Shown one piece after another: positions 1-64,000 of a DNA stretch of 64,000 bases (positions are counted from its first letter, which is position 1; the number at the start of each line of letters is the position of its first letter). Origin of the DNA: Halobellus litoreus (GTDB lineage: Archaea; Halobacteriota; Halobacteria; Halobacteriales; Haloferacaceae); the NCBI RefSeq assembly GCF_024464595.1, contig NZ_JANHAW010000002.1, positions 620,001 to 684,000 on the forward strand, in the 5' to 3' direction. The notes beneath the pieces were generated by a model, which ran no database searches, was not told the DNA's origin, and saw nothing but the letters and a program-made list of their open reading frames with translations. The translations under genes were made by a program, and so were the position numbers.

Positions 1-1
1 C

Positions 2-168
2 GCGAACGCCCCGGGAACGACCGGTGACGCGGACGGTCCGACGGCGGCCGACGACGCGGACGGTTCCGACCAGTTCGACGGGTACGATACCGAGGGCGGG
101 TTCTCCTGCGGCGTCGAGAACTGCTGCGGCGGCCCATCGACCGACGCCGAACATCACGGAGACAACGC

Positions 169-172
<4 letters not shown>
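2..172 (+). CDS. C-terminal end of a gene upstream of coxL, probably a CO dehydrogenase small or medium subunit (partial)
   Basis: The reading frame is open from the left edge and stops at 170-172, so that the stop overlaps the coxL start codon as ATGA. The visible 56 residues are a low-complexity acidic Gly/Asp/Ala linker followed by a tail containing FSCGVENCCGG. No domain is visible, so identity rests on position: CO dehydrogenase subunit genes are normally adjacent and co-translated (coxM, coxS, coxL), and the gene before coxL is usually coxS, the [2Fe-2S] subunit. The cysteine-rich tail is not one of the canonical CoxS iron-sulfur motifs. It could also be the end of coxM or of an accessory gene. 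Confidence 0.5.
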
Positions 173-2673
<2,501 letters not shown>

Positions 2674-2829
2674 GACGAGCCGTTGGACCCCCTCCGGTGA
2701 TCGCACCTCGACGGCGGCGATCGCCGGTGAGGGAGCGGACCGTGCCGAGGCGCGCCGGCCAGATCGACCCCGCGCGGGTCGGCGTTCGGCGACAGCCCTA
2801 TCGGCGCTGCCGACGTGGACACATCGACA

Positions 2830-3960
2830 ATGACGGGGAACGATTCACGCGCTTCGATCGACGATCCGCCGCATCGAGCGACCGTCAGCGACGGCGACGT
2901 CGCCGAGTTGGAGGCAGCGCTCACGGATCGAGGCGAACCCTACGCCCGAGTGACGATCGTCCGCCGGGAGCCGCCGGTGTCGGCGAACGTCGGCGACCGC
3001 GCCGTCGTGACGCGGGACGGCGAACTTCACGGCTGGATCGGCGGCGCGGCGTGCGCGCAGACGACCGCGATCAGCGAGGCGAAAGCCGCGATGGACGACG
3101 GGAAGCCCCGATTCGTCGGCATCGCGCCCGATCCCGACGAGATCGACCGGCCGGGGCTGGAGGCGTTCCCGATGCACTGTCACAGCGAGGGCGTCCTGGA
3201 ACTGTTCGTCGAACCGGTGAACCCGACGCCGGAACTGCTCGTCGTCGGCGACTCGCCGGTCGCGCGGTCGCTCTCGCGACTCGCGGGCGAACTGGCCGTC
3301 GACGTCGTCCTCGTCGATCCGGACGCCGGCGACGACCACGACGCGGACCGAGTCGTCACGACAACCGATCCCGATGCCGTCGTCGAGGCCGTCGGCCGGT
3401 CGCCGCTCGTCGTGGTCGCCTCGATGGGCAAGTACGACGCCCGCGGGGTCGCCGCCGGCGTCGCGGCCGACGCCGCGTACGTCGGCCTCGTCGCCAGTGA
3501 CGCGCGGAGCGGCGAGGTGATCGAACGGGCGGCGGAACTGCTCGAGACGGATCCCGAGCGGGTCCGAGCGGTCGTGACGAACCCCGCCGGCGTCGACATC
3601 GAGGCGTACACGCCGACCGAAATCGCCGTGAGCATCCTCGCGGAAGTCGTCGACGCGCGAGCGAACGCCGGGAGCGCACGGCGACCGGCGGCCGAAGCGC
3701 AGCAATCAGCAGAGGGGACTGAGTCGGAGTCGAGCGGGGCCGAATCGGCCGCCGGAGAACCAGCGGAAAGCGACGCGACCGAAGACGGAACTGGGGCGGC
3801 CGACCTCGCCACCGACCCCGTCTGCGGGATGACGGCCGATCCGGAGACGGCGCCGGCCGTCGACCACGACGGGGAGACGTACTACTTCTGCTGTGCGGGC
3901 TGTGCGGACTCGTTCCGCGAGGAGCCGGAATCGTACCTGGAGCGCGGGGAGGCAGCGTGA
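2830..3960 (+). CDS. CoxF/XdhC-family maturation protein with a C-terminal YHS metal-binding domain
   Basis: Residues 1-275 resemble the XdhC/CoxF/CoxI family: an N-terminal XdhC-type segment with GWIGGAACAQ, then a Rossmann-like half starting at ELLVVGDSPVARSL. In bacteria these proteins take part in inserting or processing the molybdenum active site; CoxF is implicated in copper insertion. An acidic Ser/Glu/Ala linker (about 283-325) leads to a YHS domain (about 328-371) with TDPVCGM and YYFCCAGC, giving cysteines at 332, 354, 355 and 358. YHS domains occur in copper and heavy-metal proteins. The fusion is unusual. An in-frame GTG at 2815 would add five residues; I chose the ATG. The stop overlaps the coxD GTG start (GTGA). 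Confidence 0.85.
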   Translation: MTGNDSRASIDDPPHRATVSDGDVAELEAALTDRGEPYARVTIVRREPPVSANVGDRAVVTRDGELHGWIGGAACAQTTAISEAKAAMDDGKPRFVGIAPDPDEIDRPGLEAFPMHCHSEGVLELFVEPVNPTPELLVVGDSPVARSLSRLAGELAVDVVLVDPDAGDDHDADRVVTTTDPDAVVEAVGRSPLVVVASMGKYDARGVAAGVAADAAYVGLVASDARSGEVIERAAELLETDPERVRAVVTNPAGVDIEAYTPTEIAVSILAEVVDARANAGSARRPAAEAQQSAEGTESESSGAESAAGEPAESDATEDGTGAADLATDPVCGMTADPETAPAVDHDGETYYFCCAGCADSFREEPESYLERGEAA

Positions 3961-4943
3961 CCCGCACCGCGTTCGCGTCGCTGTCGACGTCGGATCTCGA
4001 AGACCGCTTCCGAGCCGAGGCCTACGTCGCGGACGACCGGACGGTCACGACCGTTCACCTCGCGCTGACGCTCGGCAGACCGCTGCTCGTCGAGGGGCCG
4101 CCGGGGAGCGGCAAGACCGAACTCGGGAAAGTCCTCGCGAGCGCGTTCGACACGGAGCTCATCCGACTGCAGTGCTACGAGGGGCTGACCGCCGAGAACG
4201 CGCTCTACGAGTGGAACTACACGAAGCAGTTGCTCGCGGTGCAGGCCGACGAGGGGACGGTCGCGGGCGATTCGGCGGCCGCCGGAACGGTCGACTCAGC
4301 AAGCAGCGGTTCCGCGTCGGAGGAGGTGGCGAAGCGTCGCTCGGTCTTCGACGAGGAGTACCTGCTCGAACGGCCCCTGCTCCGTGCGCTCACCGCCGGC
4401 GACGCCCCTCCCGTGCTGCTCGTCGACGAGATCGACCGCGCGGACGAGGAGTTCGAGGCGTTCCTGCTCGAACTGCTCTCGGACTTTCAGGTCTCGATTC
4501 CGGAGTTCGGGACCGTCTCGGCCGACCAGCCACCGATCGTCGTGCTCACGTCGAACCGCACGCGGGGGCTGTCGGACGCGCTGAAGCGTCGGTGTCTGTA
4601 CCTCCACGTCGAACCCCCCGACTTCGAGGACGAGTACGAGATCGTTCGGCGGAAGGTCCCGGAACTCGACGCGGCCGTCGCCGCGGAGGTGTGTGCGGTC
4701 GTCAGCCGTCTCAGGGAGGAGGCGTTCCTCAAACGCCCCGGCGTCGCCGAGACGCTCGATTGGGCCCGGGCCGTGGCGCAACTGCGACGCGACGAGGAGG
4801 ACCGACCGCTCTCGACGGGCGAAATCGAGCGAACGCTCGGCTGTCTGCTCAAGGAGGCCGAGGACTTCGACCGGATCGACACCGCGTTGCTCGAACAGCT
4901 ACAGGCGGCCGCAGCGGCCGCCGAGGACCGCATCGAAGCCTGA
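3957..4943 (+). CDS. coxD: CoxD, MoxR-type AAA+ ATPase for CO dehydrogenase maturation
   Basis: AAA+ ATPase of the MoxR group. CoxD of Oligotropha is required for sulfuration of the molybdenum centre of CO dehydrogenase. Walker A is GPPGSGKT (residues 47-54) and Walker B is LLVDEID (154-160). The helix-2 insert expected of MoxR proteins follows, and a sensor/arginine region is visible as LTSNRTRGLSDALKRRCLY. About 30 residues of Ala/Ser-rich sequence (99-125) interrupt the ATPase core and look like a haloarchaeal insertion. It starts with GTG overlapping the previous stop and ends 6 bp before coxE. MoxR ATPases work with VWA proteins, matching the neighbour. Confidence 0.92.
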   Translation: MTRTAFASLSTSDLEDRFRAEAYVADDRTVTTVHLALTLGRPLLVEGPPGSGKTELGKVLASAFDTELIRLQCYEGLTAENALYEWNYTKQLLAVQADEGTVAGDSAAAGTVDSASSGSASEEVAKRRSVFDEEYLLERPLLRALTAGDAPPVLLVDEIDRADEEFEAFLLELLSDFQVSIPEFGTVSADQPPIVVLTSNRTRGLSDALKRRCLYLHVEPPDFEDEYEIVRRKVPELDAAVAAEVCAVVSRLREEAFLKRPGVAETLDWARAVAQLRRDEEDRPLSTGEIERTLGCLLKEAEDFDRIDTALLEQLQAAAAAAEDRIEA

Positions 4944-4949
4944 TCGACG

Positions 4950-6410
4950 ATGAACGCGAACGCAGGGGACCCGGCGGAGCCGGCCGCGGCCGAGGAGTCG
5001 GACGCGAGCGAGGGGACGGCCGCGACGGCGTCCGACGGGGGCGTCCCGGCCGACGCGACGTCCGAGGGCGTCCCGGACTTCCGGGCGGCGCGGCGACACG
5101 TCCTGATCGAACTGGTCAGACTCGCCGCGAAGCTCCGGAGGGAGAACGTCTCCGTGCCCCCCAGCGACACGCTGGCGGCCGCGCGGGCGCTCTCGGTCGT
5201 CGGCCTCGGCGACCGCGACCGCGTCGAGGACGCGCTCCGGGCGACCTTCCTCTCCGATCCGGCCGACGCCGACGCCTTCGAGTCCGCGTTCCCGACCTTC
5301 TGGCACCGGCTTCGGTCCGGGTTGAGCGCCGTCGCGACCGACCACGACGGGCCGACGGCCGGCGACGACGAGGCCAACGAGGTCGGTGAGTCGGCGGACG
5401 CCACCGACCCCGAGACCGACGGCGCGGAACCCGGCGTGTTGGAGGACGCGGAACCGCCGGACGTCGACGACACCGACGGCGGCGGCGGGGCAGTCGAGGT
5501 CCGGATCCCGACGGAGCGCCGGCACGCGACGGGCGACAGGCCGGAGTCGACCGGCGAGAGCGACGCGCGCCGATACAGCGCCGTCGGCGGGCGCGAGCGC
5601 GTCGACGTCGACGCGGCGCGGTTGACGCCGGCCGAGACGGTCGCCATCGACCGCTTCGTCGACGCGCTATCGACGGTTCCGGGCCGTCGCCGCCAGCCGT
5701 CTTCGACCGGCGACCGGGTGGAGGCCAGACGGGCGCTGCGCGCGAGTCTGGCGACCGGCGGCGCGCCGATGGAACTGCCCGCCTCCCGACCCAGGCCGAG
5801 CGAGCTGCGGTGCTGTCTCCTGGTCGACGTGAGCGGCTCCGTCCTCGATACCGTCGACCGGAGCGTGCTCCTGGCGTTCGCCGACCGGTTGCACGACAGC
5901 GCCCGCGACGCCGGCGTGTTCCTCTTCGACACGGACCTCGTCGACGTCACCGAGCAGTTCGAACGCGGCGACGGCGACCCGGCGGCGGCGCTGAAAGAGG
6001 CAGAGGTCGAGTGGGGCGGCGGGACGAAGATCGGCGAGGCGTTCGCGACGCTCCGCCGCGAGCACCCCTACGCCGTCGACCGCCGGACCGTCGTCGTGGT
6101 CGTCAGCGACGGCCTCGACGTCGGGGACCCGGACGTGCTGGCCGACGGCGTCACCTGGCTCGCGGATCGCGGGGGCGCGCTCGTCTGGCTCAATCCGCTG
6201 GCCGTCTCGCCGGCGTTCGAACCGCGATCCCGCGGGATGTCGACGAGCGTACCGTACGTCGACGCCCTGTTCGGGTTCGCCGATCCGGGGGACCTCGCGG
6301 AGGCGGCGCGACAGATCGAACAGCGTGGGCTCGGCGGAACGGTCGGGTACGAGTACGATTCCCGTCGCGCCGAGAAGTCCGGGGCCGACACCGGAGGTGA
6401 CCCGTCGTGA
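4950..6410 (+). CDS. coxE: CoxE, VWA-domain partner of CoxD
   Basis: A 486-residue VWA-containing protein. The C-terminal VWA domain carries an intact MIDAS motif, LVDVSGS (residues 291-297), a later threonine site in GGGTKIGEAF, and VVVSDGLD. The N-terminal third is a helical region (VLIELVRLAAKLRRENVSV) typical of CoxE proteins, followed by a long acidic linker (about 130-205). CoxE works with the CoxD ATPase, and in bacteria CoxE and CoxF are implicated in adding copper to the Mo-S centre. The stop overlaps the GTG start of the next gene, so the two are translationally coupled. Confidence 0.9.
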   Translation: MNANAGDPAEPAAAEESDASEGTAATASDGGVPADATSEGVPDFRAARRHVLIELVRLAAKLRRENVSVPPSDTLAAARALSVVGLGDRDRVEDALRATFLSDPADADAFESAFPTFWHRLRSGLSAVATDHDGPTAGDDEANEVGESADATDPETDGAEPGVLEDAEPPDVDDTDGGGGAVEVRIPTERRHATGDRPESTGESDARRYSAVGGRERVDVDAARLTPAETVAIDRFVDALSTVPGRRRQPSSTGDRVEARRALRASLATGGAPMELPASRPRPSELRCCLLVDVSGSVLDTVDRSVLLAFADRLHDSARDAGVFLFDTDLVDVTEQFERGDGDPAAALKEAEVEWGGGTKIGEAFATLRREHPYAVDRRTVVVVVSDGLDVGDPDVLADGVTWLADRGGALVWLNPLAVSPAFEPRSRGMSTSVPYVDALFGFADPGDLAEAARQIEQRGLGGTVGYEYDSRRAEKSGADTGGDPS

Positions 6411-7249
6411 GCGACTTCCTCGCGACGGCTCGCGATCGTCTCCGACCCCACGTCACGGACGCGACGAGAGTCGATCGGATCACCGTCGGCGACGCGGCGG
6501 TCCTCGTCGAACTGATCGACGGGGAGTCGTCGACGGCCGGCCTGGCGCATCGGCCGTCGGGCGAATCGCTCTCGACGGCCGAGTCGATGCCGACGGCCGA
6601 TCGGAGCGTCGAGTCGTTGTTGTCGGCGGCGACGGCGCAGGAAGCCGGTGAATCGACCGCCGATCGCGGGCGACGGGCGCTCGCGATCGCGACGATGAAC
6701 GCGCTGTCGGCACCGCTCGTCGACTGGCGGCCGGGCGACCCGATGGCGTTGCTGTCGGACGACGTCGAACGAATCGCGACCGTCGGGCTGTTCACCCCCG
6801 CGTTTCGGAAGTTCGACGGCGTCGAGGTCCGCGTGATCGAACGCGAGCGGATCGAGGAGGTCCCGGACCCCGACGGCGTCCGCGTCCGGGCGTTCACCCC
6901 CGACGAGGCCGCCGCCGCGATGAACGACGCGGACGTCGTCTTCGTGACCGGGTCGGCGTTCATCTACGGCGGCGTCGAGGCGTACCTCGACGCGGCACCG
7001 GCCTCGGCGACGGTCGTGGTGATCGGCGCGACGGCATCGTTCCTCCCCGACCCGCTGTTCGAGGCGGGCGTCGACGTCGTCGCTGGCGCCACGGTGACCG
7101 ACGCCGACGGAGTCAGTGCGGCACTACGGCAGGGGGCCTGCGGCACCGACCTGCACGACGCGGGGCTGCGAAAGGTGTATACCGCCCGAGCGACGCCGTC
7201 GGGGATTCGAATCGACGCGACCGACGCAGCCGAGGATCTTACTACATAA
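6407..7249 (+). CDS. DUF4213/DUF364-type protein (putative heavy-metal chelation family) in the cox operon
   Basis: A 280-residue protein with the arrangement of DUF4213 plus DUF364. The N-terminal half contains ALAIATMNALSAPLVDWRPG. The C-terminal half contains TVGLFTPAFRKF, DVVFVTGSAFIYGG and VVVIGATASFLPDPLFEAGV, which correspond to the conserved blocks of DUF364, a family named in Pfam as putative heavy-metal chelation. No biochemical role is established. It overlaps coxE by 4 bp (GTGA) and sits 5 bp before the second XdhC-family gene, so it belongs to the cox operon. DUF364 proteins often occur with molybdenum or other metal systems; a role in Mo or Cu handling is inference. Confidence 0.75.
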   Translation: MSDFLATARDRLRPHVTDATRVDRITVGDAAVLVELIDGESSTAGLAHRPSGESLSTAESMPTADRSVESLLSAATAQEAGESTADRGRRALAIATMNALSAPLVDWRPGDPMALLSDDVERIATVGLFTPAFRKFDGVEVRVIERERIEEVPDPDGVRVRAFTPDEAAAAMNDADVVFVTGSAFIYGGVEAYLDAAPASATVVVIGATASFLPDPLFEAGVDVVAGATVTDADGVSAALRQGACGTDLHDAGLRKVYTARATPSGIRIDATDAAEDLTT

Positions 7250-7254
7250 CCGAT

Positions 7255-8427
7255 ATGACACAGAGCAACTGGAGCGTTCCCGAGACGGAAGTCGTACAGC
7301 AGATCCGTGACCGACTCGACGGTGATCGAACCGACGTCCTGGCGACGATCGTCGACGTGGAAGGGAACGCCTACCGTCGACCGGGGGCGAAGATGCTCCT
7401 CGACGAGGGCGGGTCGGGCGTCGGCAGCATCACCGCCGGCTGCCTCGAAGACGAACTGCTCGCGGTCGGGGATCGCGTGCGGGAGACCGGGGAGACCGAA
7501 CTGGTCACGTACGACCTGATGAACGACGACGACGAGGACGTGTGGGGGCTCGGCGTCGGCTGCAACGGCGTCATCGAGGTCCTGCTCGAACCCCTGACTG
7601 AGACCTACCGCCCCGCGGTCGAGGCGTTCTTCGGCGGGCGCGACGTGGCCGTCGTCACCGTCCTCGACGGCGGCGAACGGTTCGAGCGGGGCGACCGCGT
7701 CTACTACTACCCGGACGAGGGTACCCTTGAGTCCCCCGACGGATCGGAAGCGACCGGCTGGCCGGTCGACGCGCTGTCGGGTCCGGCGGCCGAACTCGCC
7801 GCCCGGGGGAAGGCGGGGACCGTTTCCCTCCCGGACGGCGCGGACGAGCTGACGGTGTTCGTCGACGGACTCGCCGCGCCGGACGAGTTGGTCGTCTTCG
7901 GCACGGGCCACGACGTGCGGCCGGTCACGGAGTTGGCGTCGAAGAACGACTTCCGCGTGACCGTCGTGGGGTTCCGCGGCGCGGTCGACCTCGACGAGCG
8001 GTTCCCCGACGCCGACCGGACCGTGACCACGTCGCCGGCCACCGTCGGTGACGACCTCGACCTCGACGAGCGGACGTACGCGGTCGTGATGACGCACAAC
8101 TTCGTCGACGATCAGTTGACCGTCGAATCCCTGCTGGACGCCGGCGTTCCCTACGTCGGGGTGATGGGACCCCGCGAGCGGTTCGATCGGATGCTCGATG
8201 CCTTCGAGGACGACGGCCGGCGCTTCGGAGAAGAGACGCTGTCGTCGGTGTACACGCCGGTCGGTCTCGACCTCGGGGGCGGGTCGCCGTTCCAGATCGC
8301 CCACAGCATCGTCGCCGAGGTGCTCGCGGTCTCGAACGAGCGGACGCCGCGGCACCTCAAGCGCCGCGAGGGTCCGATTCACGAGCGGGTCGACGTCGAA
8401 TCCGACGCCGACGCGCCGGCGCAGTAG
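7255..8427 (+). CDS. XdhC/CoxI-family molybdoenzyme maturation protein
   Basis: A full-length XdhC-family protein of 390 residues. The N-terminal XdhC domain shows TIVDVEGNAYRRPGAKMLL and GSITAGCLEDELL, and a GLGVGCNGVIEVLLEPL block follows. The C-terminal Rossmann domain begins at ELVVFGTGHDVRPV and includes VMTHNFVDDQ and YVGVMGPRERF. In bacteria XdhC binds the molybdenum cofactor and delivers it after sulfuration; CoxI is the paralogue in cox clusters. Here it is the last gene of the operon. Unlike the CoxF-YHS protein, it keeps the GC-E motif (AGCLEDE) of the family, so it is the more conventional cofactor chaperone. Confidence 0.9.
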   Translation: MTQSNWSVPETEVVQQIRDRLDGDRTDVLATIVDVEGNAYRRPGAKMLLDEGGSGVGSITAGCLEDELLAVGDRVRETGETELVTYDLMNDDDEDVWGLGVGCNGVIEVLLEPLTETYRPAVEAFFGGRDVAVVTVLDGGERFERGDRVYYYPDEGTLESPDGSEATGWPVDALSGPAAELAARGKAGTVSLPDGADELTVFVDGLAAPDELVVFGTGHDVRPVTELASKNDFRVTVVGFRGAVDLDERFPDADRTVTTSPATVGDDLDLDERTYAVVMTHNFVDDQLTVESLLDAGVPYVGVMGPRERFDRMLDAFEDDGRRFGEETLSSVYTPVGLDLGGGSPFQIAHSIVAEVLAVSNERTPRHLKRREGPIHERVDVESDADAPAQ

Positions 8428-8471
8428 CGGACCGATCTCCCCCGCGAGAGGGCGGTCGCGCTCGCCGGAGT

Positions 8472-9443
8472 TTACATATAGCCGAGGTCGCGCAGGCGCT
8501 CCATCAGGTCCTCTTTGTCCTGGGCGCGGCCCGCGCGCTCGGTCGTGTTCGCCATGTCCTGTAGCCAGGCGGGTTCCTCGGTGGTCTTGTCGGTCGAGAC
8601 CTCGCTGCCGAGCGAGCGGAAGCCCGCGAAGTACTTCGGCGACACCGGGATGTCCGCCATCGTGAGTCCGTTCGGCAGGTCGTCGGCGCTCGTCGGGACG
8701 TAGCCGTCCTCGGGGTAACCCTCGACGGTGTCCGGGACCACGAAGTTCCAGAACGCCTCCCAGACGGAGGCCTCGTCGAACTGGAGGATGGGCTGAATGC
8801 GGTCGTGCGGCGGATAGATGTCGGGGTCGTGCCGCGGCGAGAAGAACGTCTCGTCGGCGCGGGCCTCCTGTTCGTCCCAGCGGACGCCCGAGATGACGCC
8901 GTCGACGTCGTACTCTTCGAGGGCGTCGTTGAGCGCGACCGTCTTCAGGAGGTGGTTGCCGACGTAGGTGTCGAGCAGGAACGGGAAGGTGTCCTCCTCG
9001 TACTCCAGCAGGTCTCGGATGTGGTGCTGGTTGTGCTCGGAGAGTTCCGAGACGGAGATGTCGTCGCCGGGTTCGAGGTCGTGTTCCTCGACGTACGCAC
9101 CGACGTCCTCGTTGCGGGCGTAGATGACCTCGAGGTCCCACTTCTCGGCCCAGTGGTCGACGAAGTCGTGGATCTCGTCGAAGTGCTGGTAGTGGTCGAT
9201 GAAGACCGCGGGCGGGGTCTCGAGGTCGTACTTCTCGGCGACCTCCTTGATGAAGTACAGCGTGAGCGTCGAGTCCTTGCCGCCGGTCCACATCACTGCC
9301 GGATTACGGTACTGTTCGAGGCCGCGCTTCGTGACCTCGATGGCCTTCTCGATCTTGTCCTGGATCGTCGGGTAGTCCGCGGGCGTCTCGCCCTCGCCGT
9401 CGGTGTAGTCGACGTCGAGGTAGTCGGGGAACTCGTCTGACAT
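8472..9443 (-). CDS. Phosphoadenosine phosphosulfate reductase-family protein
   Basis: A 323-residue member of the PAPS reductase/ATP-pyrophosphatase superfamily. The PP-loop motif is MWTGGKDSTL, close to the SGGKDS consensus, and a later block reads DGVISGVRWDEQEARADETFF with an Arg-rich substrate region. It lacks a C-terminal Cys motif typical of true PAPS reductase (KRTECG), so sulfonucleotide reduction is not certain. Related proteins include sulfate assimilation enzymes and nucleotide-activating PP-loop enzymes. It is transcribed alone, opposite to the cox operon. A TATA box and an AT-rich palindrome lie directly upstream of its ATG. Confidence 0.8.
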   Translation of the reverse strand: MSDEFPDYLDVDYTDGEGETPADYPTIQDKIEKAIEVTKRGLEQYRNPAVMWTGGKDSTLTLYFIKEVAEKYDLETPPAVFIDHYQHFDEIHDFVDHWAEKWDLEVIYARNEDVGAYVEEHDLEPGDDISVSELSEHNQHHIRDLLEYEEDTFPFLLDTYVGNHLLKTVALNDALEEYDVDGVISGVRWDEQEARADETFFSPRHDPDIYPPHDRIQPILQFDEASVWEAFWNFVVPDTVEGYPEDGYVPTSADDLPNGLTMADIPVSPKYFAGFRSLGSEVSTDKTTEEPAWLQDMANTTERAGRAQDKEDLMERLRDLGYM

Positions 9444-9445
9444 CG

Positions 9446-9465
9446 TGTAATTATATGTAATTACA
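9446..9465 (-). promoter_or_regulatory. AT-rich palindrome overlapping the start of the PAPS-reductase-family gene
   Basis: Perfect 8-bp inverted repeat, TGTAATTA and TAATTACA, separated by 4 bp, lying 2 bp upstream of the ATG and directly downstream of a TATA-like ATTTATCAG at 9468-9476. In a very GC-rich region such an AT-rich dyad stands out. It covers the expected transcription start, where a bound repressor would block initiation. The binding protein is unknown. Confidence 0.65.
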
Positions 9466-9467
9466 GG

Positions 9468-9476
9468 CTGATAAAT
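9468..9476 (-). promoter_or_regulatory. TATA box of the PAPS-reductase-family gene
   Basis: ATTTATCAG on the minus strand, centred about 29 bp upstream of the start codon. This predicts initiation at or just before the ATG, i.e. a leaderless or nearly leaderless transcript. Confidence 0.6.
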
Positions 9477-9558
9477 GCCTTTTGGGATCGATAGCCCCGG
9501 TCAGTCCGGCGCGACCCGCTCCGAAAGACTATGCGGGAACGGAACGGAGTGAACGCCA

Positions 9559-10569
9559 ATGACGGAACAGCCGACCGTCTACGTGACCCGGGCGATTCCC
9601 GCAGCCGGCCTCGATCAGCTCCGAGACCGATACGACGTCGTCGTCCGGGACGAGACGCTCCCGCCGTCGAAAGACCACATCGTCTCGCGGCTCGAAGAAC
9701 TGGACGCGGAGGGACTCGTCTGCCTGCTCTCCGAGGACGTCGACGCGACGGTACTGGACGCCTCACCCGACCTCTCGGTGGTCAGCACCTTCTCCGTCGG
9801 CTACGACCATATCGACCTGACTGCGGCGGCCGAGCGCGGTATCGCCGTCGGACACACGCCGGGGGTACTCACGGAAACGACTGCAGATCTCGCGTGGGCG
9901 CTGTTGCTGACCTGCGCGCGCCGGACTGTGGAGGGCCACGCCCACGTGGCCGCCGACGAGTGGGAGACGTGGGGGCCGACGCTTCTCACGGGTCCGGACG
10001 TCCACGACGCGACGCTCGGCATCGTCGGCCTCGGCAAGATCGGGACCGCGACGGCCAAACGGGCCGCGGGATTCGAGATGGACGTGCTCTACAGCGGCCC
10101 CTCTCGGAAGCCGGCCCGTGAGGACGAACTCGCATCGTTCGGCGTCGAAGCGACCTACGTGGAGCGGCAGCAACTGCTCGCCGAGAGCGACTTCGTCTCG
10201 CTACACGTGCCGTTGACGGAGGCGACCGAGGGACTCATCGGCGAGGCGGAACTCGGACGGATGGCCGAAGACGCGATCCTACTCAACACGAGTCGCGGCG
10301 AGGTCGTCGACACCGACGCGCTCGACGAGGCGCTCGACCGGGGCGAGATCGCCCGCGCCGGACTCGACGTCACCGACCCCGAGCCCCTGCCGGCGGACCA
10401 TCCTCTGTTCCGACACGCGCCGGAGCGACTGGTCGTCACCCCGCACATCGGGAGCGCCAGCACCGGAACCCGAAACCGGATGGCCGAGATGGTGGCCGCC
10501 TGTACCGAAGCCGGGATCGAGGGCGAGCCGCTGCCGCACTCGGCGCTTCGCGACGCCGGAGTGGAGTGA
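9559..10569 (+). CDS. D-isomer-specific 2-hydroxyacid dehydrogenase (glyoxylate/hydroxypyruvate reductase type)
   Basis: A 336-residue NAD(P)-dependent dehydrogenase. The nucleotide-binding loop is LGIVGLGKIGTATA, the conserved arginine block is LLNTSRGEVVDTDAL, the glutamate block is AGLDVTDPEPLP, and the catalytic histidine is in VTPHIGSAS. The N-terminus (TVYVTRAIPAAGLDQL) resembles glyoxylate reductases of the GyaR type. The next gene, convergent and 35 bp away, is glycerate 2-kinase, so reduction of hydroxypyruvate or glyoxylate linked to glycerate metabolism is a reasonable inference. The substrate cannot be fixed from sequence. Confidence 0.88.
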   Translation: MTEQPTVYVTRAIPAAGLDQLRDRYDVVVRDETLPPSKDHIVSRLEELDAEGLVCLLSEDVDATVLDASPDLSVVSTFSVGYDHIDLTAAAERGIAVGHTPGVLTETTADLAWALLLTCARRTVEGHAHVAADEWETWGPTLLTGPDVHDATLGIVGLGKIGTATAKRAAGFEMDVLYSGPSRKPAREDELASFGVEATYVERQQLLAESDFVSLHVPLTEATEGLIGEAELGRMAEDAILLNTSRGEVVDTDALDEALDRGEIARAGLDVTDPEPLPADHPLFRHAPERLVVTPHIGSASTGTRNRMAEMVAACTEAGIEGEPLPHSALRDAGVE

Positions 10570-10604
10570 GTGCGGGGTCGCCGGTCCGAGCGTCCCGGAC
10601 CGGC

Positions 10605-11927
10605 TCACTCGGGCACGAGCAAGAGACGGAGATCGTTGACGTTCGTACCCGTCTGTCCGGTGAACACGAGCGCGTCGCGCTCGTCGAGGTAGTCGTAGAC
10701 ATCGTTTTCTTTTAATTTCGCGCGCGCCTCCCGGAGGTCGTCGACGGTCGCGGCGTCGACCAACGCGCCGGCGGCGTCGGTGGGGCCGTCGATCCCGTCA
10801 GTGTCGACGGCGCAGAGGACGGTTCCCTCGGGGAGTTCGGTCGCCGCGCTCAGGGTAAACTCCTGGTTCGGACCCCCGGTACCGTCGCCGCGGATCGTGA
10901 CCGTCGTCTCGCCGCCGGAAAGAACCGCAGCGGGCGGTGAGACGGGATTTCCCGTGGCGCGGCTCTCCTCGGCGACCGCGACGTGCGTGAGTGCAGCCTC
11001 CCGGGCCTCCCCGCGAACCGAGGAGGAGAGGACGAGCGGTTCGAATCCGGCGTCGGCGCAGACTTCCCGCGCGGCCGCGATCGCGGTGAAGTTGTCGGCG
11101 ACGACGTGCGTGGAGACGGTGTCGAAGGCCGGATCGGCCTCGCCTGGTGTGTCGTCGAGGTCGCCCGCCGCGCCGCGTTCGAGGCGGCGAACGACCGTCT
11201 CGGGGGCGTCGATCTCGTACTCCGCGAGGACGTCGAGGGCGTCGGCGTACGTCGTCGGATCCGGTGAGAGCGGCCCGCTCGCGACGACCGAGACGTCGCC
11301 GCCGCTGACGTCGCTGAATATCAATCCGACTGTCGTCGCGGGCGCGAGTTCGCGAGCGAGCAGTCCCCCCTTGATCGACGAGACGTGCTTTCGAACGGCG
11401 TTGATCTGATCGATCGGGGCGCCCGACCGGAGCAGCCCCTCGGTCAGGTCGCGGAGATCCGCGAGCGGGATTCCCTCCGCCGGGGCGGCCAGCAGTGCAC
11501 TCCCGCCGCCGGTGATCGCGACCAGTGCGAGCGTCCGCTCGTCGGCTTCTCGTGCGGCCGCTACGACGCGTTCCGCTCCCGCGACGTTGGCCTCGCTCGG
11601 GACCGGATGCGTCCCGGTGACCGAGTCTACCGGACCCGCCGGGACCGGATCGTCCGTCACGACGACGCCGCCGGAGAGCCGGTCGCCGAGTAGCTCAGAG
11701 AGGACGCCCGCGACCTGGCCCGCGGCGTTGCCGCCGCCGAGAACGACCACCGAATCGTAGTCGTTCAGGTCGTATCGCGACTCGTGGACGCACAGCGTTT
11801 CGCCGTCCAGCGAGAGCGCTCTCCGCAGTACCTCGGTCGGGTGCGCGGCGCGAATCCCCGCCTCGACCGCATCCAGCGCCAGTTCGTGGAGAGCATCGTC
11901 CGTTCGCCCCCTCGTTCGGTCGATCAT
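10605..11927 (-). CDS. Glycerate 2-kinase (MOFRL family)
   Basis: A 440-residue glycerate kinase of the DUF4147/MOFRL type, forming 2-phosphoglycerate from D-glycerate and ATP. An N-terminal Rossmann-like domain carries VVVLGGGNAAGQVAG and TGGGSALLAAPAEGI; the family lysine lies in INAVRKHVSSIKGG. The MOFRL domain shows VLSGGETTVTIRGDGTGGPN and VDTDGIDGPTDAAGA. Length matches archaeal class II enzymes. Haloarchaea use this enzyme to return glycerate to lower glycolysis. It is convergent with the 2-hydroxyacid dehydrogenase, so the two form a functional pair without being an operon. Confidence 0.92.
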   Translation of the reverse strand: MIDRTRGRTDDALHELALDAVEAGIRAAHPTEVLRRALSLDGETLCVHESRYDLNDYDSVVVLGGGNAAGQVAGVLSELLGDRLSGGVVVTDDPVPAGPVDSVTGTHPVPSEANVAGAERVVAAAREADERTLALVAITGGGSALLAAPAEGIPLADLRDLTEGLLRSGAPIDQINAVRKHVSSIKGGLLARELAPATTVGLIFSDVSGGDVSVVASGPLSPDPTTYADALDVLAEYEIDAPETVVRRLERGAAGDLDDTPGEADPAFDTVSTHVVADNFTAIAAAREVCADAGFEPLVLSSSVRGEAREAALTHVAVAEESRATGNPVSPPAAVLSGGETTVTIRGDGTGGPNQEFTLSAATELPEGTVLCAVDTDGIDGPTDAAGALVDAATVDDLREARAKLKENDVYDYLDERDALVFTGQTGTNVNDLRLLLVPE

Positions 11928-12128
11928 GACCGAACGCTCGGCGCGGGAGAGGTAAAAGACACCGCTAGCGACGAATCGCGCTAAGGTAGGTGTTCGCGGC
12001 GGGTCGACGTACTATGTCGGCGTCGGTTGAGCGTCGTTGTCGGCGTCGGTTGGGTGTCGGCGTCCGACGCTCCTCGGCGGCGGTCGTACCGGAGCACGCA
12101 GCGGGGGAGCAACCGATCGATAACCACA

Positions 12129-12134
12129 TTTATC
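12129..12134 (+). promoter_or_regulatory. TATA box of aroD
   Basis: TTTATC lies about 28 bp upstream of the aroD ATG at 12160. The spacing predicts a leaderless transcript and supports this start over the slightly longer in-frame alternative at 12136, which would fall between the TATA box and the predicted transcription start. Confidence 0.6.
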
Positions 12135-12159
12135 ATTGCCTGAGTGCTACAGATTACCA

Positions 12160-12903
12160 ATGAAGACCGACGGCTTCGCTCTCGCGGCAACGACAAACGA
12201 TCTGACACGAGAGCAAGACGCCCGGGAGGCGGCGGACCTCGTCGAGTTTCGGATGGACAAAGCCGACAACCCCATCGAGCAGCTGGAGTCCTACGACGGC
12301 GAGCTGCCGATCGTCGCGACGAACCGCAATCAGTGGTTCGGCGGAAAGGCGAGAGACACCGGGCGCCTGGACACGCTTTTCGCCGCGTCCCGCTTCGAGA
12401 GCGTCGCGTACGTCGACATCGAACTCGAAACGGCGCGGGCGAAAGAGTGGATCCTCGAGGAGTTTCGCGGCAACGACGTTCGGCTGATCATCTCGCACCA
12501 CGATTTCGACGCGACGCCGGATAGAGAGGTTCTCGCGGCTATAATCGACCAGTGCGCGCACTACGGAGACATCGCGAAGGTGGCCACGTACCCGACTGAC
12601 CTCTCCGACACGCTCGTGTTGCTCGGCGCGCTGCACGAAGCGACGCAGAAGGGCATCGACGCCGCCGGAATCGCAATGGGAGAGATCGGAAGCCACACCC
12701 GAGCGATCGGCCACATCTACGGCTCGAAGCTCGGATACGCGCCGCTTTTGGACGACCACGACGAGTACGCGCCCGGACAGATTCCGCTGGGGAAACTCAG
12801 AGCCCTCATCGAGGCCACGCGGGTCGACGGGACGAGCCTGGAGCGGATCGACGCCATCGAAGACGACGTCACCGTCCCCTCAGAACTGACGCTGCCGAAC
12901 TGA
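12160..12903 (+). CDS. aroD: 3-dehydroquinate dehydratase, type I
   Basis: Converts 3-dehydroquinate to 3-dehydroshikimate in the shikimate pathway. The 247 residues have the type I TIM-barrel signatures: LVEFRMDK at the second strand, the catalytic histidine in LIISHHDFDATP (residues 113/114) and the Schiff-base lysine in GDIAKVATYP (Lys140). A later segment reads GIAMGEIGSHTRAIG. The start was chosen from the position of the TATA box. It is convergent with the ACT-domain gene downstream. A monocistronic unit fits the upstream promoter. Confidence 0.95.
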   Translation: MKTDGFALAATTNDLTREQDAREAADLVEFRMDKADNPIEQLESYDGELPIVATNRNQWFGGKARDTGRLDTLFAASRFESVAYVDIELETARAKEWILEEFRGNDVRLIISHHDFDATPDREVLAAIIDQCAHYGDIAKVATYPTDLSDTLVLLGALHEATQKGIDAAGIAMGEIGSHTRAIGHIYGSKLGYAPLLDDHDEYAPGQIPLGKLRALIEATRVDGTSLERIDAIEDDVTVPSELTLPN

Positions 12904-12935
12904 CCGGCGATCGAAAGCACGGATCGCGAGACGAG

Positions 12936-13469
12936 TCAGGCCCCCGAACCGCCCGTGAGCGGTTCGACGACGCGGAGGTTCTTCTCGGCGGCGACGTCCC
13001 GTATTTTTCCGAGGACTGCCTCGGTGGCCCCGCGCTCGGCGGCGATGTCGATACGCGCGCTCGACACGTTCGACGGCCCGTCCGGTGCGGCGACCGATAG
13101 GTCGGTCACGGTCGCGTTCGCCGACTCCTGAATCCGCGAGAGGGTGTCCGACAGGTCGGTGTCGATGACGTGGCCCGAGAGGATGACGGTGAGGCCTTCG
13201 CTGTAGCGCTCTGTCCCGGCCTGGATGACGTTGATCCCGGCGTCGCGGAGGCCGTCGATGATTCTCTCGAAGCGGTCGGGCGTCGCTTCCACGTCGACTT
13301 CGACGGGGATGTGCCCGCGGGGTGTGACGTTACCGCGCTCGTGAAAGATCGACAGCAGATTGCCGCCGTTGTCCGCGATCGGGCGGAGCGAACGGAGGAG
13401 TTCGCCCGGTTCGTCGACTAACTCCAGTCGGAGCGTGTACGCACGGACGTCCGTCTCTACCTCACTCAT
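12936..13469 (-). CDS. ACT-domain amino-acid-binding regulatory protein
   Basis: A 177-residue protein with two ACT-like halves. The first is YTLRLELVDEPGELLRSLRPIADNGGNLLSIFH; the second begins at GLTVILSGHVIDTDLSDTL. ACT domains bind amino acids and regulate biosynthetic enzymes. In many haloarchaea a protein of this kind precedes homoserine dehydrogenase, but no such gene is adjacent here; the next gene downstream is aroD in the opposite direction. I chose the internal ATG (MSEVETDVRAYTL) because the 28 residues before it are basic and unlike the family. Ligand unknown. Confidence 0.8.
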   Translation of the reverse strand: MSEVETDVRAYTLRLELVDEPGELLRSLRPIADNGGNLLSIFHERGNVTPRGHIPVEVDVEATPDRFERIIDGLRDAGINVIQAGTERYSEGLTVILSGHVIDTDLSDTLSRIQESANATVTDLSVAAPDGPSNVSSARIDIAAERGATEAVLGKIRDVAAEKNLRVVEPLTGGSGA

Positions 13470-13612
13470 CGGTCGATCGCCCCCGGTTCGTCCCGTGCAT
13501 ATCCGGTACAACCCCCGGAAGCGAAGTGAATGTTTCCCCGAGAGCGGGAGCACGGGGGACCGTCCTCATAATAAAAGATTATGTCGTTCTCCGCCGACTA
13601 CCGGACGTACAT

Positions 13613-14950
13613 ATGCCAGACAGCACGCTACAAGACGCGCTCGATTCCGCGGAGAGCCCCGTGGAACTGCTCCGCGATCTCGGGCTCGCGCGATTCACCG
13701 ATCTGCCGGACGAGTTCACCAACTGGATCGAGGAGCAGCGGGCGTGGCAGGAGGGCGTCGCGTTCGCGGACCAGTCGTATCACATGACCGACTTGCGGAT
13801 CGACGGCGCCGCGGCGATCGACCTCTACTCGAAGTACGCCGTCAACGACTTCCAGCAGTTCGACGTCGGGCAGGCCAAACAGCTCGTCGTCGCCAACCCC
13901 GACGGCTACCTCGTCGGCGACGCCATCCTCTTCCGGGAGGCCGAGGACTCCTTCTTGAGCGTCGGTGCCGCGGCGGCTCACAACTGGCTGCTGTATCAGG
14001 CCGAAACGGGCGATTACGACGTCGAAACGGCGTATCAGCCGCGTCCGGTCGGCACGGGGGACGACCCCAACAACTTCCGCTATCAGGTACAGGGCCCCGA
14101 CGCGGTCGCGACGATGGAGGAAGCCATCGACGGGTCGATCCCGGAGTTGGGCTTCTTCCGCTTCGAGGAGGTGTCCATCGGCGGCAGCGACGCCTACCTC
14201 CTGCGACACGGGATGGCCGGCGAAGCGGGCTTCGAGTTCTGGGGCGAGTGGGACGACGCCGACGCGGTCCGGGAGGCGATCCTCGACGCCGGCGAGGCGT
14301 ACGACGTCCGTCGGCTCGGCTCGAAGAGCTACCAGAGCGCGAACACCGTCCTGGGGTGGCTTCCGCTTCCGGTCCCCGCGATCTACACCGGCGAGGAGAT
14401 GCGGGACTTCAGAGAGTGGCTCTCGCTTCGGCGCGGCCTCATCTCGATCGGCGGGAGCTACGACTCCGAGGACATCGAGGACTACTACGTCACGCCGATC
14501 GAGGTCGGCTACGATCACATCATCGACTTCGACCACGACTTCGTCGGACGGGAAGCGCTCGAAGCCGAGATCGACGACCCCGAGCGGAAGAAGGTCACGC
14601 TCGTCTGGAACGACGAGGACGTCGTCGACGTCTACGCCTCGCTGTTCCGCGAGGGCGAGACGAAGAAGTTTATGGATATGCCCGTCCCGCGTTCGTCGGC
14701 GTGTCACTACGACGAGGTCACGAAAGACGGCGAGGTCGTCGGCGTCTCCAAGTGGATGAGCTACCTCTACAACCACCGCGAGATGCTGTCGCTCGCCCTG
14801 GTCGACACCGAGTACGCCGACCCAGGCACGGAGGTCACGCTCACGTGGGGCGAGGCCGACGGCAGCGGAAACAAGAGCGTCGAGCGCCACGAGGCGGCCG
14901 AAATCCGCGCGACCGTCGCGGCCGCGCCGTACAAGCAGGATCGTCGCTGA
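13613..14950 (+). CDS. GcvT-fold tetrahydrofolate-dependent demethylase, LigM-like
   Basis: A 445-residue protein of the aminomethyltransferase (GcvT/DmdA/LigM) fold. Conserved pieces include KQLVVANPDGYLVGDAILFRE, GAAAAHNWLLYQ, YQVQGPDAVATMEEAI, LLRHGMAGEAGFEFWG and EVGYDHIIDFDHDFVGREAL. The YLVGDAILF/HNW blocks are most like LigM-type O-demethylases (vanillate/3-O-methylgallate) rather than the glycine cleavage T-protein. Such enzymes move a methyl group to tetrahydrofolate. No glycine cleavage genes are adjacent, which argues against GcvT. The start is the ATG at 13613; an AT-rich stretch at about 13568-13581 is a possible promoter. The true methyl donor is unknown. Confidence 0.8.
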   Translation: MPDSTLQDALDSAESPVELLRDLGLARFTDLPDEFTNWIEEQRAWQEGVAFADQSYHMTDLRIDGAAAIDLYSKYAVNDFQQFDVGQAKQLVVANPDGYLVGDAILFREAEDSFLSVGAAAAHNWLLYQAETGDYDVETAYQPRPVGTGDDPNNFRYQVQGPDAVATMEEAIDGSIPELGFFRFEEVSIGGSDAYLLRHGMAGEAGFEFWGEWDDADAVREAILDAGEAYDVRRLGSKSYQSANTVLGWLPLPVPAIYTGEEMRDFREWLSLRRGLISIGGSYDSEDIEDYYVTPIEVGYDHIIDFDHDFVGREALEAEIDDPERKKVTLVWNDEDVVDVYASLFREGETKKFMDMPVPRSSACHYDEVTKDGEVVGVSKWMSYLYNHREMLSLALVDTEYADPGTEVTLTWGEADGSGNKSVERHEAAEIRATVAAAPYKQDRR

Positions 14951-14998
14951 AGCGCCTTCGAGAACGGGCCGTTCGGCCGATTCTCGTCCCGTCGGTTC

Positions 14999-15565
14999 TC
15001 AGTCGCTGATGAACTTGTTGTCCCGCCAGTTCACGCCGCCCGAGCCGTTGTCGTTCTTCGAGGGGTTCTCGACGACCTCGATGCTCGCCGGGCGCTCCTC
15101 GCCCTCGACGATCCGGTGGGCCGTGAGTTCCCCGTCGACCTCGGTGATCGCGGTGAGCGTCCCCTTCTCTGCGAGGAGTGCGATCTCCCGCAGGACCAGG
15201 AACATCGGGTACTGCAGCGCGGTGTTCTGGAGGACGGTCTCGCGGTCGCCCTTGAAGCAGGCGAACTCGACGAGTTCGGAAGGGATCTCCTCCTCCTCCT
15301 CTTCCCAGCGGGGTGCGCCCGCTCGGGGGGGTTCCTCTTCGTACACCCGGTTCTCCGTGATGCTCGCTTTCAACTGCGCCGTCGGGGTGTATTTGCTCAG
15401 GTTGTCCTCGGCCGCGACGGCCTTCAGAATGAGCGTGTTGTTCCGGCGAGTCACCTCGACGTCCGTGACCTCGGGCGGCAGGTCCGGGTCACCGTTCAGG
15501 TACTCTTCGACCTCTTCGAGGGGCAGTTCCAGTGTCGAGTGAAGTCGGTATACGCGGCCTGACAT
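14999..15565 (-). CDS. Conserved haloarchaeal hypothetical protein
   Basis: A soluble 188-residue acidic protein. It begins SGRVYRLHSTLELPLEEVEEYL and has a mixed alpha/beta composition, an acidic linker with a run of glutamates near residue 88-93, and a C-terminal segment IPSELVEFACFKGDRETVL followed by an apparent helix QYPMFLVLREIALLAEKG. I do not recognise a domain of known function. The helix resembles a winged-helix core, so a DNA- or protein-binding role is possible but weak. It stands alone between a convergent demethylase gene and an upstream 200-bp intergenic stretch. Confidence 0.75.
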   Translation of the reverse strand: MSGRVYRLHSTLELPLEEVEEYLNGDPDLPPEVTDVEVTRRNNTLILKAVAAEDNLSKYTPTAQLKASITENRVYEEEPPRAGAPRWEEEEEEIPSELVEFACFKGDRETVLQNTALQYPMFLVLREIALLAEKGTLTAITEVDGELTAHRIVEGEERPASIEVVENPSKNDNGSGGVNWRDNKFISD

Positions 15566-15767
15566 AGTTAGTTTTTGAGTGGTACCCGTACGAGACGGAC
15601 GCGGCGCGACGTCGGTACCTGTGTAGTGGTAGGCACCGGGGCCTTATAGGGTCTACTCTTTGATTCGCGACTGCGGCCAGAGTAGGAATCGTAGCGCCGC
15701 ACCAGCGGCCGTACCGGAATCGCCTATCAGATCTTCGTTTCCGCCGTTCGATCGGGTCTGTGCGCGG

Positions 15768-16109
15768 TTACGTCCGCAGTGTTTCGTCCAGTTCGCCCCG
15801 CTCGTCGAGTTCCGCCAGGATGTCGCTACCGCCGACGAACTCGCCGTCGACGAACGTCTGTGGGATCGTTTCCCAGCCGCTGTGGGATTCGAGCGCGCTC
15901 CGGTACTGATCGAGCGCGGGCAGGACGTCGATCGTCTCGAACTCGTCGACGTACTGGGAGATGAGGTTCACCGCGCGCTGGGAGTACCCGCACTGCGGCA
16001 TCAACCGGTTTCCCTTCATAAACAGCACGACGTCGTTCGATTCGATCGCGTCGTCGACGCGCGCTCGTACCTCGTCTTCGCTCAGGTCCGTCCCGGGCTG
16101 AAACGTCAT
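15768..16109 (-). CDS. Monothiol-type glutaredoxin
   Basis: A 113-residue glutaredoxin-fold protein. It has FMKGNRLMPQCGYSQRAV, where CGYS is a variant of the CGFS motif of monothiol glutaredoxins, followed by the IPQTFVDGEFVGGSDIL block with the cis-proline and glutathione-binding GG. CGFS proteins carry or deliver [2Fe-2S] clusters; haloarchaea use gamma-glutamylcysteine in place of glutathione. The gene stands alone, 90 bp downstream of the gfcR stop in the same direction, so it could be transcribed with gdh-gfcR. Confidence 0.9.
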   Translation of the reverse strand: MTFQPGTDLSEDEVRARVDDAIESNDVVLFMKGNRLMPQCGYSQRAVNLISQYVDEFETIDVLPALDQYRSALESHSGWETIPQTFVDGEFVGGSDILAELDERGELDETLRT

Positions 16110-16199
16110 AGCGGCCCATAGGCGGTCGTCGGTGAAATGGGTTGCGTCGGCGCGGGCCGGGCCACGACGCGCCCTACTGCCGCTCGCACTCGGGACCGA

Positions 16200-16853
16200 T
16201 CAGTCGCTGCCGACCCGGACGACGTCGATGAGCGAGTACACCGGCACGCCTTCGATCTCGTCGACGCCCTGTTTGTCGACGACGACGACGCAGGCGACGG
16301 GGTCACCCCCCTCCTCGCGGATCGAGTCGATCGTCTCCCGCATCGTCGTTCCCGACGTGATGGTGTCGTCGACGACGTAGCACTCCCGGTCCCTGATCTG
16401 GGCGAAGTTCCGCGAGAACGACCCGCCCAGGTCCTCGATGTCGCCCTCCTCCCACTGGTGCTTCGCGGGGGCGTAGGAACCGAGGTCGGTATCGAGTTCC
16501 ATCGAGACGGTCGTCGCGAGCGGCGCGCCGGCCTTCTCGATGCCGATCGTCAGATCGACCTCCTCGCCCTCCTTCATCAGAAGGTCGGCCATCGCTCGAC
16601 CGACGTAGGTCAGCCGGCTCGAATCGCGGCCGATGGCGCTCCAGTCCACGTGAATGTCGTGTGGACCGCTGCTCTCGTCGCCGGTGCGTCCGACCGGTGC
16701 GGGGTCGCTCTCGTAGCTGTTCGATCCGCTGCGTTCGACGAGCCAACTCGCCGTCTCCCGAGAGACGTTCAGTTCGTCCGCGATCTCGCCTTTCGACAGG
16801 CCGCGTTCGGCGAGTTCGGATGCGCTCGAAATGAGGTCATCGACGTTCTTCAT
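16200..16853 (-). CDS. gfcR: Transcriptional regulator of sugar catabolism, HTH plus phosphoribosyltransferase-like domain
   Basis: A 217-residue fusion of an N-terminal helix-turn-helix (GLSKGEIADELNVSRETASWLVER, residues about 18-41) to a type I phosphoribosyltransferase-like domain. The PRTase PRPP loop is VVDDTITSGTT. This architecture is the haloarchaeal GfcR regulator, first annotated as an orotate phosphoribosyltransferase-like protein and shown in Haloferax to activate glucose and fructose degradation genes. It overlaps the end of the glucose dehydrogenase gene by 17 bp, so enzyme and regulator are co-transcribed; this implies feedback on their own operon. Confidence 0.9.
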   Translation of the reverse strand: MKNVDDLISSASELAERGLSKGEIADELNVSRETASWLVERSGSNSYESDPAPVGRTGDESSGPHDIHVDWSAIGRDSSRLTYVGRAMADLLMKEGEEVDLTIGIEKAGAPLATTVSMELDTDLGSYAPAKHQWEEGDIEDLGGSFSRNFAQIRDRECYVVDDTITSGTTMRETIDSIREEGGDPVACVVVVDKQGVDEIEGVPVYSLIDVVRVGSD

Positions 16854-17916
16854 ACGCGCTGAATTGGACGGCGGTTTTTATAGTGGTGTCGTCGTCGTCG
16901 AACGCCGTCTCGAAGCTGTCCAGATCGTGGACGCCGGTGATCAGCGCGTCGTAGAACCACTCGGGGAGGTCTAAGAGCGTCTCCGCGGCCGCCTCGAAGT
17001 GCCGGACGTTCGAGTTGACGCTGCCGACGAGCGCCTTGTTGTGCAACACGAACTCCTTGTGGAGCGCGCCGCCGTCGATCTCGAACTCCCAGGGTTCGGG
17101 GACGCCGAGGAGCGCCCCGACGCCGTTCGGCGCGAGCGCCTCGATCGTCTGGAAGGCGTGTTTCGCATAGCCCGTCGCCTCGAAGACGAAGTCCATCGGC
17201 TCGTGTGCGGTCGCGAGTTCGGAGACCGGCGTTTCGCGAGAGTCGACGTACGTCGCGCCCAGGTCCTCGATGATGTCGATCGTCGGATCCGGGCGGTCGC
17301 GACGGCCGAGGCAGTAGAGGCGATCGTAGTCGGCGCGCTCGCGAAGCATCGCGAGCGTCAGCAGCCCGAGGCTCCCGTTTCCGAGGACGATCGCGGATTC
17401 CGGCTCCCACGCGAACGACGAGCGGGAGGCGGTCGCGAGTTCGAGCGCCTTCTCGGCGACCGAGAGCGGTTCGACCAGAAAGCCCCGCTCCGCGATCGAG
17501 GCGGGAATTGACACCAGGTGCTCTTCGGGACTCGTGAAGTACTCGGCCATGAATCCGTGTTTACCCACGATGCCGCGCTCGTGGTACTCGCCCTCAGGTG
17601 CCATATCGGGCTCGCCGCGCCGGAAGAACTCGTTGGGGCCGTTCGGCGGTCGTCGAACGGTTGGGACGACGACGTCGCCCGCGGCGAACCGCGTGTCGCC
17701 GGGGTTCTCGACGACGCCGACGGCCTCGTGACCGAGGACGAGGTGGTCGTCGCCCGCCGGCGGGCCGCCGTGGCTCCCGGCGATGACCTCGTGGTCGGTC
17801 CCGTCGACGCCCACGCGGAGCGTCCGCACGAGAGCTTCGCCGGGAGCGGGGTCGGGCCGCTCGACGTCCACGACGACCGGCCGGTTGGACCCGCGTTCGA
17901 CTGCGATGGCTTGCAT
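16837..17916 (-). CDS. gdh: Glucose 1-dehydrogenase (zinc-dependent MDR family)
   Basis: First enzyme of the haloarchaeal semi-phosphorylative Entner-Doudoroff pathway, oxidising glucose to gluconolactone with NAD(P). The 359 residues match the medium-chain dehydrogenase enzyme of Haloferax mediterranei: GVDGTDHEVIAGSHGG and HLVLGHEAVGVVEN form the zinc site, RRGEPDMAPEGEYHERGIVGKHG the archaeal loop, and AIVLGNGSLGLLTLAML the nucleotide-binding region. It precedes gfcR in one operon. The upstream region has an AT-rich TATA box and an inverted repeat. Confidence 0.95.
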   Translation of the reverse strand: MQAIAVERGSNRPVVVDVERPDPAPGEALVRTLRVGVDGTDHEVIAGSHGGPPAGDDHLVLGHEAVGVVENPGDTRFAAGDVVVPTVRRPPNGPNEFFRRGEPDMAPEGEYHERGIVGKHGFMAEYFTSPEEHLVSIPASIAERGFLVEPLSVAEKALELATASRSSFAWEPESAIVLGNGSLGLLTLAMLRERADYDRLYCLGRRDRPDPTIDIIEDLGATYVDSRETPVSELATAHEPMDFVFEATGYAKHAFQTIEALAPNGVGALLGVPEPWEFEIDGGALHKEFVLHNKALVGSVNSNVRHFEAAAETLLDLPEWFYDALITGVHDLDSFETAFDDDDTTIKTAVQFSAYEERR

Positions 17917-17937
17917 ACGCTCCCGTAGCCGTCGCGT

Positions 17938-17957
17938 CGATAAAAGATTTATTTTAT
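17938..17957 (-). promoter_or_regulatory. gdh-gfcR promoter: TATA box overlapping an inverted repeat
   Basis: On the minus strand TTTTATCG (17938-17945) lies about 26 bp upstream of the gdh ATG, predicting a leaderless transcript. The same element is one arm of an inverted repeat: on the plus strand ATAAAA (17940-17945) and TTTTAT (17952-17957) are separated by 6 bp. A regulator bound here would sit on or next to the TATA box. GfcR is the obvious candidate from context, but its site is not established by the sequence alone. Confidence 0.5.
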
Positions 17958-17980
17958 TTCGAGTTAATATTGTTTCGCCG

Positions 17981-19372
17981 TCATTCGCCCAGTTCGTCGA
18001 CGAGTTCGTCGCCGACGCCGACGTACGTCGCGGGCGAGAGCGAGCGGAGTTCCGCTCTGACGGACTCGTCGACGTCGAGGTCCTCGAAGAGGTCGCGGAA
18101 GTCTTCGAGCGTGACCTCGCGGCCGCGCGTGAGCGACTTGACCCGCTCGTAGGCCTCGGTGTCGCCCTCGCGTCGGAGGATCGTCTGGACCGCCTCGCCG
18201 ATCAGTTCCGGGCGCGCTTCGAGCTCCTCGCGCATCACGACCTCGTTGGGGACCACTTTTCCCAGCCCGGCCTCGGTCTTCCCGTAACCGATCAGACAGT
18301 GGGCGAACGCCGCGCCGACGTTACGCTTCACCGTCGAGTCCGAGAGGTCCCGCTGGAGTCGCGAGGTGGTGACGTAGTCGGCGAGGAACGTCAGGTCCGA
18401 GTTGGCCTTCAAGAGGTTTCCCTCGGAGTTCTCGAAGTCGATCGGGTTCACCTTGTGGGGCATCGTCGAGGAACCCGTCTCGCCCGCCTCGGCCTCCTGG
18501 CCGAGGTATCGGTCAGAGACGTACAGCCAGACATCGCGATCGAGATCGATGAGGACGTTGTTGACGCCGCGGAGCGCGTCGAACAGCGCCGCGAGGTCGT
18601 CGCAGGGGTTCACCTGCGTCGCGAGCGCGGTGTGTTCGAGCCCCAGATCGGCGACGAACGAGCGGGCGAACGCGCGCCAGTCCACGTCGGGGTAGGCCGC
18701 GACGTGGGCGGCGTACGTCCCGGACGCACCGGCGAGCTTCCCCGAGAGGGCGTCGGCGGCGTCGACGACGCGGCCCATCGTCGTGCCGAGGCGCGCCGCG
18801 TAGACGGCCATCTCCTTGCCGAACGTCGTCGGCGTCGCTGGCTGGCCGTGCGTCCGCGCGAGCATCGGCGTATTTCGGTACTCGTGGGCGAGGTCGACGA
18901 GTTCGTCCCGGACGGCAGCGAGCGCGGGCAGCAGGACCGCCTCGACGGCCGGCTTCGCGAGCAGACGGTGCGCGAGGTTGTTCACGTCCTCGGAGGTGAG
19001 CCCGAAGTGGATCCACGGGTGGACGCGCTCGTCGGTCTCGGTCCGCAGGTAGTACTCGACGGCCTTCACGTCGTGGTTGGTCGCGCTGAATCCCTCGGCA
19101 CCCTCGGTCTCCAGGCGCTTGATGAGTCGGGCGTCGTCGCCGTCGAACCCGTCGACGACCGCGCGGAGGTCGTCGCGTTCGGTCGCCGAGAGCGACAGCG
19201 GGACCGCGTCGAGATCGGCCAGCGCGAGCAGGTACTCCACCTCGACGCGGAGCCGCGCCCGCATCAGCGCCGCCTCGCTCGCGTACGGGACGAGCGGTTC
19301 GGTGCGACCGGCGTACCGACCGTCGAGCGGCGAGACCGCCGCGAGCGGATCGGAACGGGAGAGATCGTCCAT
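17981..19372 (-). CDS. purB: Adenylosuccinate lyase
   Basis: Acts twice in purine synthesis: it forms AICAR from SAICAR and AMP from adenylosuccinate. The 463 residues carry the fumarase/aspartase superfamily signature GSSTMPHKVNPIDFENSEGN and the TSEDVNNLAHRL and ARTHGQPATPTTFGKEM blocks. The start MDDLSRSDPLAAVSPLDGRYAGRT is normal for the family. It is divergent from purNH across a 178-bp interval, so two purine genes share a regulatory region. Confidence 0.97.
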   Translation of the reverse strand: MDDLSRSDPLAAVSPLDGRYAGRTEPLVPYASEAALMRARLRVEVEYLLALADLDAVPLSLSATERDDLRAVVDGFDGDDARLIKRLETEGAEGFSATNHDVKAVEYYLRTETDERVHPWIHFGLTSEDVNNLAHRLLAKPAVEAVLLPALAAVRDELVDLAHEYRNTPMLARTHGQPATPTTFGKEMAVYAARLGTTMGRVVDAADALSGKLAGASGTYAAHVAAYPDVDWRAFARSFVADLGLEHTALATQVNPCDDLAALFDALRGVNNVLIDLDRDVWLYVSDRYLGQEAEAGETGSSTMPHKVNPIDFENSEGNLLKANSDLTFLADYVTTSRLQRDLSDSTVKRNVGAAFAHCLIGYGKTEAGLGKVVPNEVVMREELEARPELIGEAVQTILRREGDTEAYERVKSLTRGREVTLEDFRDLFEDLDVDESVRAELRSLSPATYVGVGDELVDELGE

Positions 19373-19436
19373 ACGCGGACTCTCCGGTGTGCGCTAAAAA
19401 AGCGTGTCGATGGTCGAAGCGGACGTATCCCATTCC

Positions 19437-19497
19437 CGTGCATATTTTGCGGGCCTGCAACAGTCGATCTCGCCAGATATATCCGCAATAGTGCATA
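19437..19497. promoter_or_regulatory. Imperfect dyad between divergent purB and purNH
   Basis: GTGCATATTTTGCGG at 19438-19452 faces CCGCAATAGTGCAT at 19483-19496; the reverse complement of the second closely resembles the first, with perfect TTGCGG/CCGCAA cores. The arrangement is symmetric within the shared purB/purNH intergenic region and could be a pair of operator half-sites. This is a pattern observation only. Confidence 0.35.
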
Positions 19498-19550
19498 CCA
19501 CCGTCGGCGAGACCGCAACTGACTTACTGTCTGCGCGAGGGCCCACGAGT

Positions 19551-21152
19551 ATGACCAAGGTTGCCGGCCTGGCGAGCAATCGCGGACGCAATCTCCGACA
19601 CATCGACGACAGACGCCCCGGCGGTACGGAGCTCGCGGTCGTCCTCTCGAACCACGAGGGAGCGCCGGTTCTCGACGCGGCGACGGAGCGCGGCATCCCG
19701 ACGGAGGTCGTCGAGCGGGAGGACGACGAATCACGAGAGTCCCACGAGCGGCGGATCCTCGACGCCCTGTCGAGTTACGACTTCGACCTCGTCTGTCTGG
19801 ACGGCTATATGCGCGTCCTCACGGAGACGTTTCTCGACGCGGCACCGACGACGCTCAACGTCCATCCCTCGCTGCTTCCTGCCTTCCCCGGGACGGACGC
19901 CCACGAGCAGGTGCTCGACGCCGGCGTCAGCGTGACCGGGTGCACCGTCCACGTCGTCACCGAAGAGGTCGACGCGGGACCGATCGTCACCCAGGAATCG
20001 GTCCCGGTCTACGCCGACGACGACGCCGACTCGCTGAAGGCCCGCGTCCTCCACGACGCCGAATTCACGGCGTATCCGCGCGCCGTCCGGTGGTACGCCG
20101 AGGGCCGACTGCAGGTCGACGAACGGGCGACCGATGGCAGCGCGGAGCTGACGGTCTCCGTCGACGGCGACGACGGCGGCGACTTCCCAGAGCGGCGCGT
20201 CATCTCCGACGATCGGTCCGCGGAACTCCGCTACGGTGAAAACCCACACCAGGAGGCCGCTGTCTACGCCGACGCCGCCGCGGCGGAGGCGAGCGTCGTC
20301 GACGCGCCGCAGCTGAACGAGGGCGCGAAGGGGCTGTCGTACAACAACTACAACGACGCCGACGCCGCGCTGAACCTCATCAAGGAGTTCGACGAGCCGG
20401 CCGCGGCGGTGATCAAACACACGAACCCGGCCGGCTGTGCGACGGCCGACACGCTCGCCGACGCCTACGCCGACGCGCTCGCGACCGACCCGATGAGCGC
20501 CTTCGGCGGTATCGTCGCGCTGAACCGCGCTTGCGACGCCCCGACGGCCGAGGAGATCGTCGACTCGTTCAAGGAAGTCGTCGTCGCGCCGGACTACACG
20601 GACGCCGCGCTCGACGTCCTCTGCGAGAAGGACGACCTCCGCGTCCTCGACGTCGGAGACCTGGACGACCGGACGGACCGGCTGACGGAGAAGCCGCTCG
20701 TCGGCGGGCGGCTCGTCCAGGAACGCGACCTCTGGGCACCCACCCGCGACGATATCGAGGTCGTCACCGAGACCGAGCCGACCGAGGAACAGCTGGAGAC
20801 GATGCTGTTCGCCTGGAAGGTGCTGAAGCACGTCAAGTCGAACGGCATCGTGTTCGCCGACGGCACCGAGACCGTCGGCGTCGGGATGGGCCAGGTCTCG
20901 CGCGTCGACGCCGTCAAACTGGCCGCGATGAAGGCCGAATCCGACGCCGAGGGCAAGAGCGCGGAGGGGGCCGTGATGGCGTCTGACGCCTTCTTCCCCT
21001 TCCCCGACGGCGTCGAGGAGGCCGCCGACGCCGGCGTCGAGGCGGTCATCCAGCCCGGCGGCTCGGTGAACGACGAGGACGTCGTCGCCGCCTGCGACGA
21101 GCGCGGGATGCCGATGGTGTTCACCGGGCGGCGGTGCTTCAGACACGATTGA
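19551..21152 (+). CDS. purNH: PurNH: phosphoribosylglycinamide formyltransferase fused to AICAR formyltransferase
   Basis: A 533-residue fusion. Residues 1 to about 205 are a GAR formyltransferase domain: VAGLASNRGRNLRHID, the catalytic pair in TLNVHPSLLPAFPG, and the aspartate in VHVVTEEVDAGPIVTQES. From about residue 223 the sequence is the AICAR formyltransferase half of PurH (LRYGENPHQEAAVY, VIKHTNPAGCA, MSAFGGIVALNR, IQPGGSVND). The IMP cyclohydrolase domain that precedes it in bacterial PurH is absent; archaea use PurO instead. I took the ATG at 19551 because upstream sequence is not family-like. The stop lies inside the first hairpin repeat of the array. Confidence 0.95.
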   Translation: MTKVAGLASNRGRNLRHIDDRRPGGTELAVVLSNHEGAPVLDAATERGIPTEVVEREDDESRESHERRILDALSSYDFDLVCLDGYMRVLTETFLDAAPTTLNVHPSLLPAFPGTDAHEQVLDAGVSVTGCTVHVVTEEVDAGPIVTQESVPVYADDDADSLKARVLHDAEFTAYPRAVRWYAEGRLQVDERATDGSAELTVSVDGDDGGDFPERRVISDDRSAELRYGENPHQEAAVYADAAAAEASVVDAPQLNEGAKGLSYNNYNDADAALNLIKEFDEPAAAVIKHTNPAGCATADTLADAYADALATDPMSAFGGIVALNRACDAPTAEEIVDSFKEVVVAPDYTDAALDVLCEKDDLRVLDVGDLDDRTDRLTEKPLVGGRLVQERDLWAPTRDDIEVVTETEPTEEQLETMLFAWKVLKHVKSNGIVFADGTETVGVGMGQVSRVDAVKLAAMKAESDAEGKSAEGAVMASDAFFPFPDGVEEAADAGVEAVIQPGGSVNDEDVVAACDERGMPMVFTGRRCFRHD

Positions 21153-21365
21153 GCGGAGCGAAATCTGTCTGAAGCTCGCGGCAGCGCGTAGCGATGACTC
21201 GGTGCTTTCGGCACGATTGAGCGGAGCGAAATCTGTCTGAAGCTCGTGACGAGCAACGCGAAGTCACGGCGTTTTCGGCACGACTGAGCGGAGCGAAGGA
21301 GTGCCGAAAGTCAGTGAGACGAACGACGTGAGTCTCACGCGATTTCCGTCACGACTGAGCGAGGG
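21134..21365 (+). repeat. Array of four GAGCGGAGCGAA-type hairpin repeats after purNH
   Basis: The core CACGAYTGAGCG recurs at 21144, 21212, 21279 and 21350 (spacing 68, 67 and 71 bp). The core is flanked by inverted arms that differ between copies but stay paired: CTTCAGACA with TGTCTGAAG around copy 1 and TTTCGGCAC with GTGCCGAAA around copy 3. Copy 2 has the left arm of copy 3 and the right arm of copy 1, so it is a mismatched hybrid. Spacers also form short hairpins, CGTGAC/GTCACG at 21245-21268 and GTGAGAC/GTCTCAC at 21314-21338. Copy 1 contains the purNH stop codon. Likely roles are transcript 3' ends or a palindromic repeat family. Confidence 0.8.
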
Positions 21366-21619
21366 GCAGCAATCGACACCGGGTTCCTCGCGGCCGCGAC
21401 GCTACTGACCGGCGAAAGGGCGAACAGTCGGCACCCGCTCGCGACGGCGACGACGTCGCGGCCGACCCCCCACGAGGCCAATCGCGTCGCTGCCGTCGCT
21501 CCCGCGTCGACGTGCCGAACACCCGCTGCCCGACGCGGGGCGCGTCTCAGATCACGCCGGTGGTGGTCCCGTGACTGTATATAAATCCACGTCGGCGGAA
21601 ACGGCGAGTGCGGAGTACC
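21366..21619. other. Remaining intergenic stretch between the hairpin array and uspA
   Basis: About 250 bp with no coding potential that I can support. It lies between the convergent ends of purNH and uspA. No tRNA, repeat or promoter signature stands out. Confidence 0.5.
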
Positions 21620-22057
21620 CTACGCGTCGGTCATCCGCACGACCATAATCGGCGTGTCGGTGTTCTCGACGACGCGCTCGGTGACGCTGCCGAGGTTCGC
21701 GAGTTTGTCGCGGCCCGAGCGACCGTGCGTCCCCATCACGATCAGGTCCATCCCGTTCTCGTCGGCGTACTCCAGGATGGAACGGTACGGAATCCCGTCG
21801 CGAACCGTCGTCGTACACTCGACGCCGGCCTCGGACGCCGCGTCGGCGACGCGCTCGACTGCCGCGCGCGCGTCGACCTCCATCGTCTCCTTGAGTTCGT
21901 CTTTCTGGTCCTCCCCCGCGGCGAGATAGAGCCGCCTGTCGACGACCGAGAGCGCGTGGATCGTCGCGTCGCGCGTCGAGGCGATGTCGAGTGCGTGTTC
22001 GAGCGCCTGCATCGTGCCGTCGCTGCCGTCGGTTGGGACGAGTACGTGCTCGTACAT
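21620..22057 (-). CDS. Universal stress protein, UspA family
   Basis: A single-domain 145-residue Usp. It starts MYEHVLVPTDGSDGTMQALE and ends with the ATP-binding signature VMGTHGRSGRDKLANLGSVTERVV followed by DTPIMVVR, i.e. G-2X-G-9X-G(S/T). This places it with the ATP-binding class. The upstream in-frame sequence is not Usp-like, so the ATG at 22057 was chosen. It is divergent from the NRDE gene. Haloarchaea have many Usp paralogues and the specific role cannot be given. Confidence 0.93.
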   Translation of the reverse strand: MYEHVLVPTDGSDGTMQALEHALDIASTRDATIHALSVVDRRLYLAAGEDQKDELKETMEVDARAAVERVADAASEAGVECTTTVRDGIPYRSILEYADENGMDLIVMGTHGRSGRDKLANLGSVTERVVENTDTPIMVVRMTDA

Positions 22058-22189
22058 CTCGCCCGGGACTTCGTCCGGCACCCTCTTGAACGGTCCCCCG
22101 ATTCCCGGCGGACAGTGCCGGGGGCGTGCCGGGATGTCCCGCGCGCCAGCGTGCGAGGGTATATTTCGCCGCCGGTCCAATAGGCGGGC

Positions 22190-22969
22190 GTGTGTACACT
22201 GACACTCGCCTGGCGCGTCTTCGAGGACGCGCCGGTCGTCGTCGCCGCGAACCGCGACGAGCTGCTGGATCGGGCGTCCGAACCGCCGGCCGTCCGAGCG
22301 GGTGACCCACCGGTCGTCGCTCCGCGCGACGCCGAGGCCGGTGGCACCTGGATCGGCTACAACGCGGCCGGCGTCTTCGCGGGCGTCACGAACCGGTGGG
22401 TCGACGTCCCGGGCGGCGGCGAGCGTTCCCGCGGACTGTTGGTCCGCGACGTGCTCGAATCCCGAAGCGCCGAGGCGGCGCGCGAACTGGTCGAGGACGC
22501 CGTCGCGGCGGACACCTACGACGGGTTCAATCTGGTCGTCGCCGAGCGGATGCCGACCGACCGAGACGGCACGACCGCACCGCCGACCGCCTACCTCTTC
22601 GAGTGGGACGGCGACCTCCGGGTGCGCGAACTCGATCCGGGCGTCCACGTCGTCGTCAACGTCGGCGTGAACGGCGAGTCTCTCGACTCGACGCGGCCCG
22701 AGCGGGCGAGCGAACAGGCGAACGACGCCGAACGGGTTCGGGAGGCGCTTGCCCCGCGTCCGGGCGAGTCCGCGTCCGGGTGGCGCGACCGCGCCGCCGA
22801 CGTCCTCGGTGACCACGAGTACGGCGTGTGCATTCACCGGCCCGACCGCGGGTTCGGCACCCGATCGTCCTCGCTTCTGACGCTCTACAGCGACGGCGAC
22901 GCCGATATGGAGTTCGCCGACGGACCGCCGTGTGAGACCGCGTTCCGCCCGGTCGAAGGCCAAATTTAA
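22190..22969 (+). CDS. NRDE (TANGO2-like) family protein
   Basis: A 259-residue protein beginning MCTLTLAWRVFEDAPVVVAANRDE, with the family-naming NRDE motif and an N-terminal cysteine at position 2. Further conserved blocks are GGTWIGYNAAGVFAGVTNRW and SRGLLVRDVL; the C-terminus has YGVCIHRPDRGFGTRSSS. Family members belong to the Ntn-hydrolase-like TANGO2 group; the eukaryotic protein is linked to heme and lipid handling, but no prokaryotic function is established. The downstream regulator gene has its TATA box overlapping the end of this gene. Confidence 0.88.
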   Translation: MCTLTLAWRVFEDAPVVVAANRDELLDRASEPPAVRAGDPPVVAPRDAEAGGTWIGYNAAGVFAGVTNRWVDVPGGGERSRGLLVRDVLESRSAEAARELVEDAVAADTYDGFNLVVAERMPTDRDGTTAPPTAYLFEWDGDLRVRELDPGVHVVVNVGVNGESLDSTRPERASEQANDAERVREALAPRPGESASGWRDRAADVLGDHEYGVCIHRPDRGFGTRSSSLLTLYSDGDADMEFADGPPCETAFRPVEGQI

Positions 22970-22970
22970 A
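22964..22970 (+). promoter_or_regulatory. TATA box of the winged-helix regulator gene
   Basis: ATTTAAA overlaps the stop codon of the NRDE gene and is centred about 28 bp upstream of the ATG at 22995. It predicts a separate leaderless transcript and supports the 22995 start. Confidence 0.6.
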
Positions 22971-22994
22971 CGACTCGCGGGCCTCGGGGAGAGT

Positions 22995-23348
22995 ATGAGC
23001 GCAGGCGCTGCCGAGGCCGACCTCTCGGCCGACGAACTCGAAGCACTGGAACTCATCCGGGAGACGGGCGGGATCCACCAGAGCGACTTCTGGAAGGAAC
23101 TCGACATCTCCTCGCGGAAGGGGAGTCGGATCGCCGAGAAGCTCGCGGACCTCGGCCTCATCGAGCGCGAGGAGACGGTGTACGAGGGGCACAACACCTA
23201 CCACCTCGAACCGGCGGCACGGGACCTCGACTTCTCGCTGCTGATGGCGGGCGATATGCTGTCCCCGTTCATCGGCGAGGAGGAGGTCAACCACAACAGC
23301 GACGCGTTCTCCCAGTGGCTGATGAACCTCGCGTACGAGGAGTACTGA
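22995..23348 (+). CDS. Winged-helix transcriptional regulator (MarR/Lrp-like)
   Basis: A 117-residue protein with one winged-helix domain. Helix-turn-helix: ELIRETGGIHQSDFWKELDISSRKGSRIAEKLADLGLIERE (residues about 19-59), then a wing VYEGHNTYHLEP. The C-terminal part FSLLMAGDMLSPFIGEEEVNHNSDAFSQWLMNLAYEEY may be a dimerisation or ligand segment. Small regulators of this kind are common in haloarchaea. Targets are unknown. Confidence 0.85.
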   Translation: MSAGAAEADLSADELEALELIRETGGIHQSDFWKELDISSRKGSRIAEKLADLGLIEREETVYEGHNTYHLEPAARDLDFSLLMAGDMLSPFIGEEEVNHNSDAFSQWLMNLAYEEY

Positions 23349-23543
23349 CGCCGCGCCGTTCGAACGCGCACCTGGAAAGAGGGTCGGTTCGAGAGCGACG
23401 TTTTTGACCCCGATCGACAGGCGATCGAGTCACGACCATCTACTGGGCGGCAACACGGGGTGGGGGACCGGCCACGCCGGCCGGGCGGAATCGAAACGAG
23501 AGATCCCGAGTCGATGGCGCGGGACCGTGGGAGAACGAGCGCG

Positions 23544-24305
23544 TTACTCTTCGGCGTCCTCGTCGTCCTCGTCGGACGGTTCGAGGTCGTTTTCGGCGAT
23601 GTACGTCGCGATCTCGTCGTTGGAGAGTTCGACGAACGCCTCGGAGTCGGTCGTGATCGTCGCGACGTCGACGCCGTCTGCGGCGAGTTCGTCGTCGTTC
23701 GCGGAGGCGATGGCCCGCAGTGCGAGGCCGACGCCCTCGTCGAGCGTCAGGTCGTCGTCGTAGTTCTCTTCGAGGTGCTCCTGGAGGTCGCTGCGGTCGG
23801 CGCCGATCGAGACGGCCTTCCACTCGTAGGGCGTCCCCGAGGGGTCGGTCTCGTAGAGTCGGGGCTCGCCGTTCTCGACGCCGCCGATGAGCAGCGCGAC
23901 GCCGAACGGGCGCGCGCCGCCGACCTGCGTGTACTGCTGGATGTGGTCGGTGACGTTCTTCGTCAGCGTCTCGATGCCGATTGCCTCGCCGTAGCGGAGG
24001 CGGTTGACCTGCGCCTGTCGCCGCGCGAAGTCGATGAGCTGTCGCGCGTCGGCCACGTGGCCCGCCGACGCGATGCCGGCGTGGTCGTCCGCTTTGTGTA
24101 TCTTCTCGACGCTCGTCGGCTCCATAAGCGGAGAGCGGGAGCGTTTGTCCGCCGCGAGGACGACTCCCTCGGGCGTTCGGACGCCGACGCTCGCGGTCCC
24201 TCGCTTGACTGCCTCCCGGGCGTACTCCACCTGGTAGAGGCGACCGTCCGGCGAGAAGATCGTGATTCCACGGTCGTATGCCTGCTGTTGGGCTTGTCCC
24301 TGCAT
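23544..24305 (-). CDS. psmA: Proteasome alpha subunit
   Basis: Alpha subunit of the 20S proteasome, forming the outer gate rings. The 253 residues start MQGQAQQQAYDRGITIFSPDGRLYQVEYAREAVKRG, which includes the YDR gate motif and the alpha-type signature. The C-terminus is an acidic tail ending DEDDEDAEE. Longer upstream starts are possible in frame but do not resemble the family. It is the last gene of an operon behind the RNase P genes, 4 bp after rnp2. Confidence 0.97.
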   Translation of the reverse strand: MQGQAQQQAYDRGITIFSPDGRLYQVEYAREAVKRGTASVGVRTPEGVVLAADKRSRSPLMEPTSVEKIHKADDHAGIASAGHVADARQLIDFARRQAQVNRLRYGEAIGIETLTKNVTDHIQQYTQVGGARPFGVALLIGGVENGEPRLYETDPSGTPYEWKAVSIGADRSDLQEHLEENYDDDLTLDEGVGLALRAIASANDDELAADGVDVATITTDSEAFVELSNDEIATYIAENDLEPSDEDDEDAEE

Positions 24306-24309
24306 AGTA

Positions 24310-24789
24310 TCACTCGAAATCGAGCCGCGTCGCGCCCGCGAACCCGTCTGTGCCCTCGACGTCGATCCGATCGTCGCGGACGACGGCGGGGCGGGATTCG
24401 TTCTCGAACACGACGTCTCTCTGTTCTCCACGTCCGGTCCGGCCGTTCAAATACCTTTCCTCACAGGCGCGAACGGTGCCCGAAATCCCGCGGATCCGGA
24501 GGCCCACCGGCTCCCCGTCGATCCGATCCAGAGCGGCGACGGCGGCCCGCGCCCGATCCTCCGTGCCGCGGTGGGCGCGAACGATGGTCTCGCCGTCGCC
24601 ACGCGCGAAGTGAAACGCGAGCACCGTCAGATCCGCCTCGGCGCTCCCGGCGTCGCCGTAGAGGTTCTGGGCGGCGTACCAGAGGTCGCGCTGGAACGCG
24701 CCGCGATCGAACTCGGCGTCGGGCCAGGCCTCGATCTCGACGGCCAGGTACCGCCAACGCGGCTGGAGGTGTTTCGGGAGGTGCTTCAC
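24310..24789 (-). CDS. rnp2: Ribonuclease P protein component 2 (Pop5-like)
   Basis: A 159-residue archaeal Pop5 homologue, a protein subunit of RNase P that works with Rpp30 in 5' tRNA maturation. It begins KHLPKHLQPRWRYLAVEIE and contains the WYAAQNLYGDAGSAEADLTVLAF and GISGTVRACEERYL blocks of the family. The start is GTG. It follows the methyltransferase gene after 3 bp and precedes psmA by 4 bp. Confidence 0.93.
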   Translation of the reverse strand: MKHLPKHLQPRWRYLAVEIEAWPDAEFDRGAFQRDLWYAAQNLYGDAGSAEADLTVLAFHFARGDGETIVRAHRGTEDRARAAVAALDRIDGEPVGLRIRGISGTVRACEERYLNGRTGRGEQRDVVFENESRPAVVRDDRIDVEGTDGFAGATRLDFE

Positions 24790-24792
24790 GAG

Positions 24793-25446
24793 TCACTCCT
24801 CGCTCTGCTTCGGCGCGACGCCCACCCGCTCGCTGGCGGCCCCGAAGCGCTCGGCCACGAGGACGCCGACCTGCTCGTGGACGCGCTCGACGGCGGTGAG
24901 CACGAAGCCCTCGTCGGTCAGCGCGTCGACGAGCGTGCCGACCGTCGCGGGGTCGTCGACCTCGGGGCTGTAGAACGGCTCGTCGGGATCGGGCGTCCCG
25001 AAGAACATCACGTCCCCGAGAACGAACCGCCGGGGGTCCAGGTCCGCGATCGCGGCGATGGCCTCGCGCTTCTCCGCGTCGGAGAGGTGATGCATCGCGA
25101 AGTTCGACGTGACGACGTCGACTGGGCCCTCGTAGTCGGGGTCTCGAAATCGCCCGATTCCGAACTCGACGTTCTCGATTCCCGCCTCGTCGGCCTTCGA
25201 CCGGGCCTCTTCGAGCATCCCTTCGCTGATGTCCCGTCCGATCACGCGCTTTGACTTCGGAGCCAGCGCCAGCGCGATCGCCCCGGTGCCGGTTCCGAGG
25301 TCGAGAACGACGTCGTCGGGGCCGGGCGCGGCGTGCTCGACGACGAGATCGGCGCACGCGAGATACTCGCGGGAGTCCTGCTCGTCGTCGTACGAGGAGG
25401 CCGCTTCGGAGAACCGCTCGGCGTGTTCGTCAATCGTCTTTTTCAT
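24793..25446 (-). CDS. Class I SAM-dependent methyltransferase in the RNase P operon
   Basis: A 217-residue Rossmann-fold methyltransferase. Motif I is VVLDLGTGTGAIALALA, motif II acid-containing VIGRDISEGMLEEA, and motif IV VTSNFAMHHLSD. The MHHLSDAEKREAI segment resembles small-molecule methyltransferases (UbiE-like) more than tRNA enzymes. It overlaps rnp3 by 17 bp and is followed by rnp2 after 3 bp. Being translated between two RNase P subunits points to an RNA-linked substrate, but this is inference. The ATG at 25446 fits the family start. Confidence 0.88.
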   Translation of the reverse strand: MKKTIDEHAERFSEAASSYDDEQDSREYLACADLVVEHAAPGPDDVVLDLGTGTGAIALALAPKSKRVIGRDISEGMLEEARSKADEAGIENVEFGIGRFRDPDYEGPVDVVTSNFAMHHLSDAEKREAIAAIADLDPRRFVLGDVMFFGTPDPDEPFYSPEVDDPATVGTLVDALTDEGFVLTAVERVHEQVGVLVAERFGAASERVGVAPKQSEE

Positions 25447-26179
25447 ACCGACCACGTTCGACGCCCGGGGCAATGAACGACTCGGAGCGTCGCTCGCGGT
25501 TGCGAGCGACCAGCCGGCCCCACTCGTCGAGCCCCTCGCGGATCCACTCGTCGCCGAGGCCGATCTCCTCGCCGACGGCGGCCAGGTCACGGGGCGCGCG
25601 GAGTTGCAGGTGCGAGGTGGGGTTCGCGCTCACGACGTACGGCGCGTCGTAGTGATCGATCAGCCGCTGCAGTTTCCGGAGTTTGGTGAGGTGCCGGACG
25701 CGATGGCCGCCGCGGTCCCGCAGCACCGGCCCGAGGTTCACCTCGATTCGGACGTCGTTGTCGCGGGCGGCCTTCGCGAGGACGTGGTTGAAATCGCCGT
25801 CCGCGTCGCCGCGGCGACCGTTCCGACCGTCGCCGTCGGTCCCCTCGCCGATCGGCCCCTCGAAGGGACGCACGAGGACGTCCACGCGGGCCTGTTCGAC
25901 CGCGAAGCGGTTCAGCGCGTTCGTCCCGCCGGAGACGATCACGACGGTGTGTTTCGTCCGGGCGTTGCCGACCGCGCCGCTGGCGTGCTGGGGGTCCGCG
26001 GCGACGATTTCGGCGGCGTCGACGACGTCGACGCCACAGGCCTCGCGGAGGCGGTCGTACTCGGGGGCGGCGTCGCCGGCGCGGACGACCACGCCGTCGT
26101 AGCCGTCGCGCTCGGCCGTCGTCGCGAAGCGCGCGGCCGTGCTGCGTCCGTCCGGGTGAGCGTGGACCGCCTCGTACAT
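25430..26179 (-). CDS. rnp3: Ribonuclease P protein component 3 (Rpp30-like)
   Basis: A 249-residue Rpp30 homologue with a PHP-like TIM barrel. It starts MYEAVHAHPDG, with DGVVVRAGD and VDVLVRPFE, and the C-terminal half includes VRIEVNLGPVLRD and YDAPYVVSANPTSHLQLRAPRDL, all typical of the family. A glycine/aspartate-rich insert lies around residues 122-138. First gene of the operon rnp3-methyltransferase-rnp2-psmA, a remnant of the archaeal exosome-proteasome superoperon. An upstream ATG four codons earlier is less likely. Confidence 0.93.
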   Translation of the reverse strand: MYEAVHAHPDGRSTAARFATTAERDGYDGVVVRAGDAAPEYDRLREACGVDVVDAAEIVAADPQHASGAVGNARTKHTVVIVSGGTNALNRFAVEQARVDVLVRPFEGPIGEGTDGDGRNGRRGDADGDFNHVLAKAARDNDVRIEVNLGPVLRDRGGHRVRHLTKLRKLQRLIDHYDAPYVVSANPTSHLQLRAPRDLAAVGEEIGLGDEWIREGLDEWGRLVARNRERRSESFIAPGVERGRYEKDD

Positions 26180-26236
26180 AGGGGAGACCACTCGGCCGGC
26201 GGGTATGGCAGTTACGGATCCGCTACCGCGACGCGC

Positions 26237-26782
26237 TCAGTCTCGCCGTCGGAGGAGCGCTGTGCCCCCGACGAGACCGGCGAGCGCGGCGGCGATTCCG
26301 AACCCGGGCGCGGAGACGAGCGAATCGCTCGTCGAGGTCGGCGTCGCGCGATCGTTCTCGATGGGAATCTCGAAGGCGTCGCTGGCGCTCTCGTTCGTCG
26401 CCACCACGGAGACCTCGATCGCGTCGTGAGTCTCGATCGCCGAGAGGTCGAACGTCGCGTTCCACGCACCGTCGCTGCCGACGGTCGTCGTCTTCGTCCG
26501 CAGGAACTGCGGGCTCGTCTCACCGGTCGAACGGAGCCGAACCTGAACCTCCGTCCCGGCGTCGAGCGTCGTCGTTCCGCTGACAGTCGCGTCCTGCACT
26601 GATTCGACCGATTCTGTCTCCAACGCGAAGGGATCGTCGCCGGACTGTGCGGCCACCGGAGACGCGACCGCGCCCGCGGCCGAGACGACGAGGACGGCCG
26701 CGAGCGCGAGCGCGGTCAGTCGGCGGGCGTTCGATGCTGACTGGAGAGAGCTATGCGGCCACTTCGCTGGAGGGCTCGTCAT
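26237..26782 (-). CDS. Secreted surface protein with a PGF-CTERM-type anchor
   Basis: A 181-residue exported protein. The N-terminal signal peptide includes ALALAAVLVVSAAGAVASPVAAQ. The body has a beta-rich domain with TLDAGTEVQVRLRSTGETSPQFL and an Ig-like TFDLSAIETHDAIEVSVVATN. A short Thr/Ser-rich spacer is followed by APGFGIAAALAGLVGGTALLRRRD, which matches a PGF-CTERM sorting signal cut and lipid-attached by archaeosortase A. A TATA-like element at 26826-26833 supports the ATG at 26782 with a short leader. Cell-surface location is well supported; function is not known. Confidence 0.85.
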   Translation of the reverse strand: MTSPPAKWPHSSLQSASNARRLTALALAAVLVVSAAGAVASPVAAQSGDDPFALETESVESVQDATVSGTTTLDAGTEVQVRLRSTGETSPQFLRTKTTTVGSDGAWNATFDLSAIETHDAIEVSVVATNESASDAFEIPIENDRATPTSTSDSLVSAPGFGIAAALAGLVGGTALLRRRD

Positions 26783-26863
26783 TGCGTTCGGAAGGAGGGC
26801 AGGGCCGACCAAGTAGGCGCGGAAAGCTTAAACGGCTCTTTGAGGCCACGCCGCGGTCATCGC

Positions 26864-28057
26864 TCAACGCCCCACGAGCCGTCGCGTCGCGTCCCTCAAC
26901 GCCGAACCCGCGCGCCGCACGTCCGCGACGTCGACGTACTCGCGCTTGGCGTGGGCGACCGCGCCCTCGTCGTCGGCGAGGACGCCCGGTCCGAAGACGA
27001 CGACCGGTGCGGGCGAGAAGTACGAGGCCTCGGTCGCGGCGGTGAACGGCCGGACCGCGCCCGACCCGCCGGCGCGCTCGCTCGCGGCCGCGAGGGTCCG
27101 GACGAGGTCGTGGGACTCGTCGGTCGCGAACGCCTCCAGGAACGGCGTCGGCCGGTCGGTGAGGTCGAACGCGACGCCGACGTCGTCGGGCACGGCCGCC
27201 CGGACCGCGGTCTCCAGTTCCGACCTGAATCCGTCTGCCGTCTCGGGCGGGACGCTCCGCCGGTCGAGGACGAGTTCGCAGCGCGCCGGGACCTGGTTCG
27301 TCGCGTCGCCGCCGGAGACGACCGTCGGCGTCAGCGTCGCCGCCCCCAGTTGCGAGTGCGACTCCCGCCCGTCGTCGAACGTCCGGATCGCGGCGAGCGC
27401 GCCCTCCAGGCCCGCGACGGCGTTCGTTCCCGACCCCGGTTCGGCGGCGTGGGCCGCCGTACCGGTGAGCGTCAGCGTGCCCTGAAACCGACCCTTCGCG
27501 GCGGTGCAGACGTCGAGTCCTGTCGGCTCGCCGACGACGTAGCAGTCGGCGTCGAGGTCGAGCGCCGCCGCGCCCGTGGAGAGGACTTCCTCGTCGGGGG
27601 TCACCGCGAGCGTCACGCGGGCGTCCTCGCGGGGCTCGACCGCGAAGAACGCGGCGAGGATCGCCGCCAGCGGTCCCTTCGCGTCGCAGGCGCCGCGGCC
27701 GTGAATCCGGACGGTATGCCCGTCGATCTGGTCGCGCGCGAACGGCACGTGCGGCGAGACGGTGTCGATGTGGGTATTGAAGACGAGGTGGGTCTCCGGG
27801 TCGGCGTCGTCTGCAGCGGTCGAATCGCCTACAGCGCCAGCCCCCGCGCCCTTCGACGCCAGCGTGTTGCCCGCGTCGTCGACGCGAGCGTCGATACCCC
27901 GCGATTCGATCGTCTCGACCAGGAACTCGCGCATCTCTTCGACGCCCTCGTTCGAGGCGATCGGCACGGCCGCCTCGAGGAACGCGATCGGATCGAACTC
28001 GCCGGACTCGGAGTCGGTGACCGTCCCGGTGGCGGACTCGCCGTGATCGTCCGCCAT
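26864..28057 (-). CDS. dapE: Succinyl-diaminopimelate desuccinylase
   Basis: M20-family zinc hydrolase of 397 residues removing succinate from N-succinyl-LL-diaminopimelate. Metal-binding and catalytic blocks are FNTHIDTVSPHVPF, IHGRGACDAKGPLAAIL, TPDEEVLSTGA and the glutamate/dimer region following. An Ala/Gly-rich insert is present near residue 70-80. Last gene of the lysine operon; its ATG is directly next to the dapF stop. M20 enzymes acting on acetyl-ornithine or acetyl-lysine are similar, but operon context assigns DapE. Confidence 0.92.
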   Translation of the reverse strand: MADDHGESATGTVTDSESGEFDPIAFLEAAVPIASNEGVEEMREFLVETIESRGIDARVDDAGNTLASKGAGAGAVGDSTAADDADPETHLVFNTHIDTVSPHVPFARDQIDGHTVRIHGRGACDAKGPLAAILAAFFAVEPREDARVTLAVTPDEEVLSTGAAALDLDADCYVVGEPTGLDVCTAAKGRFQGTLTLTGTAAHAAEPGSGTNAVAGLEGALAAIRTFDDGRESHSQLGAATLTPTVVSGGDATNQVPARCELVLDRRSVPPETADGFRSELETAVRAAVPDDVGVAFDLTDRPTPFLEAFATDESHDLVRTLAAASERAGGSGAVRPFTAATEASYFSPAPVVVFGPGVLADDEGAVAHAKREYVDVADVRRAGSALRDATRRLVGR

Positions 28058-29020
28058 TTACGTCGACCGCACGACGGTGTCCAGTTCGCCCGCGAACTCC
28101 CGCTCTGCGGGGCCAGCGAGCGTCGCGGAGTCGCCGTCGGGAACCGTGATGCGCAGGTCGCCGCCGGGCGGACTGACGGTGATCGTCTCCTCGCCGGTCA
28201 CGAGGTCGAGGCGCTTGGCGACGGCCGCGACGGCGACCGCGCCGGTGCCGCAGGAGCGCGTCTCGCCCTCCACGCCGCGCTCGTAGGTCCGCTGGCGGAA
28301 GCGGGGCCCGGCGTCGGAATCGACGTCGGAGTCGTCGTCCGCGTCGACCCGCGAGGCGAGCGTGACGTTCGCGCCTTCGGGGAACACGTCGGCGTGGCGA
28401 ACCGCGGGCGCGACGGCTTCGAGATCCACGTCGTCGACGTCGTCGACGAACGCGACGGCGTGCGGGACGCCCGTGTTCACCGCGGTGACGGTCAGTCCCT
28501 CGACGTCCTCCTCGATCAGTTCGGCCTCGCGGCTCGCGTGTCGCTTCGCTCCCGCTCGCTCCTCCGAGGCCTCACTTCGTTCGGCCTCGCGGGCTAACGG
28601 AACGTCCCGCGGCGCGAACGACGGGACGCCCATCTCGATGGTGACGTCGTCGCCGTCGACGACGGCGCGACGCGTGCCCGCGGGCGTGTCGATCATCAAT
28701 TCGTCGGAGCCGGTGCGCTCGGCCGCCCAGGCGGCGGCGACGCGCGCGCCGTTGCCGCACATCGCGGCGACCGACCCGTCGGGTTGCACGAGCGTCATCA
28801 CGACGCGCGGCGGCGAGTACATCGGCTCCAGCGCCAGAAAGAGGACGCCGTCGGCGCCCGTCCGCGGGGATTCCTCGTGGTCGACGCCGGTCTCGCGGTC
28901 GCAGTGGGTCGTCGCGAACGCGGGTCGGTCGGGGATCGATTCGACGGCGTCGACGACGATGAAGTCGTTGCCGGTGCCGTGGTACTTCTCGACTGCGACG
29001 CGGTCGTGCTGTACGCTCAT
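28058..29020 (-). CDS. dapF: Diaminopimelate epimerase
   Basis: Converts LL- to meso-diaminopimelate. Catalytic cysteines are in MCGNGARVAAAWA and RSCGTGAVAVAAVA. At 320 residues it is longer than the usual 275-280. One extra segment is an Ala/Glu/Arg-rich stretch (LAREAERSEASEERAG) between two copies of REAE. It is encoded by DNA with a 13-bp direct repeat 60 bp apart, so it looks like an in-frame insertion. It overlaps lysA by 4 bp and abuts dapE. Confidence 0.95.
   Translation of the reverse strand: MSVQHDRVAVEKYHGTGNDFIVVDAVESIPDRPAFATTHCDRETGVDHEESPRTGADGVLFLALEPMYSPPRVVMTLVQPDGSVAAMCGNGARVAAAWAAERTGSDELMIDTPAGTRRAVVDGDDVTIEMGVPSFAPRDVPLAREAERSEASEERAGAKRHASREAELIEEDVEGLTVTAVNTGVPHAVAFVDDVDDVDLEAVAPAVRHADVFPEGANVTLASRVDADDDSDVDSDAGPRFRQRTYERGVEGETRSCGTGAVAVAAVAKRLDLVTGEETITVSPPGGDLRITVPDGDSATLAGPAEREFAGELDTVVRST
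28520..28592 (-). repeat. 13-bp direct repeat with 60-bp period inside dapF
   Basis: TTCGGCCTCGCGG occurs at 28520-28532 and again at 28580-28592, exactly 60 bp apart, so the reading frame is kept (20 codons). The interval contains GCTTCGCTCCCGCTCGCTCC, which resembles the GAGCGGAGCGAA-type core of the intergenic repeats after purNH, read on the other strand. Confidence 0.7.
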
Positions 29021-30297
29021 TGTTCCAGGCCGGTCAGGTCAGTCAGGGTCTCTCGCCGTCGGGCGAGGCGAACGGTCGTTCCGGACAGCGCGACCTCCGC
29101 CGGTCGCGGCCGGGAGTTGTAGGTGCTCGACATCTCGTATCCGTACGCGCCCGCGTTCCCGATGGCGAGGATATCTCCTCGGTCGGGCCGCGGAAGCGAT
29201 CTGTGCTCACACAGTACGTCCGCCGACTCACATATAGGTCCCGCTACCGTCGCGTCGATCTCCGCGGCGTCCGCGGGGGCGGTGAGGTTCTCGATCGCGT
29301 GGTAGGCGTCGTACATCGCGGGGCGGAGCAGCGTCGTCATCCCGGCGTCGATGCCGACGACCGTGGCGTCTCGGGCCTCCTTGACGGTGTTGACCGTCGT
29401 GAGGAGGACGCCGGCGTCGGCGACGACGTAGCGACCGGGTTCGACCGCCAGCGTGGCGTCCAGGCTATCGTCCCCCGTCCGATCGTTCGAGTCGCTGACG
29501 CCGAGCGCCTCGCGGGTCGCGTCGGCGACGGCGTCCAGATCGAGCGGCGGTTCGTCCTCGCGGTACGGGACGCCGAAGCCGCCGCCGACGTCGACGAATT
29601 CGAGTTCTCCCACGCGGGATTCGACCTCCCGCGCGAGGTCGCCCATCCGACTCACTAACTCCCGGTGCGCCGAGAGGTCCTCCCCGGAGATGCCGCTGCC
29701 GGCGTGGGCGTGGACGCCGACGAGGTCGAAGTCGGCCGCCCAGGCCTCCGCGAGATCCGCGACGCGCTCGATCGGGATCCCGAACTTGGCGTTCGCGCCC
29801 GTGGACACCTTCTCGTGGTGGCCCGCGCCGACGCCCGGATTCGCGCGGACGCAGAGCCGCCCGTCGAACCCGCGCTCGCGGAGCCGTTCCACGGTGTCTT
29901 CCGCGCCGACGGTGACCGTCAGGTCCGGGTGCTCGCGCCAGCGCTCCATCACGAGATCGAGGTCGCGAGCGGGCGGGTTGACCGCCGTGTACTGGACTCG
30001 GTCACCGGTGAACCCGGCGTCGAAGGCGCGCTCGACTTCGCCCGCCGACGCGCACTCGGCGTCGAGCCCGGCCTCGCGGACCGTCCGCAGGACCGCTTGG
30101 CCGGTGTGGGCCTTCACCGCGTACCGGACGTCGGCGTCGGGGAACGCATCGAGGAGTCGCGCAGAGTTCTCCTCGATCCGGTCGAGGTCGACGACGTAGA
30201 GCGGGGTCCCGTACTCCTCGGCGAGCGCGACGAGTTCGGACTCGGTCCACTCGGCGAGGCGGCGGACCGCCGGCCCGCCGTCGCCGGGCTCGCTCAT
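29017..30297 (-). CDS. lysA: Diaminopimelate decarboxylase
   Basis: PLP-dependent last step of lysine synthesis, 426 residues. The PLP lysine is Lys62 in VRYAVKAHTG. GVHAHAGSGISGEDL and VDVGGGFGVPYREDE are family blocks; VAGPICESADVL holds the cysteine used for substrate binding in dimers, and GNAGAYGYEMSSTYN is the C-terminal signature. It overlaps dapD by 4 bp upstream and dapF by 4 bp downstream. Confidence 0.96.
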   Translation of the reverse strand: MSEPGDGGPAVRRLAEWTESELVALAEEYGTPLYVVDLDRIEENSARLLDAFPDADVRYAVKAHTGQAVLRTVREAGLDAECASAGEVERAFDAGFTGDRVQYTAVNPPARDLDLVMERWREHPDLTVTVGAEDTVERLRERGFDGRLCVRANPGVGAGHHEKVSTGANAKFGIPIERVADLAEAWAADFDLVGVHAHAGSGISGEDLSAHRELVSRMGDLAREVESRVGELEFVDVGGGFGVPYREDEPPLDLDAVADATREALGVSDSNDRTGDDSLDATLAVEPGRYVVADAGVLLTTVNTVKEARDATVVGIDAGMTTLLRPAMYDAYHAIENLTAPADAAEIDATVAGPICESADVLCEHRSLPRPDRGDILAIGNAGAYGYEMSSTYNSRPRPAEVALSGTTVRLARRRETLTDLTGLEQ

Positions 30298-31139
30298 TCC
30301 CGCAGCGCCTCCTCGCGGCGGGTCTTGTCGAGCGTGTCGTCCTCGATGTCGAGGGCGACGACCGCGGGCTTGTACGCGCCCGACTCGAAGAGGTCGTGGT
30401 CGCCGAGCGAGGACTCGACGTAGCGCGTGAACGCGCGGCGATTAGATGGAAGGTGTCCGTAGATGACCTCCTCCTCGACGAGGTCGTAGACCGGGATCCG
30501 GGGGCTGAGCAGCGTGTTCTCGCCGACGACCGTGTTCTCACCGACGTGGAAGCCGGAGGTGACCCGACAGCCCGCACCGAGCGAGACGCCGTCCTCGACG
30601 ATCACGGGCGCGTCCTCGACGGGTTCGAGAACGCCGCCGATCAGCGTGTTCGCGCCGAGCTTGACGCCCTCGCCCAGTTGGGCGCAGGAACCGACGGTGT
30701 CGCAGGAGTCGACGAGCGTGCCGTCGCCGACGTGCGCGCCGACATTGACGAACGACGGCGACATCATAATGCAGTCTGAACCGAGGTACGCGCCGCGTCG
30801 GATCGCCGTCCCGTCGGGCGTGTTGCGCGTGCCACGGCCGCCCAGGTCCGTCGTCGACCGGAGCGGGAGCACGTCGTAGTAGGTGACGTCGCCGTACTCG
30901 CGTGGAAGCGTCTCGCGCAGGCCGAAGTTCAGCAGGATGCCGCGCTTGACCCACTCGTTGACGACCCAGCCGTCGGGACCGCTCTCGCCGACCTGCTCGG
31001 CCGCCCGCACGTCGCCCGTTTCGAGGGCTTCGAGGAACGCGTCGAGCGTCGAGCGCGCGGCCGACCCCGCGCTCGCGGCGTCAACCTCGTCGTCCTGGTA
31101 GCGCTGCCACAGGTTCTCGATATCGGATTCGAGGCTCAT
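30294..31139 (-). CDS. dapD: Tetrahydrodipicolinate N-succinyltransferase
   Basis: Left-handed beta-helix acyltransferase, 281 residues, transferring succinate from succinyl-CoA to tetrahydrodipicolinate. The hexapeptide repeats run from about residue 110 to 210 (AYLGSDCIMMSPSFVNVGAH, DGTLVDSCDTVGSCAQLGEG and following). Its presence together with dapE shows that this organism uses the succinylase branch rather than the dehydrogenase or LL-aminotransferase routes. It overlaps dapB and lysA by 4 bp each. Confidence 0.95.
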   Translation of the reverse strand: MSLESDIENLWQRYQDDEVDAASAGSAARSTLDAFLEALETGDVRAAEQVGESGPDGWVVNEWVKRGILLNFGLRETLPREYGDVTYYDVLPLRSTTDLGGRGTRNTPDGTAIRRGAYLGSDCIMMSPSFVNVGAHVGDGTLVDSCDTVGSCAQLGEGVKLGANTLIGGVLEPVEDAPVIVEDGVSLGAGCRVTSGFHVGENTVVGENTLLSPRIPVYDLVEEEVIYGHLPSNRRAFTRYVESSLGDHDLFESGAYKPAVVALDIEDDTLDKTRREEALRE

Positions 31140-31960
31140 CGTGAATCAGTGTCCGTGTCGTCTGCGCCGGCGTCCAAGACTTCGTCGAAATCGTAGCGAC
31201 CGGCGTCGCGGCCGGCCAGCCAGACGGCCGCGTCGAGCGCGCCCGCGGCGAAGATGCCGCGGGACCCGGCGCGGTGCGTCAGTTCGAGCACCTCCTCGTT
31301 ACCGGCGAGCAGGACTTCGTGCTCGCCGGTCACGTCGCCCGCGCGACGGGCGTGGACGCCGATTTCGTCGCCCTCGCGCGGCTGTTCGCCGACGCGGCCG
31401 TGGACGCGGTCGGCGTCCTGATTCTGCCGCGCGTCGTCGATGTCGTCGAGGATGGTGAGCGCGGTTCCGGAAGGCGCGTCGCGCTTGCCGTTGTGATGCG
31501 TCTCAGTCACTTCGATGTCGTAGCCGGGGAGCGCCGCGACCGCCTCGCGGACCGCGCGTCGGAGCGCGGCGACGCCCCGCGAGAAGTTCGAGGCCCGCAG
31601 GAACGGTACCTCGTCGGCGACGGCGTCGAGCGTTTCCGCTCCCTCGTCGTCGTAGCCGGTCGTGCCGACGACGACGGCGACGCCGTTGTCCGCGGCCGCG
31701 CGGAGGTAGTCCAGGCTTGCGTCGGGAACGGTGAAGTCGACGAGGACGTCCGCGTCGTACTCGTCGAGCGCCGCGCCGAGGTCGGCGTCGCGGACGACCG
31801 CGTCCGGCGCGCCGGGGGCGTCGCCGCTCGGGACGCTCTCGGGCGTCCGGCTCGCCGCGAGCACGAATCCCACGTCGTCGTGGACGGCCGCGGCGTCGAG
31901 CAGTTCGCCGCCCATCCGGCCGCTCGCACCGGTGATCGCGACGGTCAGAGTGCCGCCCAT
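31136..31960 (-). CDS. dapB: 4-hydroxy-tetrahydrodipicolinate reductase
   Basis: A 274-residue NAD(P)H-dependent reductase. Nucleotide binding: VAITGASGRMGGELL. Active-site block: VTETHHNGKRDAPSGTAL with the catalytic His-His and the Lys of the substrate site. The C-terminal end is a short acidic tail. Its ATG abuts the dapA stop directly and its end overlaps dapD by 4 bp. Confidence 0.96.
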   Translation of the reverse strand: MGGTLTVAITGASGRMGGELLDAAAVHDDVGFVLAASRTPESVPSGDAPGAPDAVVRDADLGAALDEYDADVLVDFTVPDASLDYLRAAADNGVAVVVGTTGYDDEGAETLDAVADEVPFLRASNFSRGVAALRRAVREAVAALPGYDIEVTETHHNGKRDAPSGTALTILDDIDDARQNQDADRVHGRVGEQPREGDEIGVHARRAGDVTGEHEVLLAGNEEVLELTHRAGSRGIFAAGALDAAVWLAGRDAGRYDFDEVLDAGADDTDTDSR

Positions 31961-32878
31961 CTAGACGGCCTCCGTCTGCTCTCGTTGCGTCTCGCTCCCG
32001 TCGAGTTCCGCGAGGACCCGTTCGAGGTCTGCGCGGTTCTCCGGCTCGATCTCCGTCAGCGGCGGCCGGAGCGCGCCGGAGTTGTGCCCGCGGATCGCCA
32101 TCGCGGCCTTCACCGGAATGGGGTTGGTCTCGACGAAGAGCTGACGGAACAGCGGCGAGAGCTCGTAGTGGAGCTCTCTGGCGCGCTCGAGGTCGCCTTC
32201 GATGGCGGCGTCGACCAGTTCGACGGTCCGCTCGGGCTCGACGTTGCCGGCGACGGAGATGACGCCGCGGCCGCCGAGCGAGCAGACCGGCAGCGTGAGC
32301 GCGTCGTCGCCGGAGAGCACGGCGAGGTCCTGATCGCGCGTGTACTCGATCACTTCGGAGATCTGCGCGACGTCGCCGCTTGCCGCCTTGTACGCCCGGA
32401 CGTTCTCGTGAGCGGCCAGGTCCGCGACCGTCTCGGGTTCGACGTTCTGGCCCGTTCGGCTCGGGACGTTGTAGACGATCTGCGGGAGATCGACCTCGTC
32501 GGCGACCGTCCGGAAGTGCTCGTAGAGGCCCGCCTGTTCGGGCTTGTTGTAATAGGGGGAGATTAGAAGGAGCGCGTCTGCGCCGGCGTCGGCCGCGCGT
32601 CGCGAGAGGTTCAGCGCCTCGCGGGTCGAGTTCGACCCCGACCCCGCGACGACGGGGACGTCGTCGACGGCCTCGACGACCGTCTCGACGACCTCGATGT
32701 GTTCGTCGTGGGTCAGCGTCGCGCTCTCGCCGGTCGATCCGGCGGGCACGAGGCCGGCGACGCCGGCGGCTTCGAGCCGCTGTGCGTCGTCTGCGAGCGT
32801 TTCGTGGTCGATCTCTCCGTCCTGGTCGAACGGCGTGGTCATCGCGGGGAACACGCCGGTGAAGTCGATGTCTGTCAT
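31961..32878 (-). CDS. dapA: 4-hydroxy-tetrahydrodipicolinate synthase
   Basis: First committed enzyme of lysine synthesis, condensing pyruvate with aspartate semialdehyde. The 305 residues have PAGSTGESATLTHDEH, the NVPSRTGQNVEP tyrosine/arginine region and the Schiff-base lysine in VRAYKAASGD. First gene of the dapA-B-D-lysA-F-E operon. The remaining step, the N-succinyl-aminoketopimelate aminotransferase, is not encoded nearby; ArgD-like enzymes elsewhere usually supply it. Confidence 0.96.
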   Translation of the reverse strand: MTDIDFTGVFPAMTTPFDQDGEIDHETLADDAQRLEAAGVAGLVPAGSTGESATLTHDEHIEVVETVVEAVDDVPVVAGSGSNSTREALNLSRRAADAGADALLLISPYYNKPEQAGLYEHFRTVADEVDLPQIVYNVPSRTGQNVEPETVADLAAHENVRAYKAASGDVAQISEVIEYTRDQDLAVLSGDDALTLPVCSLGGRGVISVAGNVEPERTVELVDAAIEGDLERARELHYELSPLFRQLFVETNPIPVKAAMAIRGHNSGALRPPLTEIEPENRADLERVLAELDGSETQREQTEAV

Positions 32879-33288
32879 CGTTGTGTGGTGTACTGTCGGC
32901 TACCGTGTAGGGTGTGTCGGTTGTCCGTCGTCGGAACTTCGGATCTCAGTTCGACGCTCGGACGTCGGTGCGCGCCCGGTCGGTGAGTCGCCAGGGACGG
33001 GGATGCCACTCCCGCCCAGAGCGTCAGGGCGCGCGTTTTTTACCGATGAAAAGGCGGCCACGCGTCGCTGTCGGACGGGTCGAGTCCGTCGGGGTCGACG
33101 CGACGCGTATCACACCCGCAACTGGACGCTCCCGGATAATATACGTTTCGTCGTCGCGCGTCGATGATGACGGAGCCGATCGATGGCGACCTCGCGGCCC
33201 AATGGTGGCCTCGCGGACCGATGGCGACCGAGCGCGTCTCCGACCACAGGACCGGACATTCATGTACTATGCCGACCCCAGTGACAGT
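32879..33288. other. Intergenic region between divergent dapA and the NYN gene
   Basis: About 410 bp without a gene I can support. It must hold the promoter of the six-gene lysine operon on the minus strand. A T-run (33035-33041), an AT-rich segment GGATAATATACG near 33136, and a repeated block with ATGG-GACCTCGCGG-like units at about 33182-33230 are visible. No leader peptide, lysine riboswitch or tRNA-like fold was recognised. Confidence 0.5.
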
Positions 33289-33786
33289 ATGACCGAGATT
33301 CACCCGAGTCAGCGGGTGGCGATGCTCGCCGACGCACAGAACCTCTATCACACGGCTCAGAGCCTCTACTCGCGGAATATCGACTACTCTGCGCTCTTAG
33401 AGAAGGGCGTGGCGGGGCGGGAACTCACCCGTGCGATCGCGTACGTCGTCCGCGCGGACTCGCCCGACGAGGAGAGTTTCTTCGAGGCGCTCGTCGACAT
33501 CGGCTTCGAGCCGAAGATCAAGGAGATCAAGACGTTCGGCGACGGGTCGAAGAAGGCCGACTGGGACGTGGGAATGAGCCTCGACGCCGTCACGCTCGCG
33601 AACCACGTCGATACCGTGATCCTCTGCACGGGCGACGGCGACTTCTCCCGACTCTGCTCGCACCTCCGCCACGAGGGCGTCCGCGTCGAGGTGATGGCGT
33701 TCAGGGAATCGACCGCCGAGGAACTGATCGAGGCGACGGACACCTTCATCGACCTCTCGGAGCGCCAGGAGACGTTCCTGCTCTAG
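33289..33786 (+). CDS. NYN/LabA-like domain protein (PIN-like nuclease fold)
   Basis: A 165-residue protein of the LabA/DUF88 (NYN) family. The conserved acidic residues are in VAMLADAQNLYH, KKADWDVGMSLDAV and VILCTGDGDFSRL; these form the PIN-like metal-dependent nuclease site. The C-terminal VRVEVMAFRESTAEELIEATDTFIDL block is typical. Family members are thought to act on RNA. An upstream in-frame ATG at 33262 would add nine residues. It stands alone. Confidence 0.9.
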   Translation: MTEIHPSQRVAMLADAQNLYHTAQSLYSRNIDYSALLEKGVAGRELTRAIAYVVRADSPDEESFFEALVDIGFEPKIKEIKTFGDGSKKADWDVGMSLDAVTLANHVDTVILCTGDGDFSRLCSHLRHEGVRVEVMAFRESTAEELIEATDTFIDLSERQETFLL

Positions 33787-33840
33787 AAACCGTCCCGCCG
33801 ACCACGACGGCTCCCCGAGGGTGCGAACCCGGGCCCAGAC

Positions 33841-34017
33841 TCAGGCGGCGCGGGCGTCGGACCCGCCGGCTCTGAGCGCCGCGAGCGCCGTGCCGACCAC
33901 GGCGACGCCGGCGATAGTCCCGGCGAGATAGCCGCTGACGCCCGCCTCGAAGAAGAGGCCGCTGCTCGCGAAGAGCAGCAGCGCACCGAACCCGACCAAC
34001 CGGACGTCGACTGTCAT
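33841..34017 (-). CDS. Small two-helix membrane protein
   Basis: A 58-residue hydrophobic protein. Two predicted transmembrane helices, LVGFGALLLFASSGLFF and LAGTIAGVAVVGTALAAL, are joined by a short loop EAGVSGY, and a basic-acidic tail follows. No known domain. An AT-rich TATATA stretch at 34040-34046 lies about 25 bp upstream of the ATG on the minus strand and fits a promoter. Confidence 0.6.
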   Translation of the reverse strand: MTVDVRLVGFGALLLFASSGLFFEAGVSGYLAGTIAGVAVVGTALAALRAGGSDARAA

Positions 34018-34217
34018 ACTCGACTCGGAGAACGCGTCGGTATATATGAGTTTTCGAGTCGCGTGAGTGTGCGAACGCGGGGCACGCGACGTGTGACCGC
34101 CGGTACGGCGCCTCGGCACGCACGAACCGTCGACTCGCCGATTACGACATTCCCGGCGCGGGAACGTCCTCCGCGCGGATCGCGAACGTCTTGCCGCTCC
34201 GCGCGGAAGGGGTCGCT

Positions 34218-34724
34218 ATGAGCGAGGCAGACGGCGACGGGGAGACGATGGCGGAGTTGCGGACCATCGCCGAGTACCAGTTCGGAGCGGGGGCGGGCGA
34301 GGCGCTGTTCCCGAGCGACAGCGGCGAGTCGCTGACGGTGCACCGCTCGACGAGCGGTCGACCGCGACAGATCGTCGCGCCCGGCGGCCGAATCGTCTCC
34401 TACGGCACCGACGGCCGGTTCACTCTGGGCGTCGCGGGCGGGCGACGGCTCGTCGACGCCCTCGATCGGCCGACGGCCCGCGTCGTCGTGGGCGAGGAGA
34501 GCGAGCCGTTCGTCCGCGACGGCAAGAACGCCTTCGCGAAGTTCGTTCGCGCGGTCGATCCCGACGTCAGACCGGGCGACGAGGTCGCGGTCGTCCGCGG
34601 CGACGACACCGTCATCGCGGTCGGCCGCGCGGAACTATCCGCCGACGCGATGGCGGACTTCGAGACGGGGATGGCGGTCCACGTCCGCGACGGCGCAGGC
34701 GACGAAAAGAAGACCGACGACTGA
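34218..34724 (+). CDS. PUA-domain RNA-binding protein
   Basis: A 168-residue protein. The C-terminal half is a PUA domain: RVVVGEESEPFVRDGKNAFAKFVRAVDPDVRPGDEVAVVRGDDTVIAVGRAELSA contains the VRxGKNVFAKFV and D-V-R-PGDEV blocks of archaeal PUA proteins. The N-terminal domain TIAEYQFGAGAGEALFP resembles the pre-PUA module found in archaeosine and related tRNA-modifying proteins. Probable tRNA or rRNA binding. An internal ATG at 34248 is also possible. The stop codon lies in a 20-bp tandem duplication. Confidence 0.85.
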   Translation: MSEADGDGETMAELRTIAEYQFGAGAGEALFPSDSGESLTVHRSTSGRPRQIVAPGGRIVSYGTDGRFTLGVAGGRRLVDALDRPTARVVVGEESEPFVRDGKNAFAKFVRAVDPDVRPGDEVAVVRGDDTVIAVGRAELSADAMADFETGMAVHVRDGAGDEKKTDD

Positions 34725-34747
34725 GCCAGAAGACCGACGACTGAGCC
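34708..34747 (+). repeat. Perfect 20-bp tandem duplication across a stop codon
   Basis: AGAAGACCGACGACTGAGCC is present twice, at 34708-34727 and 34728-34747. The first copy encodes the last residues KKTDD and stop of the PUA protein; the second is just downstream, ending 3 bp before the stop of the convergent protease gene. Confidence 0.9.
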
Positions 34748-34750
34748 GGC

Positions 34751-35821
34751 TCAGAGCCCCAGCGCCGTGAGAATCGGGACGCCGCTCGCGAGCGCGCCGG
34801 CGAGGTACCCGCCGATCGCGCCGCCGTTCAGGAGCGGTAGGCCGGCGTGGGCGCGCCCTTTCAGGACCATCCACAGGAGGACGAACAGCCCGGCGAACGT
34901 CCCGACCATCGCGGTCAGCGCCGGGAGCGTCAGCGCCGGGAGCCACGGGACGCCGAGCGACGGCGTCAGCGACGCCGGGAGGAAGAACGCCGCGCTCGCG
35001 ATCATCACGGTCGGCATCACGGCGTCGCCGAGGCCGATGAAGAAGGCGTCGCGGACGTCGTCGTCGTGCTCGTCGCCGTCGGCGGTCGCAGCGTCGACTT
35101 GAGCGGCTGGCTCGTCCTCGCGGCCGTCGCTGTCGGCGTCCTCACCGACCGCCGCAGCGCCGTCGACGGCGTCCGCATCGCCGCCGTCGTCGTCGTTCCC
35201 GTGCGCGTCGTCGCCGCCCGCCTCCGACACCGTCTCGGCGGCGTCGGTGTCCCGCAGCGAGTACGACAGCGTCGTGGGCACGACGAGTACGACGGGAAGT
35301 TTCAGGTCCATCACGCCGGAGGCCAGATCGAGCATATGTTCGGTGCCGTAGACGCTGATCGCGTCGTAGACGGCCAGCACGGAGAGAAGCAGGATGGCAG
35401 GAAGGAGTCCGAAGCTGATCCCGAACAGTCCGGCCGCGCCCGCGCCCATCAGCACGCCCGCGGCGTCGATGACGTACCACTCGGGGTGGATCACGAGCAG
35501 CGCCGCGAGGAGAATCGACGCCCCGATCGCCGCCAGCGGCGGCAGGAGGACGGAGAACACGTACCACGAGATCGACGCGGCCGCGAGGACGACGAACGCC
35601 CGGACGACCCAGTCGAGATCGAATTTGAATGCCGCGAGCATCGCCGCGGTCGCGACGAGGATCGCCACGATGTAGACGAGGCTGTTCGTGGGGTCGGAGG
35701 GATCCTCGACGGTCTGATACCCCGACTCGTAGAACGTCGGCACGAGCGCCAACGCCCCCAACTGGACGAGGAGGAACAACAGGGCGGCGAACCCGACGCC
35801 GGCGGCGACGCGTCTTCGCAT
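34751..35821 (-). CDS. Presenilin-family intramembrane aspartyl protease
   Basis: A 356-residue polytopic membrane protein of family A22. Several transmembrane helices fill residues 8-185; the first catalytic aspartate is Asp153 in AVYDAISVYGTEHM and the second Asp266 in FFIGLGDAVMPTVM. A C-terminal block AGLPLLNGGAIGGY stands where presenilins have the PAL motif. An acidic hydrophilic insert (about 190-258) separates the two catalytic helices, as in presenilins where this loop is cleaved in humans. Substrates are unknown. The internal ATG at 35821 fits the family; upstream sequence is not membrane-like. Confidence 0.88.
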   Translation of the reverse strand: MRRRVAAGVGFAALLFLLVQLGALALVPTFYESGYQTVEDPSDPTNSLVYIVAILVATAAMLAAFKFDLDWVVRAFVVLAAASISWYVFSVLLPPLAAIGASILLAALLVIHPEWYVIDAAGVLMGAGAAGLFGISFGLLPAILLLSVLAVYDAISVYGTEHMLDLASGVMDLKLPVVLVVPTTLSYSLRDTDAAETVSEAGGDDAHGNDDDGGDADAVDGAAAVGEDADSDGREDEPAAQVDAATADGDEHDDDVRDAFFIGLGDAVMPTVMIASAAFFLPASLTPSLGVPWLPALTLPALTAMVGTFAGLFVLLWMVLKGRAHAGLPLLNGGAIGGYLAGALASGVPILTALGL

Positions 35822-35934
35822 AGACGGGCGTTGCGACCGACCCACTATGTGGATTGTGTTTCGGACGTGGCCATCGCGTCGGATCGACGAAGGCGCCCGA
35901 AACATCCGTTAGGCGGCTCATCCTAGGCATTGGT

Positions 35935-36876
35935 ATGCGTCTCGACACCCTCGGAATCGACCGCTCTGTCTCGGTGCTGTTCCCGCCTGCGGTGCTCCTC
36001 GAACGGCTGGAGGAGCTCCCGATCGAGACGGTCCTGATCGACGGCGACTCGGAGTCGGCGTCGGACTCGACGGAGCGCTGCGACGGCGTCGTCACGTTCG
36101 AGTACCGACCGTCACTCTTGAATGCGTCGTGGGTGCATTCGGTGCAGGCCGGCGTCGATCGGTTTCCGCTGGAGCGGTTCCGCGAGGCGAACGTGCGTCT
36201 CACGAACAGCACCGGCCTCCACGGCGACGCGATCGGTGAGACGGTTGTCGGATACATGCTCGCGTTCGCCCGCCGTCTGCACACGCACGTCGCGAACCAA
36301 CGGGAGAGACGCTGGTCGCGACCGGAGTGGGACGAACCCTGGACGATCGCCGGAGAGCGGGCGTGTGTCGTCGGCCTCGGGAGCCTCGGACGCGGCGTCG
36401 TCGACCGCGCCACCGGCCTCGGTCTGGACGTCGACGGCGTCAGGCGGACACCCATTCCCGAGCCCGGCGTCGATCAGATCTACACGCCCGACGCCCTCGA
36501 AACGGCGGTCTCCGACGCGCGGTTCGTGGTGCTCGCGGTCCCGCTCACGGCGGAGACGGAGGAGATGATCGACGCCGACGTCTTCGCGGCGATGCGCGAG
36601 GACGCGTACCTGATCAACGTCGCGCGGGGCTCCGTCGTCGATCAGCGGGCGCTCGTCCGGGCGCTCGAAGACGGCGGGATCGCGGGGGCGGCGCTCGACG
36701 TGTTCGAGACCGAACCCCTCCCCGAGTCCTCGCCGCTCTGGGAGATGGACCAGGTCATCGTCACCCCGCACGCCGGATCAGCCACCCGGCAGTACGGTGA
36801 TCACGTCGCCTCGATCGTCGCCGAGAGCGTCCGGCGCCTTCGCGCCGGCGAGGAGCCGGTTAATCACGTCTGCTGA
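35935..36876 (+). CDS. D-isomer-specific 2-hydroxyacid dehydrogenase family protein
   Basis: A 313-residue NAD(P)-dependent dehydrogenase, divergent from the first one at 9559. The cofactor loop is ACVVGLGSLGRGVVDRA; the catalytic arginine block is YLINVARGSVVDQRAL, the glutamate block LDVFETEPLPESSPLW, and the histidine block VIVTPHAGSAT. The N-terminal domain is short and lacks the glyoxylate reductase-like features of the other copy. The substrate cannot be assigned. Its promoter region is shared with the divergent protease gene. Confidence 0.87.
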   Translation: MRLDTLGIDRSVSVLFPPAVLLERLEELPIETVLIDGDSESASDSTERCDGVVTFEYRPSLLNASWVHSVQAGVDRFPLERFREANVRLTNSTGLHGDAIGETVVGYMLAFARRLHTHVANQRERRWSRPEWDEPWTIAGERACVVGLGSLGRGVVDRATGLGLDVDGVRRTPIPEPGVDQIYTPDALETAVSDARFVVLAVPLTAETEEMIDADVFAAMREDAYLINVARGSVVDQRALVRALEDGGIAGAALDVFETEPLPESSPLWEMDQVIVTPHAGSATRQYGDHVASIVAESVRRLRAGEEPVNHVC

Positions 36877-36951
36877 TGGCTCCGCTCGCTAGTGTTCGCT
36901 GCAGTCCGGAGGAGATCAGCCACGCGTCCGGCGAGACTGGACGAATTCGGC

Positions 36952-37179
36952 CTACCGCGCGTACAGCCGCTTCCCCACCAGCGACGCCGGCCGGATGTCG
37001 CCCGCGGGCGTGACAGCCACATAGGGGCGCGAAACCGGGCCGAACACGTCGACGACGCGGCCGACCGTCGACAGCGACTCGTCGACGGCCTGCGCGCCGA
37101 TGTCCGGGTGTTCGGCGTCGTCGCAGCGGACGATGAGCAGGTTCTGTGCGGTTCGCGAGACGGTACCGAGGCGCTCCAT
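36952..37179 (-). CDS. gar1: H/ACA RNA-protein complex component Gar1
   Basis: A 75-residue protein with the Gar1 core: GTVSRTAQNLLIVRCD, LSTVGRVVDVFGPVSRPYVAV and SLVGKRLYAR, the latter close to the archaeal Gar1 C-terminus. Gar1 binds Cbf5 in the pseudouridine synthase RNP. The start ATG lies 2 bp downstream of the srp19 stop on the same strand, so the two genes form one operon, as seen in other archaea. Confidence 0.9.
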   Translation of the reverse strand: MERLGTVSRTAQNLLIVRCDDAEHPDIGAQAVDESLSTVGRVVDVFGPVSRPYVAVTPAGDIRPASLVGKRLYAR

Positions 37180-37181
37180 CG

Positions 37182-37463
37182 TCAGTCCCGGAGGATCCCC
37201 ACGTAGGCGGCGACCGCCTGGACGAGGTCGTTCTTGGTGGAGTCCTCGGCACCCTTCACGAGCACGCGGCCGCGGGCGTCCCACTCGCGCGGGTGTGTCA
37301 CGTCGCGTTCGATCACGGCGTCGTAACCGATCTGCTGGACGGCTTGGGCGATCTCGTCGACCGTCGGCTCTTCGACGGCGTCGCCGATCGGGACCCGTCG
37401 ACCGTCCTCGCGCGAGACGGACGCGTCGAGGTAGCGCGGCCAGATGACGTTCTCGACAGCCAT
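37182..37463 (-). CDS. srp19: Signal recognition particle protein SRP19
   Basis: A 93-residue protein that binds helices 6 and 8 of SRP RNA and promotes SRP54 loading. Conserved start [23 protein letters not shown] and the later [21 protein letters not shown] block match archaeal SRP19. It precedes gar1 in an operon. The SRP RNA gene is in the same window at about 57220 but not adjacent. Confidence 0.95.
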
Positions 37464-37616
37464 AGTCCAACGACCGCGACGCGCCCGTAATACCGTTGTG
37501 GTCCCGGGCCGGACGACCGACCGCAGGTCGGTGAGGGGCGCGAGCGATGAACCGCGGACCGACCGATCGGCGACCCGAGGCGACATTCTTTACCCGTCCG
37601 TTCCCGACGAGCGTGT

Positions 37617-38810
37617 ATGGACCCGGACCTTTCGCCGCTCGACGAGTACCTCGACGAGGCGGACCTGGACGGCTACCTCGTCGACGCCGACAGTTCGGAC
37701 TCGACCCAGCGGTACCTCTCGGGATTCGACGCGCCGGATCCCTTCGTGACCCTCTACGCGCCTGAAACGACCGCGCTTCTCGTCTCGGCGCTGGAGTACG
37801 GGCGCGCGAACAGGCAGAGCCGTGCGGACCAGGTGTCCCGGCTGGCGGAGTACGACTACCGGTCGCTGGCCGCCGAACACGGTCCCAAGGCGGCGAAGGC
37901 GCGCGTCGTCGCCGACTGGCTCGACGACCTGGGCGTCGCGGGCGTCGCGACGCCGGAGCGCTTTCCGCTCGGACCCGCGGATCGACTCAGAGCGCGGGAC
38001 GTCGCCGTCGAACCCGAGACCGAAGACGTGGTCACGGAAGTACGCGCACGAAAGACGAGCGAGGAAATCGAACACGTCCGCGCGGCCCAGCGGGCCAACG
38101 AGGCGGCGATGGACGCCGCTGCGGAGCTCCTCCGAGAGGCGGAAATCGCCGACGGTGCAGGTGCCGACGGGACCGACGTCCTCCGGTACGGGGGCGACGT
38201 CCTGACTAGCGAGCGCGTTCGCGAGGAGATAGAGGTCACGCTGCTCCGACACGGGTGTGCGCTCGACGAGACCATCGTCGCGTGCGGAGCCGACGCCGCC
38301 GACCCGCACGACCGCGGGAGCGGGCCGCTCAGACCCGACGAACCGATCATCGTCGACATCTTCCCGCGCTCGAAGGAGACCAAGTACCACGCGGATATGA
38401 CGCGGACCTTCGTCAAGGGCGACCCGACCGACACGCTCCGTGAGTGGTTCGAACTGACACACGAGGCGCTCGACGCCGCCCACGAGGCGATCGAACCCGG
38501 GGTGACGGGGGCGGCCGTGCACGATATCGTCTGTGATGTCTACGAGGACGCCGGCCTCCCGACCCTCCGCTCGGATCCGAAGAGCGAGACCGGGTTCATC
38601 CACTCCACCGGCCACGGCGTCGGTCTCGACGTCCACGAACTGCCGCGGCTCTCTCCCGACGGCGACGAACTGCGACCGGGTCACGTCGTCACGGTCGAGC
38701 CGGGGCTGTACGACCCGGACGTCGGCGGCGTGCGCATCGAAGACCTGGTGGTCGTCACCGAGGACGGATCGGAGAACCTGACGGAGCAGCCCATCGAACT
38801 GCGGATCTGA
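37617..38810 (+). CDS. M24-family aminopeptidase (Xaa-Pro type)
   Basis: A 397-residue dimetal peptidase. The N-terminal creatinase-like domain (about 1-150) is followed by the pita-bread domain. Metal ligands are in [22 protein letters not shown] (two Asp), [13 protein letters not shown] (His), [10 protein letters not shown] (Glu) and [11 protein letters not shown] (Glu). Together these indicate Xaa-Pro aminopeptidase/dipeptidase. It is monocistronic and divergent from srp19. Confidence 0.92.
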
Positions 38811-38895
38811 CGGGAGTTAAGCCGTCCATAGCGCGACGGAGTCGAGAATCAGCCACAGTTGCGACGAGGCGGCGGTCGGACGCGGGTCGAATCGC

Positions 38896-39399
38896 TCAGA
38901 CCGACGATTCGCCCGCGTTCTCGGACCCGTTCGCGTGCCGGTGCTTTTCGTCCCGATACGCTTCGAGGAGCGACTGCAGCGACTCGCCGGTTTCCGGGGT
39001 GAGAACGCCCGCGGCCTGCCGGACCACGTAGCCGTCCTCGACGAGGAAGGCGTAGATCGTCTGTTCGCCGAGGAGGCCGAGTTGCCGCTGGAACGCCTGT
39101 TTGTTGACCGAGAGGAGGATCGTGTTGTCGTGAACGCGCTGTCTGGCGTTCGTCGGCGACATCCCGCCGGTGGAGGTCGGCGGGAGCATCCCCCCCTTGC
39201 TCCCGACGACGAGTTCGTAGTACGAGAAGTGGTCGAACTGATCGCACAGTTCAGACGCGAACTGTCGCCACGAACCCACGAGCGACCGCTGGCGGTGGTG
39301 GAAACTCACGACGAGGAGCGTCTGCTCGCCGTCGAGGTCCTCGGGCAGCGTAACCCTGCGGCCCTGCGTGTCTCTCCCGGAGACCGTGGGAAATTTCAT
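38896..39399 (-). CDS. Thioredoxin-fold protein lacking the redox cysteines
   Basis: A 167-residue protein whose layout resembles AhpC/TlpA or ATP10-like domains: an N-terminal FPTVSGRDTQGRRVTLPEDL, a beta-strand LLVVSFHHRQRSLVGSWRQF where a CxxC would be expected, and a C-terminal IYAFLVEDGYVVRQAAGVLTPETGESL strand pair. Only one cysteine (LCDQFDHF) is visible and no CxxC, so a disulfide role is unlikely. A TATA-like element at 39428-39433 is well placed for a leaderless transcript. Function unknown. Confidence 0.7.
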   Translation of the reverse strand: MKFPTVSGRDTQGRRVTLPEDLDGEQTLLVVSFHHRQRSLVGSWRQFASELCDQFDHFSYYELVVGSKGGMLPPTSTGGMSPTNARQRVHDNTILLSVNKQAFQRQLGLLGEQTIYAFLVEDGYVVRQAAGVLTPETGESLQSLLEAYRDEKHRHANGSENAGESSV

Positions 39400-39784
39400 C
39401 AGTAACTGCTGTCCTTACTAGCGTATTGTTATACGCGCGTTAAGCGTGCATTCTCCCTCCGTCCGACCGGACGCGGGTGTTCCCGGGTCGGCGGCAGCGG
39501 CGGTCCCTCTCGACTCGATCGGCCGGTCAGTATCACGGCGGCGCAGATTCCTTTCCCCCAGCGTGAGTATAGCAAGCGACCCAATAAACGTACGCTTCCA
39601 GATATCAAATTCGATATTTCGGAACGGAGAATCGGTCAGCTAGCCGACGTGGGAGGCCAACGGATGACTCCGGACGGAGACCGTGGGACTCGGTCTGCCG
39701 GGACTCGTGAGTCCCGCGGACAGTCACCCCGCGAAAGCCTCGCATCGAACCCCTTTTGATTGCGGCGGCGCGTAGTCGGCGGCA
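39400..39784. other. Divergent promoter region between the thioredoxin-fold gene and tyrA
   Basis: About 385 bp with no supported gene. Besides the minus-strand TATA box at 39428-39433, the segment 39560-39625 is notably AT-richer than its surroundings, with AATAAACG and ATATCAAATTCGATATT stretches. This could be a promoter or binding region for an unseen small transcript; no fold was recognised. Confidence 0.45.
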
Positions 39785-40639
39785 ATGGAGGTACTCGTCG
39801 TCGGGGCCGGCGCGATGGGTCGCTGGGCCGGCGAGACGCTCGACGCGGAGTTCGAAGTCGCGTTCGCCGATCGAGACCCGGACGCCGCGAGCGCCGCTGC
39901 GGACGACACGGGCGGACGCGTGGTCGCACTCGACACCACGGCGACGTTCGATGCGGTCTGTATCGCTGTGCCGATCACCGCCGCCCGAACCGCGATCGAG
40001 TCTCACGCCGACCAGGCCTCGCGGGCGATGTTCGACGTCACCGGCGTGATGGCCGATCCGGTCACAGCGATGCGGGAACACCTGCCCGAGCGCGAGCGCG
40101 TGAGCCTGCATCCGCTGTTCGCACCGGAGAACGCGCCCGGGAACGTCGCGGCCGTGATCGACGCCCGGGGACCGGTCACCGAGGCGGCCCTCGACGCCAT
40201 CGACGACGCCGGAAACCACGTCTTCGAGACGGATCCCGAGGAGCACGATTCCGCGATGGAGACGGTACAAGCGGGGGCCCACACCGCGATCCTCGCATAT
40301 GCCCTGGCGGCCGAGGACGTCCGCGAGGAGTTCGCGACGCCCGTCTCGCGCGCGCTCTCGGATCTCGTCGGGACCGTGACCGAGGGAACGCCGCGCGTCT
40401 ACCGAGAGATCCAGGAGTCCTTCGAGGGTGCCGACGCCGTCGCCGCGGCCGCGAAGCGCATCGCCGAGGCCGACGGGGAGGCGTTCGAACGCCTGTACGA
40501 AGAGGCAAGAGGCAAGCGGCGTCGACAGGGCGGTCCGACGGATCCGGGCGAGGCGTCCGCGGACGACGAGCTAACGGAAGGCGACGCCGCCGAGGAATCG
40601 ACGACCGGGGACGATTCGACGCGAGGCGACCGACAGTGA
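39785..40639 (+). CDS. tyrA: Prephenate dehydrogenase
   Basis: NAD(P)-dependent enzyme of tyrosine synthesis, 284 residues. N-terminal Rossmann loop VLVVGAGAMGRWAGE, then VCIAVPITAAR, FDVTGVMADPV and SLHPLFAPE, the TyrA catalytic histidine block. A charged low-complexity tail (about 240-284) looks like a haloarchaeal extension. The stop overlaps the GTG start of the Rsm22-like gene (GTGA). Confidence 0.92.
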   Translation: MEVLVVGAGAMGRWAGETLDAEFEVAFADRDPDAASAAADDTGGRVVALDTTATFDAVCIAVPITAARTAIESHADQASRAMFDVTGVMADPVTAMREHLPERERVSLHPLFAPENAPGNVAAVIDARGPVTEAALDAIDDAGNHVFETDPEEHDSAMETVQAGAHTAILAYALAAEDVREEFATPVSRALSDLVGTVTEGTPRVYREIQESFEGADAVAAAAKRIAEADGEAFERLYEEARGKRRRQGGPTDPGEASADDELTEGDAAEESTTGDDSTRGDRQ

Positions 40640-42099
40640 TCGACCGCGAGGCCGTCCGCGCGAACGCGAAGTACCTGCGGGAGGTCCGCCCGATCGATCC
40701 CGAGGAGATCCACGAGTACGTCGAGGGCACGCCCCATCCGGCGGTCGTCCGCGAGACGCTCAGGGAGGAGGCGTTCGACCTGGGCCTCCGGGAACGCGAG
40801 GACGGTACCTTCGTTCCGGCGAGCGACGAGCCCGTCCCGCGGCCGGGGTGGAACCCCGAGGCGATTCCCGAACGGTACGCGTTCGCCGTCGAGGACCTCC
40901 TGGTCGAACGGTACGGTGCGAACTGGCACCGCGGCGAGAGCGGCGATCGACTCCGGGAAGCGATCCGGCGGCTCAAGGAGGACTACTACCGGGGGAATCC
41001 CGTCGACTACGACGACGTGGCCGCGATGGGCTACGCGATCTATCACCTGCCGGACTACTACGCCGCGATCGGATACGTCCTCGACGACCTCGCTGAGCGG
41101 GAGGGTCTCTCCAGAACCCTACGCGTTCTCGACGTCGGCGCGGGCGCGGGCGGGCCGGCGCTCGGTCTTCACGATTACCTGCCGAACGACGCCGTCGTCG
41201 ACTACCACGCCGTCGAACCGTCGGCCGCGGCGGACGTCCTCGAGCCGTTGCTCGCGGAGACCGGTCGGAACTTCCGGACGATGATCCACCGCGAGACCGC
41301 CGAGGCGTTCGACCCCGAGTCGGTCACCGCCGACGGCGCGGGCATCGACCTCGTTCTCTTCGCCAACGTGTTGAGCGAACTCGACGACCCCGAGGCCGTC
41401 GCCGCCCGGTACCTGGACGCGGTCGCCGACGACGGGTCGTTCCTCGCCATCGCGCCAGCCGATCGGAACACCAGCATCGGGCTCCGTGAGATCGAGCGCG
41501 CGCTCGTCCCGGCGGATTCCGAGACGTCGGTCTACGCGCCGACGCTCCGGCTGTGGCCCGGGGAGGCCCCCACCGATCGGGGGTGGTCGTTCGACCGCCG
41601 CCCCGACGTCGAGGCCCCGGCCTTCCAGCGCCGCCTCGACGAGGCGGGCGAGTCCGACGCCCCCGAAGCAGCGAGCGAGGCGTCCGTCCGAACGCCCGGA
41701 GACGGCACGTTCAGGAACGAGACGGTGCAGTTCTCCTACGCGATCCTCAGACCGGACGGCGCGAGTCGGACGGACGTCCTCGCGGATCCGGACCGCCACG
41801 CGAAGATGGCCGAGATGGAGCGTCACGTCACGAACCGGATCGACCTCCTCGCCGTCAAACTGAGTCGGGATCTGACCGACGACGCCGACGCGCACCCGCT
41901 GTTCAAGATCGGCGATGGGAGCGAGTCGGTGGAGCACTACGCCGTCTCGACCGCCCGCGACGCGCTGAACGAGGCGCTGCTCCACGCGGATTACGGGGAC
42001 GTGCTGGCGTTCGAGAACGCGCTCTGTCTGTGGAACGACGACGAGGGCGCGTACAACCTCGTCGTCGACGGCGAGACGTTCGTCGAGCGGGTCGCCTGA
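40636..42099 (+). CDS. Rsm22-family SAM-dependent methyltransferase-like protein
   Basis: A 487-residue protein with an N-terminal helical region, a SAM-binding domain (LRVLDVGAGAGGPALGLHDY; VDYHAVEPS; DLVLFANVLSELDDPE) and a C-terminal extension ending in WNDDEGAYNLVVDGETFVERVA. This fits the Rsm22 (small ribosomal subunit methyltransferase-like) family. Starts with GTG overlapping the tyrA stop. Translational coupling of tyrosine synthesis to a ribosome-assembly-like factor has no obvious functional logic. Confidence 0.72.
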   Translation: MIDREAVRANAKYLREVRPIDPEEIHEYVEGTPHPAVVRETLREEAFDLGLREREDGTFVPASDEPVPRPGWNPEAIPERYAFAVEDLLVERYGANWHRGESGDRLREAIRRLKEDYYRGNPVDYDDVAAMGYAIYHLPDYYAAIGYVLDDLAEREGLSRTLRVLDVGAGAGGPALGLHDYLPNDAVVDYHAVEPSAAADVLEPLLAETGRNFRTMIHRETAEAFDPESVTADGAGIDLVLFANVLSELDDPEAVAARYLDAVADDGSFLAIAPADRNTSIGLREIERALVPADSETSVYAPTLRLWPGEAPTDRGWSFDRRPDVEAPAFQRRLDEAGESDAPEAASEASVRTPGDGTFRNETVQFSYAILRPDGASRTDVLADPDRHAKMAEMERHVTNRIDLLAVKLSRDLTDDADAHPLFKIGDGSESVEHYAVSTARDALNEALLHADYGDVLAFENALCLWNDDEGAYNLVVDGETFVERVA

Positions 42100-42166
42100 G
42101 CGAATCCGGGCGTCCGGGAGTCGCCACGGGCGGTACACATTTCCGCTGTCCGACGAAGACCCCCGT

Positions 42167-42970
42167 ATGAGCGAACCGCTCTCCGTCCTCCTGACGAACG
42201 ACGACGGGATCGACGCCGTCGGGTTCCGCGCGCTGTACGAGGGGCTCTCGGCGTTCGCCGACGTGACCGCCGTCGCGCCCGCGAACGACCAGAGCGCCGT
42301 CGGCCGACAGCTCTCGGCCGACGTCAGCGTCCGCGAACACGAACTCGGCTACTCGGTCGAGGGGACCCCGGCCGACTGCGTCGTCGCCGGTCTCGAATCG
42401 CTCTGTCCCGACGTCGACGCCGTCGTCTCCGGGTGCAACAAGGGCGCGAACCTCGGCGCGTACGTGCTGGGTCGGTCGGGGACGGTCAGCGCCGCCGTCG
42501 AGGCGGCCTTCTTCGACGTGCCGGCGATCGCCACCTCGCTGTACGTCCCCGGCGGCGGCGACACGCCCTGGCACGAACAGGCGACCGACACCGAGGACTT
42601 CCGCGAGGCGACGCGGGCGACGACGTATCTGCTCCGGCACGCGCTCGGGGCCGGCGTGTTCGAGCAGGCCGAGTACCTGAACGTCAACGCGCCGCTGGCC
42701 GACGGGGCCGGCGGTCCGGCGCCGCTCGAGATCACGACGCCGTCGACGCTGTACGAGATGACGGCCGAACACGACGGTAACGGGACGGTCACGCTGCACG
42801 ACGGGATCTGGGAGCGAATGCGCACGGACGACCTTCCGGATCCCGCCGGAACCGACAGACGCGCGGTCGTCGAAGGCCGCGTGTCCGTCTCACCGCTGAC
42901 GGCCCCGCACACGACCGAACACCACGAGGCACTCGACGGCCTCGCGGAGACGTATCTGGACGCGGTGTAG
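42167..42970 (+). CDS. surE: 5'/3'-nucleotidase SurE
   Basis: Metal-dependent nucleoside monophosphate phosphatase, 267 residues. The metal site is in VLLTNDDGIDAVG, and AVAPANDQSAVGRQLS, VEGTPADCVVAGL and VSGCNKGANLGAYVLGRSGTVSAA are the family blocks. The product is convergent with the methyltransferase gene downstream. Confidence 0.95.
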   Translation: MSEPLSVLLTNDDGIDAVGFRALYEGLSAFADVTAVAPANDQSAVGRQLSADVSVREHELGYSVEGTPADCVVAGLESLCPDVDAVVSGCNKGANLGAYVLGRSGTVSAAVEAAFFDVPAIATSLYVPGGGDTPWHEQATDTEDFREATRATTYLLRHALGAGVFEQAEYLNVNAPLADGAGGPAPLEITTPSTLYEMTAEHDGNGTVTLHDGIWERMRTDDLPDPAGTDRRAVVEGRVSVSPLTAPHTTEHHEALDGLAETYLDAV

Positions 42971-42985
42971 CTGCCCGGAGCCTCC

Positions 42986-43780
42986 TTACTCCAGCACGGC
43001 GACGAACCGGAGTCGGCGGTAGTCGGCGGTCCACACGCCGTCGTCGTACAGTTCCTCGCGGAGTCGGTCCTCGACGGCGGCGACGACCCCAGCGCGCTCC
43101 CCGTCCGGGACCGGTCCGAGCAGCCGATCGCCGAACATCTCCAGCCACCCGGCCAACCCGTCCTCGCCGTCGTCGAGTTCGGTCGGCCGATCGAACAGCC
43201 TCGCGTACCGGACCTCGAAGCCGTGCGCCTCCAGCGCGGTCGCGTGCTCGCCGATCGTCGGGAAGTACCACGGCTCGGTCGGGGATTCGTAGCCCCGTTC
43301 GCGCAGTTCCGCTCGGACTGCGTCGGCGATCGCGCCAACGTTTCCGCTGCCGCCCAGTTCGGCGACGAAGCGCCCGCCGGGTCGGAGCGCGGCCGCGACC
43401 GAGTCGAGGACGGCGTCCTGGTCGTCGATCCAGTGCAGCACCGCGTTCGAGAACACGGCGTCGACCGGGTCCGCGACCTCGAAGTCGCGGGCGTCGCCCC
43501 GCCGGAACGCCAGTTCGGGGTACGTCTCGCGGGCCGTCTCGATCATCTCCGCGGACTGGTCGATCCCGACGACGTCCGCGCCAGCGTCGGCGATGCGGTC
43601 GGTCAGGTGGCCGGTGCCGCAGCCGAGGTCGAGAATCCGCTCGCCCGATTGGGGATCGAGGAGGTCGAGGACGTCTGCGCCGTACTCGTAGACGAACGCG
43701 TGTGAGCCGTCGTACGCGTCCGAGTCCCAGTCGGAACCGGTCTCGGAGTCGGCCGCTGAACCCTGATCCGGAGCGGTCAT
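42986..43780 (-). CDS. Class I SAM-dependent methyltransferase (trans-aconitate methyltransferase-like)
   Basis: A 264-residue Rossmann methyltransferase. Motif I is RILDLGCGTGHLTDRIA, motif II VVGIDQSAEMIETA, and motif IV/V VFSNAVLHWIDDQDAVLDSVAAAL with RPGGRFVAELGG. The VLHWIDD motif and the GWLEMFGDRLL region resemble trans-aconitate 2-methyltransferase, but the substrate is not established. A long in-frame extension upstream is spurious, covering the antisense of the HEAT-repeat gene. The ATG at 43780 fits. Confidence 0.87.
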   Translation of the reverse strand: MTAPDQGSAADSETGSDWDSDAYDGSHAFVYEYGADVLDLLDPQSGERILDLGCGTGHLTDRIADAGADVVGIDQSAEMIETARETYPELAFRRGDARDFEVADPVDAVFSNAVLHWIDDQDAVLDSVAAALRPGGRFVAELGGSGNVGAIADAVRAELRERGYESPTEPWYFPTIGEHATALEAHGFEVRYARLFDRPTELDDGEDGLAGWLEMFGDRLLGPVPDGERAGVVAAVEDRLREELYDDGVWTADYRRLRFVAVLE

Positions 43781-43894
43781 CGGCTGGAACTGCGACCGGG
43801 GAGAAATATAACGTTGCGGTCGCCGCTCGGAGCCGGATCCGCGCCGAGGAGAGAAGGGAAACGCTCTTTTCGGGTACGGACGGATATCAGGCAT

Positions 43895-45223
43895 ATGAGC
43901 GACGGGGACGACGAGACGGCCGCTGATTCCGACGCGGCGGCGTCCGAAGACACACCAGACGTGACGCCCGACACCCTGAACGAACGCCTCGACGACGTGG
44001 AGTCCGGTCTGGGGGACGCGGCGACCGAGGCCGACCTCGACGACGTCGAGGCCGATCTCGACGAAATCGAGTCGGACCTCGAAGCCGCCGACCTGCCGGA
44101 ACCCGACGAGGACGACGATGACGCCGACGATCCGCGGGAGGAACTCGAATCGCGCCTCGGGGACCTCCGCGACGAACTCGAATCCCAGCGCGGACCGTAC
44201 GCCAGCGACGTGGTCGACGACGTCGAAGCGGCGAGCTCGAAAATCACTGACACGCGCTGGACCGAACAGGGCGCCGCTGAGATCGTCGACGTCGTCGCCG
44301 CGTTCGCCGATGCCGTGAACGACGCGCTCGACGCCGCCGTCTCCGTCGACGAGGACGCGACCGGCGAGGAGCAGGAGGAAGCGCTGGTCGCCGCGCTCGA
44401 CGACGCGATCGCGGCCGTCGAGGACGCCGGTCTCGACGCCGACGAAGACGCAGAGACCATCGCGACGCTGCTGGAGGCGACCGACGAACTCGAATCCGGC
44501 CTCGAGGACGCCCAGGAGTGGGACGACCTGGAGACCAACGAGCAGCTGATGGCCGAGGGTTTCTACGACGTGCTCGGTCACTACAAGGACTACCCCCCGG
44601 AGCTGTCGGCGCTCAAGCAGTGGGAGGCGCGCGGCCGCGTGGATATGGTGCTGCTCGCGAAGGACAGCCTCCAGTCGGAGTTTATGCAGGAGCACTGTAT
44701 GGACGCCCTCGTGCGGATGGCTAACCCCGAGGCGTTCGAGGAGATGCACCAGCTCGCTCAGCGCCGCGACAAGACCGCGATCAAGGCGCTGGGCCGGATG
44801 GGCGACGGTGCCGAGGAGGCGGTCGAGACGCTCGTCGAGTACGTCGACGCCGACTCCGACCCGGGCCTCCAGAAAGTGACGCTCCGCGCGCTCGGCGAGA
44901 TCGGATCGACCGAGGCGACGCAGGCCATCGCGGACAAACTGGAGATGGACAACGACAACGTCCGGCCCTACGTCGCCCGCGCGCTGGGGCTCATCGGCGA
45001 CACGCGCGCCGTCGACCCGCTCTCCGACGCCCTCGCCGAGGACGACAGCGACACCGTCCGCGCGGCCGCCGCCTGGGCGCTGCGACAGATCGGCACCGAG
45101 GACGCGCTCGAAGTCGTCGCCGACTACGCCGACGAGCGCTCCTACCTCGTCCAGCACGAGGCCGAACTGGCGTCCGAGGCGCTCGACGACACCGACGCCG
45201 ACGCGGAAGCGCCGGCGGCGTAA
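43895..45223 (+). CDS. HEAT/PBS-lyase repeat protein with acidic coiled N-terminus
   Basis: A 442-residue acidic protein. Residues about 25-120 are a Glu/Asp-rich coiled-coil-like segment (LNERLDDVESGLGDAATEADLDDVEADLDEIES). From about 290 onward four HEAT-like repeats appear: LQKVTLRALGEIGSTEATQAI, VRPYVARALGLIGDTRAVDPL, VRAAAAWALRQIGTEDALEVV. Repeats of this type form scaffolds. No enzymatic residues. It is separate from its neighbours, with its own upstream region. Confidence 0.85.
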   Translation: MSDGDDETAADSDAAASEDTPDVTPDTLNERLDDVESGLGDAATEADLDDVEADLDEIESDLEAADLPEPDEDDDDADDPREELESRLGDLRDELESQRGPYASDVVDDVEAASSKITDTRWTEQGAAEIVDVVAAFADAVNDALDAAVSVDEDATGEEQEEALVAALDDAIAAVEDAGLDADEDAETIATLLEATDELESGLEDAQEWDDLETNEQLMAEGFYDVLGHYKDYPPELSALKQWEARGRVDMVLLAKDSLQSEFMQEHCMDALVRMANPEAFEEMHQLAQRRDKTAIKALGRMGDGAEEAVETLVEYVDADSDPGLQKVTLRALGEIGSTEATQAIADKLEMDNDNVRPYVARALGLIGDTRAVDPLSDALAEDDSDTVRAAAAWALRQIGTEDALEVVADYADERSYLVQHEAELASEALDDTDADAEAPAA

Positions 45224-45281
45224 GACCGGCTCTCGTTCCGGCCGACGTAGGTTCAAGTAGGATCGGGCGGCCAGACGGGCC

Positions 45282-47006
45282 GTGCCAGCCGACCGACTGA
45301 CCGAGCGCGCCGCTGCCGGCCGAGCGCGTCGAACGGACCGCGCCGCCCCGCCCCGGAGCCACCGCGTCGCCGTCCTCGCCTGTCTCGTTCTGGTCGTGAG
45401 CGTCACCGCGCTCGGGGGCGTGTCGGTCGCGGGGGCGGTCGAGGGAAGCGGTTCCGCAGTCGGTGCGGCGACGGAGGCTGCGGGCTCGTCCGGTCCCGAC
45501 TCGGGCCCGCGGATCGTCGCCGTGTTCCCGGATCCCGTGGCCGAGGGCGACGCCGGCGAGTACGTCGTCGTCGACGCCGCAGGCGCGTCGAACCTGACGC
45601 TTTCGGACGGCGAATCGACCGTCTCCGTCCCCCCGGACGGCGTCGTCGCACTCTCGGAAACGCCGAACGCGACGCGGCGACTCGTCGACGTCCCGGTTGC
45701 CGAGGCCGGGCTCTACCTCTCGAACGGTGGCGAGGAACTGATACTCCGCCGGGGGGACCGCGTCCTCGACCGGCTGGAATACGACCGCGCGGCGGCGGGC
45801 GAGCGACTGAACGCGACGAGCGGCCGGTGGACGCCCAGAGGCCTCTCCCCGCGTCCGGTCGTCGCGACCGGACCCGCGACCGCGACGGCGTTCACGCTTC
45901 CGGACGCCCCCGACGTGCCGATCGAGACGCTCGAAGACGCCGACGAGCGGATCCTCCTCGCGGGCTACACGTTCTCCTCCGCACGCGTCGCCGACGCGCT
46001 GCTCGCCGCCGCCGACCGCGGCGTTCGCGTCCGGGTGCTGCTGGAGGGCGGGCCGGTCGGCGGGATGACGACCGCACAGCGCGAGCAGCTCGATCGCCTC
46101 GTCGCCGGCGGCGTCGAGGTCCGCGTGATCGACGGCCCGCACGCCCGGTTCGCCTTTCACCATCCGAAATACGCCGTCGCCGACGACGACGCGCTCGTGC
46201 TGACCGAAAACTGGAAGCCGTCCGGAACCGGCGGACGCGACAGCCGCGGCTGGGGCGTTCGGGTCCACTCCGGGGGAACTGCGGACGAACTCGCCGCCGT
46301 GTTCGCACACGACGCCGACGGCATCGACGCGGTCCCGTGGCGCCGCCATCGGGCGAACTCGTCGTTCGTCGAGGCGTCGCCGGCGACGGGGTCGTTCGAT
46401 TCGCGGTTCCAGCCGGAGTCCGTTGCCGTCACCGACGTTCGGGTGCTGACTGCACCGGGAAACGCCGGCGGCGCGGTTCGGGGATCGATCGAGGACGCGG
46501 ACCACCGGATCGACGTGCTCTCGCCGCGGCTCGACGCGGAAGGGGCGTACTTCGCCGCGCTCGTCGCCGCCGCCGAGCGCGGCGTCCGCGTTCGGATCCT
46601 GCTGTCGAACGCGTGGTACGACGAGGAGTCGAACCGGGCGGTCGTCGAGCGGGCGACCCGGCTCGGTGAGCGCGGCGTACCGATCGAGGCGCGGATCGCC
46701 CGACCCGGCGGTCGCTTCGGCAAGGTCCACGCGAAGGGGGCCGTCGTCGACGGAGAGACGGTACTCGTCGGCAGCCTCAACTGGAACGCGCACGCGACGA
46801 CCGAGAACAGGGAGGTCGTCCTCGCCCTCGACGGGTCGGAGCCAGCGGCCTACTACGGTGAGACGTTCGCGGCCGACTGGGAGCGGGCGGCCGGCGACGC
46901 CGGCGGCGGAACGGACTGGAAGACGAAAACGACGCTAGCGCTCGGGGCGCTCTCGGGCGTCGCGCTCGCGGGGTTGGCACTCCGGCGGACGGTGCGATTC
47001 GAGTGA
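45282..47006 (+). CDS. Exported phospholipase-D-like protein
   Basis: A 574-residue protein with a signal peptide (LACLVLVVSVTALGGVSVAGAV), a beta-rich lamin-tail-like region (about 75-170), then two phospholipase D-like domains. The first HKD motif is HHPKYAVADDD (HxKxxxxD), the second HAKGAVVDGETVLVGSLNWN. A C-terminal hydrophobic helix (LALGALSGVALAGLAL) anchors it to the membrane outside. Start is GTG. It could be a surface phospholipase or nuclease. Confidence 0.85.
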   Translation: MPADRLTERAAAGRARRTDRAAPPRSHRVAVLACLVLVVSVTALGGVSVAGAVEGSGSAVGAATEAAGSSGPDSGPRIVAVFPDPVAEGDAGEYVVVDAAGASNLTLSDGESTVSVPPDGVVALSETPNATRRLVDVPVAEAGLYLSNGGEELILRRGDRVLDRLEYDRAAAGERLNATSGRWTPRGLSPRPVVATGPATATAFTLPDAPDVPIETLEDADERILLAGYTFSSARVADALLAAADRGVRVRVLLEGGPVGGMTTAQREQLDRLVAGGVEVRVIDGPHARFAFHHPKYAVADDDALVLTENWKPSGTGGRDSRGWGVRVHSGGTADELAAVFAHDADGIDAVPWRRHRANSSFVEASPATGSFDSRFQPESVAVTDVRVLTAPGNAGGAVRGSIEDADHRIDVLSPRLDAEGAYFAALVAAAERGVRVRILLSNAWYDEESNRAVVERATRLGERGVPIEARIARPGGRFGKVHAKGAVVDGETVLVGSLNWNAHATTENREVVLALDGSEPAAYYGETFAADWERAAGDAGGGTDWKTKTTLALGALSGVALAGLALRRTVRFE

Positions 47007-47118
47007 GTAACGGCGCGATGATTCGAGTGACCGTCGGCTTCGTGGTCCGAGCGAGGATCGGCTGTGAGCGTCGAGTGAGAAACGATCGACGGCGGCGCGA
47101 GACGCGTCGTCGCCGACC

Positions 47119-49044
47119 TCAGAGTTCGGTGTCGACGACCGCCTGCGAGGAGAGTTCCTCGTCGAGTTCGGCGTCGGCCATCTTCTCGACGAGGCTGTCG
47201 ATGACCGCCTCGCGCATCCCCTTGACGAACTTGATCGAGCCGACGACGAGGTGGCCGCCGCCGGAGACGCCGCCGCCGACGACCTCCTCGTTCAGTTCGG
47301 CGACCATCCGCGGGATGTCGAGCCGGACGCCGTCCGAGCGGAGCACGGCGAAGTCGGGGCCGTAGCCGATCGTGATCACCGGCTCGCCGTGTGCTTTCAC
47401 CTTCCGGTCGTGGAGCTTCCCGGTCGTCTTCCCCGGCGCGGGGTAGGTGAAGCGGTGGGCCCACTCGTCGAGGTCGACCGTGTAGAGGTGCGCGCCCGAC
47501 TCCAATCGCTCGTGTTCGAGGTGGGAGGCGGCGGCGTCCATCTGCTGGTCGACGTCGCGCTCGGCGCGCGTCGCGAGGAAGTCCACCAGCTCGTCGTGGC
47601 GCGCTTCGTCGTCGCAGCCGACGTTCAGGACGTCGTTGACGAGCGACTGGCCGTCGTTGTAGCGCAGCCAGTGGGCCGCGTAGTCGAGCGCCTCGCCGAC
47701 GTCGAGCAGGCGCTCGCGGTCGTAGCCCTCCGCTTCGGCCAGCGAGATGAACTCCGTCATCGCGTCGGCCTTCGAGCGGTCCGCGAGTCCGGCGACCGCG
47801 GGGACGTGCCGCAGTTCGTCGGTCAGGTCTGGATCGATCATCCGCGCGAGTTCGACGCACATCATCCCGGTCGTGATCCGGTAGTCCTCGTCGTAGAGGT
47901 ACGGGTTGACGTGCGCGTCCAGCAGATCGTCGACGGCGTCGGGGTCTGGATGGTGGTGGTCGACGACGGCGATGGGCATATCGTAGTGCGCGAGGTTCTC
48001 GTAGGCCGGGACGTCCTCCTCGGTCGAGCCGTTGTCCAGCATCAGGAGCAGCGGGAGGCGCTGTCCGTGTCGAGCGCGGCCTTCGAGGGCGAAGTTGAGG
48101 TCGCGCGTGACGTCCTCCATCTCGTAGAACGGGGCCTTCGACGGGAGGCGCTTGATGAGGTGCCGAGGGGCGTCCTCGTCGTCGTGGACGGACTCGATGA
48201 AGTGCTCGAGGGCCAACTGGACCGGCACCGACGCGCACATCCCGTCGCCGTCGGCGTGGTGTCGCACCCGGATCGGCCGTCCTTCGAGCACCGTCCGGCG
48301 CAGCAGTCGGGCGACGTCGCGGAGGTCATCGCGGAGCTTCTCGAACGCCGGCCAGTCGACGAGCGGATCGACGCTCGCCGGGGCCGCGCGGTCCTCGAAG
48401 GCGGCGTCGAGACGCTCCCGTGCCTCGGCCTCGGCCTCCCCGTCGAGACGGGTCAGCGACTCGACCTCGATCTGGATCGATCCGTCGTGCGATTCGACGT
48501 TGCCGCCGATCCGGACGACGTCGTCGAGGTCGACCGCGGGGAACGCGCGGACGCCCGCCTCGCGGAACGCCGCCGCGGAGACGATCCCGGTTTCGTCGGC
48601 CACCCGGAACAGCGTCGGGCCGCCGGTCTGTTTGATCTGGGCGACCTGTCCCTCGACGTGGACCGAATCGCCGGCCTCCAGTCCCGCGATGGGCGTCAGG
48701 TCCGGTTCGTGGTCGACGACGACCGTCTGGTACGTCGACTCCCGGAAGACGTCGAAGGCGATGTCGCCGTTCTCCTTGACCTCTTCGAGCGTCACGGTCA
48801 GTCGGTCGCCCACCTCGTAGGATCGATCGAGGTTCGATTCGTGGACCAGCCCCGACACCTCGTCGGAGATGTCGACGAAGATGCCGTACTCGACGACGCC
48901 GTTGACGACGGCGTGGTAGTTGGCGCCGGCCTCGATGTCTTCGGACGTGCAGTTCGGTGCGAGATCGTAGACGATAGGTCGCGAGTCGCCCTCCGAATTC
49001 GGAGCGGACTCGCCGCCGGAATCCCCGGCGTTGTCGGCGGTCAT
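47119..49044 (-). CDS. DHH-family phosphoesterase with S1 and OB-fold domains (RecJ-like)
   Basis: A 641-residue protein. An N-terminal S1 RNA-binding domain (about 45-105: YHAVVNGVVEYGIFVDISDEVSGLVHESN) is followed by an OB-fold (about 125-200), then a DHH domain with VRHHADGDGMCASVPV and AVVDHHHPDPD, and a C-terminal DHHA1-like domain with VVGGGVSGGGHLVVGSIK. Haloarchaea have several RecJ-like paralogues; this S1/OB version acts on nucleic acid, exact substrate unknown. Confidence 0.9.
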   Translation of the reverse strand: MTADNAGDSGGESAPNSEGDSRPIVYDLAPNCTSEDIEAGANYHAVVNGVVEYGIFVDISDEVSGLVHESNLDRSYEVGDRLTVTLEEVKENGDIAFDVFRESTYQTVVVDHEPDLTPIAGLEAGDSVHVEGQVAQIKQTGGPTLFRVADETGIVSAAAFREAGVRAFPAVDLDDVVRIGGNVESHDGSIQIEVESLTRLDGEAEAEARERLDAAFEDRAAPASVDPLVDWPAFEKLRDDLRDVARLLRRTVLEGRPIRVRHHADGDGMCASVPVQLALEHFIESVHDDEDAPRHLIKRLPSKAPFYEMEDVTRDLNFALEGRARHGQRLPLLLMLDNGSTEEDVPAYENLAHYDMPIAVVDHHHPDPDAVDDLLDAHVNPYLYDEDYRITTGMMCVELARMIDPDLTDELRHVPAVAGLADRSKADAMTEFISLAEAEGYDRERLLDVGEALDYAAHWLRYNDGQSLVNDVLNVGCDDEARHDELVDFLATRAERDVDQQMDAAASHLEHERLESGAHLYTVDLDEWAHRFTYPAPGKTTGKLHDRKVKAHGEPVITIGYGPDFAVLRSDGVRLDIPRMVAELNEEVVGGGVSGGGHLVVGSIKFVKGMREAVIDSLVEKMADAELDEELSSQAVVDTEL

Positions 49045-49125
49045 ACTGACGGGAAGTGGTGCGCTGCGGTTAAGACTTTACAATCGCTATCGATTCGACT
49101 TCCAGGGTAGACACCGTCTCCGGGC

Positions 49126-49171
49126 CGGAATAGCGAGCATCTTCGGCCCGGAATAGCGAGCATCTTCGGCC
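49126..49171. repeat. 23-bp tandem repeat between the DHH gene and the JAMM gene
   Basis: Two perfect copies of a 23-bp unit, 49126-49148 and 49149-49171, followed by the first 7 bp of a third. The unit carries GGCCGG...CGGCC-like ends. It lies in the divergent promoter region, so it may be an operator array or an unstable repeat. Confidence 0.85.
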
Positions 49172-49238
49172 CGGAATGGACAGGCCCGAGCGGGCGTGTG
49201 CGCCGCGTGGCGACGACGACCGCCACGGCCCTCGAAAG

Positions 49239-49245
49239 GTTTAGA
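49239..49245 (+). promoter_or_regulatory. TATA box of the JAMM-FAD synthase operon
   Basis: GTTTAGA is centred about 27 bp upstream of the ATG at 49269, predicting a leaderless message. Confidence 0.55.
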
Positions 49246-49268
49246 AGGCGACGAACCCGATTCCGAGT

Positions 49269-49784
49269 ATGCGACTCTTCCGGTCGAGTGAGGTGCTCGG
49301 CATCGCCGCCGACGCGCTCGACTTCGCACGGGAGGCCTCCCGGGAGACTCACCCCGACGAGTATATGGGATTCCTCCGCGGCGAGGACGCCCGCCGTTTC
49401 GATCTGGATCGATCCGGGACCGTGATCACTGAGGTGATGATCATCCCCGGGACGCGGTCGAATCCGATGAGCGCCACCGTCGACAACAACATGATCCCGA
49501 ACGACCGCCGGGCGGTCGGGTCGATCCACTCGCATCCGAACGGCGTCCTCCGCCCCAGCGACGCCGACCTCGACACGTTCGGGCAGGGGGAGGTCCACAT
49601 CATTCTCGGTCACCCCTACGGCCCGACCGACTGGAAGGCGTTCGACCAGAACGGCGACGTGCGCGACCTCGACGTGCTCGACGTCGACCTCCCCGACCCC
49701 GAGGAGTTCTTCGACTTCACCGAGGCGGATCTCGATCTCGACTTCTCCGAGGAGTACCGCGAACCCGGAGGGCGGCGACGGTGA
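49269..49784 (+). CDS. JAMM/MPN metalloprotease family protein
   Basis: A 171-residue protein with a JAMM motif: the glutamate is in [11 protein letters not shown], and the zinc site is [19 protein letters not shown] (HxH...D). In Haloferax a JAMM enzyme removes SAMP ubiquitin-like modifiers; this one could act in that way but may be a paralogue with a different target. The acidic C-terminal tail (about 130-171) is a haloarchaeal feature. Its stop overlaps the FAD synthase GTG start. Confidence 0.88.
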
Positions 49785-50239
49785 CGCGTCGGGTCGTCGC
49801 ACAGGGGACGTTCGACATCATCCACCCGGGTCACATCCACTACCTCTCGGAGGCGGCCGCGATGGGCGAGGAACTGCACGTCATCGTCGCCCGTCGGGAG
49901 AACGTCACGCACAAGGAACCGCCGGTGCTGCCGGACCGACAGCGACGGGACGTCATCGACGCCCTCGAAGTCGTGAGCGAAGCGCACCTCGGCCACACCG
50001 AGGACATCTTCGTCCCGATCGAACGGATCGACCCCGACGTGATCGTCCTCGGCCACGACCAGCACCACGACGCGGACGCCATCCGCGACGCGCTCGCGGG
50101 GCGCGGCATCGACTGTGCGGTGGAGCGCGCGTCCGGCCGGGAGCCCCGGTACGAAGACGAACTGCTCTCGACGGGACGGATCGTCGATCGGATTCTCGCG
50201 CTTCGGGCGTCCGAAACCGACGACGTCGACGCCGTCTGA
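49781..50239 (+). CDS. ribL: FAD synthase (archaeal RibL-type nucleotidyltransferase)
   Basis: A 152-residue cytidylyltransferase-fold protein: [21 protein letters not shown] carries the HxGH motif, and [12 protein letters not shown] resembles the ISSTxIR-type motif. Archaeal RibL makes FAD from FMN. It starts with GTG, overlapping the JAMM stop. The functional link between a desampylase-like protease and FAD synthesis is not obvious. Confidence 0.85.
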
Positions 50240-50368
50240 TCCGCCGTTCTGCTGCGTTATTCACGAGCACCACACCTCGAACGGCAGTGCTGGCGGTGCT
50301 AGCGGCGTAACGGTGGTTAGCGATCGTGAGTGTTCGCGCGCTCGGGCGGGAAACCGCGAAAAAGCGAA

Positions 50369-51079
50369 TTACTCGTCGCTCTGCTGTTCGTCCAGCCAGT
50401 CCTGGTACTCGTCCTGGGAGACGACCTCGACGGTGAAGTACATCTGGGAGTGGGCGACACCGCAGTACTCGGTGCAGTAGCCCTGATAGGTCCCTTCCTC
50501 GTACGGAACGGTCCTAATCGTGTTCACCTGGCCGGGCATCGCGTCGACTTTGAGCGCCAGGTCTGGCACGTGGAACCCGTGTATCACGTCCCGCGAGGTC
50601 ACTTCGATGACGACCGGGCGGTCCTTCGGCACGACGATCTCGGTGCCCGTGGTGAAGTTACCGTTCTCCGGGTACGACATCTCCCAGCCCCACTGGTACG
50701 CCTCGGCGTGGACCACGACCGGGTCGCCGGCGGCGTCCTCGACCTGCGGCGGACCGGCGACGTTCTCGTCGGCGAGGACGCCGTAGGAGGCGACGCCGAC
50801 GAACAGCAGGATGATCGCCGTCGCGATCGTCCACGTGATTTCCAGACGGCGGTTCTCCTTCGTCGGCGACGGGTCGTCGTTGTTTCGGAACTTTACGATC
50901 GTGTAGATGAGGATGCCCTCGACGAGCAGCGTGATCGGGATCGCGATGTACAGCAGTTTCCCGTTCAGCCCGTTGATGAGCTCCGCGCTGGCGGACGTCT
51001 GTGCGGCGACCGGGTCCGCAGCGAGGCCCGCCACCAGGACCGTGAGCAGTGAAACGAGTGCCAAACGCGTCTTTCGCAT
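50369..51079 (-). CDS. coxB: Cytochrome c oxidase subunit II
   Basis: A 236-residue exported membrane subunit carrying the CuA centre. A signal peptide (ALVSLLTVLVAGLAADPVAAQ) precedes two transmembrane helices; the CuA ligands are in VIHGFHVP and CTEYCGVAHSQM (CxxxCxxxHxxM), with the aromatic YQWGWEM patch. Subunit I is not in the window. The ATG at 51079 gives a normal signal peptide. Divergent from the heme synthase gene, so both oxidase-related genes share a promoter region. Confidence 0.95.
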   Translation of the reverse strand: MRKTRLALVSLLTVLVAGLAADPVAAQTSASAELINGLNGKLLYIAIPITLLVEGILIYTIVKFRNNDDPSPTKENRRLEITWTIATAIILLFVGVASYGVLADENVAGPPQVEDAAGDPVVVHAEAYQWGWEMSYPENGNFTTGTEIVVPKDRPVVIEVTSRDVIHGFHVPDLALKVDAMPGQVNTIRTVPYEEGTYQGYCTEYCGVAHSQMYFTVEVVSQDEYQDWLDEQQSDE

Positions 51080-51205
51080 CGATCGGAGGTTAGGAAGTGC
51101 CACGTAAATAGTTGCTGACTTTCCCCACTTGCACCACGTCGACGAGCACGGCGTCGGGGGCCGAAAGCGGGGCTCCTAAGTACGGTGATTCCTAACGTGT
51201 GATAG

Positions 51206-52621
51206 GTGCAACTCGTGCCGTCGACACCAACACACAACCGGTTTCACGGCCTGCTCGCCGCGACGGCCATCGGCGTCTATCTCCTGCTCCTCGTGGGGGC
51301 GACGACGGCCCTGACCGACGCGGCGGCGTCGTGTGCCGCCTGGCCGGCCTGCGGCGACGGGTGGACGACGCCGACGTCGACCGTCGGGTGGCTCGCCGTC
51401 GGACACCGTCTCGCGGCGGTCGCCATCGGCGCGCTCGGCGTCGCGGCGCTCGTCGCCGGCTTGCGCGCGGGGATCGAGCGGCGCGTGCTCGGCGCGATGG
51501 CGATCGCGGGCGTCCTGTACCCGATCCAGGCGGCCCTCGGGGCCTTCGTCGCGATCGGCGGCGCGGGCGCGACCCTCTCGGCGGTCCACCTGACGGTCGG
51601 GATGGCGATCTTCGGCTCGCTGGTCGCCGCGCTCGCCTGGACGTTGGAGACCGAAACCGGCGACCCGAACGAGGAACCCGTCGACAGCGTCGACCTCGAC
51701 CCGCCGCTGGAGGCGACGTACGAACCGGACCTCCCGAGCGGCGGCCGGGAGCGACTGCTCGCGACCGCGAAGGCGTACGTCAGGCTGACAAAGCCGCGAC
51801 TGATGTGGCTGCTCTGTCTCGTCGCGGCCGCCGGGATGGCGCTCGCGGCGACGACCACCGGCGGCCTGACCGTCGGCGTCGTGCTCGCGACGCTCGGCGG
51901 CGGCGTGCTCTCGATCGGCGCGTCGGGGACGTTCAACCACGTCTTCGAGCGCGACATCGATAGGCGGATGCAGCGGACGAGCGACCGGCCGCTGGCGACC
52001 GACCTCGTCCCCGTCCGCAACGCGCTCGCGTTCGGCCTCCTCTTGGCCGCCGGATCGATCGCGCTGTTCGCGTGGGTGAACGCGCTCGCGGCCGTCTTGG
52101 GCGTCGCAGCGATCGTGTTCTACAGCGTCGTGTACACGCTGCTCCTGAAGCCGAACACCGTCCAGAACACCGTCATCGGCGGGGCGGCGGGGGCGCTCCC
52201 GGCGCTCATCGGCTGGGTCGCCGTCGCCGGCGAGGTCGGACTCGGGGGGCTCGCGCTCGCGGCGATCATCTTCCTGTGGACCCCGGCGCACTTCTACAAC
52301 CTCGCGCTGGCGTACAAGGACGACTACGAGCGCGGCGGCTTCCCGATGATGCCCGTCGTCCGCGGCGAGACCGAGACGCGAAAGCACGTGCTGTGGTATC
52401 TCGCCGCGACGCTCGTCGCCGCCGGCGCGCTGGCGTCGATGAACGCGCTGGGGCTGCTCTACGCGCTCACGAGCGTCGTCTTCGGCGGCCTCTTCCTCTA
52501 CTTCGCCGTCCGCCTCCACTACGAACAGACCGAGTCCGCGGCGTTCCGCTCGTTCCACGCCTCGAACGCGTACCTCGGCGCGCTGCTTCTGGCCGTCGTC
52601 GTCGACGCGCTGGTGGTCTGA
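51206..52621 (+). CDS. ctaB: Heme O synthase with an N-terminal CtaA-like domain
   Basis: A 471-residue protein. The C-terminal part from about residue 190 is protoheme IX farnesyltransferase (CtaB): LTKPRLMWLLCL, NHVFERDIDRRMQRTSDRPL (the DxxxD motifs), and FYNLALAYKDDYERGGFPMMPVV. The N-terminal part (about 1-145) has four helices and resembles the front half of heme A synthase (CtaA), with paired cysteines at SCAAWPAC and H-containing helices (GHRLAAVAIG, AVHLTVGMAI). Start is GTG. This fusion makes the heme for the terminal oxidase. Confidence 0.9.
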   Translation: MQLVPSTPTHNRFHGLLAATAIGVYLLLLVGATTALTDAAASCAAWPACGDGWTTPTSTVGWLAVGHRLAAVAIGALGVAALVAGLRAGIERRVLGAMAIAGVLYPIQAALGAFVAIGGAGATLSAVHLTVGMAIFGSLVAALAWTLETETGDPNEEPVDSVDLDPPLEATYEPDLPSGGRERLLATAKAYVRLTKPRLMWLLCLVAAAGMALAATTTGGLTVGVVLATLGGGVLSIGASGTFNHVFERDIDRRMQRTSDRPLATDLVPVRNALAFGLLLAAGSIALFAWVNALAAVLGVAAIVFYSVVYTLLLKPNTVQNTVIGGAAGALPALIGWVAVAGEVGLGGLALAAIIFLWTPAHFYNLALAYKDDYERGGFPMMPVVRGETETRKHVLWYLAATLVAAGALASMNALGLLYALTSVVFGGLFLYFAVRLHYEQTESAAFRSFHASNAYLGALLLAVVVDALVV

Positions 52622-52623
52622 CG

Positions 52624-53307
52624 ATGGCCGCCGCGAGCGCCGCGTCTCGATTCGAGATTCGGGACCTCCTCTACGGCGCGCTCGTCGGCAACACGCTCGC
52701 CGCGCTCGCCGTGGCGTACACCCTGCTGGCGGGCATCTCGATTACGCAGCCGCGGTACGCGCTCTACGGCCTCCTCTGGGTCTTCGTCGGCGTGCTCGTG
52801 CTGTGGAAGACCGAACCGGCCCCCGCGGACGATTCGACGCGCCGCCGGGCGGCCGCGGTCGCCCTCGTCTACTTCGTCGCGCTCGCGGTCGCCGGCGGCG
52901 TCGTCGTCACCGCGATGCGACCCGGGGCGGGCGAGTTCGGCGTCCGCCTGGCGACGCTCGCGCCCGGATGGGGGCCGGCGCCAGTCTTCTCGTCGCCGTG
53001 GGCCGCCCTGGTGCTGATGCCCGCTCGCGTCGTCGGCTACGCCGCGCTGGCGTATCTCGTGTACGCGACCGTGATCGACGCCGCCGGCGCGGCCGTCTCG
53101 GGACTCGTCGGACTGCTCTCCTGCGTCTCCTGCTCGTGGCCGATCCTCGCGTCGCTCCTGTCGGGCGTCGTCGGCGGCGGCTCGGCCGTCGTCGCGGCGA
53201 CGTTCGACTTCTCCTACGACATCTCGACGGTCGTGTTTCTCCTCACCGTCGCGCTCCTGTACTGGCGGCCCTTCGTCGGCGGTCACTTCGACGGTCAAAA
53301 AGAGTGA
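52624..53307 (+). CDS. Haloarchaeal membrane protein next to heme O synthase
   Basis: A 227-residue protein with about six transmembrane helices, no known domain. The notable feature is a cysteine pair in LLSCVSCSWPILASLL in a membrane helix, and a C-terminal hydrophobic stretch. It starts 2 bp after the ctaB stop, so it is co-transcribed; a role in oxidase assembly or heme/copper handling is inference. Confidence 0.75.
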   Translation: MAAASAASRFEIRDLLYGALVGNTLAALAVAYTLLAGISITQPRYALYGLLWVFVGVLVLWKTEPAPADDSTRRRAAAVALVYFVALAVAGGVVVTAMRPGAGEFGVRLATLAPGWGPAPVFSSPWAALVLMPARVVGYAALAYLVYATVIDAAGAAVSGLVGLLSCVSCSWPILASLLSGVVGGGSAVVAATFDFSYDISTVVFLLTVALLYWRPFVGGHFDGQKE

Positions 53308-53340
53308 GCGCGGCCGGATCGAGCGGCCACGGGGCTCCAC

Positions 53341-53502
53341 TCAGGCGAACCCGACCGGTTCGGGACGCTGCACCGTCTCCGGGTCGTCGCGTTCGTCCAT
53401 CGGGTCGGTCTCGGGGTCGGTTCTCTCGCTCGTCGCTTCCGTCGGGCCAGTCTCGTGTTCCAACCTCGCCAGCGCCTCCCGCCGCAGAGGGTGGTAACAC
53501 AT
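53341..53502 (-). CDS. Possible small acidic protein
   Basis: A 53-residue open frame beginning MCYHPLRREALARLEHE, then Glu/Asp/Pro/Thr-rich. It lies between convergent-facing genes, in a stretch otherwise unoccupied, with an AT-richer segment upstream. The amino-acid composition fits a haloarchaeal protein, but I cannot confirm conservation. Confidence 0.4.
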   Translation of the reverse strand: MCYHPLRREALARLEHETGPTEATSERTDPETDPMDERDDPETVQRPEPVGFA

Positions 53503-53604
53503 ACCAAGATAGTAGTTGGCAATAGACGAACAAAAGTCTGTCTCCGCGATCCGGATCGGCGGGCGCGACGCGCTTAACAGCGCCCGGAACCAACCTGGGA
53601 GTCG

Positions 53605-53835
53605 ATGTCCGCCATCGAAATCGAGTACTGCGTCCCCTGCGGCTTTCTGAACCGTGCCGAGGAGATCCAGCACGCGCTGCTCGAACAGTTCGGCGACCGA
53701 CTGGACCGCGTCGCGCTGGTGACCGGCGACCACGGCGTCCTGACGGTCGCCGTCGACGGCGACGTCGTCTGGGACAAAGCCGAGGACGAGTACGACGTCG
53801 ATGGAATCACGCGGCGGGTTCGCGAGGAGATCTGA
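53605..53835 (+). CDS. Rdx-family (SelW-like) thioredoxin-fold protein
   Basis: A 76-residue protein with IEIEYCVPCGFLNRAEEIQ, where CVPC is the Rdx/selenoprotein W-type CxxC motif at the end of the first strand. The C-terminal TVAVDGDVVWDKAEDE matches the family. Selenocysteine is replaced by cysteine. Function in redox control is presumed. Confidence 0.87.
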   Translation: MSAIEIEYCVPCGFLNRAEEIQHALLEQFGDRLDRVALVTGDHGVLTVAVDGDVVWDKAEDEYDVDGITRRVREEI

Positions 53836-53896
53836 GGCGGCTGTCGTCGCGTCCCGGTGATCGCGGGGGCGCGACCACAGCGGCCCGGGGGGCGCG

Positions 53897-54925
53897 TCAG
53901 TCGCGATGGCCCCAGCGACGGCCCTCCTCGTCGTAGCGGGCCTCGAAGATGCGGTCCCACTGGGCGGTGGAGAGGTCCACGTCGGCCGCGCCGAGGTTCT
54001 CGTCGAGTTGTTCGACCGTCCGCGCGCCGACGATGGGGACGACGGTCGCGTCCGGGTAGTCCATCAGCCAGCGGAGCGCGACCTGTGCGGGTGAGGCGTC
54101 CTCCTCGTCGGCGACTTCCCTGACCGCGTCGAGGACGTGCCACCCTCGCTCGGAGAGGTAGTACTCGTCGAACTGGTCGTCCATCGAGCCGCGAGAGCCG
54201 TCGGGGGCGATCACCTGCGCCGGGTCGTCGGGGTCGGCGCGCTCGTACTTGCCCGTGAGGAAGCCGCCGGCCAGCGGCGAGTACGGACAGACCGCGAGGT
54301 CCTGGTCGCCGCAGACGTCCAGGTACTCCTTCACGTCCTCGTAGTAGCCCGCGTGAAACAGCGGCTGGGTGACCTCGAAGCGCTCCCAGTCGTGGACGTC
54401 GGACTTCCACAGCGCCTTCGTGAGCTGCCAGGACGCCATCGTCGACGCCCCGAGGTAGTTCACTTTCCCCTCCTCGACGAGTCGGTCGAGCGTCGCGAGC
54501 GTCTCCTCGATCGGCGTCTCCTCGTCCCAGCGGTGGATGTAGTAGAGGTCGAGGTAGTCGGTGCCGAGGCGGTCGAGCGTGCCCTCGATCTGGTTCCTGA
54601 TGTGCGTGCGAGAGAGGCCCGACCCGTTCGGGTTGTCGGGATCGAAGCCGAAGTACACCTTCGAGGCGAGGACGACCTCCGAGCGGTCGCGGTCGGCGAG
54701 CCAGTCGCCGATCCACGACTCGCTGCGGCCGCTCGGGTCGCCGTAGACGTTCGCGGTGTCGATGAAGTTCCCGCCGCGCTCGACGAACGCGTCGAGCAGG
54801 TCGTGGGCTTCGCTCTTCTTCGTCTCGACGACGCCGTCGGTCTCGCGGCCGAAGCGCCACGTCCCGAAGCAGAGTTCCGAGACCTTGGTTCCGGTCGATC
54901 CGAGTCGTCGGTAGTCGAGGCTCAT
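53897..54925 (-). CDS. Aldo/keto reductase
   Basis: A 342-residue (alpha/beta)8 oxidoreductase using NADPH. Catalytic residues: Asp-Tyr in FIDTANVYGDPSGRSE, Lys in VVLASKVYFG, His in LYYIHRWDEETP. The C-terminal APDGSRGSMDDQFDEYY... VVPIVGARTVEQLDENL resembles the potassium channel beta subunit-like/YghZ group. ATG at 54925 chosen (MSLDYRRLGSTG), the usual start. Substrate unknown. Confidence 0.93.
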   Translation of the reverse strand: MSLDYRRLGSTGTKVSELCFGTWRFGRETDGVVETKKSEAHDLLDAFVERGGNFIDTANVYGDPSGRSESWIGDWLADRDRSEVVLASKVYFGFDPDNPNGSGLSRTHIRNQIEGTLDRLGTDYLDLYYIHRWDEETPIEETLATLDRLVEEGKVNYLGASTMASWQLTKALWKSDVHDWERFEVTQPLFHAGYYEDVKEYLDVCGDQDLAVCPYSPLAGGFLTGKYERADPDDPAQVIAPDGSRGSMDDQFDEYYLSERGWHVLDAVREVADEEDASPAQVALRWLMDYPDATVVPIVGARTVEQLDENLGAADVDLSTAQWDRIFEARYDEEGRRWGHRD

Positions 54926-55023
54926 GTGCGGGGAGAGACCGGCCGCGCTCAAAAACGTGCGTGTCCGAGGTCGTTCCTGCTCGCCGCACCGAGATTCGGT
55001 CCGCGTGCCGAACGCCGGAGACG

Positions 55024-55425
55024 CTACTCGACCGGCTCGAATCGGAAGCCGTCCCACTCCTGGCTCTCCGGTTCGCGGATGCCCGCGTCGGGGTCGCGGA
55101 GCTCCTCGCAGTAGACCGGCCGAACCGCGTCGCCGACGTCGACCTCGTCGGTCGTCACCTGGCCGATGGCCCGCACCGGTTCGCCGTCGACGTCGAACTC
55201 GACGATGGCGACGGTGTTCGGCTGGCGGACGCCCGGCGGCGTCGCGGTCGACGTCGTCCAGGTGACGACCTCCGCGACGTGCTCGCTCAGGTCGACCGTG
55301 CCGGTCGGTTCCTGACCACCGGGCCCGAGCGGGTGGCCGGGGTAGGTGATGCTGCCGTCGGGGTAGCGGGACGCCTCCATCGCCGGTTCGTTCTCGGTGT
55401 CGTGCTCGTCTCGATCGTCGCTCAT
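55024..55425 (-). CDS. DUF35 OB-fold protein, partner of thiolase
   Basis: A 133-residue protein with the DUF35 OB-fold: SEHVAEVVTWTTSTATPPG and AIVEFDVDGEPVRAIGQVTTDEVDVGDAVRPVY. The zinc-ribbon half that usually precedes it is not recognisable here (no CxxC). In archaea DUF35 proteins bridge thiolase and HMG-CoA synthase. It overlaps the thiolase gene by 4 bp. Confidence 0.87.
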   Translation of the reverse strand: MSDDRDEHDTENEPAMEASRYPDGSITYPGHPLGPGGQEPTGTVDLSEHVAEVVTWTTSTATPPGVRQPNTVAIVEFDVDGEPVRAIGQVTTDEVDVGDAVRPVYCEELRDPDAGIREPESQEWDGFRFEPVE

Positions 55426-56576
55426 GTTCGACCCTCCAGGATCGTCGTCGTCACGCAGTTTCCGAACCCGCCGACGTTGCAGGCGAGTGCCGTCTCGGCC
55501 TCGACCTGCCGCGGTCCTGCGTCGCCGACGACCTGCGTGTAGATTTCGTAGACCTGTGCCACGCCGGACGCTCCGAGCGGGTGGCCCTTCGACTTGAGCC
55601 CGCCGGAGGTGTTGATCGGCAACTCGCCGTCGCGATCGGTGACGCCCTCCTCGACCGCTTTCCAGCCCTCGCCCTTCTCGAAGAAACCGAGATCCTCCGA
55701 CTGGAGGAACTCCAGGATCGTGAACATATCGTGGAGTTCCGCGACGTCGACGTCGTCGGGGCCCAGTTCCGCCATCTCGTAGGCCTGCTCCGAGGAGTGG
55801 ACGACCCCGCCCATCGTCGTCGGGTCCGCGCGCTCGTGGACGACGTGGGTGTCGGTCGCACCGCCGATGCCCGAGACGACCGCGTACTCGTCGGTGTACT
55901 CGCGGGCGACGGACTCCGGACAGAACATGAGCGCCGCCGACCCGTCCGTGATCGGGCAGAAGTCGTAGAGCCTGAGGGGGTCGGCGACGATCGGCGACTC
56001 CAGGACGGTGTCGAGGTCGACTTCCTTCTGGAACTGTGCGTGCGGGTTGTCGACACCGTTTTTGTGGTTCTTGACCGCGACCTTCCCGAGCGACTCGCGC
56101 GGGGCGTCGTATTTGTCGAGGTAGTGGCGAGCGGTGAGGCCCGCGAACGAGGGGAGCGTGAGCCCGTGTTTGTACTCGACCGGGTGCGTCAGCGAGGCGA
56201 TGACGTCGGTCGCCTCCGCGGTCGTCCGGTGGGTCATCTTCTCGCCGCCGACGAGGAGCGTCATCTCCGAGGCTCCCGAGGCGATCGACTGCCAGGCCGC
56301 GTACACGCCCGCGCCGCCCGACGAGGACGTCTGGTCGATTCGGGCGGTGTAGGCGGGGACCGCCGAGAGGTCGTGGGCCAGCGCGTTCGGGACGCCGGTC
56401 TGGCCCTCGAACTCGCCGCTGGCCATATTCGAGACGTACAGGTGTTCGACCGCGTCGGGCGAGACGCCCGCGTCGTCGAGGCAGGCGGTGCCGGCCTCCG
56501 CGAGCAACTCGCGGATCCACGCCTCGCGCTGCCCGAACTGGGTCATCGACGCGCCGATGATCGCTACGCGCTCCAT
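55422..56576 (-). CDS. Thiolase-family protein with altered nucleophile
   Basis: A 384-residue thiolase-fold protein. The C-terminal catalytic blocks are present: ELHDMFTILEFLQ, GLKSKGHPLGASGVAQ and CNVGGFGNCV. The usual nucleophile block (ACASG) reads QTSSSGG (residues 82-88), so the cysteine is replaced by serine. Length and order match the archaeal SCP2-type thiolase/acetoacetyl-CoA thiolase group. Paired by 4-bp overlap with a DUF35 protein; HMG-CoA synthase is not adjacent. It may be a catalytically different or non-catalytic member. Confidence 0.85.
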   Translation of the reverse strand: MERVAIIGASMTQFGQREAWIRELLAEAGTACLDDAGVSPDAVEHLYVSNMASGEFEGQTGVPNALAHDLSAVPAYTARIDQTSSSGGAGVYAAWQSIASGASEMTLLVGGEKMTHRTTAEATDVIASLTHPVEYKHGLTLPSFAGLTARHYLDKYDAPRESLGKVAVKNHKNGVDNPHAQFQKEVDLDTVLESPIVADPLRLYDFCPITDGSAALMFCPESVAREYTDEYAVVSGIGGATDTHVVHERADPTTMGGVVHSSEQAYEMAELGPDDVDVAELHDMFTILEFLQSEDLGFFEKGEGWKAVEEGVTDRDGELPINTSGGLKSKGHPLGASGVAQVYEIYTQVVGDAGPRQVEAETALACNVGGFGNCVTTTILEGRT

Positions 56577-56680
56577 AGTCGTCAACGAGTGGGCGGTGGC
56601 TTACCGGTTTCCCTTTTCAGAGGTCTCGACCGCCCGCCGTCTCTCGAAGCGCTTACACGCTCCCCGGTTCGACATCCGGT

Positions 56681-57103
56681 ATGAACGTGGATCTGGACGC
56701 TGTCGCGCCGAGGCTGGGTGCTATCGTCTGTCTGCTCCTCGCCGGGGTCGTGTTCGCGCCGGCCCTCCTGATCTCGGTCCCGGGCGCGGGCGTCGCGGAC
56801 TACTACGCCTCCGGACCGATCGGCGTCTCGATCGTGGGCGTGCTCGCCCTCCTCAACGTCGTCGTCTTCCTCGCGGCCGCCCAGGAGCGGTCGGATCCGG
56901 CGACGCTCGCCGGCGTCGCCCTGGTGTCGGCGCTCGCGATGGTCCTGTTCTCGCTCGTGTGGGCGCTCTCGATCGACCCGACGCTGCTCTTCAGCTTCCC
57001 GTCGGAGTACGCCTGGATCGAGAACCACCGCTGGATCGTCGTCACCGGGTCGGCGTTCGTCGCCATCGCCGCCGGGAGCTTCGCGCGATCGCGCGTGGCG
57101 TAA
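56681..57103 (+). CDS. Four-helix membrane protein
   Basis: A 140-residue hydrophobic protein with four predicted transmembrane segments (LGAIVCLLLAGVVFAPALLI, IGVSIVGVLALLNVVVFLA, LAGVALVSALAMVLFSLVWAL, WIVVTGSAFVAIAAGSF). The tail SRVA is short. No known function; divergent from the thiolase gene. Confidence 0.75.
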   Translation: MNVDLDAVAPRLGAIVCLLLAGVVFAPALLISVPGAGVADYYASGPIGVSIVGVLALLNVVVFLAAAQERSDPATLAGVALVSALAMVLFSLVWALSIDPTLLFSFPSEYAWIENHRWIVVTGSAFVAIAAGSFARSRVA

Positions 57104-57193
57104 ACCGTCGCGAGCGTGGGGTCGCGGCCGGCGGCCCGACCGGGAGACCCGAACGGCGTCTTGCGATCGCGGGGTCCCCGAGTCGAAAGCCCC

Positions 57194-57199
57194 TTATGT
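57194..57199 (+). promoter_or_regulatory. TATA box of the SRP RNA gene
   Basis: TTATGT lies about 25 bp upstream of the predicted 5' end of the SRP RNA, in the position expected for a strong haloarchaeal RNA promoter. Confidence 0.55.
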
Positions 57200-57217
57200 G
57201 GTCCCGGTCTACTCTGG

Positions 57218-57527
57218 AACGGACTAGGTCGGGCAGCTAGGCCCTGCTCTCCACCCGCATCTTTGGCCTTCAGCGGGGACCGAACCCGGGGGCGTCCGGT
57301 CAGACCGGCGCGGGCCTCGGAAGCCAACGTCGAAACCTCGTCCTTCGGGGACGGCGGTTCACCGACGCCGGCCGCAGGGTCGGTCCGAGGTGATTCGTCG
57401 CCGGCACCCCGTCAGGCGCGGAAGCGAGCAGCGGACCAGCGAACGTTCGTCGCTCGGAGGATCGCGGGGTGGAGGAGGCGACCGAGATTCCCCGTGCCGG
57501 AACGTCGGGCAATCCCGCTGTCCGCCA
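57218..57527 (+). ncRNA. ffs: Signal recognition particle (7S) RNA
   Basis: RNA component of SRP, binding SRP19 and SRP54. Recognised by archaeal landmarks: the 5' domain with CTAGGTCGGGCAGCTAGGCC followed by CTGCTCTCCACCCGC, and the S-domain helix 8 motif GTCAGGCGCGGAAGCGAGCA at 57411-57430 followed by GC. The ends can pair (CGGAC at 57220-57224 with GTCCG at 57520-57524), giving about 305 nt, the normal size of haloarchaeal 7S RNA. A TATA box sits at the right distance upstream. Exact ends may shift by a few bases. Confidence 0.88.
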
Positions 57528-57705
57528 TTCATATCGGATTCGCGATCGAGAGCGACGGCGCTCGCCCGTCTTCGGCCCTCGCCCGCGCGGGCCCGGCCGG
57601 ACGCATCCGCGTGGTTCCGAATGCGCACGGTACCCGAGAACACACCCCTGTGAGCCGCAGAATAGTGTCGTTTAATTCCGTCGGCGGCGGCGCTTCGAAC
57701 ACGGA

Positions 57706-59001
57706 ATGATGGGACGCGCCAGCGGTGCCCTCGGACTGCTCCGGGACCGCGAGTTCGCCGCGCTGTCGGGGGTCGCGTTCGCCCGGAGTCAGGCGTACTC
57801 GACGGTGCTCATCGCGCTGGCGCTCTACGCCGACCAGTTCGGGACCACCGGCGTCGTCGAAGGGCTGTTCGGGACGGCCTTCGCCGTCGCGCAATTGTTC
57901 ATCGTCCTCCCGCTCGGACGCAAAGTCGACACGGGCAACGCGAAGCACTATCTGCTCGCCGGCCTGGCGATCAACGTCGCCGTCTTCGTCGGGTTCGCAC
58001 TCGTCCAGAACTCGATCCACGTGATTCTCGTGCGGGTGCTGCAAGGGCTCGGGGCCAGTCTGCTGTGGGTCACCGGGTCGGCGGTAGTCGGCGAGATCAG
58101 CCCCGAGGACGGCAGCGGCCGCTGGCTCGGCGCGTACAATCAGGTCGGGGCCTTCTCGAGTCTCGCCGGCGACCTCGTCGGGGGCTACCTGCTGTACGCC
58201 TACGACTTCGTCTGGGCATACGCGGCGCTGACCGCGGTCACGATCCTCGCGTTCGGCCTCGTGTGGCGGCATCTCCGGGACGATCCCGGCGGACGGAAGG
58301 ACCCCGACGAAGCGACCGGCGCCGAGACGATCCGCGCGCTCCTGGCGCGGCCGATGGTCCGATCGCTCGTGATCTTCAGGCTCGGATTCTCGGTCGGGAA
58401 GATGGCCGTGATCATCTTCCTCCCGATCTTCGCGCGCACCGAGTTCGGGATCAACGCCTTCGCGATCGGGTGGATACTCGCCGGAGGGAAACTGACGAAG
58501 TCGATCTTTCAGGGGTATATGGGAGATCTGACCGACAAGATCGGCAAGCGGTACTGGTTCGTGGTCGTGGGCGCGCTGCTGTACGGGCTCGGAACGGCGC
58601 TCATCCCCCTGGCGCTCTTTTTCGAGGGCACGATCCGACCGATCAGCTTCGAGGCGTTCGGCCGAACGCAGGTCCTCGGCGGGGCGTTCTTCGCGCTCTT
58701 CGCCGCCTACGGGATCCTCGGTATCGCCGACAGCGTCCGCCTACCGGCGAGTATGGCGCTATTCGTCGAAGAGGGCGAGCGGTTGGACTCGGTCGCGTCG
58801 AGTATGTCGCTGCGCTCGATCGCCTGGAAGGTCGGACAGGTCGCCGGCCCCGTCCTCGTCGGGGCGATCAAAGACGCCGTCTCGACGACGATGGCCTTTC
58901 TCACCGCCGCGGCCTTCATCGTCGTCGCCACCGGAATCTTCGTCGTGACGTACCTGCGGACGCGGGAGACGCCGGCCGCGACGCCCGCGGTCGGGGACTG
59001 A
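57706..59001 (+). CDS. MFS transporter
   Basis: A 431-residue major facilitator superfamily protein with about 12 transmembrane helices. An intracellular loop between helices 2 and 3 reads VVLPLGRKVDTGNAKHYLLAG-like sequence, a variant of the GxxxDRxGR motif, and the second half has GYMGDLTDKIGKRYW. Substrate unknown. A possible TATA element, GTTTAAT, is about 31 bp upstream of the ATG. An alternative start is the second Met. Confidence 0.9.
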   Translation: MMGRASGALGLLRDREFAALSGVAFARSQAYSTVLIALALYADQFGTTGVVEGLFGTAFAVAQLFIVLPLGRKVDTGNAKHYLLAGLAINVAVFVGFALVQNSIHVILVRVLQGLGASLLWVTGSAVVGEISPEDGSGRWLGAYNQVGAFSSLAGDLVGGYLLYAYDFVWAYAALTAVTILAFGLVWRHLRDDPGGRKDPDEATGAETIRALLARPMVRSLVIFRLGFSVGKMAVIIFLPIFARTEFGINAFAIGWILAGGKLTKSIFQGYMGDLTDKIGKRYWFVVVGALLYGLGTALIPLALFFEGTIRPISFEAFGRTQVLGGAFFALFAAYGILGIADSVRLPASMALFVEEGERLDSVASSMSLRSIAWKVGQVAGPVLVGAIKDAVSTTMAFLTAAAFIVVATGIFVVTYLRTRETPAATPAVGD

Positions 59002-59019
59002 GCCGAAGTGTGAGCGTCC

Positions 59020-60234
59020 CTAGTCCGCGGTCGCGTCCGATCCGCTGGCTTCCTCGTTCGCTCCGGAGCCGGCGGACGGACCGCCGTCGTCGAACTCGAA
59101 CTCCAACTCGGTCTCCGCGTCGTCACGGGTGACCGTCACTTCGAGTTCTTCGGCGTCGTCGGGTATCGAGACGACGTACTCGCCGTTCGCGTCGGTGGTC
59201 CCGGTCGGTCCGCCCTCAATCTCGACGGTCGCGTTCTCGACCGCGGAGCCGTTTCGCGTCACGCGTAGCGTCGCGTTCTCGCCGGGCGCGACATCGTCGG
59301 CGAAGGTGGCGTTCAGCGCCGACTCGGCCCGGTTCTCACGGTCGTCATCGCTTTCATCGTCGCCTTCGTCGTCATCGTCGTCGATTTGGTCGATCTCGAC
59401 GTCGGTCCCCGACTCGGAGATGACGGGTTTGAGGACGTACTTCCCGCTCTGGCCCGCCTTGATCGCGGTGATGTCGAAGACGAAGTCGACCGATTCGCCG
59501 TCACCGACGGTGAACTCCGAGTTCAACTGGAGCTTCCCGCTCGGCAGTTTCACGCGCTGGTCGCTGCCGTCTTTCAACGTCCCGTTCACGTCGGAGACGT
59601 AGACGAACACTTTCTCGTAGGTCCCGTTCGGGGCGTCGAGCGACGAGAGTCGCGTCGCGTTCGCGCCCTGGAGACGGGTCAGGTCGACCGTCCGGTCGTC
59701 GACCTCGTACTCGACCCACTCGTCGTCGGTGCTGTCTTCGTCGCCGTCGTCGGCTTCGTCACCGCCGTCTGCGTCGTCCGCGTCAGCGGACTCGGTTTTC
59801 GCCGTGGTCGTCGACGTAGCCGTTTCGGTGTCGTCCGTCTCGTCGGCCACCTCGTCGCCGTCAGCCGACTCGTCGTCCGCATCCGTTCCGCCGTCGTCCG
59901 CATCCGTTCCGCCGTCGTCCGCATCCGTTCCGCCGTCGTCCGCATCGTCGCGCTCGTCGGCGTCTTCGCCGCCATCGTCAGCGGCCGGCTTCAGTCCGAC
60001 GCGGTTGATGGTGACGTTGAGATGCTCGAAGTCACCGATCGCGTTCCGTTCGTCGCTGATGTACAGATTCACCGTCCCAGTGCTGCTATCGGTCCCGCCG
60101 GTGGGCGACTGCACGTCCGTAGCTGTCGATGCGTCGTCTGCGCCCCCGTTCGGCGCACCGGAGATGCCACCGGCGCAGCCGGCGAGGACCACGAGCGCCG
60201 CGACGAGAACGGTCGCGACAGTCTTTCGAGTCAT
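59020..60234 (-). CDS. DUF4382-domain lipoprotein
   Basis: A 404-residue exported protein. A lipobox LVVLAGC (cysteine about residue 19) follows a short signal peptide. A DUF4382 domain begins TVNLYISDERNAIGDFEHLNVTINRVGLKP, is split by a 90-residue acidic insert (Asp/Gly/Thr repeats), and continues WVEYEVDDRTVDLTRLQGANATRLSS. A C-terminal carboxypeptidase-regulatory-like domain (ENATVEIEGGPTGTTDANGEY) follows. Probable cell-surface protein, no enzyme signature. Confidence 0.87.
   Translation of the reverse strand: MTRKTVATVLVAALVVLAGCAGGISGAPNGGADDASTATDVQSPTGGTDSSTGTVNLYISDERNAIGDFEHLNVTINRVGLKPAADDGGEDADERDDADDGGTDADDGGTDADDGGTDADDESADGDEVADETDDTETATSTTTAKTESADADDADGGDEADDGDEDSTDDEWVEYEVDDRTVDLTRLQGANATRLSSLDAPNGTYEKVFVYVSDVNGTLKDGSDQRVKLPSGKLQLNSEFTVGDGESVDFVFDITAIKAGQSGKYVLKPVISESGTDVEIDQIDDDDDEGDDESDDDRENRAESALNATFADDVAPGENATLRVTRNGSAVENATVEIEGGPTGTTDANGEYVVSIPDDAEELEVTVTRDDAETELEFEFDDGGPSAGSGANEEASGSDATAD
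59872..59934 (-). repeat. 21-bp minisatellite inside the DUF4382 gene
   Basis: Three perfect copies of a 21-bp unit (59872-59892, 59893-59913, 59914-59934) plus a partial fourth, encoding repeated GGTDADD heptads in the acidic insert. The unit is a multiple of three, so copy-number change keeps the frame. Confidence 0.9.
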
Positions 60235-60311
60235 TGCGGTCACCCCGAGGAGCCGAAGCGGTATTTAAATAGCAGTCCGTGACTCCCGAATTCAATCGGA
60301 TTCAGGCCGAT

Positions 60312-61091
60312 TTACTCCCACGCGCCGAGGCTCGCCTGCAGGTCGCGGGTCGTCGCCTCCGGGGTCGCCTCGTACCCGACGAGGTCGCGGAGGTCGACGG
60401 CGTAGGTGGTTCCCGCACGGTCGAGGACCAGCAGCCGACCTTGGACGCCGCGGACGGTCCCGGTGGCGATGGTTTCGGCGACCGGGCGGTCGTGCAGACC
60501 GAGCCCGTACGAGAATTCGTATCGATCGGCCTCGTCGACGTCGAACTCGGCCAGCAGTTCCCGCCACGCGTCGGCGTCGACGTCGCGGTGGAGACCCGCC
60601 CGTTTCGTCGGCACGCGGATCCGGTCCGGGATCTCCGTGGCGATTTCGGCCTCGCGCCGCCGGGCGATCCGGCCGTCGGGGACGACCGAGAGGAGCGCGC
60701 CGCGGTCTGCACCCTGCTCGCGAAGCCGAGTCTCCACGCGCCACTCCCGGGTGACGCCCACTTTGAACGCGTCCGGCGCGAACGCCGCCAGGTAGATCGC
60801 GTGCGGCTCCACGCAGTCCATCTCGTCCTTGAGGCACGTCCCGGTGCACTTCGCACAGACCCACGTCGAGCGGTGCTGCGGGCAGTGCGGGGCGGTCGGG
60901 TTCGCGCACGGAACGTGCCCCTCGTCGGTGACGGTTCCGGCACAGCGGCGCTCGCCGAGCGTGTACGCGATTTCGACACCGGGTTCGAGCGGGACGAACT
61001 CGACGGAACCGGGATCGTCAGCGGCGGAATCGACGGACGCGTCGCTCAGGTAGAGCCCCGGTTCGCCCGTGTCGTAGCCGACGAACTGCAC
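60312..61091 (-). CDS. DUF2797-family protein
   Basis: A 259-residue protein with cysteine-containing motifs ERRCAGTVTDEGHVPCANPTAPHCPQHRS and WVCAKCTGTCLKDEMDC, typical of DUF2797, followed by AIYLAAFAPDAFKVGVTR, which resembles a GIY-YIG-like start (the Y-I-Y/L strand and the KVGVT segment). Zinc binding by the Cys/His cluster and nuclease-like fold are inferred. No adjacent partner. Confidence 0.85.
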   Translation of the reverse strand: MQFVGYDTGEPGLYLSDASVDSAADDPGSVEFVPLEPGVEIAYTLGERRCAGTVTDEGHVPCANPTAPHCPQHRSTWVCAKCTGTCLKDEMDCVEPHAIYLAAFAPDAFKVGVTREWRVETRLREQGADRGALLSVVPDGRIARRREAEIATEIPDRIRVPTKRAGLHRDVDADAWRELLAEFDVDEADRYEFSYGLGLHDRPVAETIATGTVRGVQGRLLVLDRAGTTYAVDLRDLVGYEATPEATTRDLQASLGAWE

Positions 61092-61173
61092 GTCACTCGC
61101 TATGCGAGGGTCGAATAAAAGCCGTGCCGTTCGGCGAGACGGACGGACCGAGGCGCGCTCCGTTCAGTCGCGC

Positions 61174-61923
61174 TCACGTCGCAGTCGCGTTGTACACGAC
61201 CTGCACCGACGCCACCACCGTCACGGATCCCGCCTCGACGTCGGTGTCACCGGAGTCGGGTGCGGGTGTCTGCGTCGCGTATTCGACGTCGCTCGGACGC
61301 GGGGACCCGCTGTCGACGCGGATCACGTCGACGCCGGTGATGGTGAGGTTCTCCGTCGCCCCGACGGTCTCGGCCTTCCGTCGCGCGTCCGCCATCGCCG
61401 CCTGGCGGGCGTCCCGTTCGAGTTGCTGTCTTCGCTCCGCAGACAGGGTGAACTCGACGTTGTTGATGTCGGTCGCGCCGTTCTGTACGGCCGTGTCGAT
61501 GACCGGACCGGCCCGCCCGACGTCGGGGAGCGTGATCTCGAACTCGTGGGTCGCGCGGTACCGGACTTCCGGCTCGCCGCCCTCCTCACGCGGCGGCCGG
61601 TAATCACGCCCGATGTCGTAGTAACTGGTCGTGATCTGCTCGTCGGCCACGCCCGCCTCGGTCAGGGCGCGCCGCATCCGGGAGACGTTCTCGGCCAGTC
61701 GTTGCCGGGCCGTGACGGCGTCCTCGGCCGTCGCCGTGACACCGACGTCGACGACCGCTCGGTTCGGCTGGCCGTCGGCGCTACCCGCGCCCGCGACCTC
61801 GATTTGACTTCCTGACGACGACGGCGAGTCTGCGTTCGAGTCGGCGGCCGAGAGGGCACCCGAACACCCCGCGAGCAGGACGAGCGCCACCACGCCGATC
61901 GCGATGAGCGGCTTTCGAGACAT
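61174..61923 (-). CDS. SIMPL-domain (DUF541) lipoprotein
   Basis: A 249-residue exported protein with lipobox VLLAGCSG and a SIMPL domain (IEVAGAGSADGQPNRAVVDVGVTATAEDA... NVEFTLSAERRQQLERDARQAAMADARRKAETVG). Bacterial homologues are periplasmic stress-related proteins. The start ATG at 61923 gives a normal signal peptide. Confidence 0.92.
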   Translation of the reverse strand: MSRKPLIAIGVVALVLLAGCSGALSAADSNADSPSSSGSQIEVAGAGSADGQPNRAVVDVGVTATAEDAVTARQRLAENVSRMRRALTEAGVADEQITTSYYDIGRDYRPPREEGGEPEVRYRATHEFEITLPDVGRAGPVIDTAVQNGATDINNVEFTLSAERRQQLERDARQAAMADARRKAETVGATENLTITGVDVIRVDSGSPRPSDVEYATQTPAPDSGDTDVEAGSVTVVASVQVVYNATAT

Positions 61924-62049
61924 AACTATTCGATGACAAGATTCCATCAAGTGCTTCGTGGTATCTCAAAGGACCGTTTGAGCGAACCCGTCGCCCCCTC
62001 CAGCCATCGAAGCGAAGCCCCTTAGCGCCCGGCCCGTCTCGACTCGCGT

Positions 62050-62598
62050 ATGCACGACGCACCAGAGGTGGCCGTCCTCCGGTACGGCCACCGCCCGGGC
62101 CGGGACGACCGGATGACGACGCACGTCGGTCTCACCGCGCGGGCGCTCGGCGCGGATCGGGTGATCTTTCCCGACAACGCCGGCCAGTCCCGGGAGACGG
62201 TCGAAGACATCACCGATCGCTTCGGCGGCCCCTTCGACGTGGAACTCACGGGGCAGCTGGACGCGACGATCCGCGAGTGGGACGGGTCGGTCGTCCACCT
62301 GACGATGTACGGCGAGCGGGTGCAGGACGTGACCGGGGAGATTCGGGAGACGCATCGCGAAGATCCCCTCCTGATCGTCGTCGGCGGCGAGAAGGTCCCG
62401 TTCGAGGTGTACGAGGCGGCCGACTGGAACGTCGGCGTCACGAACCAGCCCCACTCGGAGGTCGCCGGATTGGCCGTCTTCCTGGATCGACTGTTCGACG
62501 GGCGCGAACTCGAACGCGAGTGGGAAGCCGCCGACCGCCGGGTGATACCCCAAGAACGCGGGAAGCGCGTCGTCGACGGGGACCTCGACGAGCCGTGA
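62050..62598 (+). CDS. trm56: tRNA (cytidine(56)-2'-O)-methyltransferase
   Basis: A 182-residue SPOUT-class enzyme that methylates C56 in the T-loop of archaeal tRNA. EVAVLRYGHRPGRDDRMTTHVGLTARALGA is the conserved N-terminus; the SAM-binding knot is in LIVVGGEKVPFEVYEAADWNVGVTNQPHSEVAGLAVFLDRL. Alone, on the plus strand. Confidence 0.94.
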   Translation: MHDAPEVAVLRYGHRPGRDDRMTTHVGLTARALGADRVIFPDNAGQSRETVEDITDRFGGPFDVELTGQLDATIREWDGSVVHLTMYGERVQDVTGEIRETHREDPLLIVVGGEKVPFEVYEAADWNVGVTNQPHSEVAGLAVFLDRLFDGRELEREWEAADRRVIPQERGKRVVDGDLDEP

Positions 62599-63248
62599 GC
62601 GATCGAGGATCGAGGGCGATCGAAGAGCGAGGACGAGTCGCGAGCGGCCGCGTGATCAGTTACGGACGATCGGTTGCGTGAATAGCTACGAACGCGACAC
62701 TCTCGGTGTACGTTGTCAGAGAGAACGCGAGAACGGCGGTGTAGACCTGGACGGGAGACGTTTTCCCCGACCTACACGGCCATCTGGGTCTGCCACGCCG
62801 ACTTTAGCCGGAATTTCACCGGCAGTTGCCGGAGCGTTAGCCGGGTTCCCACCGGCGTTGTCGACGTAGCGTCGCCGAATTTCACGAAGTCCGCTTGCGC
62901 GTACTCCGCTAGTTGGCCTTCTCCCTCGACCGCCCGGGCGGTCGAGCGTTCGGGTCGGTGCGGTCCTCCTTCGGAACCGTAACCTCGTCGCCTTCTGACG
63001 GACACTTCGGTTGTGGCTCCCAACTCGTTCCGTCTCGCCCGCGTCCGGGTGATCTGAAACGAGTCGTCCAGTGTGTCCCCGCCTTCTCGCGGGAATTATA
63101 CCTACGAGCGGGGTAATAATAAATCATTTTGAATATTGTGTGAATGTTTTCCACGAGAACAACTGACGACCGCGTCGAAATAGTTCGGAGCGGACGAGCG
63201 ACCCCGCATCCGCAACTTTAAAACGACTGAGCGGCGCAACTGAGTACA
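62599..63248. other. Gene-poor 650-bp region before tfe, possibly a decayed element
   Basis: No gene with recognisable homology is visible on either strand. Composition changes sharply: the segment 63097-63160 is AT-rich (TTATACC, AATAATAAATCATTTTGAATATTG) in an otherwise GC-rich region. Two overlapping minus-strand frames (62772-63023 and 62909-63154) lack known motifs but one has arginine-rich composition as in mobile-element remnants. A short hairpin CCCGC/GCGGG lies near 63080-63095. tfe promoter elements occupy the right end. Confidence 0.4.
63216..63223 (+). promoter_or_regulatory. TATA box of tfe
   Basis: CTTTAAAA is centred about 29 bp upstream of the tfe ATG, predicting a nearly leaderless transcript and supporting the start at 63249. 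Confidence 0.6.
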
Positions 63249-63779
63249 ATGGCTTTTGAGGAGCTGCTGAACGACCCTGTCATCCAGAAGTACCTCCACG
63301 AGCTGGTCGGACCGACGGGGATGCCGGTGGCCGCGGCTCCGCCGGACGGCGAGGTGACCGACGAGGAACTCGCCGAGGAGTTGGGACTGGAACTCAACGA
63401 CGTCCGGCGGGCGCTTTTCATCCTCTACGAGAACGACCTGGCGGAGTACCGTCGGGTCCGCGACGAGGACTCCGGATGGCTCACCTATCTCTGGACCTTC
63501 CACTACGAGAACATCCCGGAGAACCTCCAGGAGGAGATGTACCGCCTCCTCGACGCGTTAGAGGAGCGTTTGGAGTACGAGCGAACCCACGAGTTCTACC
63601 TCTCGGAACCCGCGGGCATCCGCTTCGAGTTCTCCGAGGCGATGGAACAGGGCTTCCAGTGTCCGGAGACGGGTGCTCCCCTCGAACCGATGGAGAACGA
63701 CGAAATGGTCGAGGCGATGGAGCGCCGGATCGAGGAGGTCCGTGACGAACTCAACGTCGACGTGGGTCGGGACGACTGA
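63249..63779 (+). CDS. tfe: Transcription factor E (TFE alpha)
   Basis: Archaeal TFIIE-alpha homologue, 176 residues, helping open promoters with RNA polymerase. An extended winged helix is at residues about 35-85 (TDEELAEELGLELNDVRRALFILYENDLAEYRR). The C-terminal zinc ribbon region FYLSEPAGIRFEFSEAMEQGFQCPETGAPLE keeps the fold pattern but of the four expected cysteines only Cys138 remains (Ser119, Ala122 and Thr141 at the other positions). Stop overlaps the following ATG (TGATG). Confidence 0.95.
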   Translation: MAFEELLNDPVIQKYLHELVGPTGMPVAAAPPDGEVTDEELAEELGLELNDVRRALFILYENDLAEYRRVRDEDSGWLTYLWTFHYENIPENLQEEMYRLLDALEERLEYERTHEFYLSEPAGIRFEFSEAMEQGFQCPETGAPLEPMENDEMVEAMERRIEEVRDELNVDVGRDD

Positions 63780-64000
63780 TGGTCGTTCTCGCGACGAAGT
63801 GCTACGTCAGCGGTGACGCCCGCGACCGCGCGCTCGACAGTTTCGACTCCCTCGTCCGCAACGACGTCGGCGAACTCGAAGTCGGGTGGACGGTCGACGT
63901 CCGCGATGACGACTTCGTGAGCGTCGACCTGTCGGGCGAGGACGCGACCGTCGCGGCCAACGTCCTCGCGGAGACCTGGGGAGAGATCACCGACGAATTC
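63779..64000 (+). CDS. DUF2110-family protein (truncated by the window edge)
   Basis: The first 74 residues are visible, starting MVVLATKCYVSGDARDRALDSFDSLVRND, matching the DUF2110 proteins that follow tfe in many euryarchaea. The ATG overlaps the tfe stop by one base, so the genes are translationally coupled. The frame runs off the right edge. Confidence 0.8.
   Translation, partial: MVVLATKCYVSGDARDRALDSFDSLVRNDVGELEVGWTVDVRDDDFVSVDLSGEDATVAANVLAETWGEITDEF

Follow-up and report, generated by a model that had tools for sequence, protein, structure and literature searches.

A CoxF protein with a C-terminal YHS domain accompanies form I CoxL in haloarchaea and Chloroflexota and is a candidate copper-loading factor for Mo-Cu CO dehydrogenase

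Introduction

The route by which copper reaches the Mo-Cu site of CO dehydrogenase has been followed by genetics in one alphaproteobacterium, Oligotropha (Afipia) carboxidovorans, the sole organism with a studied CoxF. Its coxE and coxF mutants produce a CO dehydrogenase without copper (PMC4240915). Each of these mutants lacks both the CoxF and the CoxE protein (PMC4240915), and the copper defect is therefore not assignable to CoxF alone. In the model proposed for this organism, CoxF takes copper from phytate by means of a phytase motif, RHGQRQS, and binds CoxE through an RGD motif (PMC4240915). Compared with XdhC and CoxI, Oligotropha CoxF has two additional residues in the motif that carries its proposed copper cysteine, M107CPSHGTM (PMC4240915). 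The protein is encoded on pHCG3 (L057:6986-7828), where coxD and coxE belong to the same form I cox cluster, and is 280 amino acids long; it contains XdhC_CoxI and XdhC_C domains with GGxC and CxSxG motifs, and has no YHS domain.

Among YHS proteins, the closest described case is the adenylyl cyclase of Mycobacterium phlei, which has a C-terminal YHS domain in which one Asp and three Cys were proposed as copper ligands by analogy (PMC4626032). This domain is fused to a cyclase, and its demonstrated role is copper response, not delivery (PMC4626032). A CoxF-like arrangement with YHS is found in Thermomicrobium roseum, in the XdhC family protein TRD_RS11740 (L054:5977-6987; YHS E-value 7.9e-16), which lies after coxL; CO oxidation has been measured in this organism (L054; PMC2615216). 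The form I genes of T. roseum are trd_A0564-6 according to PMC2615216, and PMC6776052 calls trd_1206-1215 type I. The latter paper also names a Thermogemmatispora operon coxMSLIG, the coxI of which is possibly a gene of the kind described here under another name. Our literature search, which was thin on subscription journals, found no publications on the combination of YHS and XdhC domains, and none since 2018 on CoxF with CoxL maturation.

Results

The window (the whole stretch of DNA analysed, 64,000 nucleotides from Halobellus litoreus) contains a gene whose product combines XdhC_CoxI, XdhC_C and C-terminal YHS domains, each scoring above the curated Pfam cut-off (Table 1). An alternative GTG start at 2815 would give an open reading frame of 2815-3960 and 381 amino acids. 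The protein has six cysteines (ATG numbering), every one of them within a motif: Cys75 in GGAAC, Cys117 in MHCHSEG, Cys332 in DPVCGM, and Cys354, Cys355 and Cys358 in FCCAGC. Cys117 aligns with the cysteine of the proposed copper site of Oligotropha CoxF (PMC4240915). The core matches the XdhC-family structures 2we7, 2we8 and 3on5 by sequence and by fold. In an AlphaFold2 model the core and the YHS domain were confidently predicted and the linker between them was disordered (pTM 0.51), so that the placement of YHS relative to Cys75 and Cys117 is not readable from this model. The same three-domain architecture was found again in proteins of about 40% to 80% identity from dozens of genomes, adjoining CoxL wherever the contig extends far enough; the fusion is therefore not a product of chance.

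Table 1. Features of the coxF-YHS gene and its neighbours in the window
Feature	Position	Strand	Basis or remark
Form I coxL	169..2673	+	TIGR02416, 1225 bits vs cut-off 991; AYRCSFR in translation
coxF-YHS gene	2830..3960	+	376 aa from ATG 2830
XdhC_CoxI domain	2926..3117	+	Pfam 1.9e-13; contains GGAAC with Cys75 (3052-3054)
CoxF signature MHCHSEGVL	3172..3198	+	Cys117 at 3178-3180; alignment, motif test
XdhC_C Rossmann domain	3235..3648	+	Pfam 1.7e-20
Acidic linker of CoxF-YHS	3670..3810	+	Disorder predicted; weakly constrained (median dN/dS 0.80)
YHS domain (PF04945)	3811..3942	+	Pfam 1e-12; 48.2 bits vs gathering score 30.3; pLDDT ~90
Putative YHS ligands	Asp329 3814-3816, Cys332 3823-3825, Cys354 3889-3891, Cys358 3901-3903	+	Conservation
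coxD, AAA+ ATPase	3957..4943	+	Start overlaps coxF stop
coxE, VWA domain protein	4950..6410	+	Pfam VWA_CoxE 1.4e-41
DUF364/DUF4213 'putative heavy-metal chelation' protein	6407..7249	+	Pfam
Second XdhC, CoxI type	7255..8427	+	CNG in place of CxSxG, no YHS

CoxF and the CoxI/XdhC family (the window protein at 7255-8427, 2we7 and 3on5) share the XdhC_CoxI and XdhC_C domains and a related fold. CoxI/XdhC proteins differ from CoxF in having CGG or CNG in place of CxSxG, in lacking YHS, and in occurring also beside form II and other molybdenum hydroxylases. The C-x-[SG]-x-G insertion and the GGxC cysteine were present in all 96 CoxF sequences compared, and CxSxG was absent from all 40 CoxI-type proteins in the loci examined. 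At this place CGG is read in almost every XdhC paralogue obtained from haloarchaea, Chloroflexota and Pseudomonadota. A quick tree, built from a short search, separated 81 CoxF rows from nine XdhC paralogues with a support of 86. The window protein contains the CxSxG insertion and no CGG-type motif, and was ruled out as CoxI or XdhC proper. These motifs, the form I coxL partner and the grouping in the tree together identify it, at the level of sequence, as CoxF, and on the same motifs the protein at 7255-8427 is the CoxI-type XdhC of the cluster. In two other haloarchaeal stretches (L160:6364-8313 and L161:5663-7525) an XdhC paralogue carries an additional fused domain, which plasmid records label YqeB (selenium-dependent Moco biosynthesis); genes resembling CoxL and CoxS lie next to it.

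The earlier note on this DNA had described a CoxF-like protein fused to YHS, with cysteines in TDPVCGM and YYFCCAGC, directly after form I coxL. The motifs are present as quoted, motif and tree place the protein with CoxF, the YHS domain exceeds its Pfam cut-off with its ligand residues conserved, and the gap to the preceding coxL (1225 bits with TIGR02416) is 156 bp.

The order of genes in the window cluster is coxG-M-S-L-F(YHS)-D-E-DUF364-XdhC(CoxI type). Around coxL it is L-F-D-E, as against L-D-E-F in Oligotropha. T. roseum resembles the window in the three-domain architecture and in the position after coxL, and differs in its shorter, non-acidic linker and in the absence of coxD and coxE from the stretch shown. 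Every one of the 23 long cox clusters from haloarchaea encodes the DUF364/DUF4213 protein, and no bacterial cluster that was counted does so. Haloarchaeal CoxS proteins (the 3' end of coxS occupies window positions 1-172; also L005:9456-10172 and L059-L151) have a C-terminal extension with a conserved CGxENCCGGP-like motif, possibly a further metal site. Almost every haloarchaeal cluster seen has it, and the bacterial CoxS tails listed do not. An extra CC motif that resembles this tail (SCCAGG, ASCCGGG) is found in the linkers of some Natrialbaceae-type coxF-YHS genes (L052, L053, L059). PADLOC gave no match.

The occurrence of the fusion was recorded in systematic samples of 391 Halobacteria, 251 Chloroflexota and 299 Pseudomonadota genomes, where CoxL positives were those above the TIGR02416 cut-off and counts are of genomes, not of independent events; other groups are represented by single cases. 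CoxL exceeded the cut-off in 41 Halobacteria, and exactly these 41 had a strong same-strand CoxF match next to CoxL. By query coverage or reading of the locus, CoxF-YHS was present in 40 of them. The sole haloarchaeal exception, L149 (L149:7338-8447), has lost YHS but retains an acidic tail; its neighbouring form I CoxL is intact. A frameshifted YHS was considered for this gene and rejected, as the start of coxD spans the coxF stop and there is no frame left that could encode YHS. In Chloroflexota, 54 genomes had CoxL over the cut-off, and a profile match covering the YHS part was found in 53; in the missing case (G625) the contig ends inside coxF. Thus CoxF-YHS is paired strictly, almost one-to-one, with form I CoxL in haloarchaea and Chloroflexota. 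A fusion common in genomes without form I CoxL would have refuted the reading of the earlier note, and this was not the case: it was found in 0/350 Halobacteria, 0/286 Pseudomonadota and 1/197 Chloroflexota lacking CoxL, the one case (G497) being a match that begins at contig base 8. The remaining 80-odd listed Chloroflexota genomes gave core matches only, without YHS. In the haloarchaea the tightness of the association may reflect a single acquisition of the operon, since the haloarchaeal CoxF form one clade in the quick tree.

All 13 of the Pseudomonadota genomes with CoxL have CoxF, and CoxF-YHS was found in none of the 299 sampled (0/13 with CoxL). Plasmid-borne CoxF-YHS lies beside CoxL in T. 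roseum, Natronorubrum, Paraburkholderia and Caballeronia, the last two being the genera of Burkholderiales with the fusion. The CoxF of Deinococcus AJ005 (L056:5998-7059) has a degenerate YHS in which two of the three conserved cysteines are gone, and those of Oligotropha, Marivivens and Nonomuraea (the one actinomycete, standing for Actinomycetota) have none. YHS is missing from L149 and from all sampled alphaproteobacteria, so that some CoxF proteins do without it. In the stretches fetched around clusters with such a YHS-less CoxF, no gene for a separate YHS was found. A genome search with a two-sequence alignment returned 18 loci, mostly of close relatives. The earlier note had confined its question to archaeal genomes; the tie to form I coxL holds in haloarchaea, and the archaeal scope proved too narrow. 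An archaeal-only fusion was rejected, as Chloroflexota normally have the fused protein, and it is found beyond them in Burkholderiales and, degraded, in Deinococcus. The quick tree, with a long Burkholderiales branch and an XdhC outgroup devoid of YHS, needs two changes of YHS among CoxF proteins.

Conservation of the YHS domain was assessed in 81 fused proteins, each from a different locus. In DPVCGM the Asp was present in 78/81 and the Cys in 80/81, and the outer cysteines of FCxxxC in 80/81 and 81/81. The position of Cys355 is not conserved, with Cys in only 51/81. The window domain has the set of one Asp and three Cys proposed elsewhere as metal ligands. Among 25 haloarchaeal genes mean identity was 0.71 in YHS, 0.71 in the core and 0.15 in the linker, and the linker also varies in length. 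Median dN/dS in these genes was 0.29, 0.32 and 0.80 respectively, values that serve as a comparison between regions and not as absolute measures because synonymous sites are near saturation. The YHS domain is under purifying selection, with a constraint similar to that on the core, and the linker is nearly free.

The CoxL partner of CoxF-YHS carries the copper-binding cysteine in the motif [AS][YF]xCSF; the form II motif, AYRGAGR, is without the active-site Cys. Five stretches (L123, L127, L128, L131 and L134) contain a form II CoxL near a form I cluster. In each, CoxF-YHS is in the form I cluster only, and form II CoxL is in the part of the stretch without YHS, mostly with a CoxI-type XdhC. 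The same division was seen in a Thermomicrobium genome, where the form II cluster contains coxD, coxE and a YHS-less XdhC, and the form I cluster consists of coxMSL followed by CoxF-YHS only. In Thermomicrobium HR28 (G407, L172) a coxG-S-L-M-D-E-XdhC cluster carries the form II motif AYRGAGR; in gene order it resembles T. roseum trd_1206-1215, the genes termed type I in PMC6776052. Among 35 long Chloroflexota stretches CoxF-YHS was present in all, coxD in 10 and coxE in nine, so that 25 of them have CoxF-YHS without CoxD. CO oxidation has been measured in a haloarchaeal carrier of the fusion, Halobaculum WSA2 (L076; PMC5743682). Other YHS matches on plasmids were mostly heavy-metal P-type ATPases, one of them named as copper-translocating.

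Discussion

Copper is the likely metal of CoxF-YHS, judging from its pairing with the CoxL that has the copper cysteine, the lack of YHS beside form II enzymes, and the copper-free enzyme of the Oligotropha mutants. The reading that we favour, with moderate confidence, makes the YHS domain a copper-loading module that works in cis within CoxF, the latter acting as a maturation factor of Mo-Cu CO dehydrogenase. Copper binding by this YHS domain and handover to CoxL are suggested by the conserved residues and the genomic pairing. In such a mechanism the XdhC part would dock on apo-CoxL and handle the sulfurated Mo centre, while the tethered YHS domain would capture a copper ion with Asp329, Cys332, Cys354 and Cys358. 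The flexible linker would allow YHS to reach Cys75/Cys117 in the core and the Mo-S site of apo-CoxL; copper would pass by ligand exchange from YHS to the region around these cysteines, then to the Mo-S site and to the CSFR cysteine of CoxL. Several observations count against copper loading. CoxF lacks YHS in alphaproteobacteria, in one actinomycete and in L149, where the stretches fetched gave no separate YHS gene either. The YHS part also matches phenol hydroxylase subunits, whose role is not copper delivery, and the Oligotropha mutants with the copper defect had lost CoxE along with CoxF.

In a different role for the domain, YHS might bind zinc, or might be a docking module, stabilised by a metal or free of one, that places CoxF on CoxL, CoxS or CoxD, with copper handled only by the XdhC core (Cys75/Cys117), as in Oligotropha. 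A CoxF without YHS suffices in alphaproteobacteria, the YHS relatives of known structure that sequence comparison recovered are subunits of phenol hydroxylase, and among relatives in the YHS/TRASH group L24e has Cd as its metal and the toluene hydroxylase structure has none (PMC4626032). We nevertheless regard this role as rather unlikely, because the fusion accompanies the copper enzyme only, and not the form II enzymes with their XdhC paralogues, and because its ligands are the same as those put forward for a YHS domain that responds to copper. The M. phlei adenylyl cyclase, which carries that responsive domain and is the C-terminal YHS fusion with biochemistry behind it, is activated by Cu2+ (PMC4626032); in both proteins YHS stands equally at the C-terminus, behind a working domain. 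CoxF-YHS could by this likeness be a copper sensor or gate, with CoxF turned on by copper binding and the Mo site left alone whenever copper is lacking. However, a linker that is long, variable in length and nearly unconstrained is more easily reconciled with a tethered carrier than with an allosteric switch, and a sensor seems to us distinctly improbable.

Confinement of the fusion to the copper enzyme also weighs on the idea that the conserved cysteines carry persulfide and serve sulfuration of the Mo centre rather than copper insertion. XdhC proteins do act in Moco sulfuration, and the enzyme of the Oligotropha coxF mutant also has less Mo-S (PMC4240915), but sulfuration is common to XdhC-dependent enzymes, and we give this idea very little weight. 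That YHS is a functionless passenger retained by common descent is scarcely credible. Its loss in L149 and its degeneration in Deinococcus AJ005 are what a passenger would show, but elsewhere conservation disfavours this: the three cysteines persist in 80/81, 80/81 and 81/81 proteins, and dN/dS is as low as in the core, across archaea and bacteria.

The RHGQRQS and RGD motifs of Oligotropha CoxF are nearly absent from other CoxF proteins: the phytase pattern occurred in 1/96 and RGD in 5/96, and they are therefore no general feature of CoxF. It is conceivable, though on balance we doubt it, that the YHS-fused form is the general and perhaps original CoxF, that YHS is the copper-loading site in maturation of Mo-Cu CO dehydrogenase, that the model organism has lost it, and that the Oligotropha copper route rests on motifs found almost only there.

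With a metal-ligand domain built into CoxF and tied to form I CoxL, copper delivery becomes testable on a single protein. The minimal coxMSL-F(YHS) clusters point to a simple set of genes with which the enzyme might be produced heterologously. The fusion also serves, in haloarchaea and Chloroflexota, as a clear-cut genomic marker by which the copper-containing CO-oxidising enzyme can be told from its form II look-alikes.
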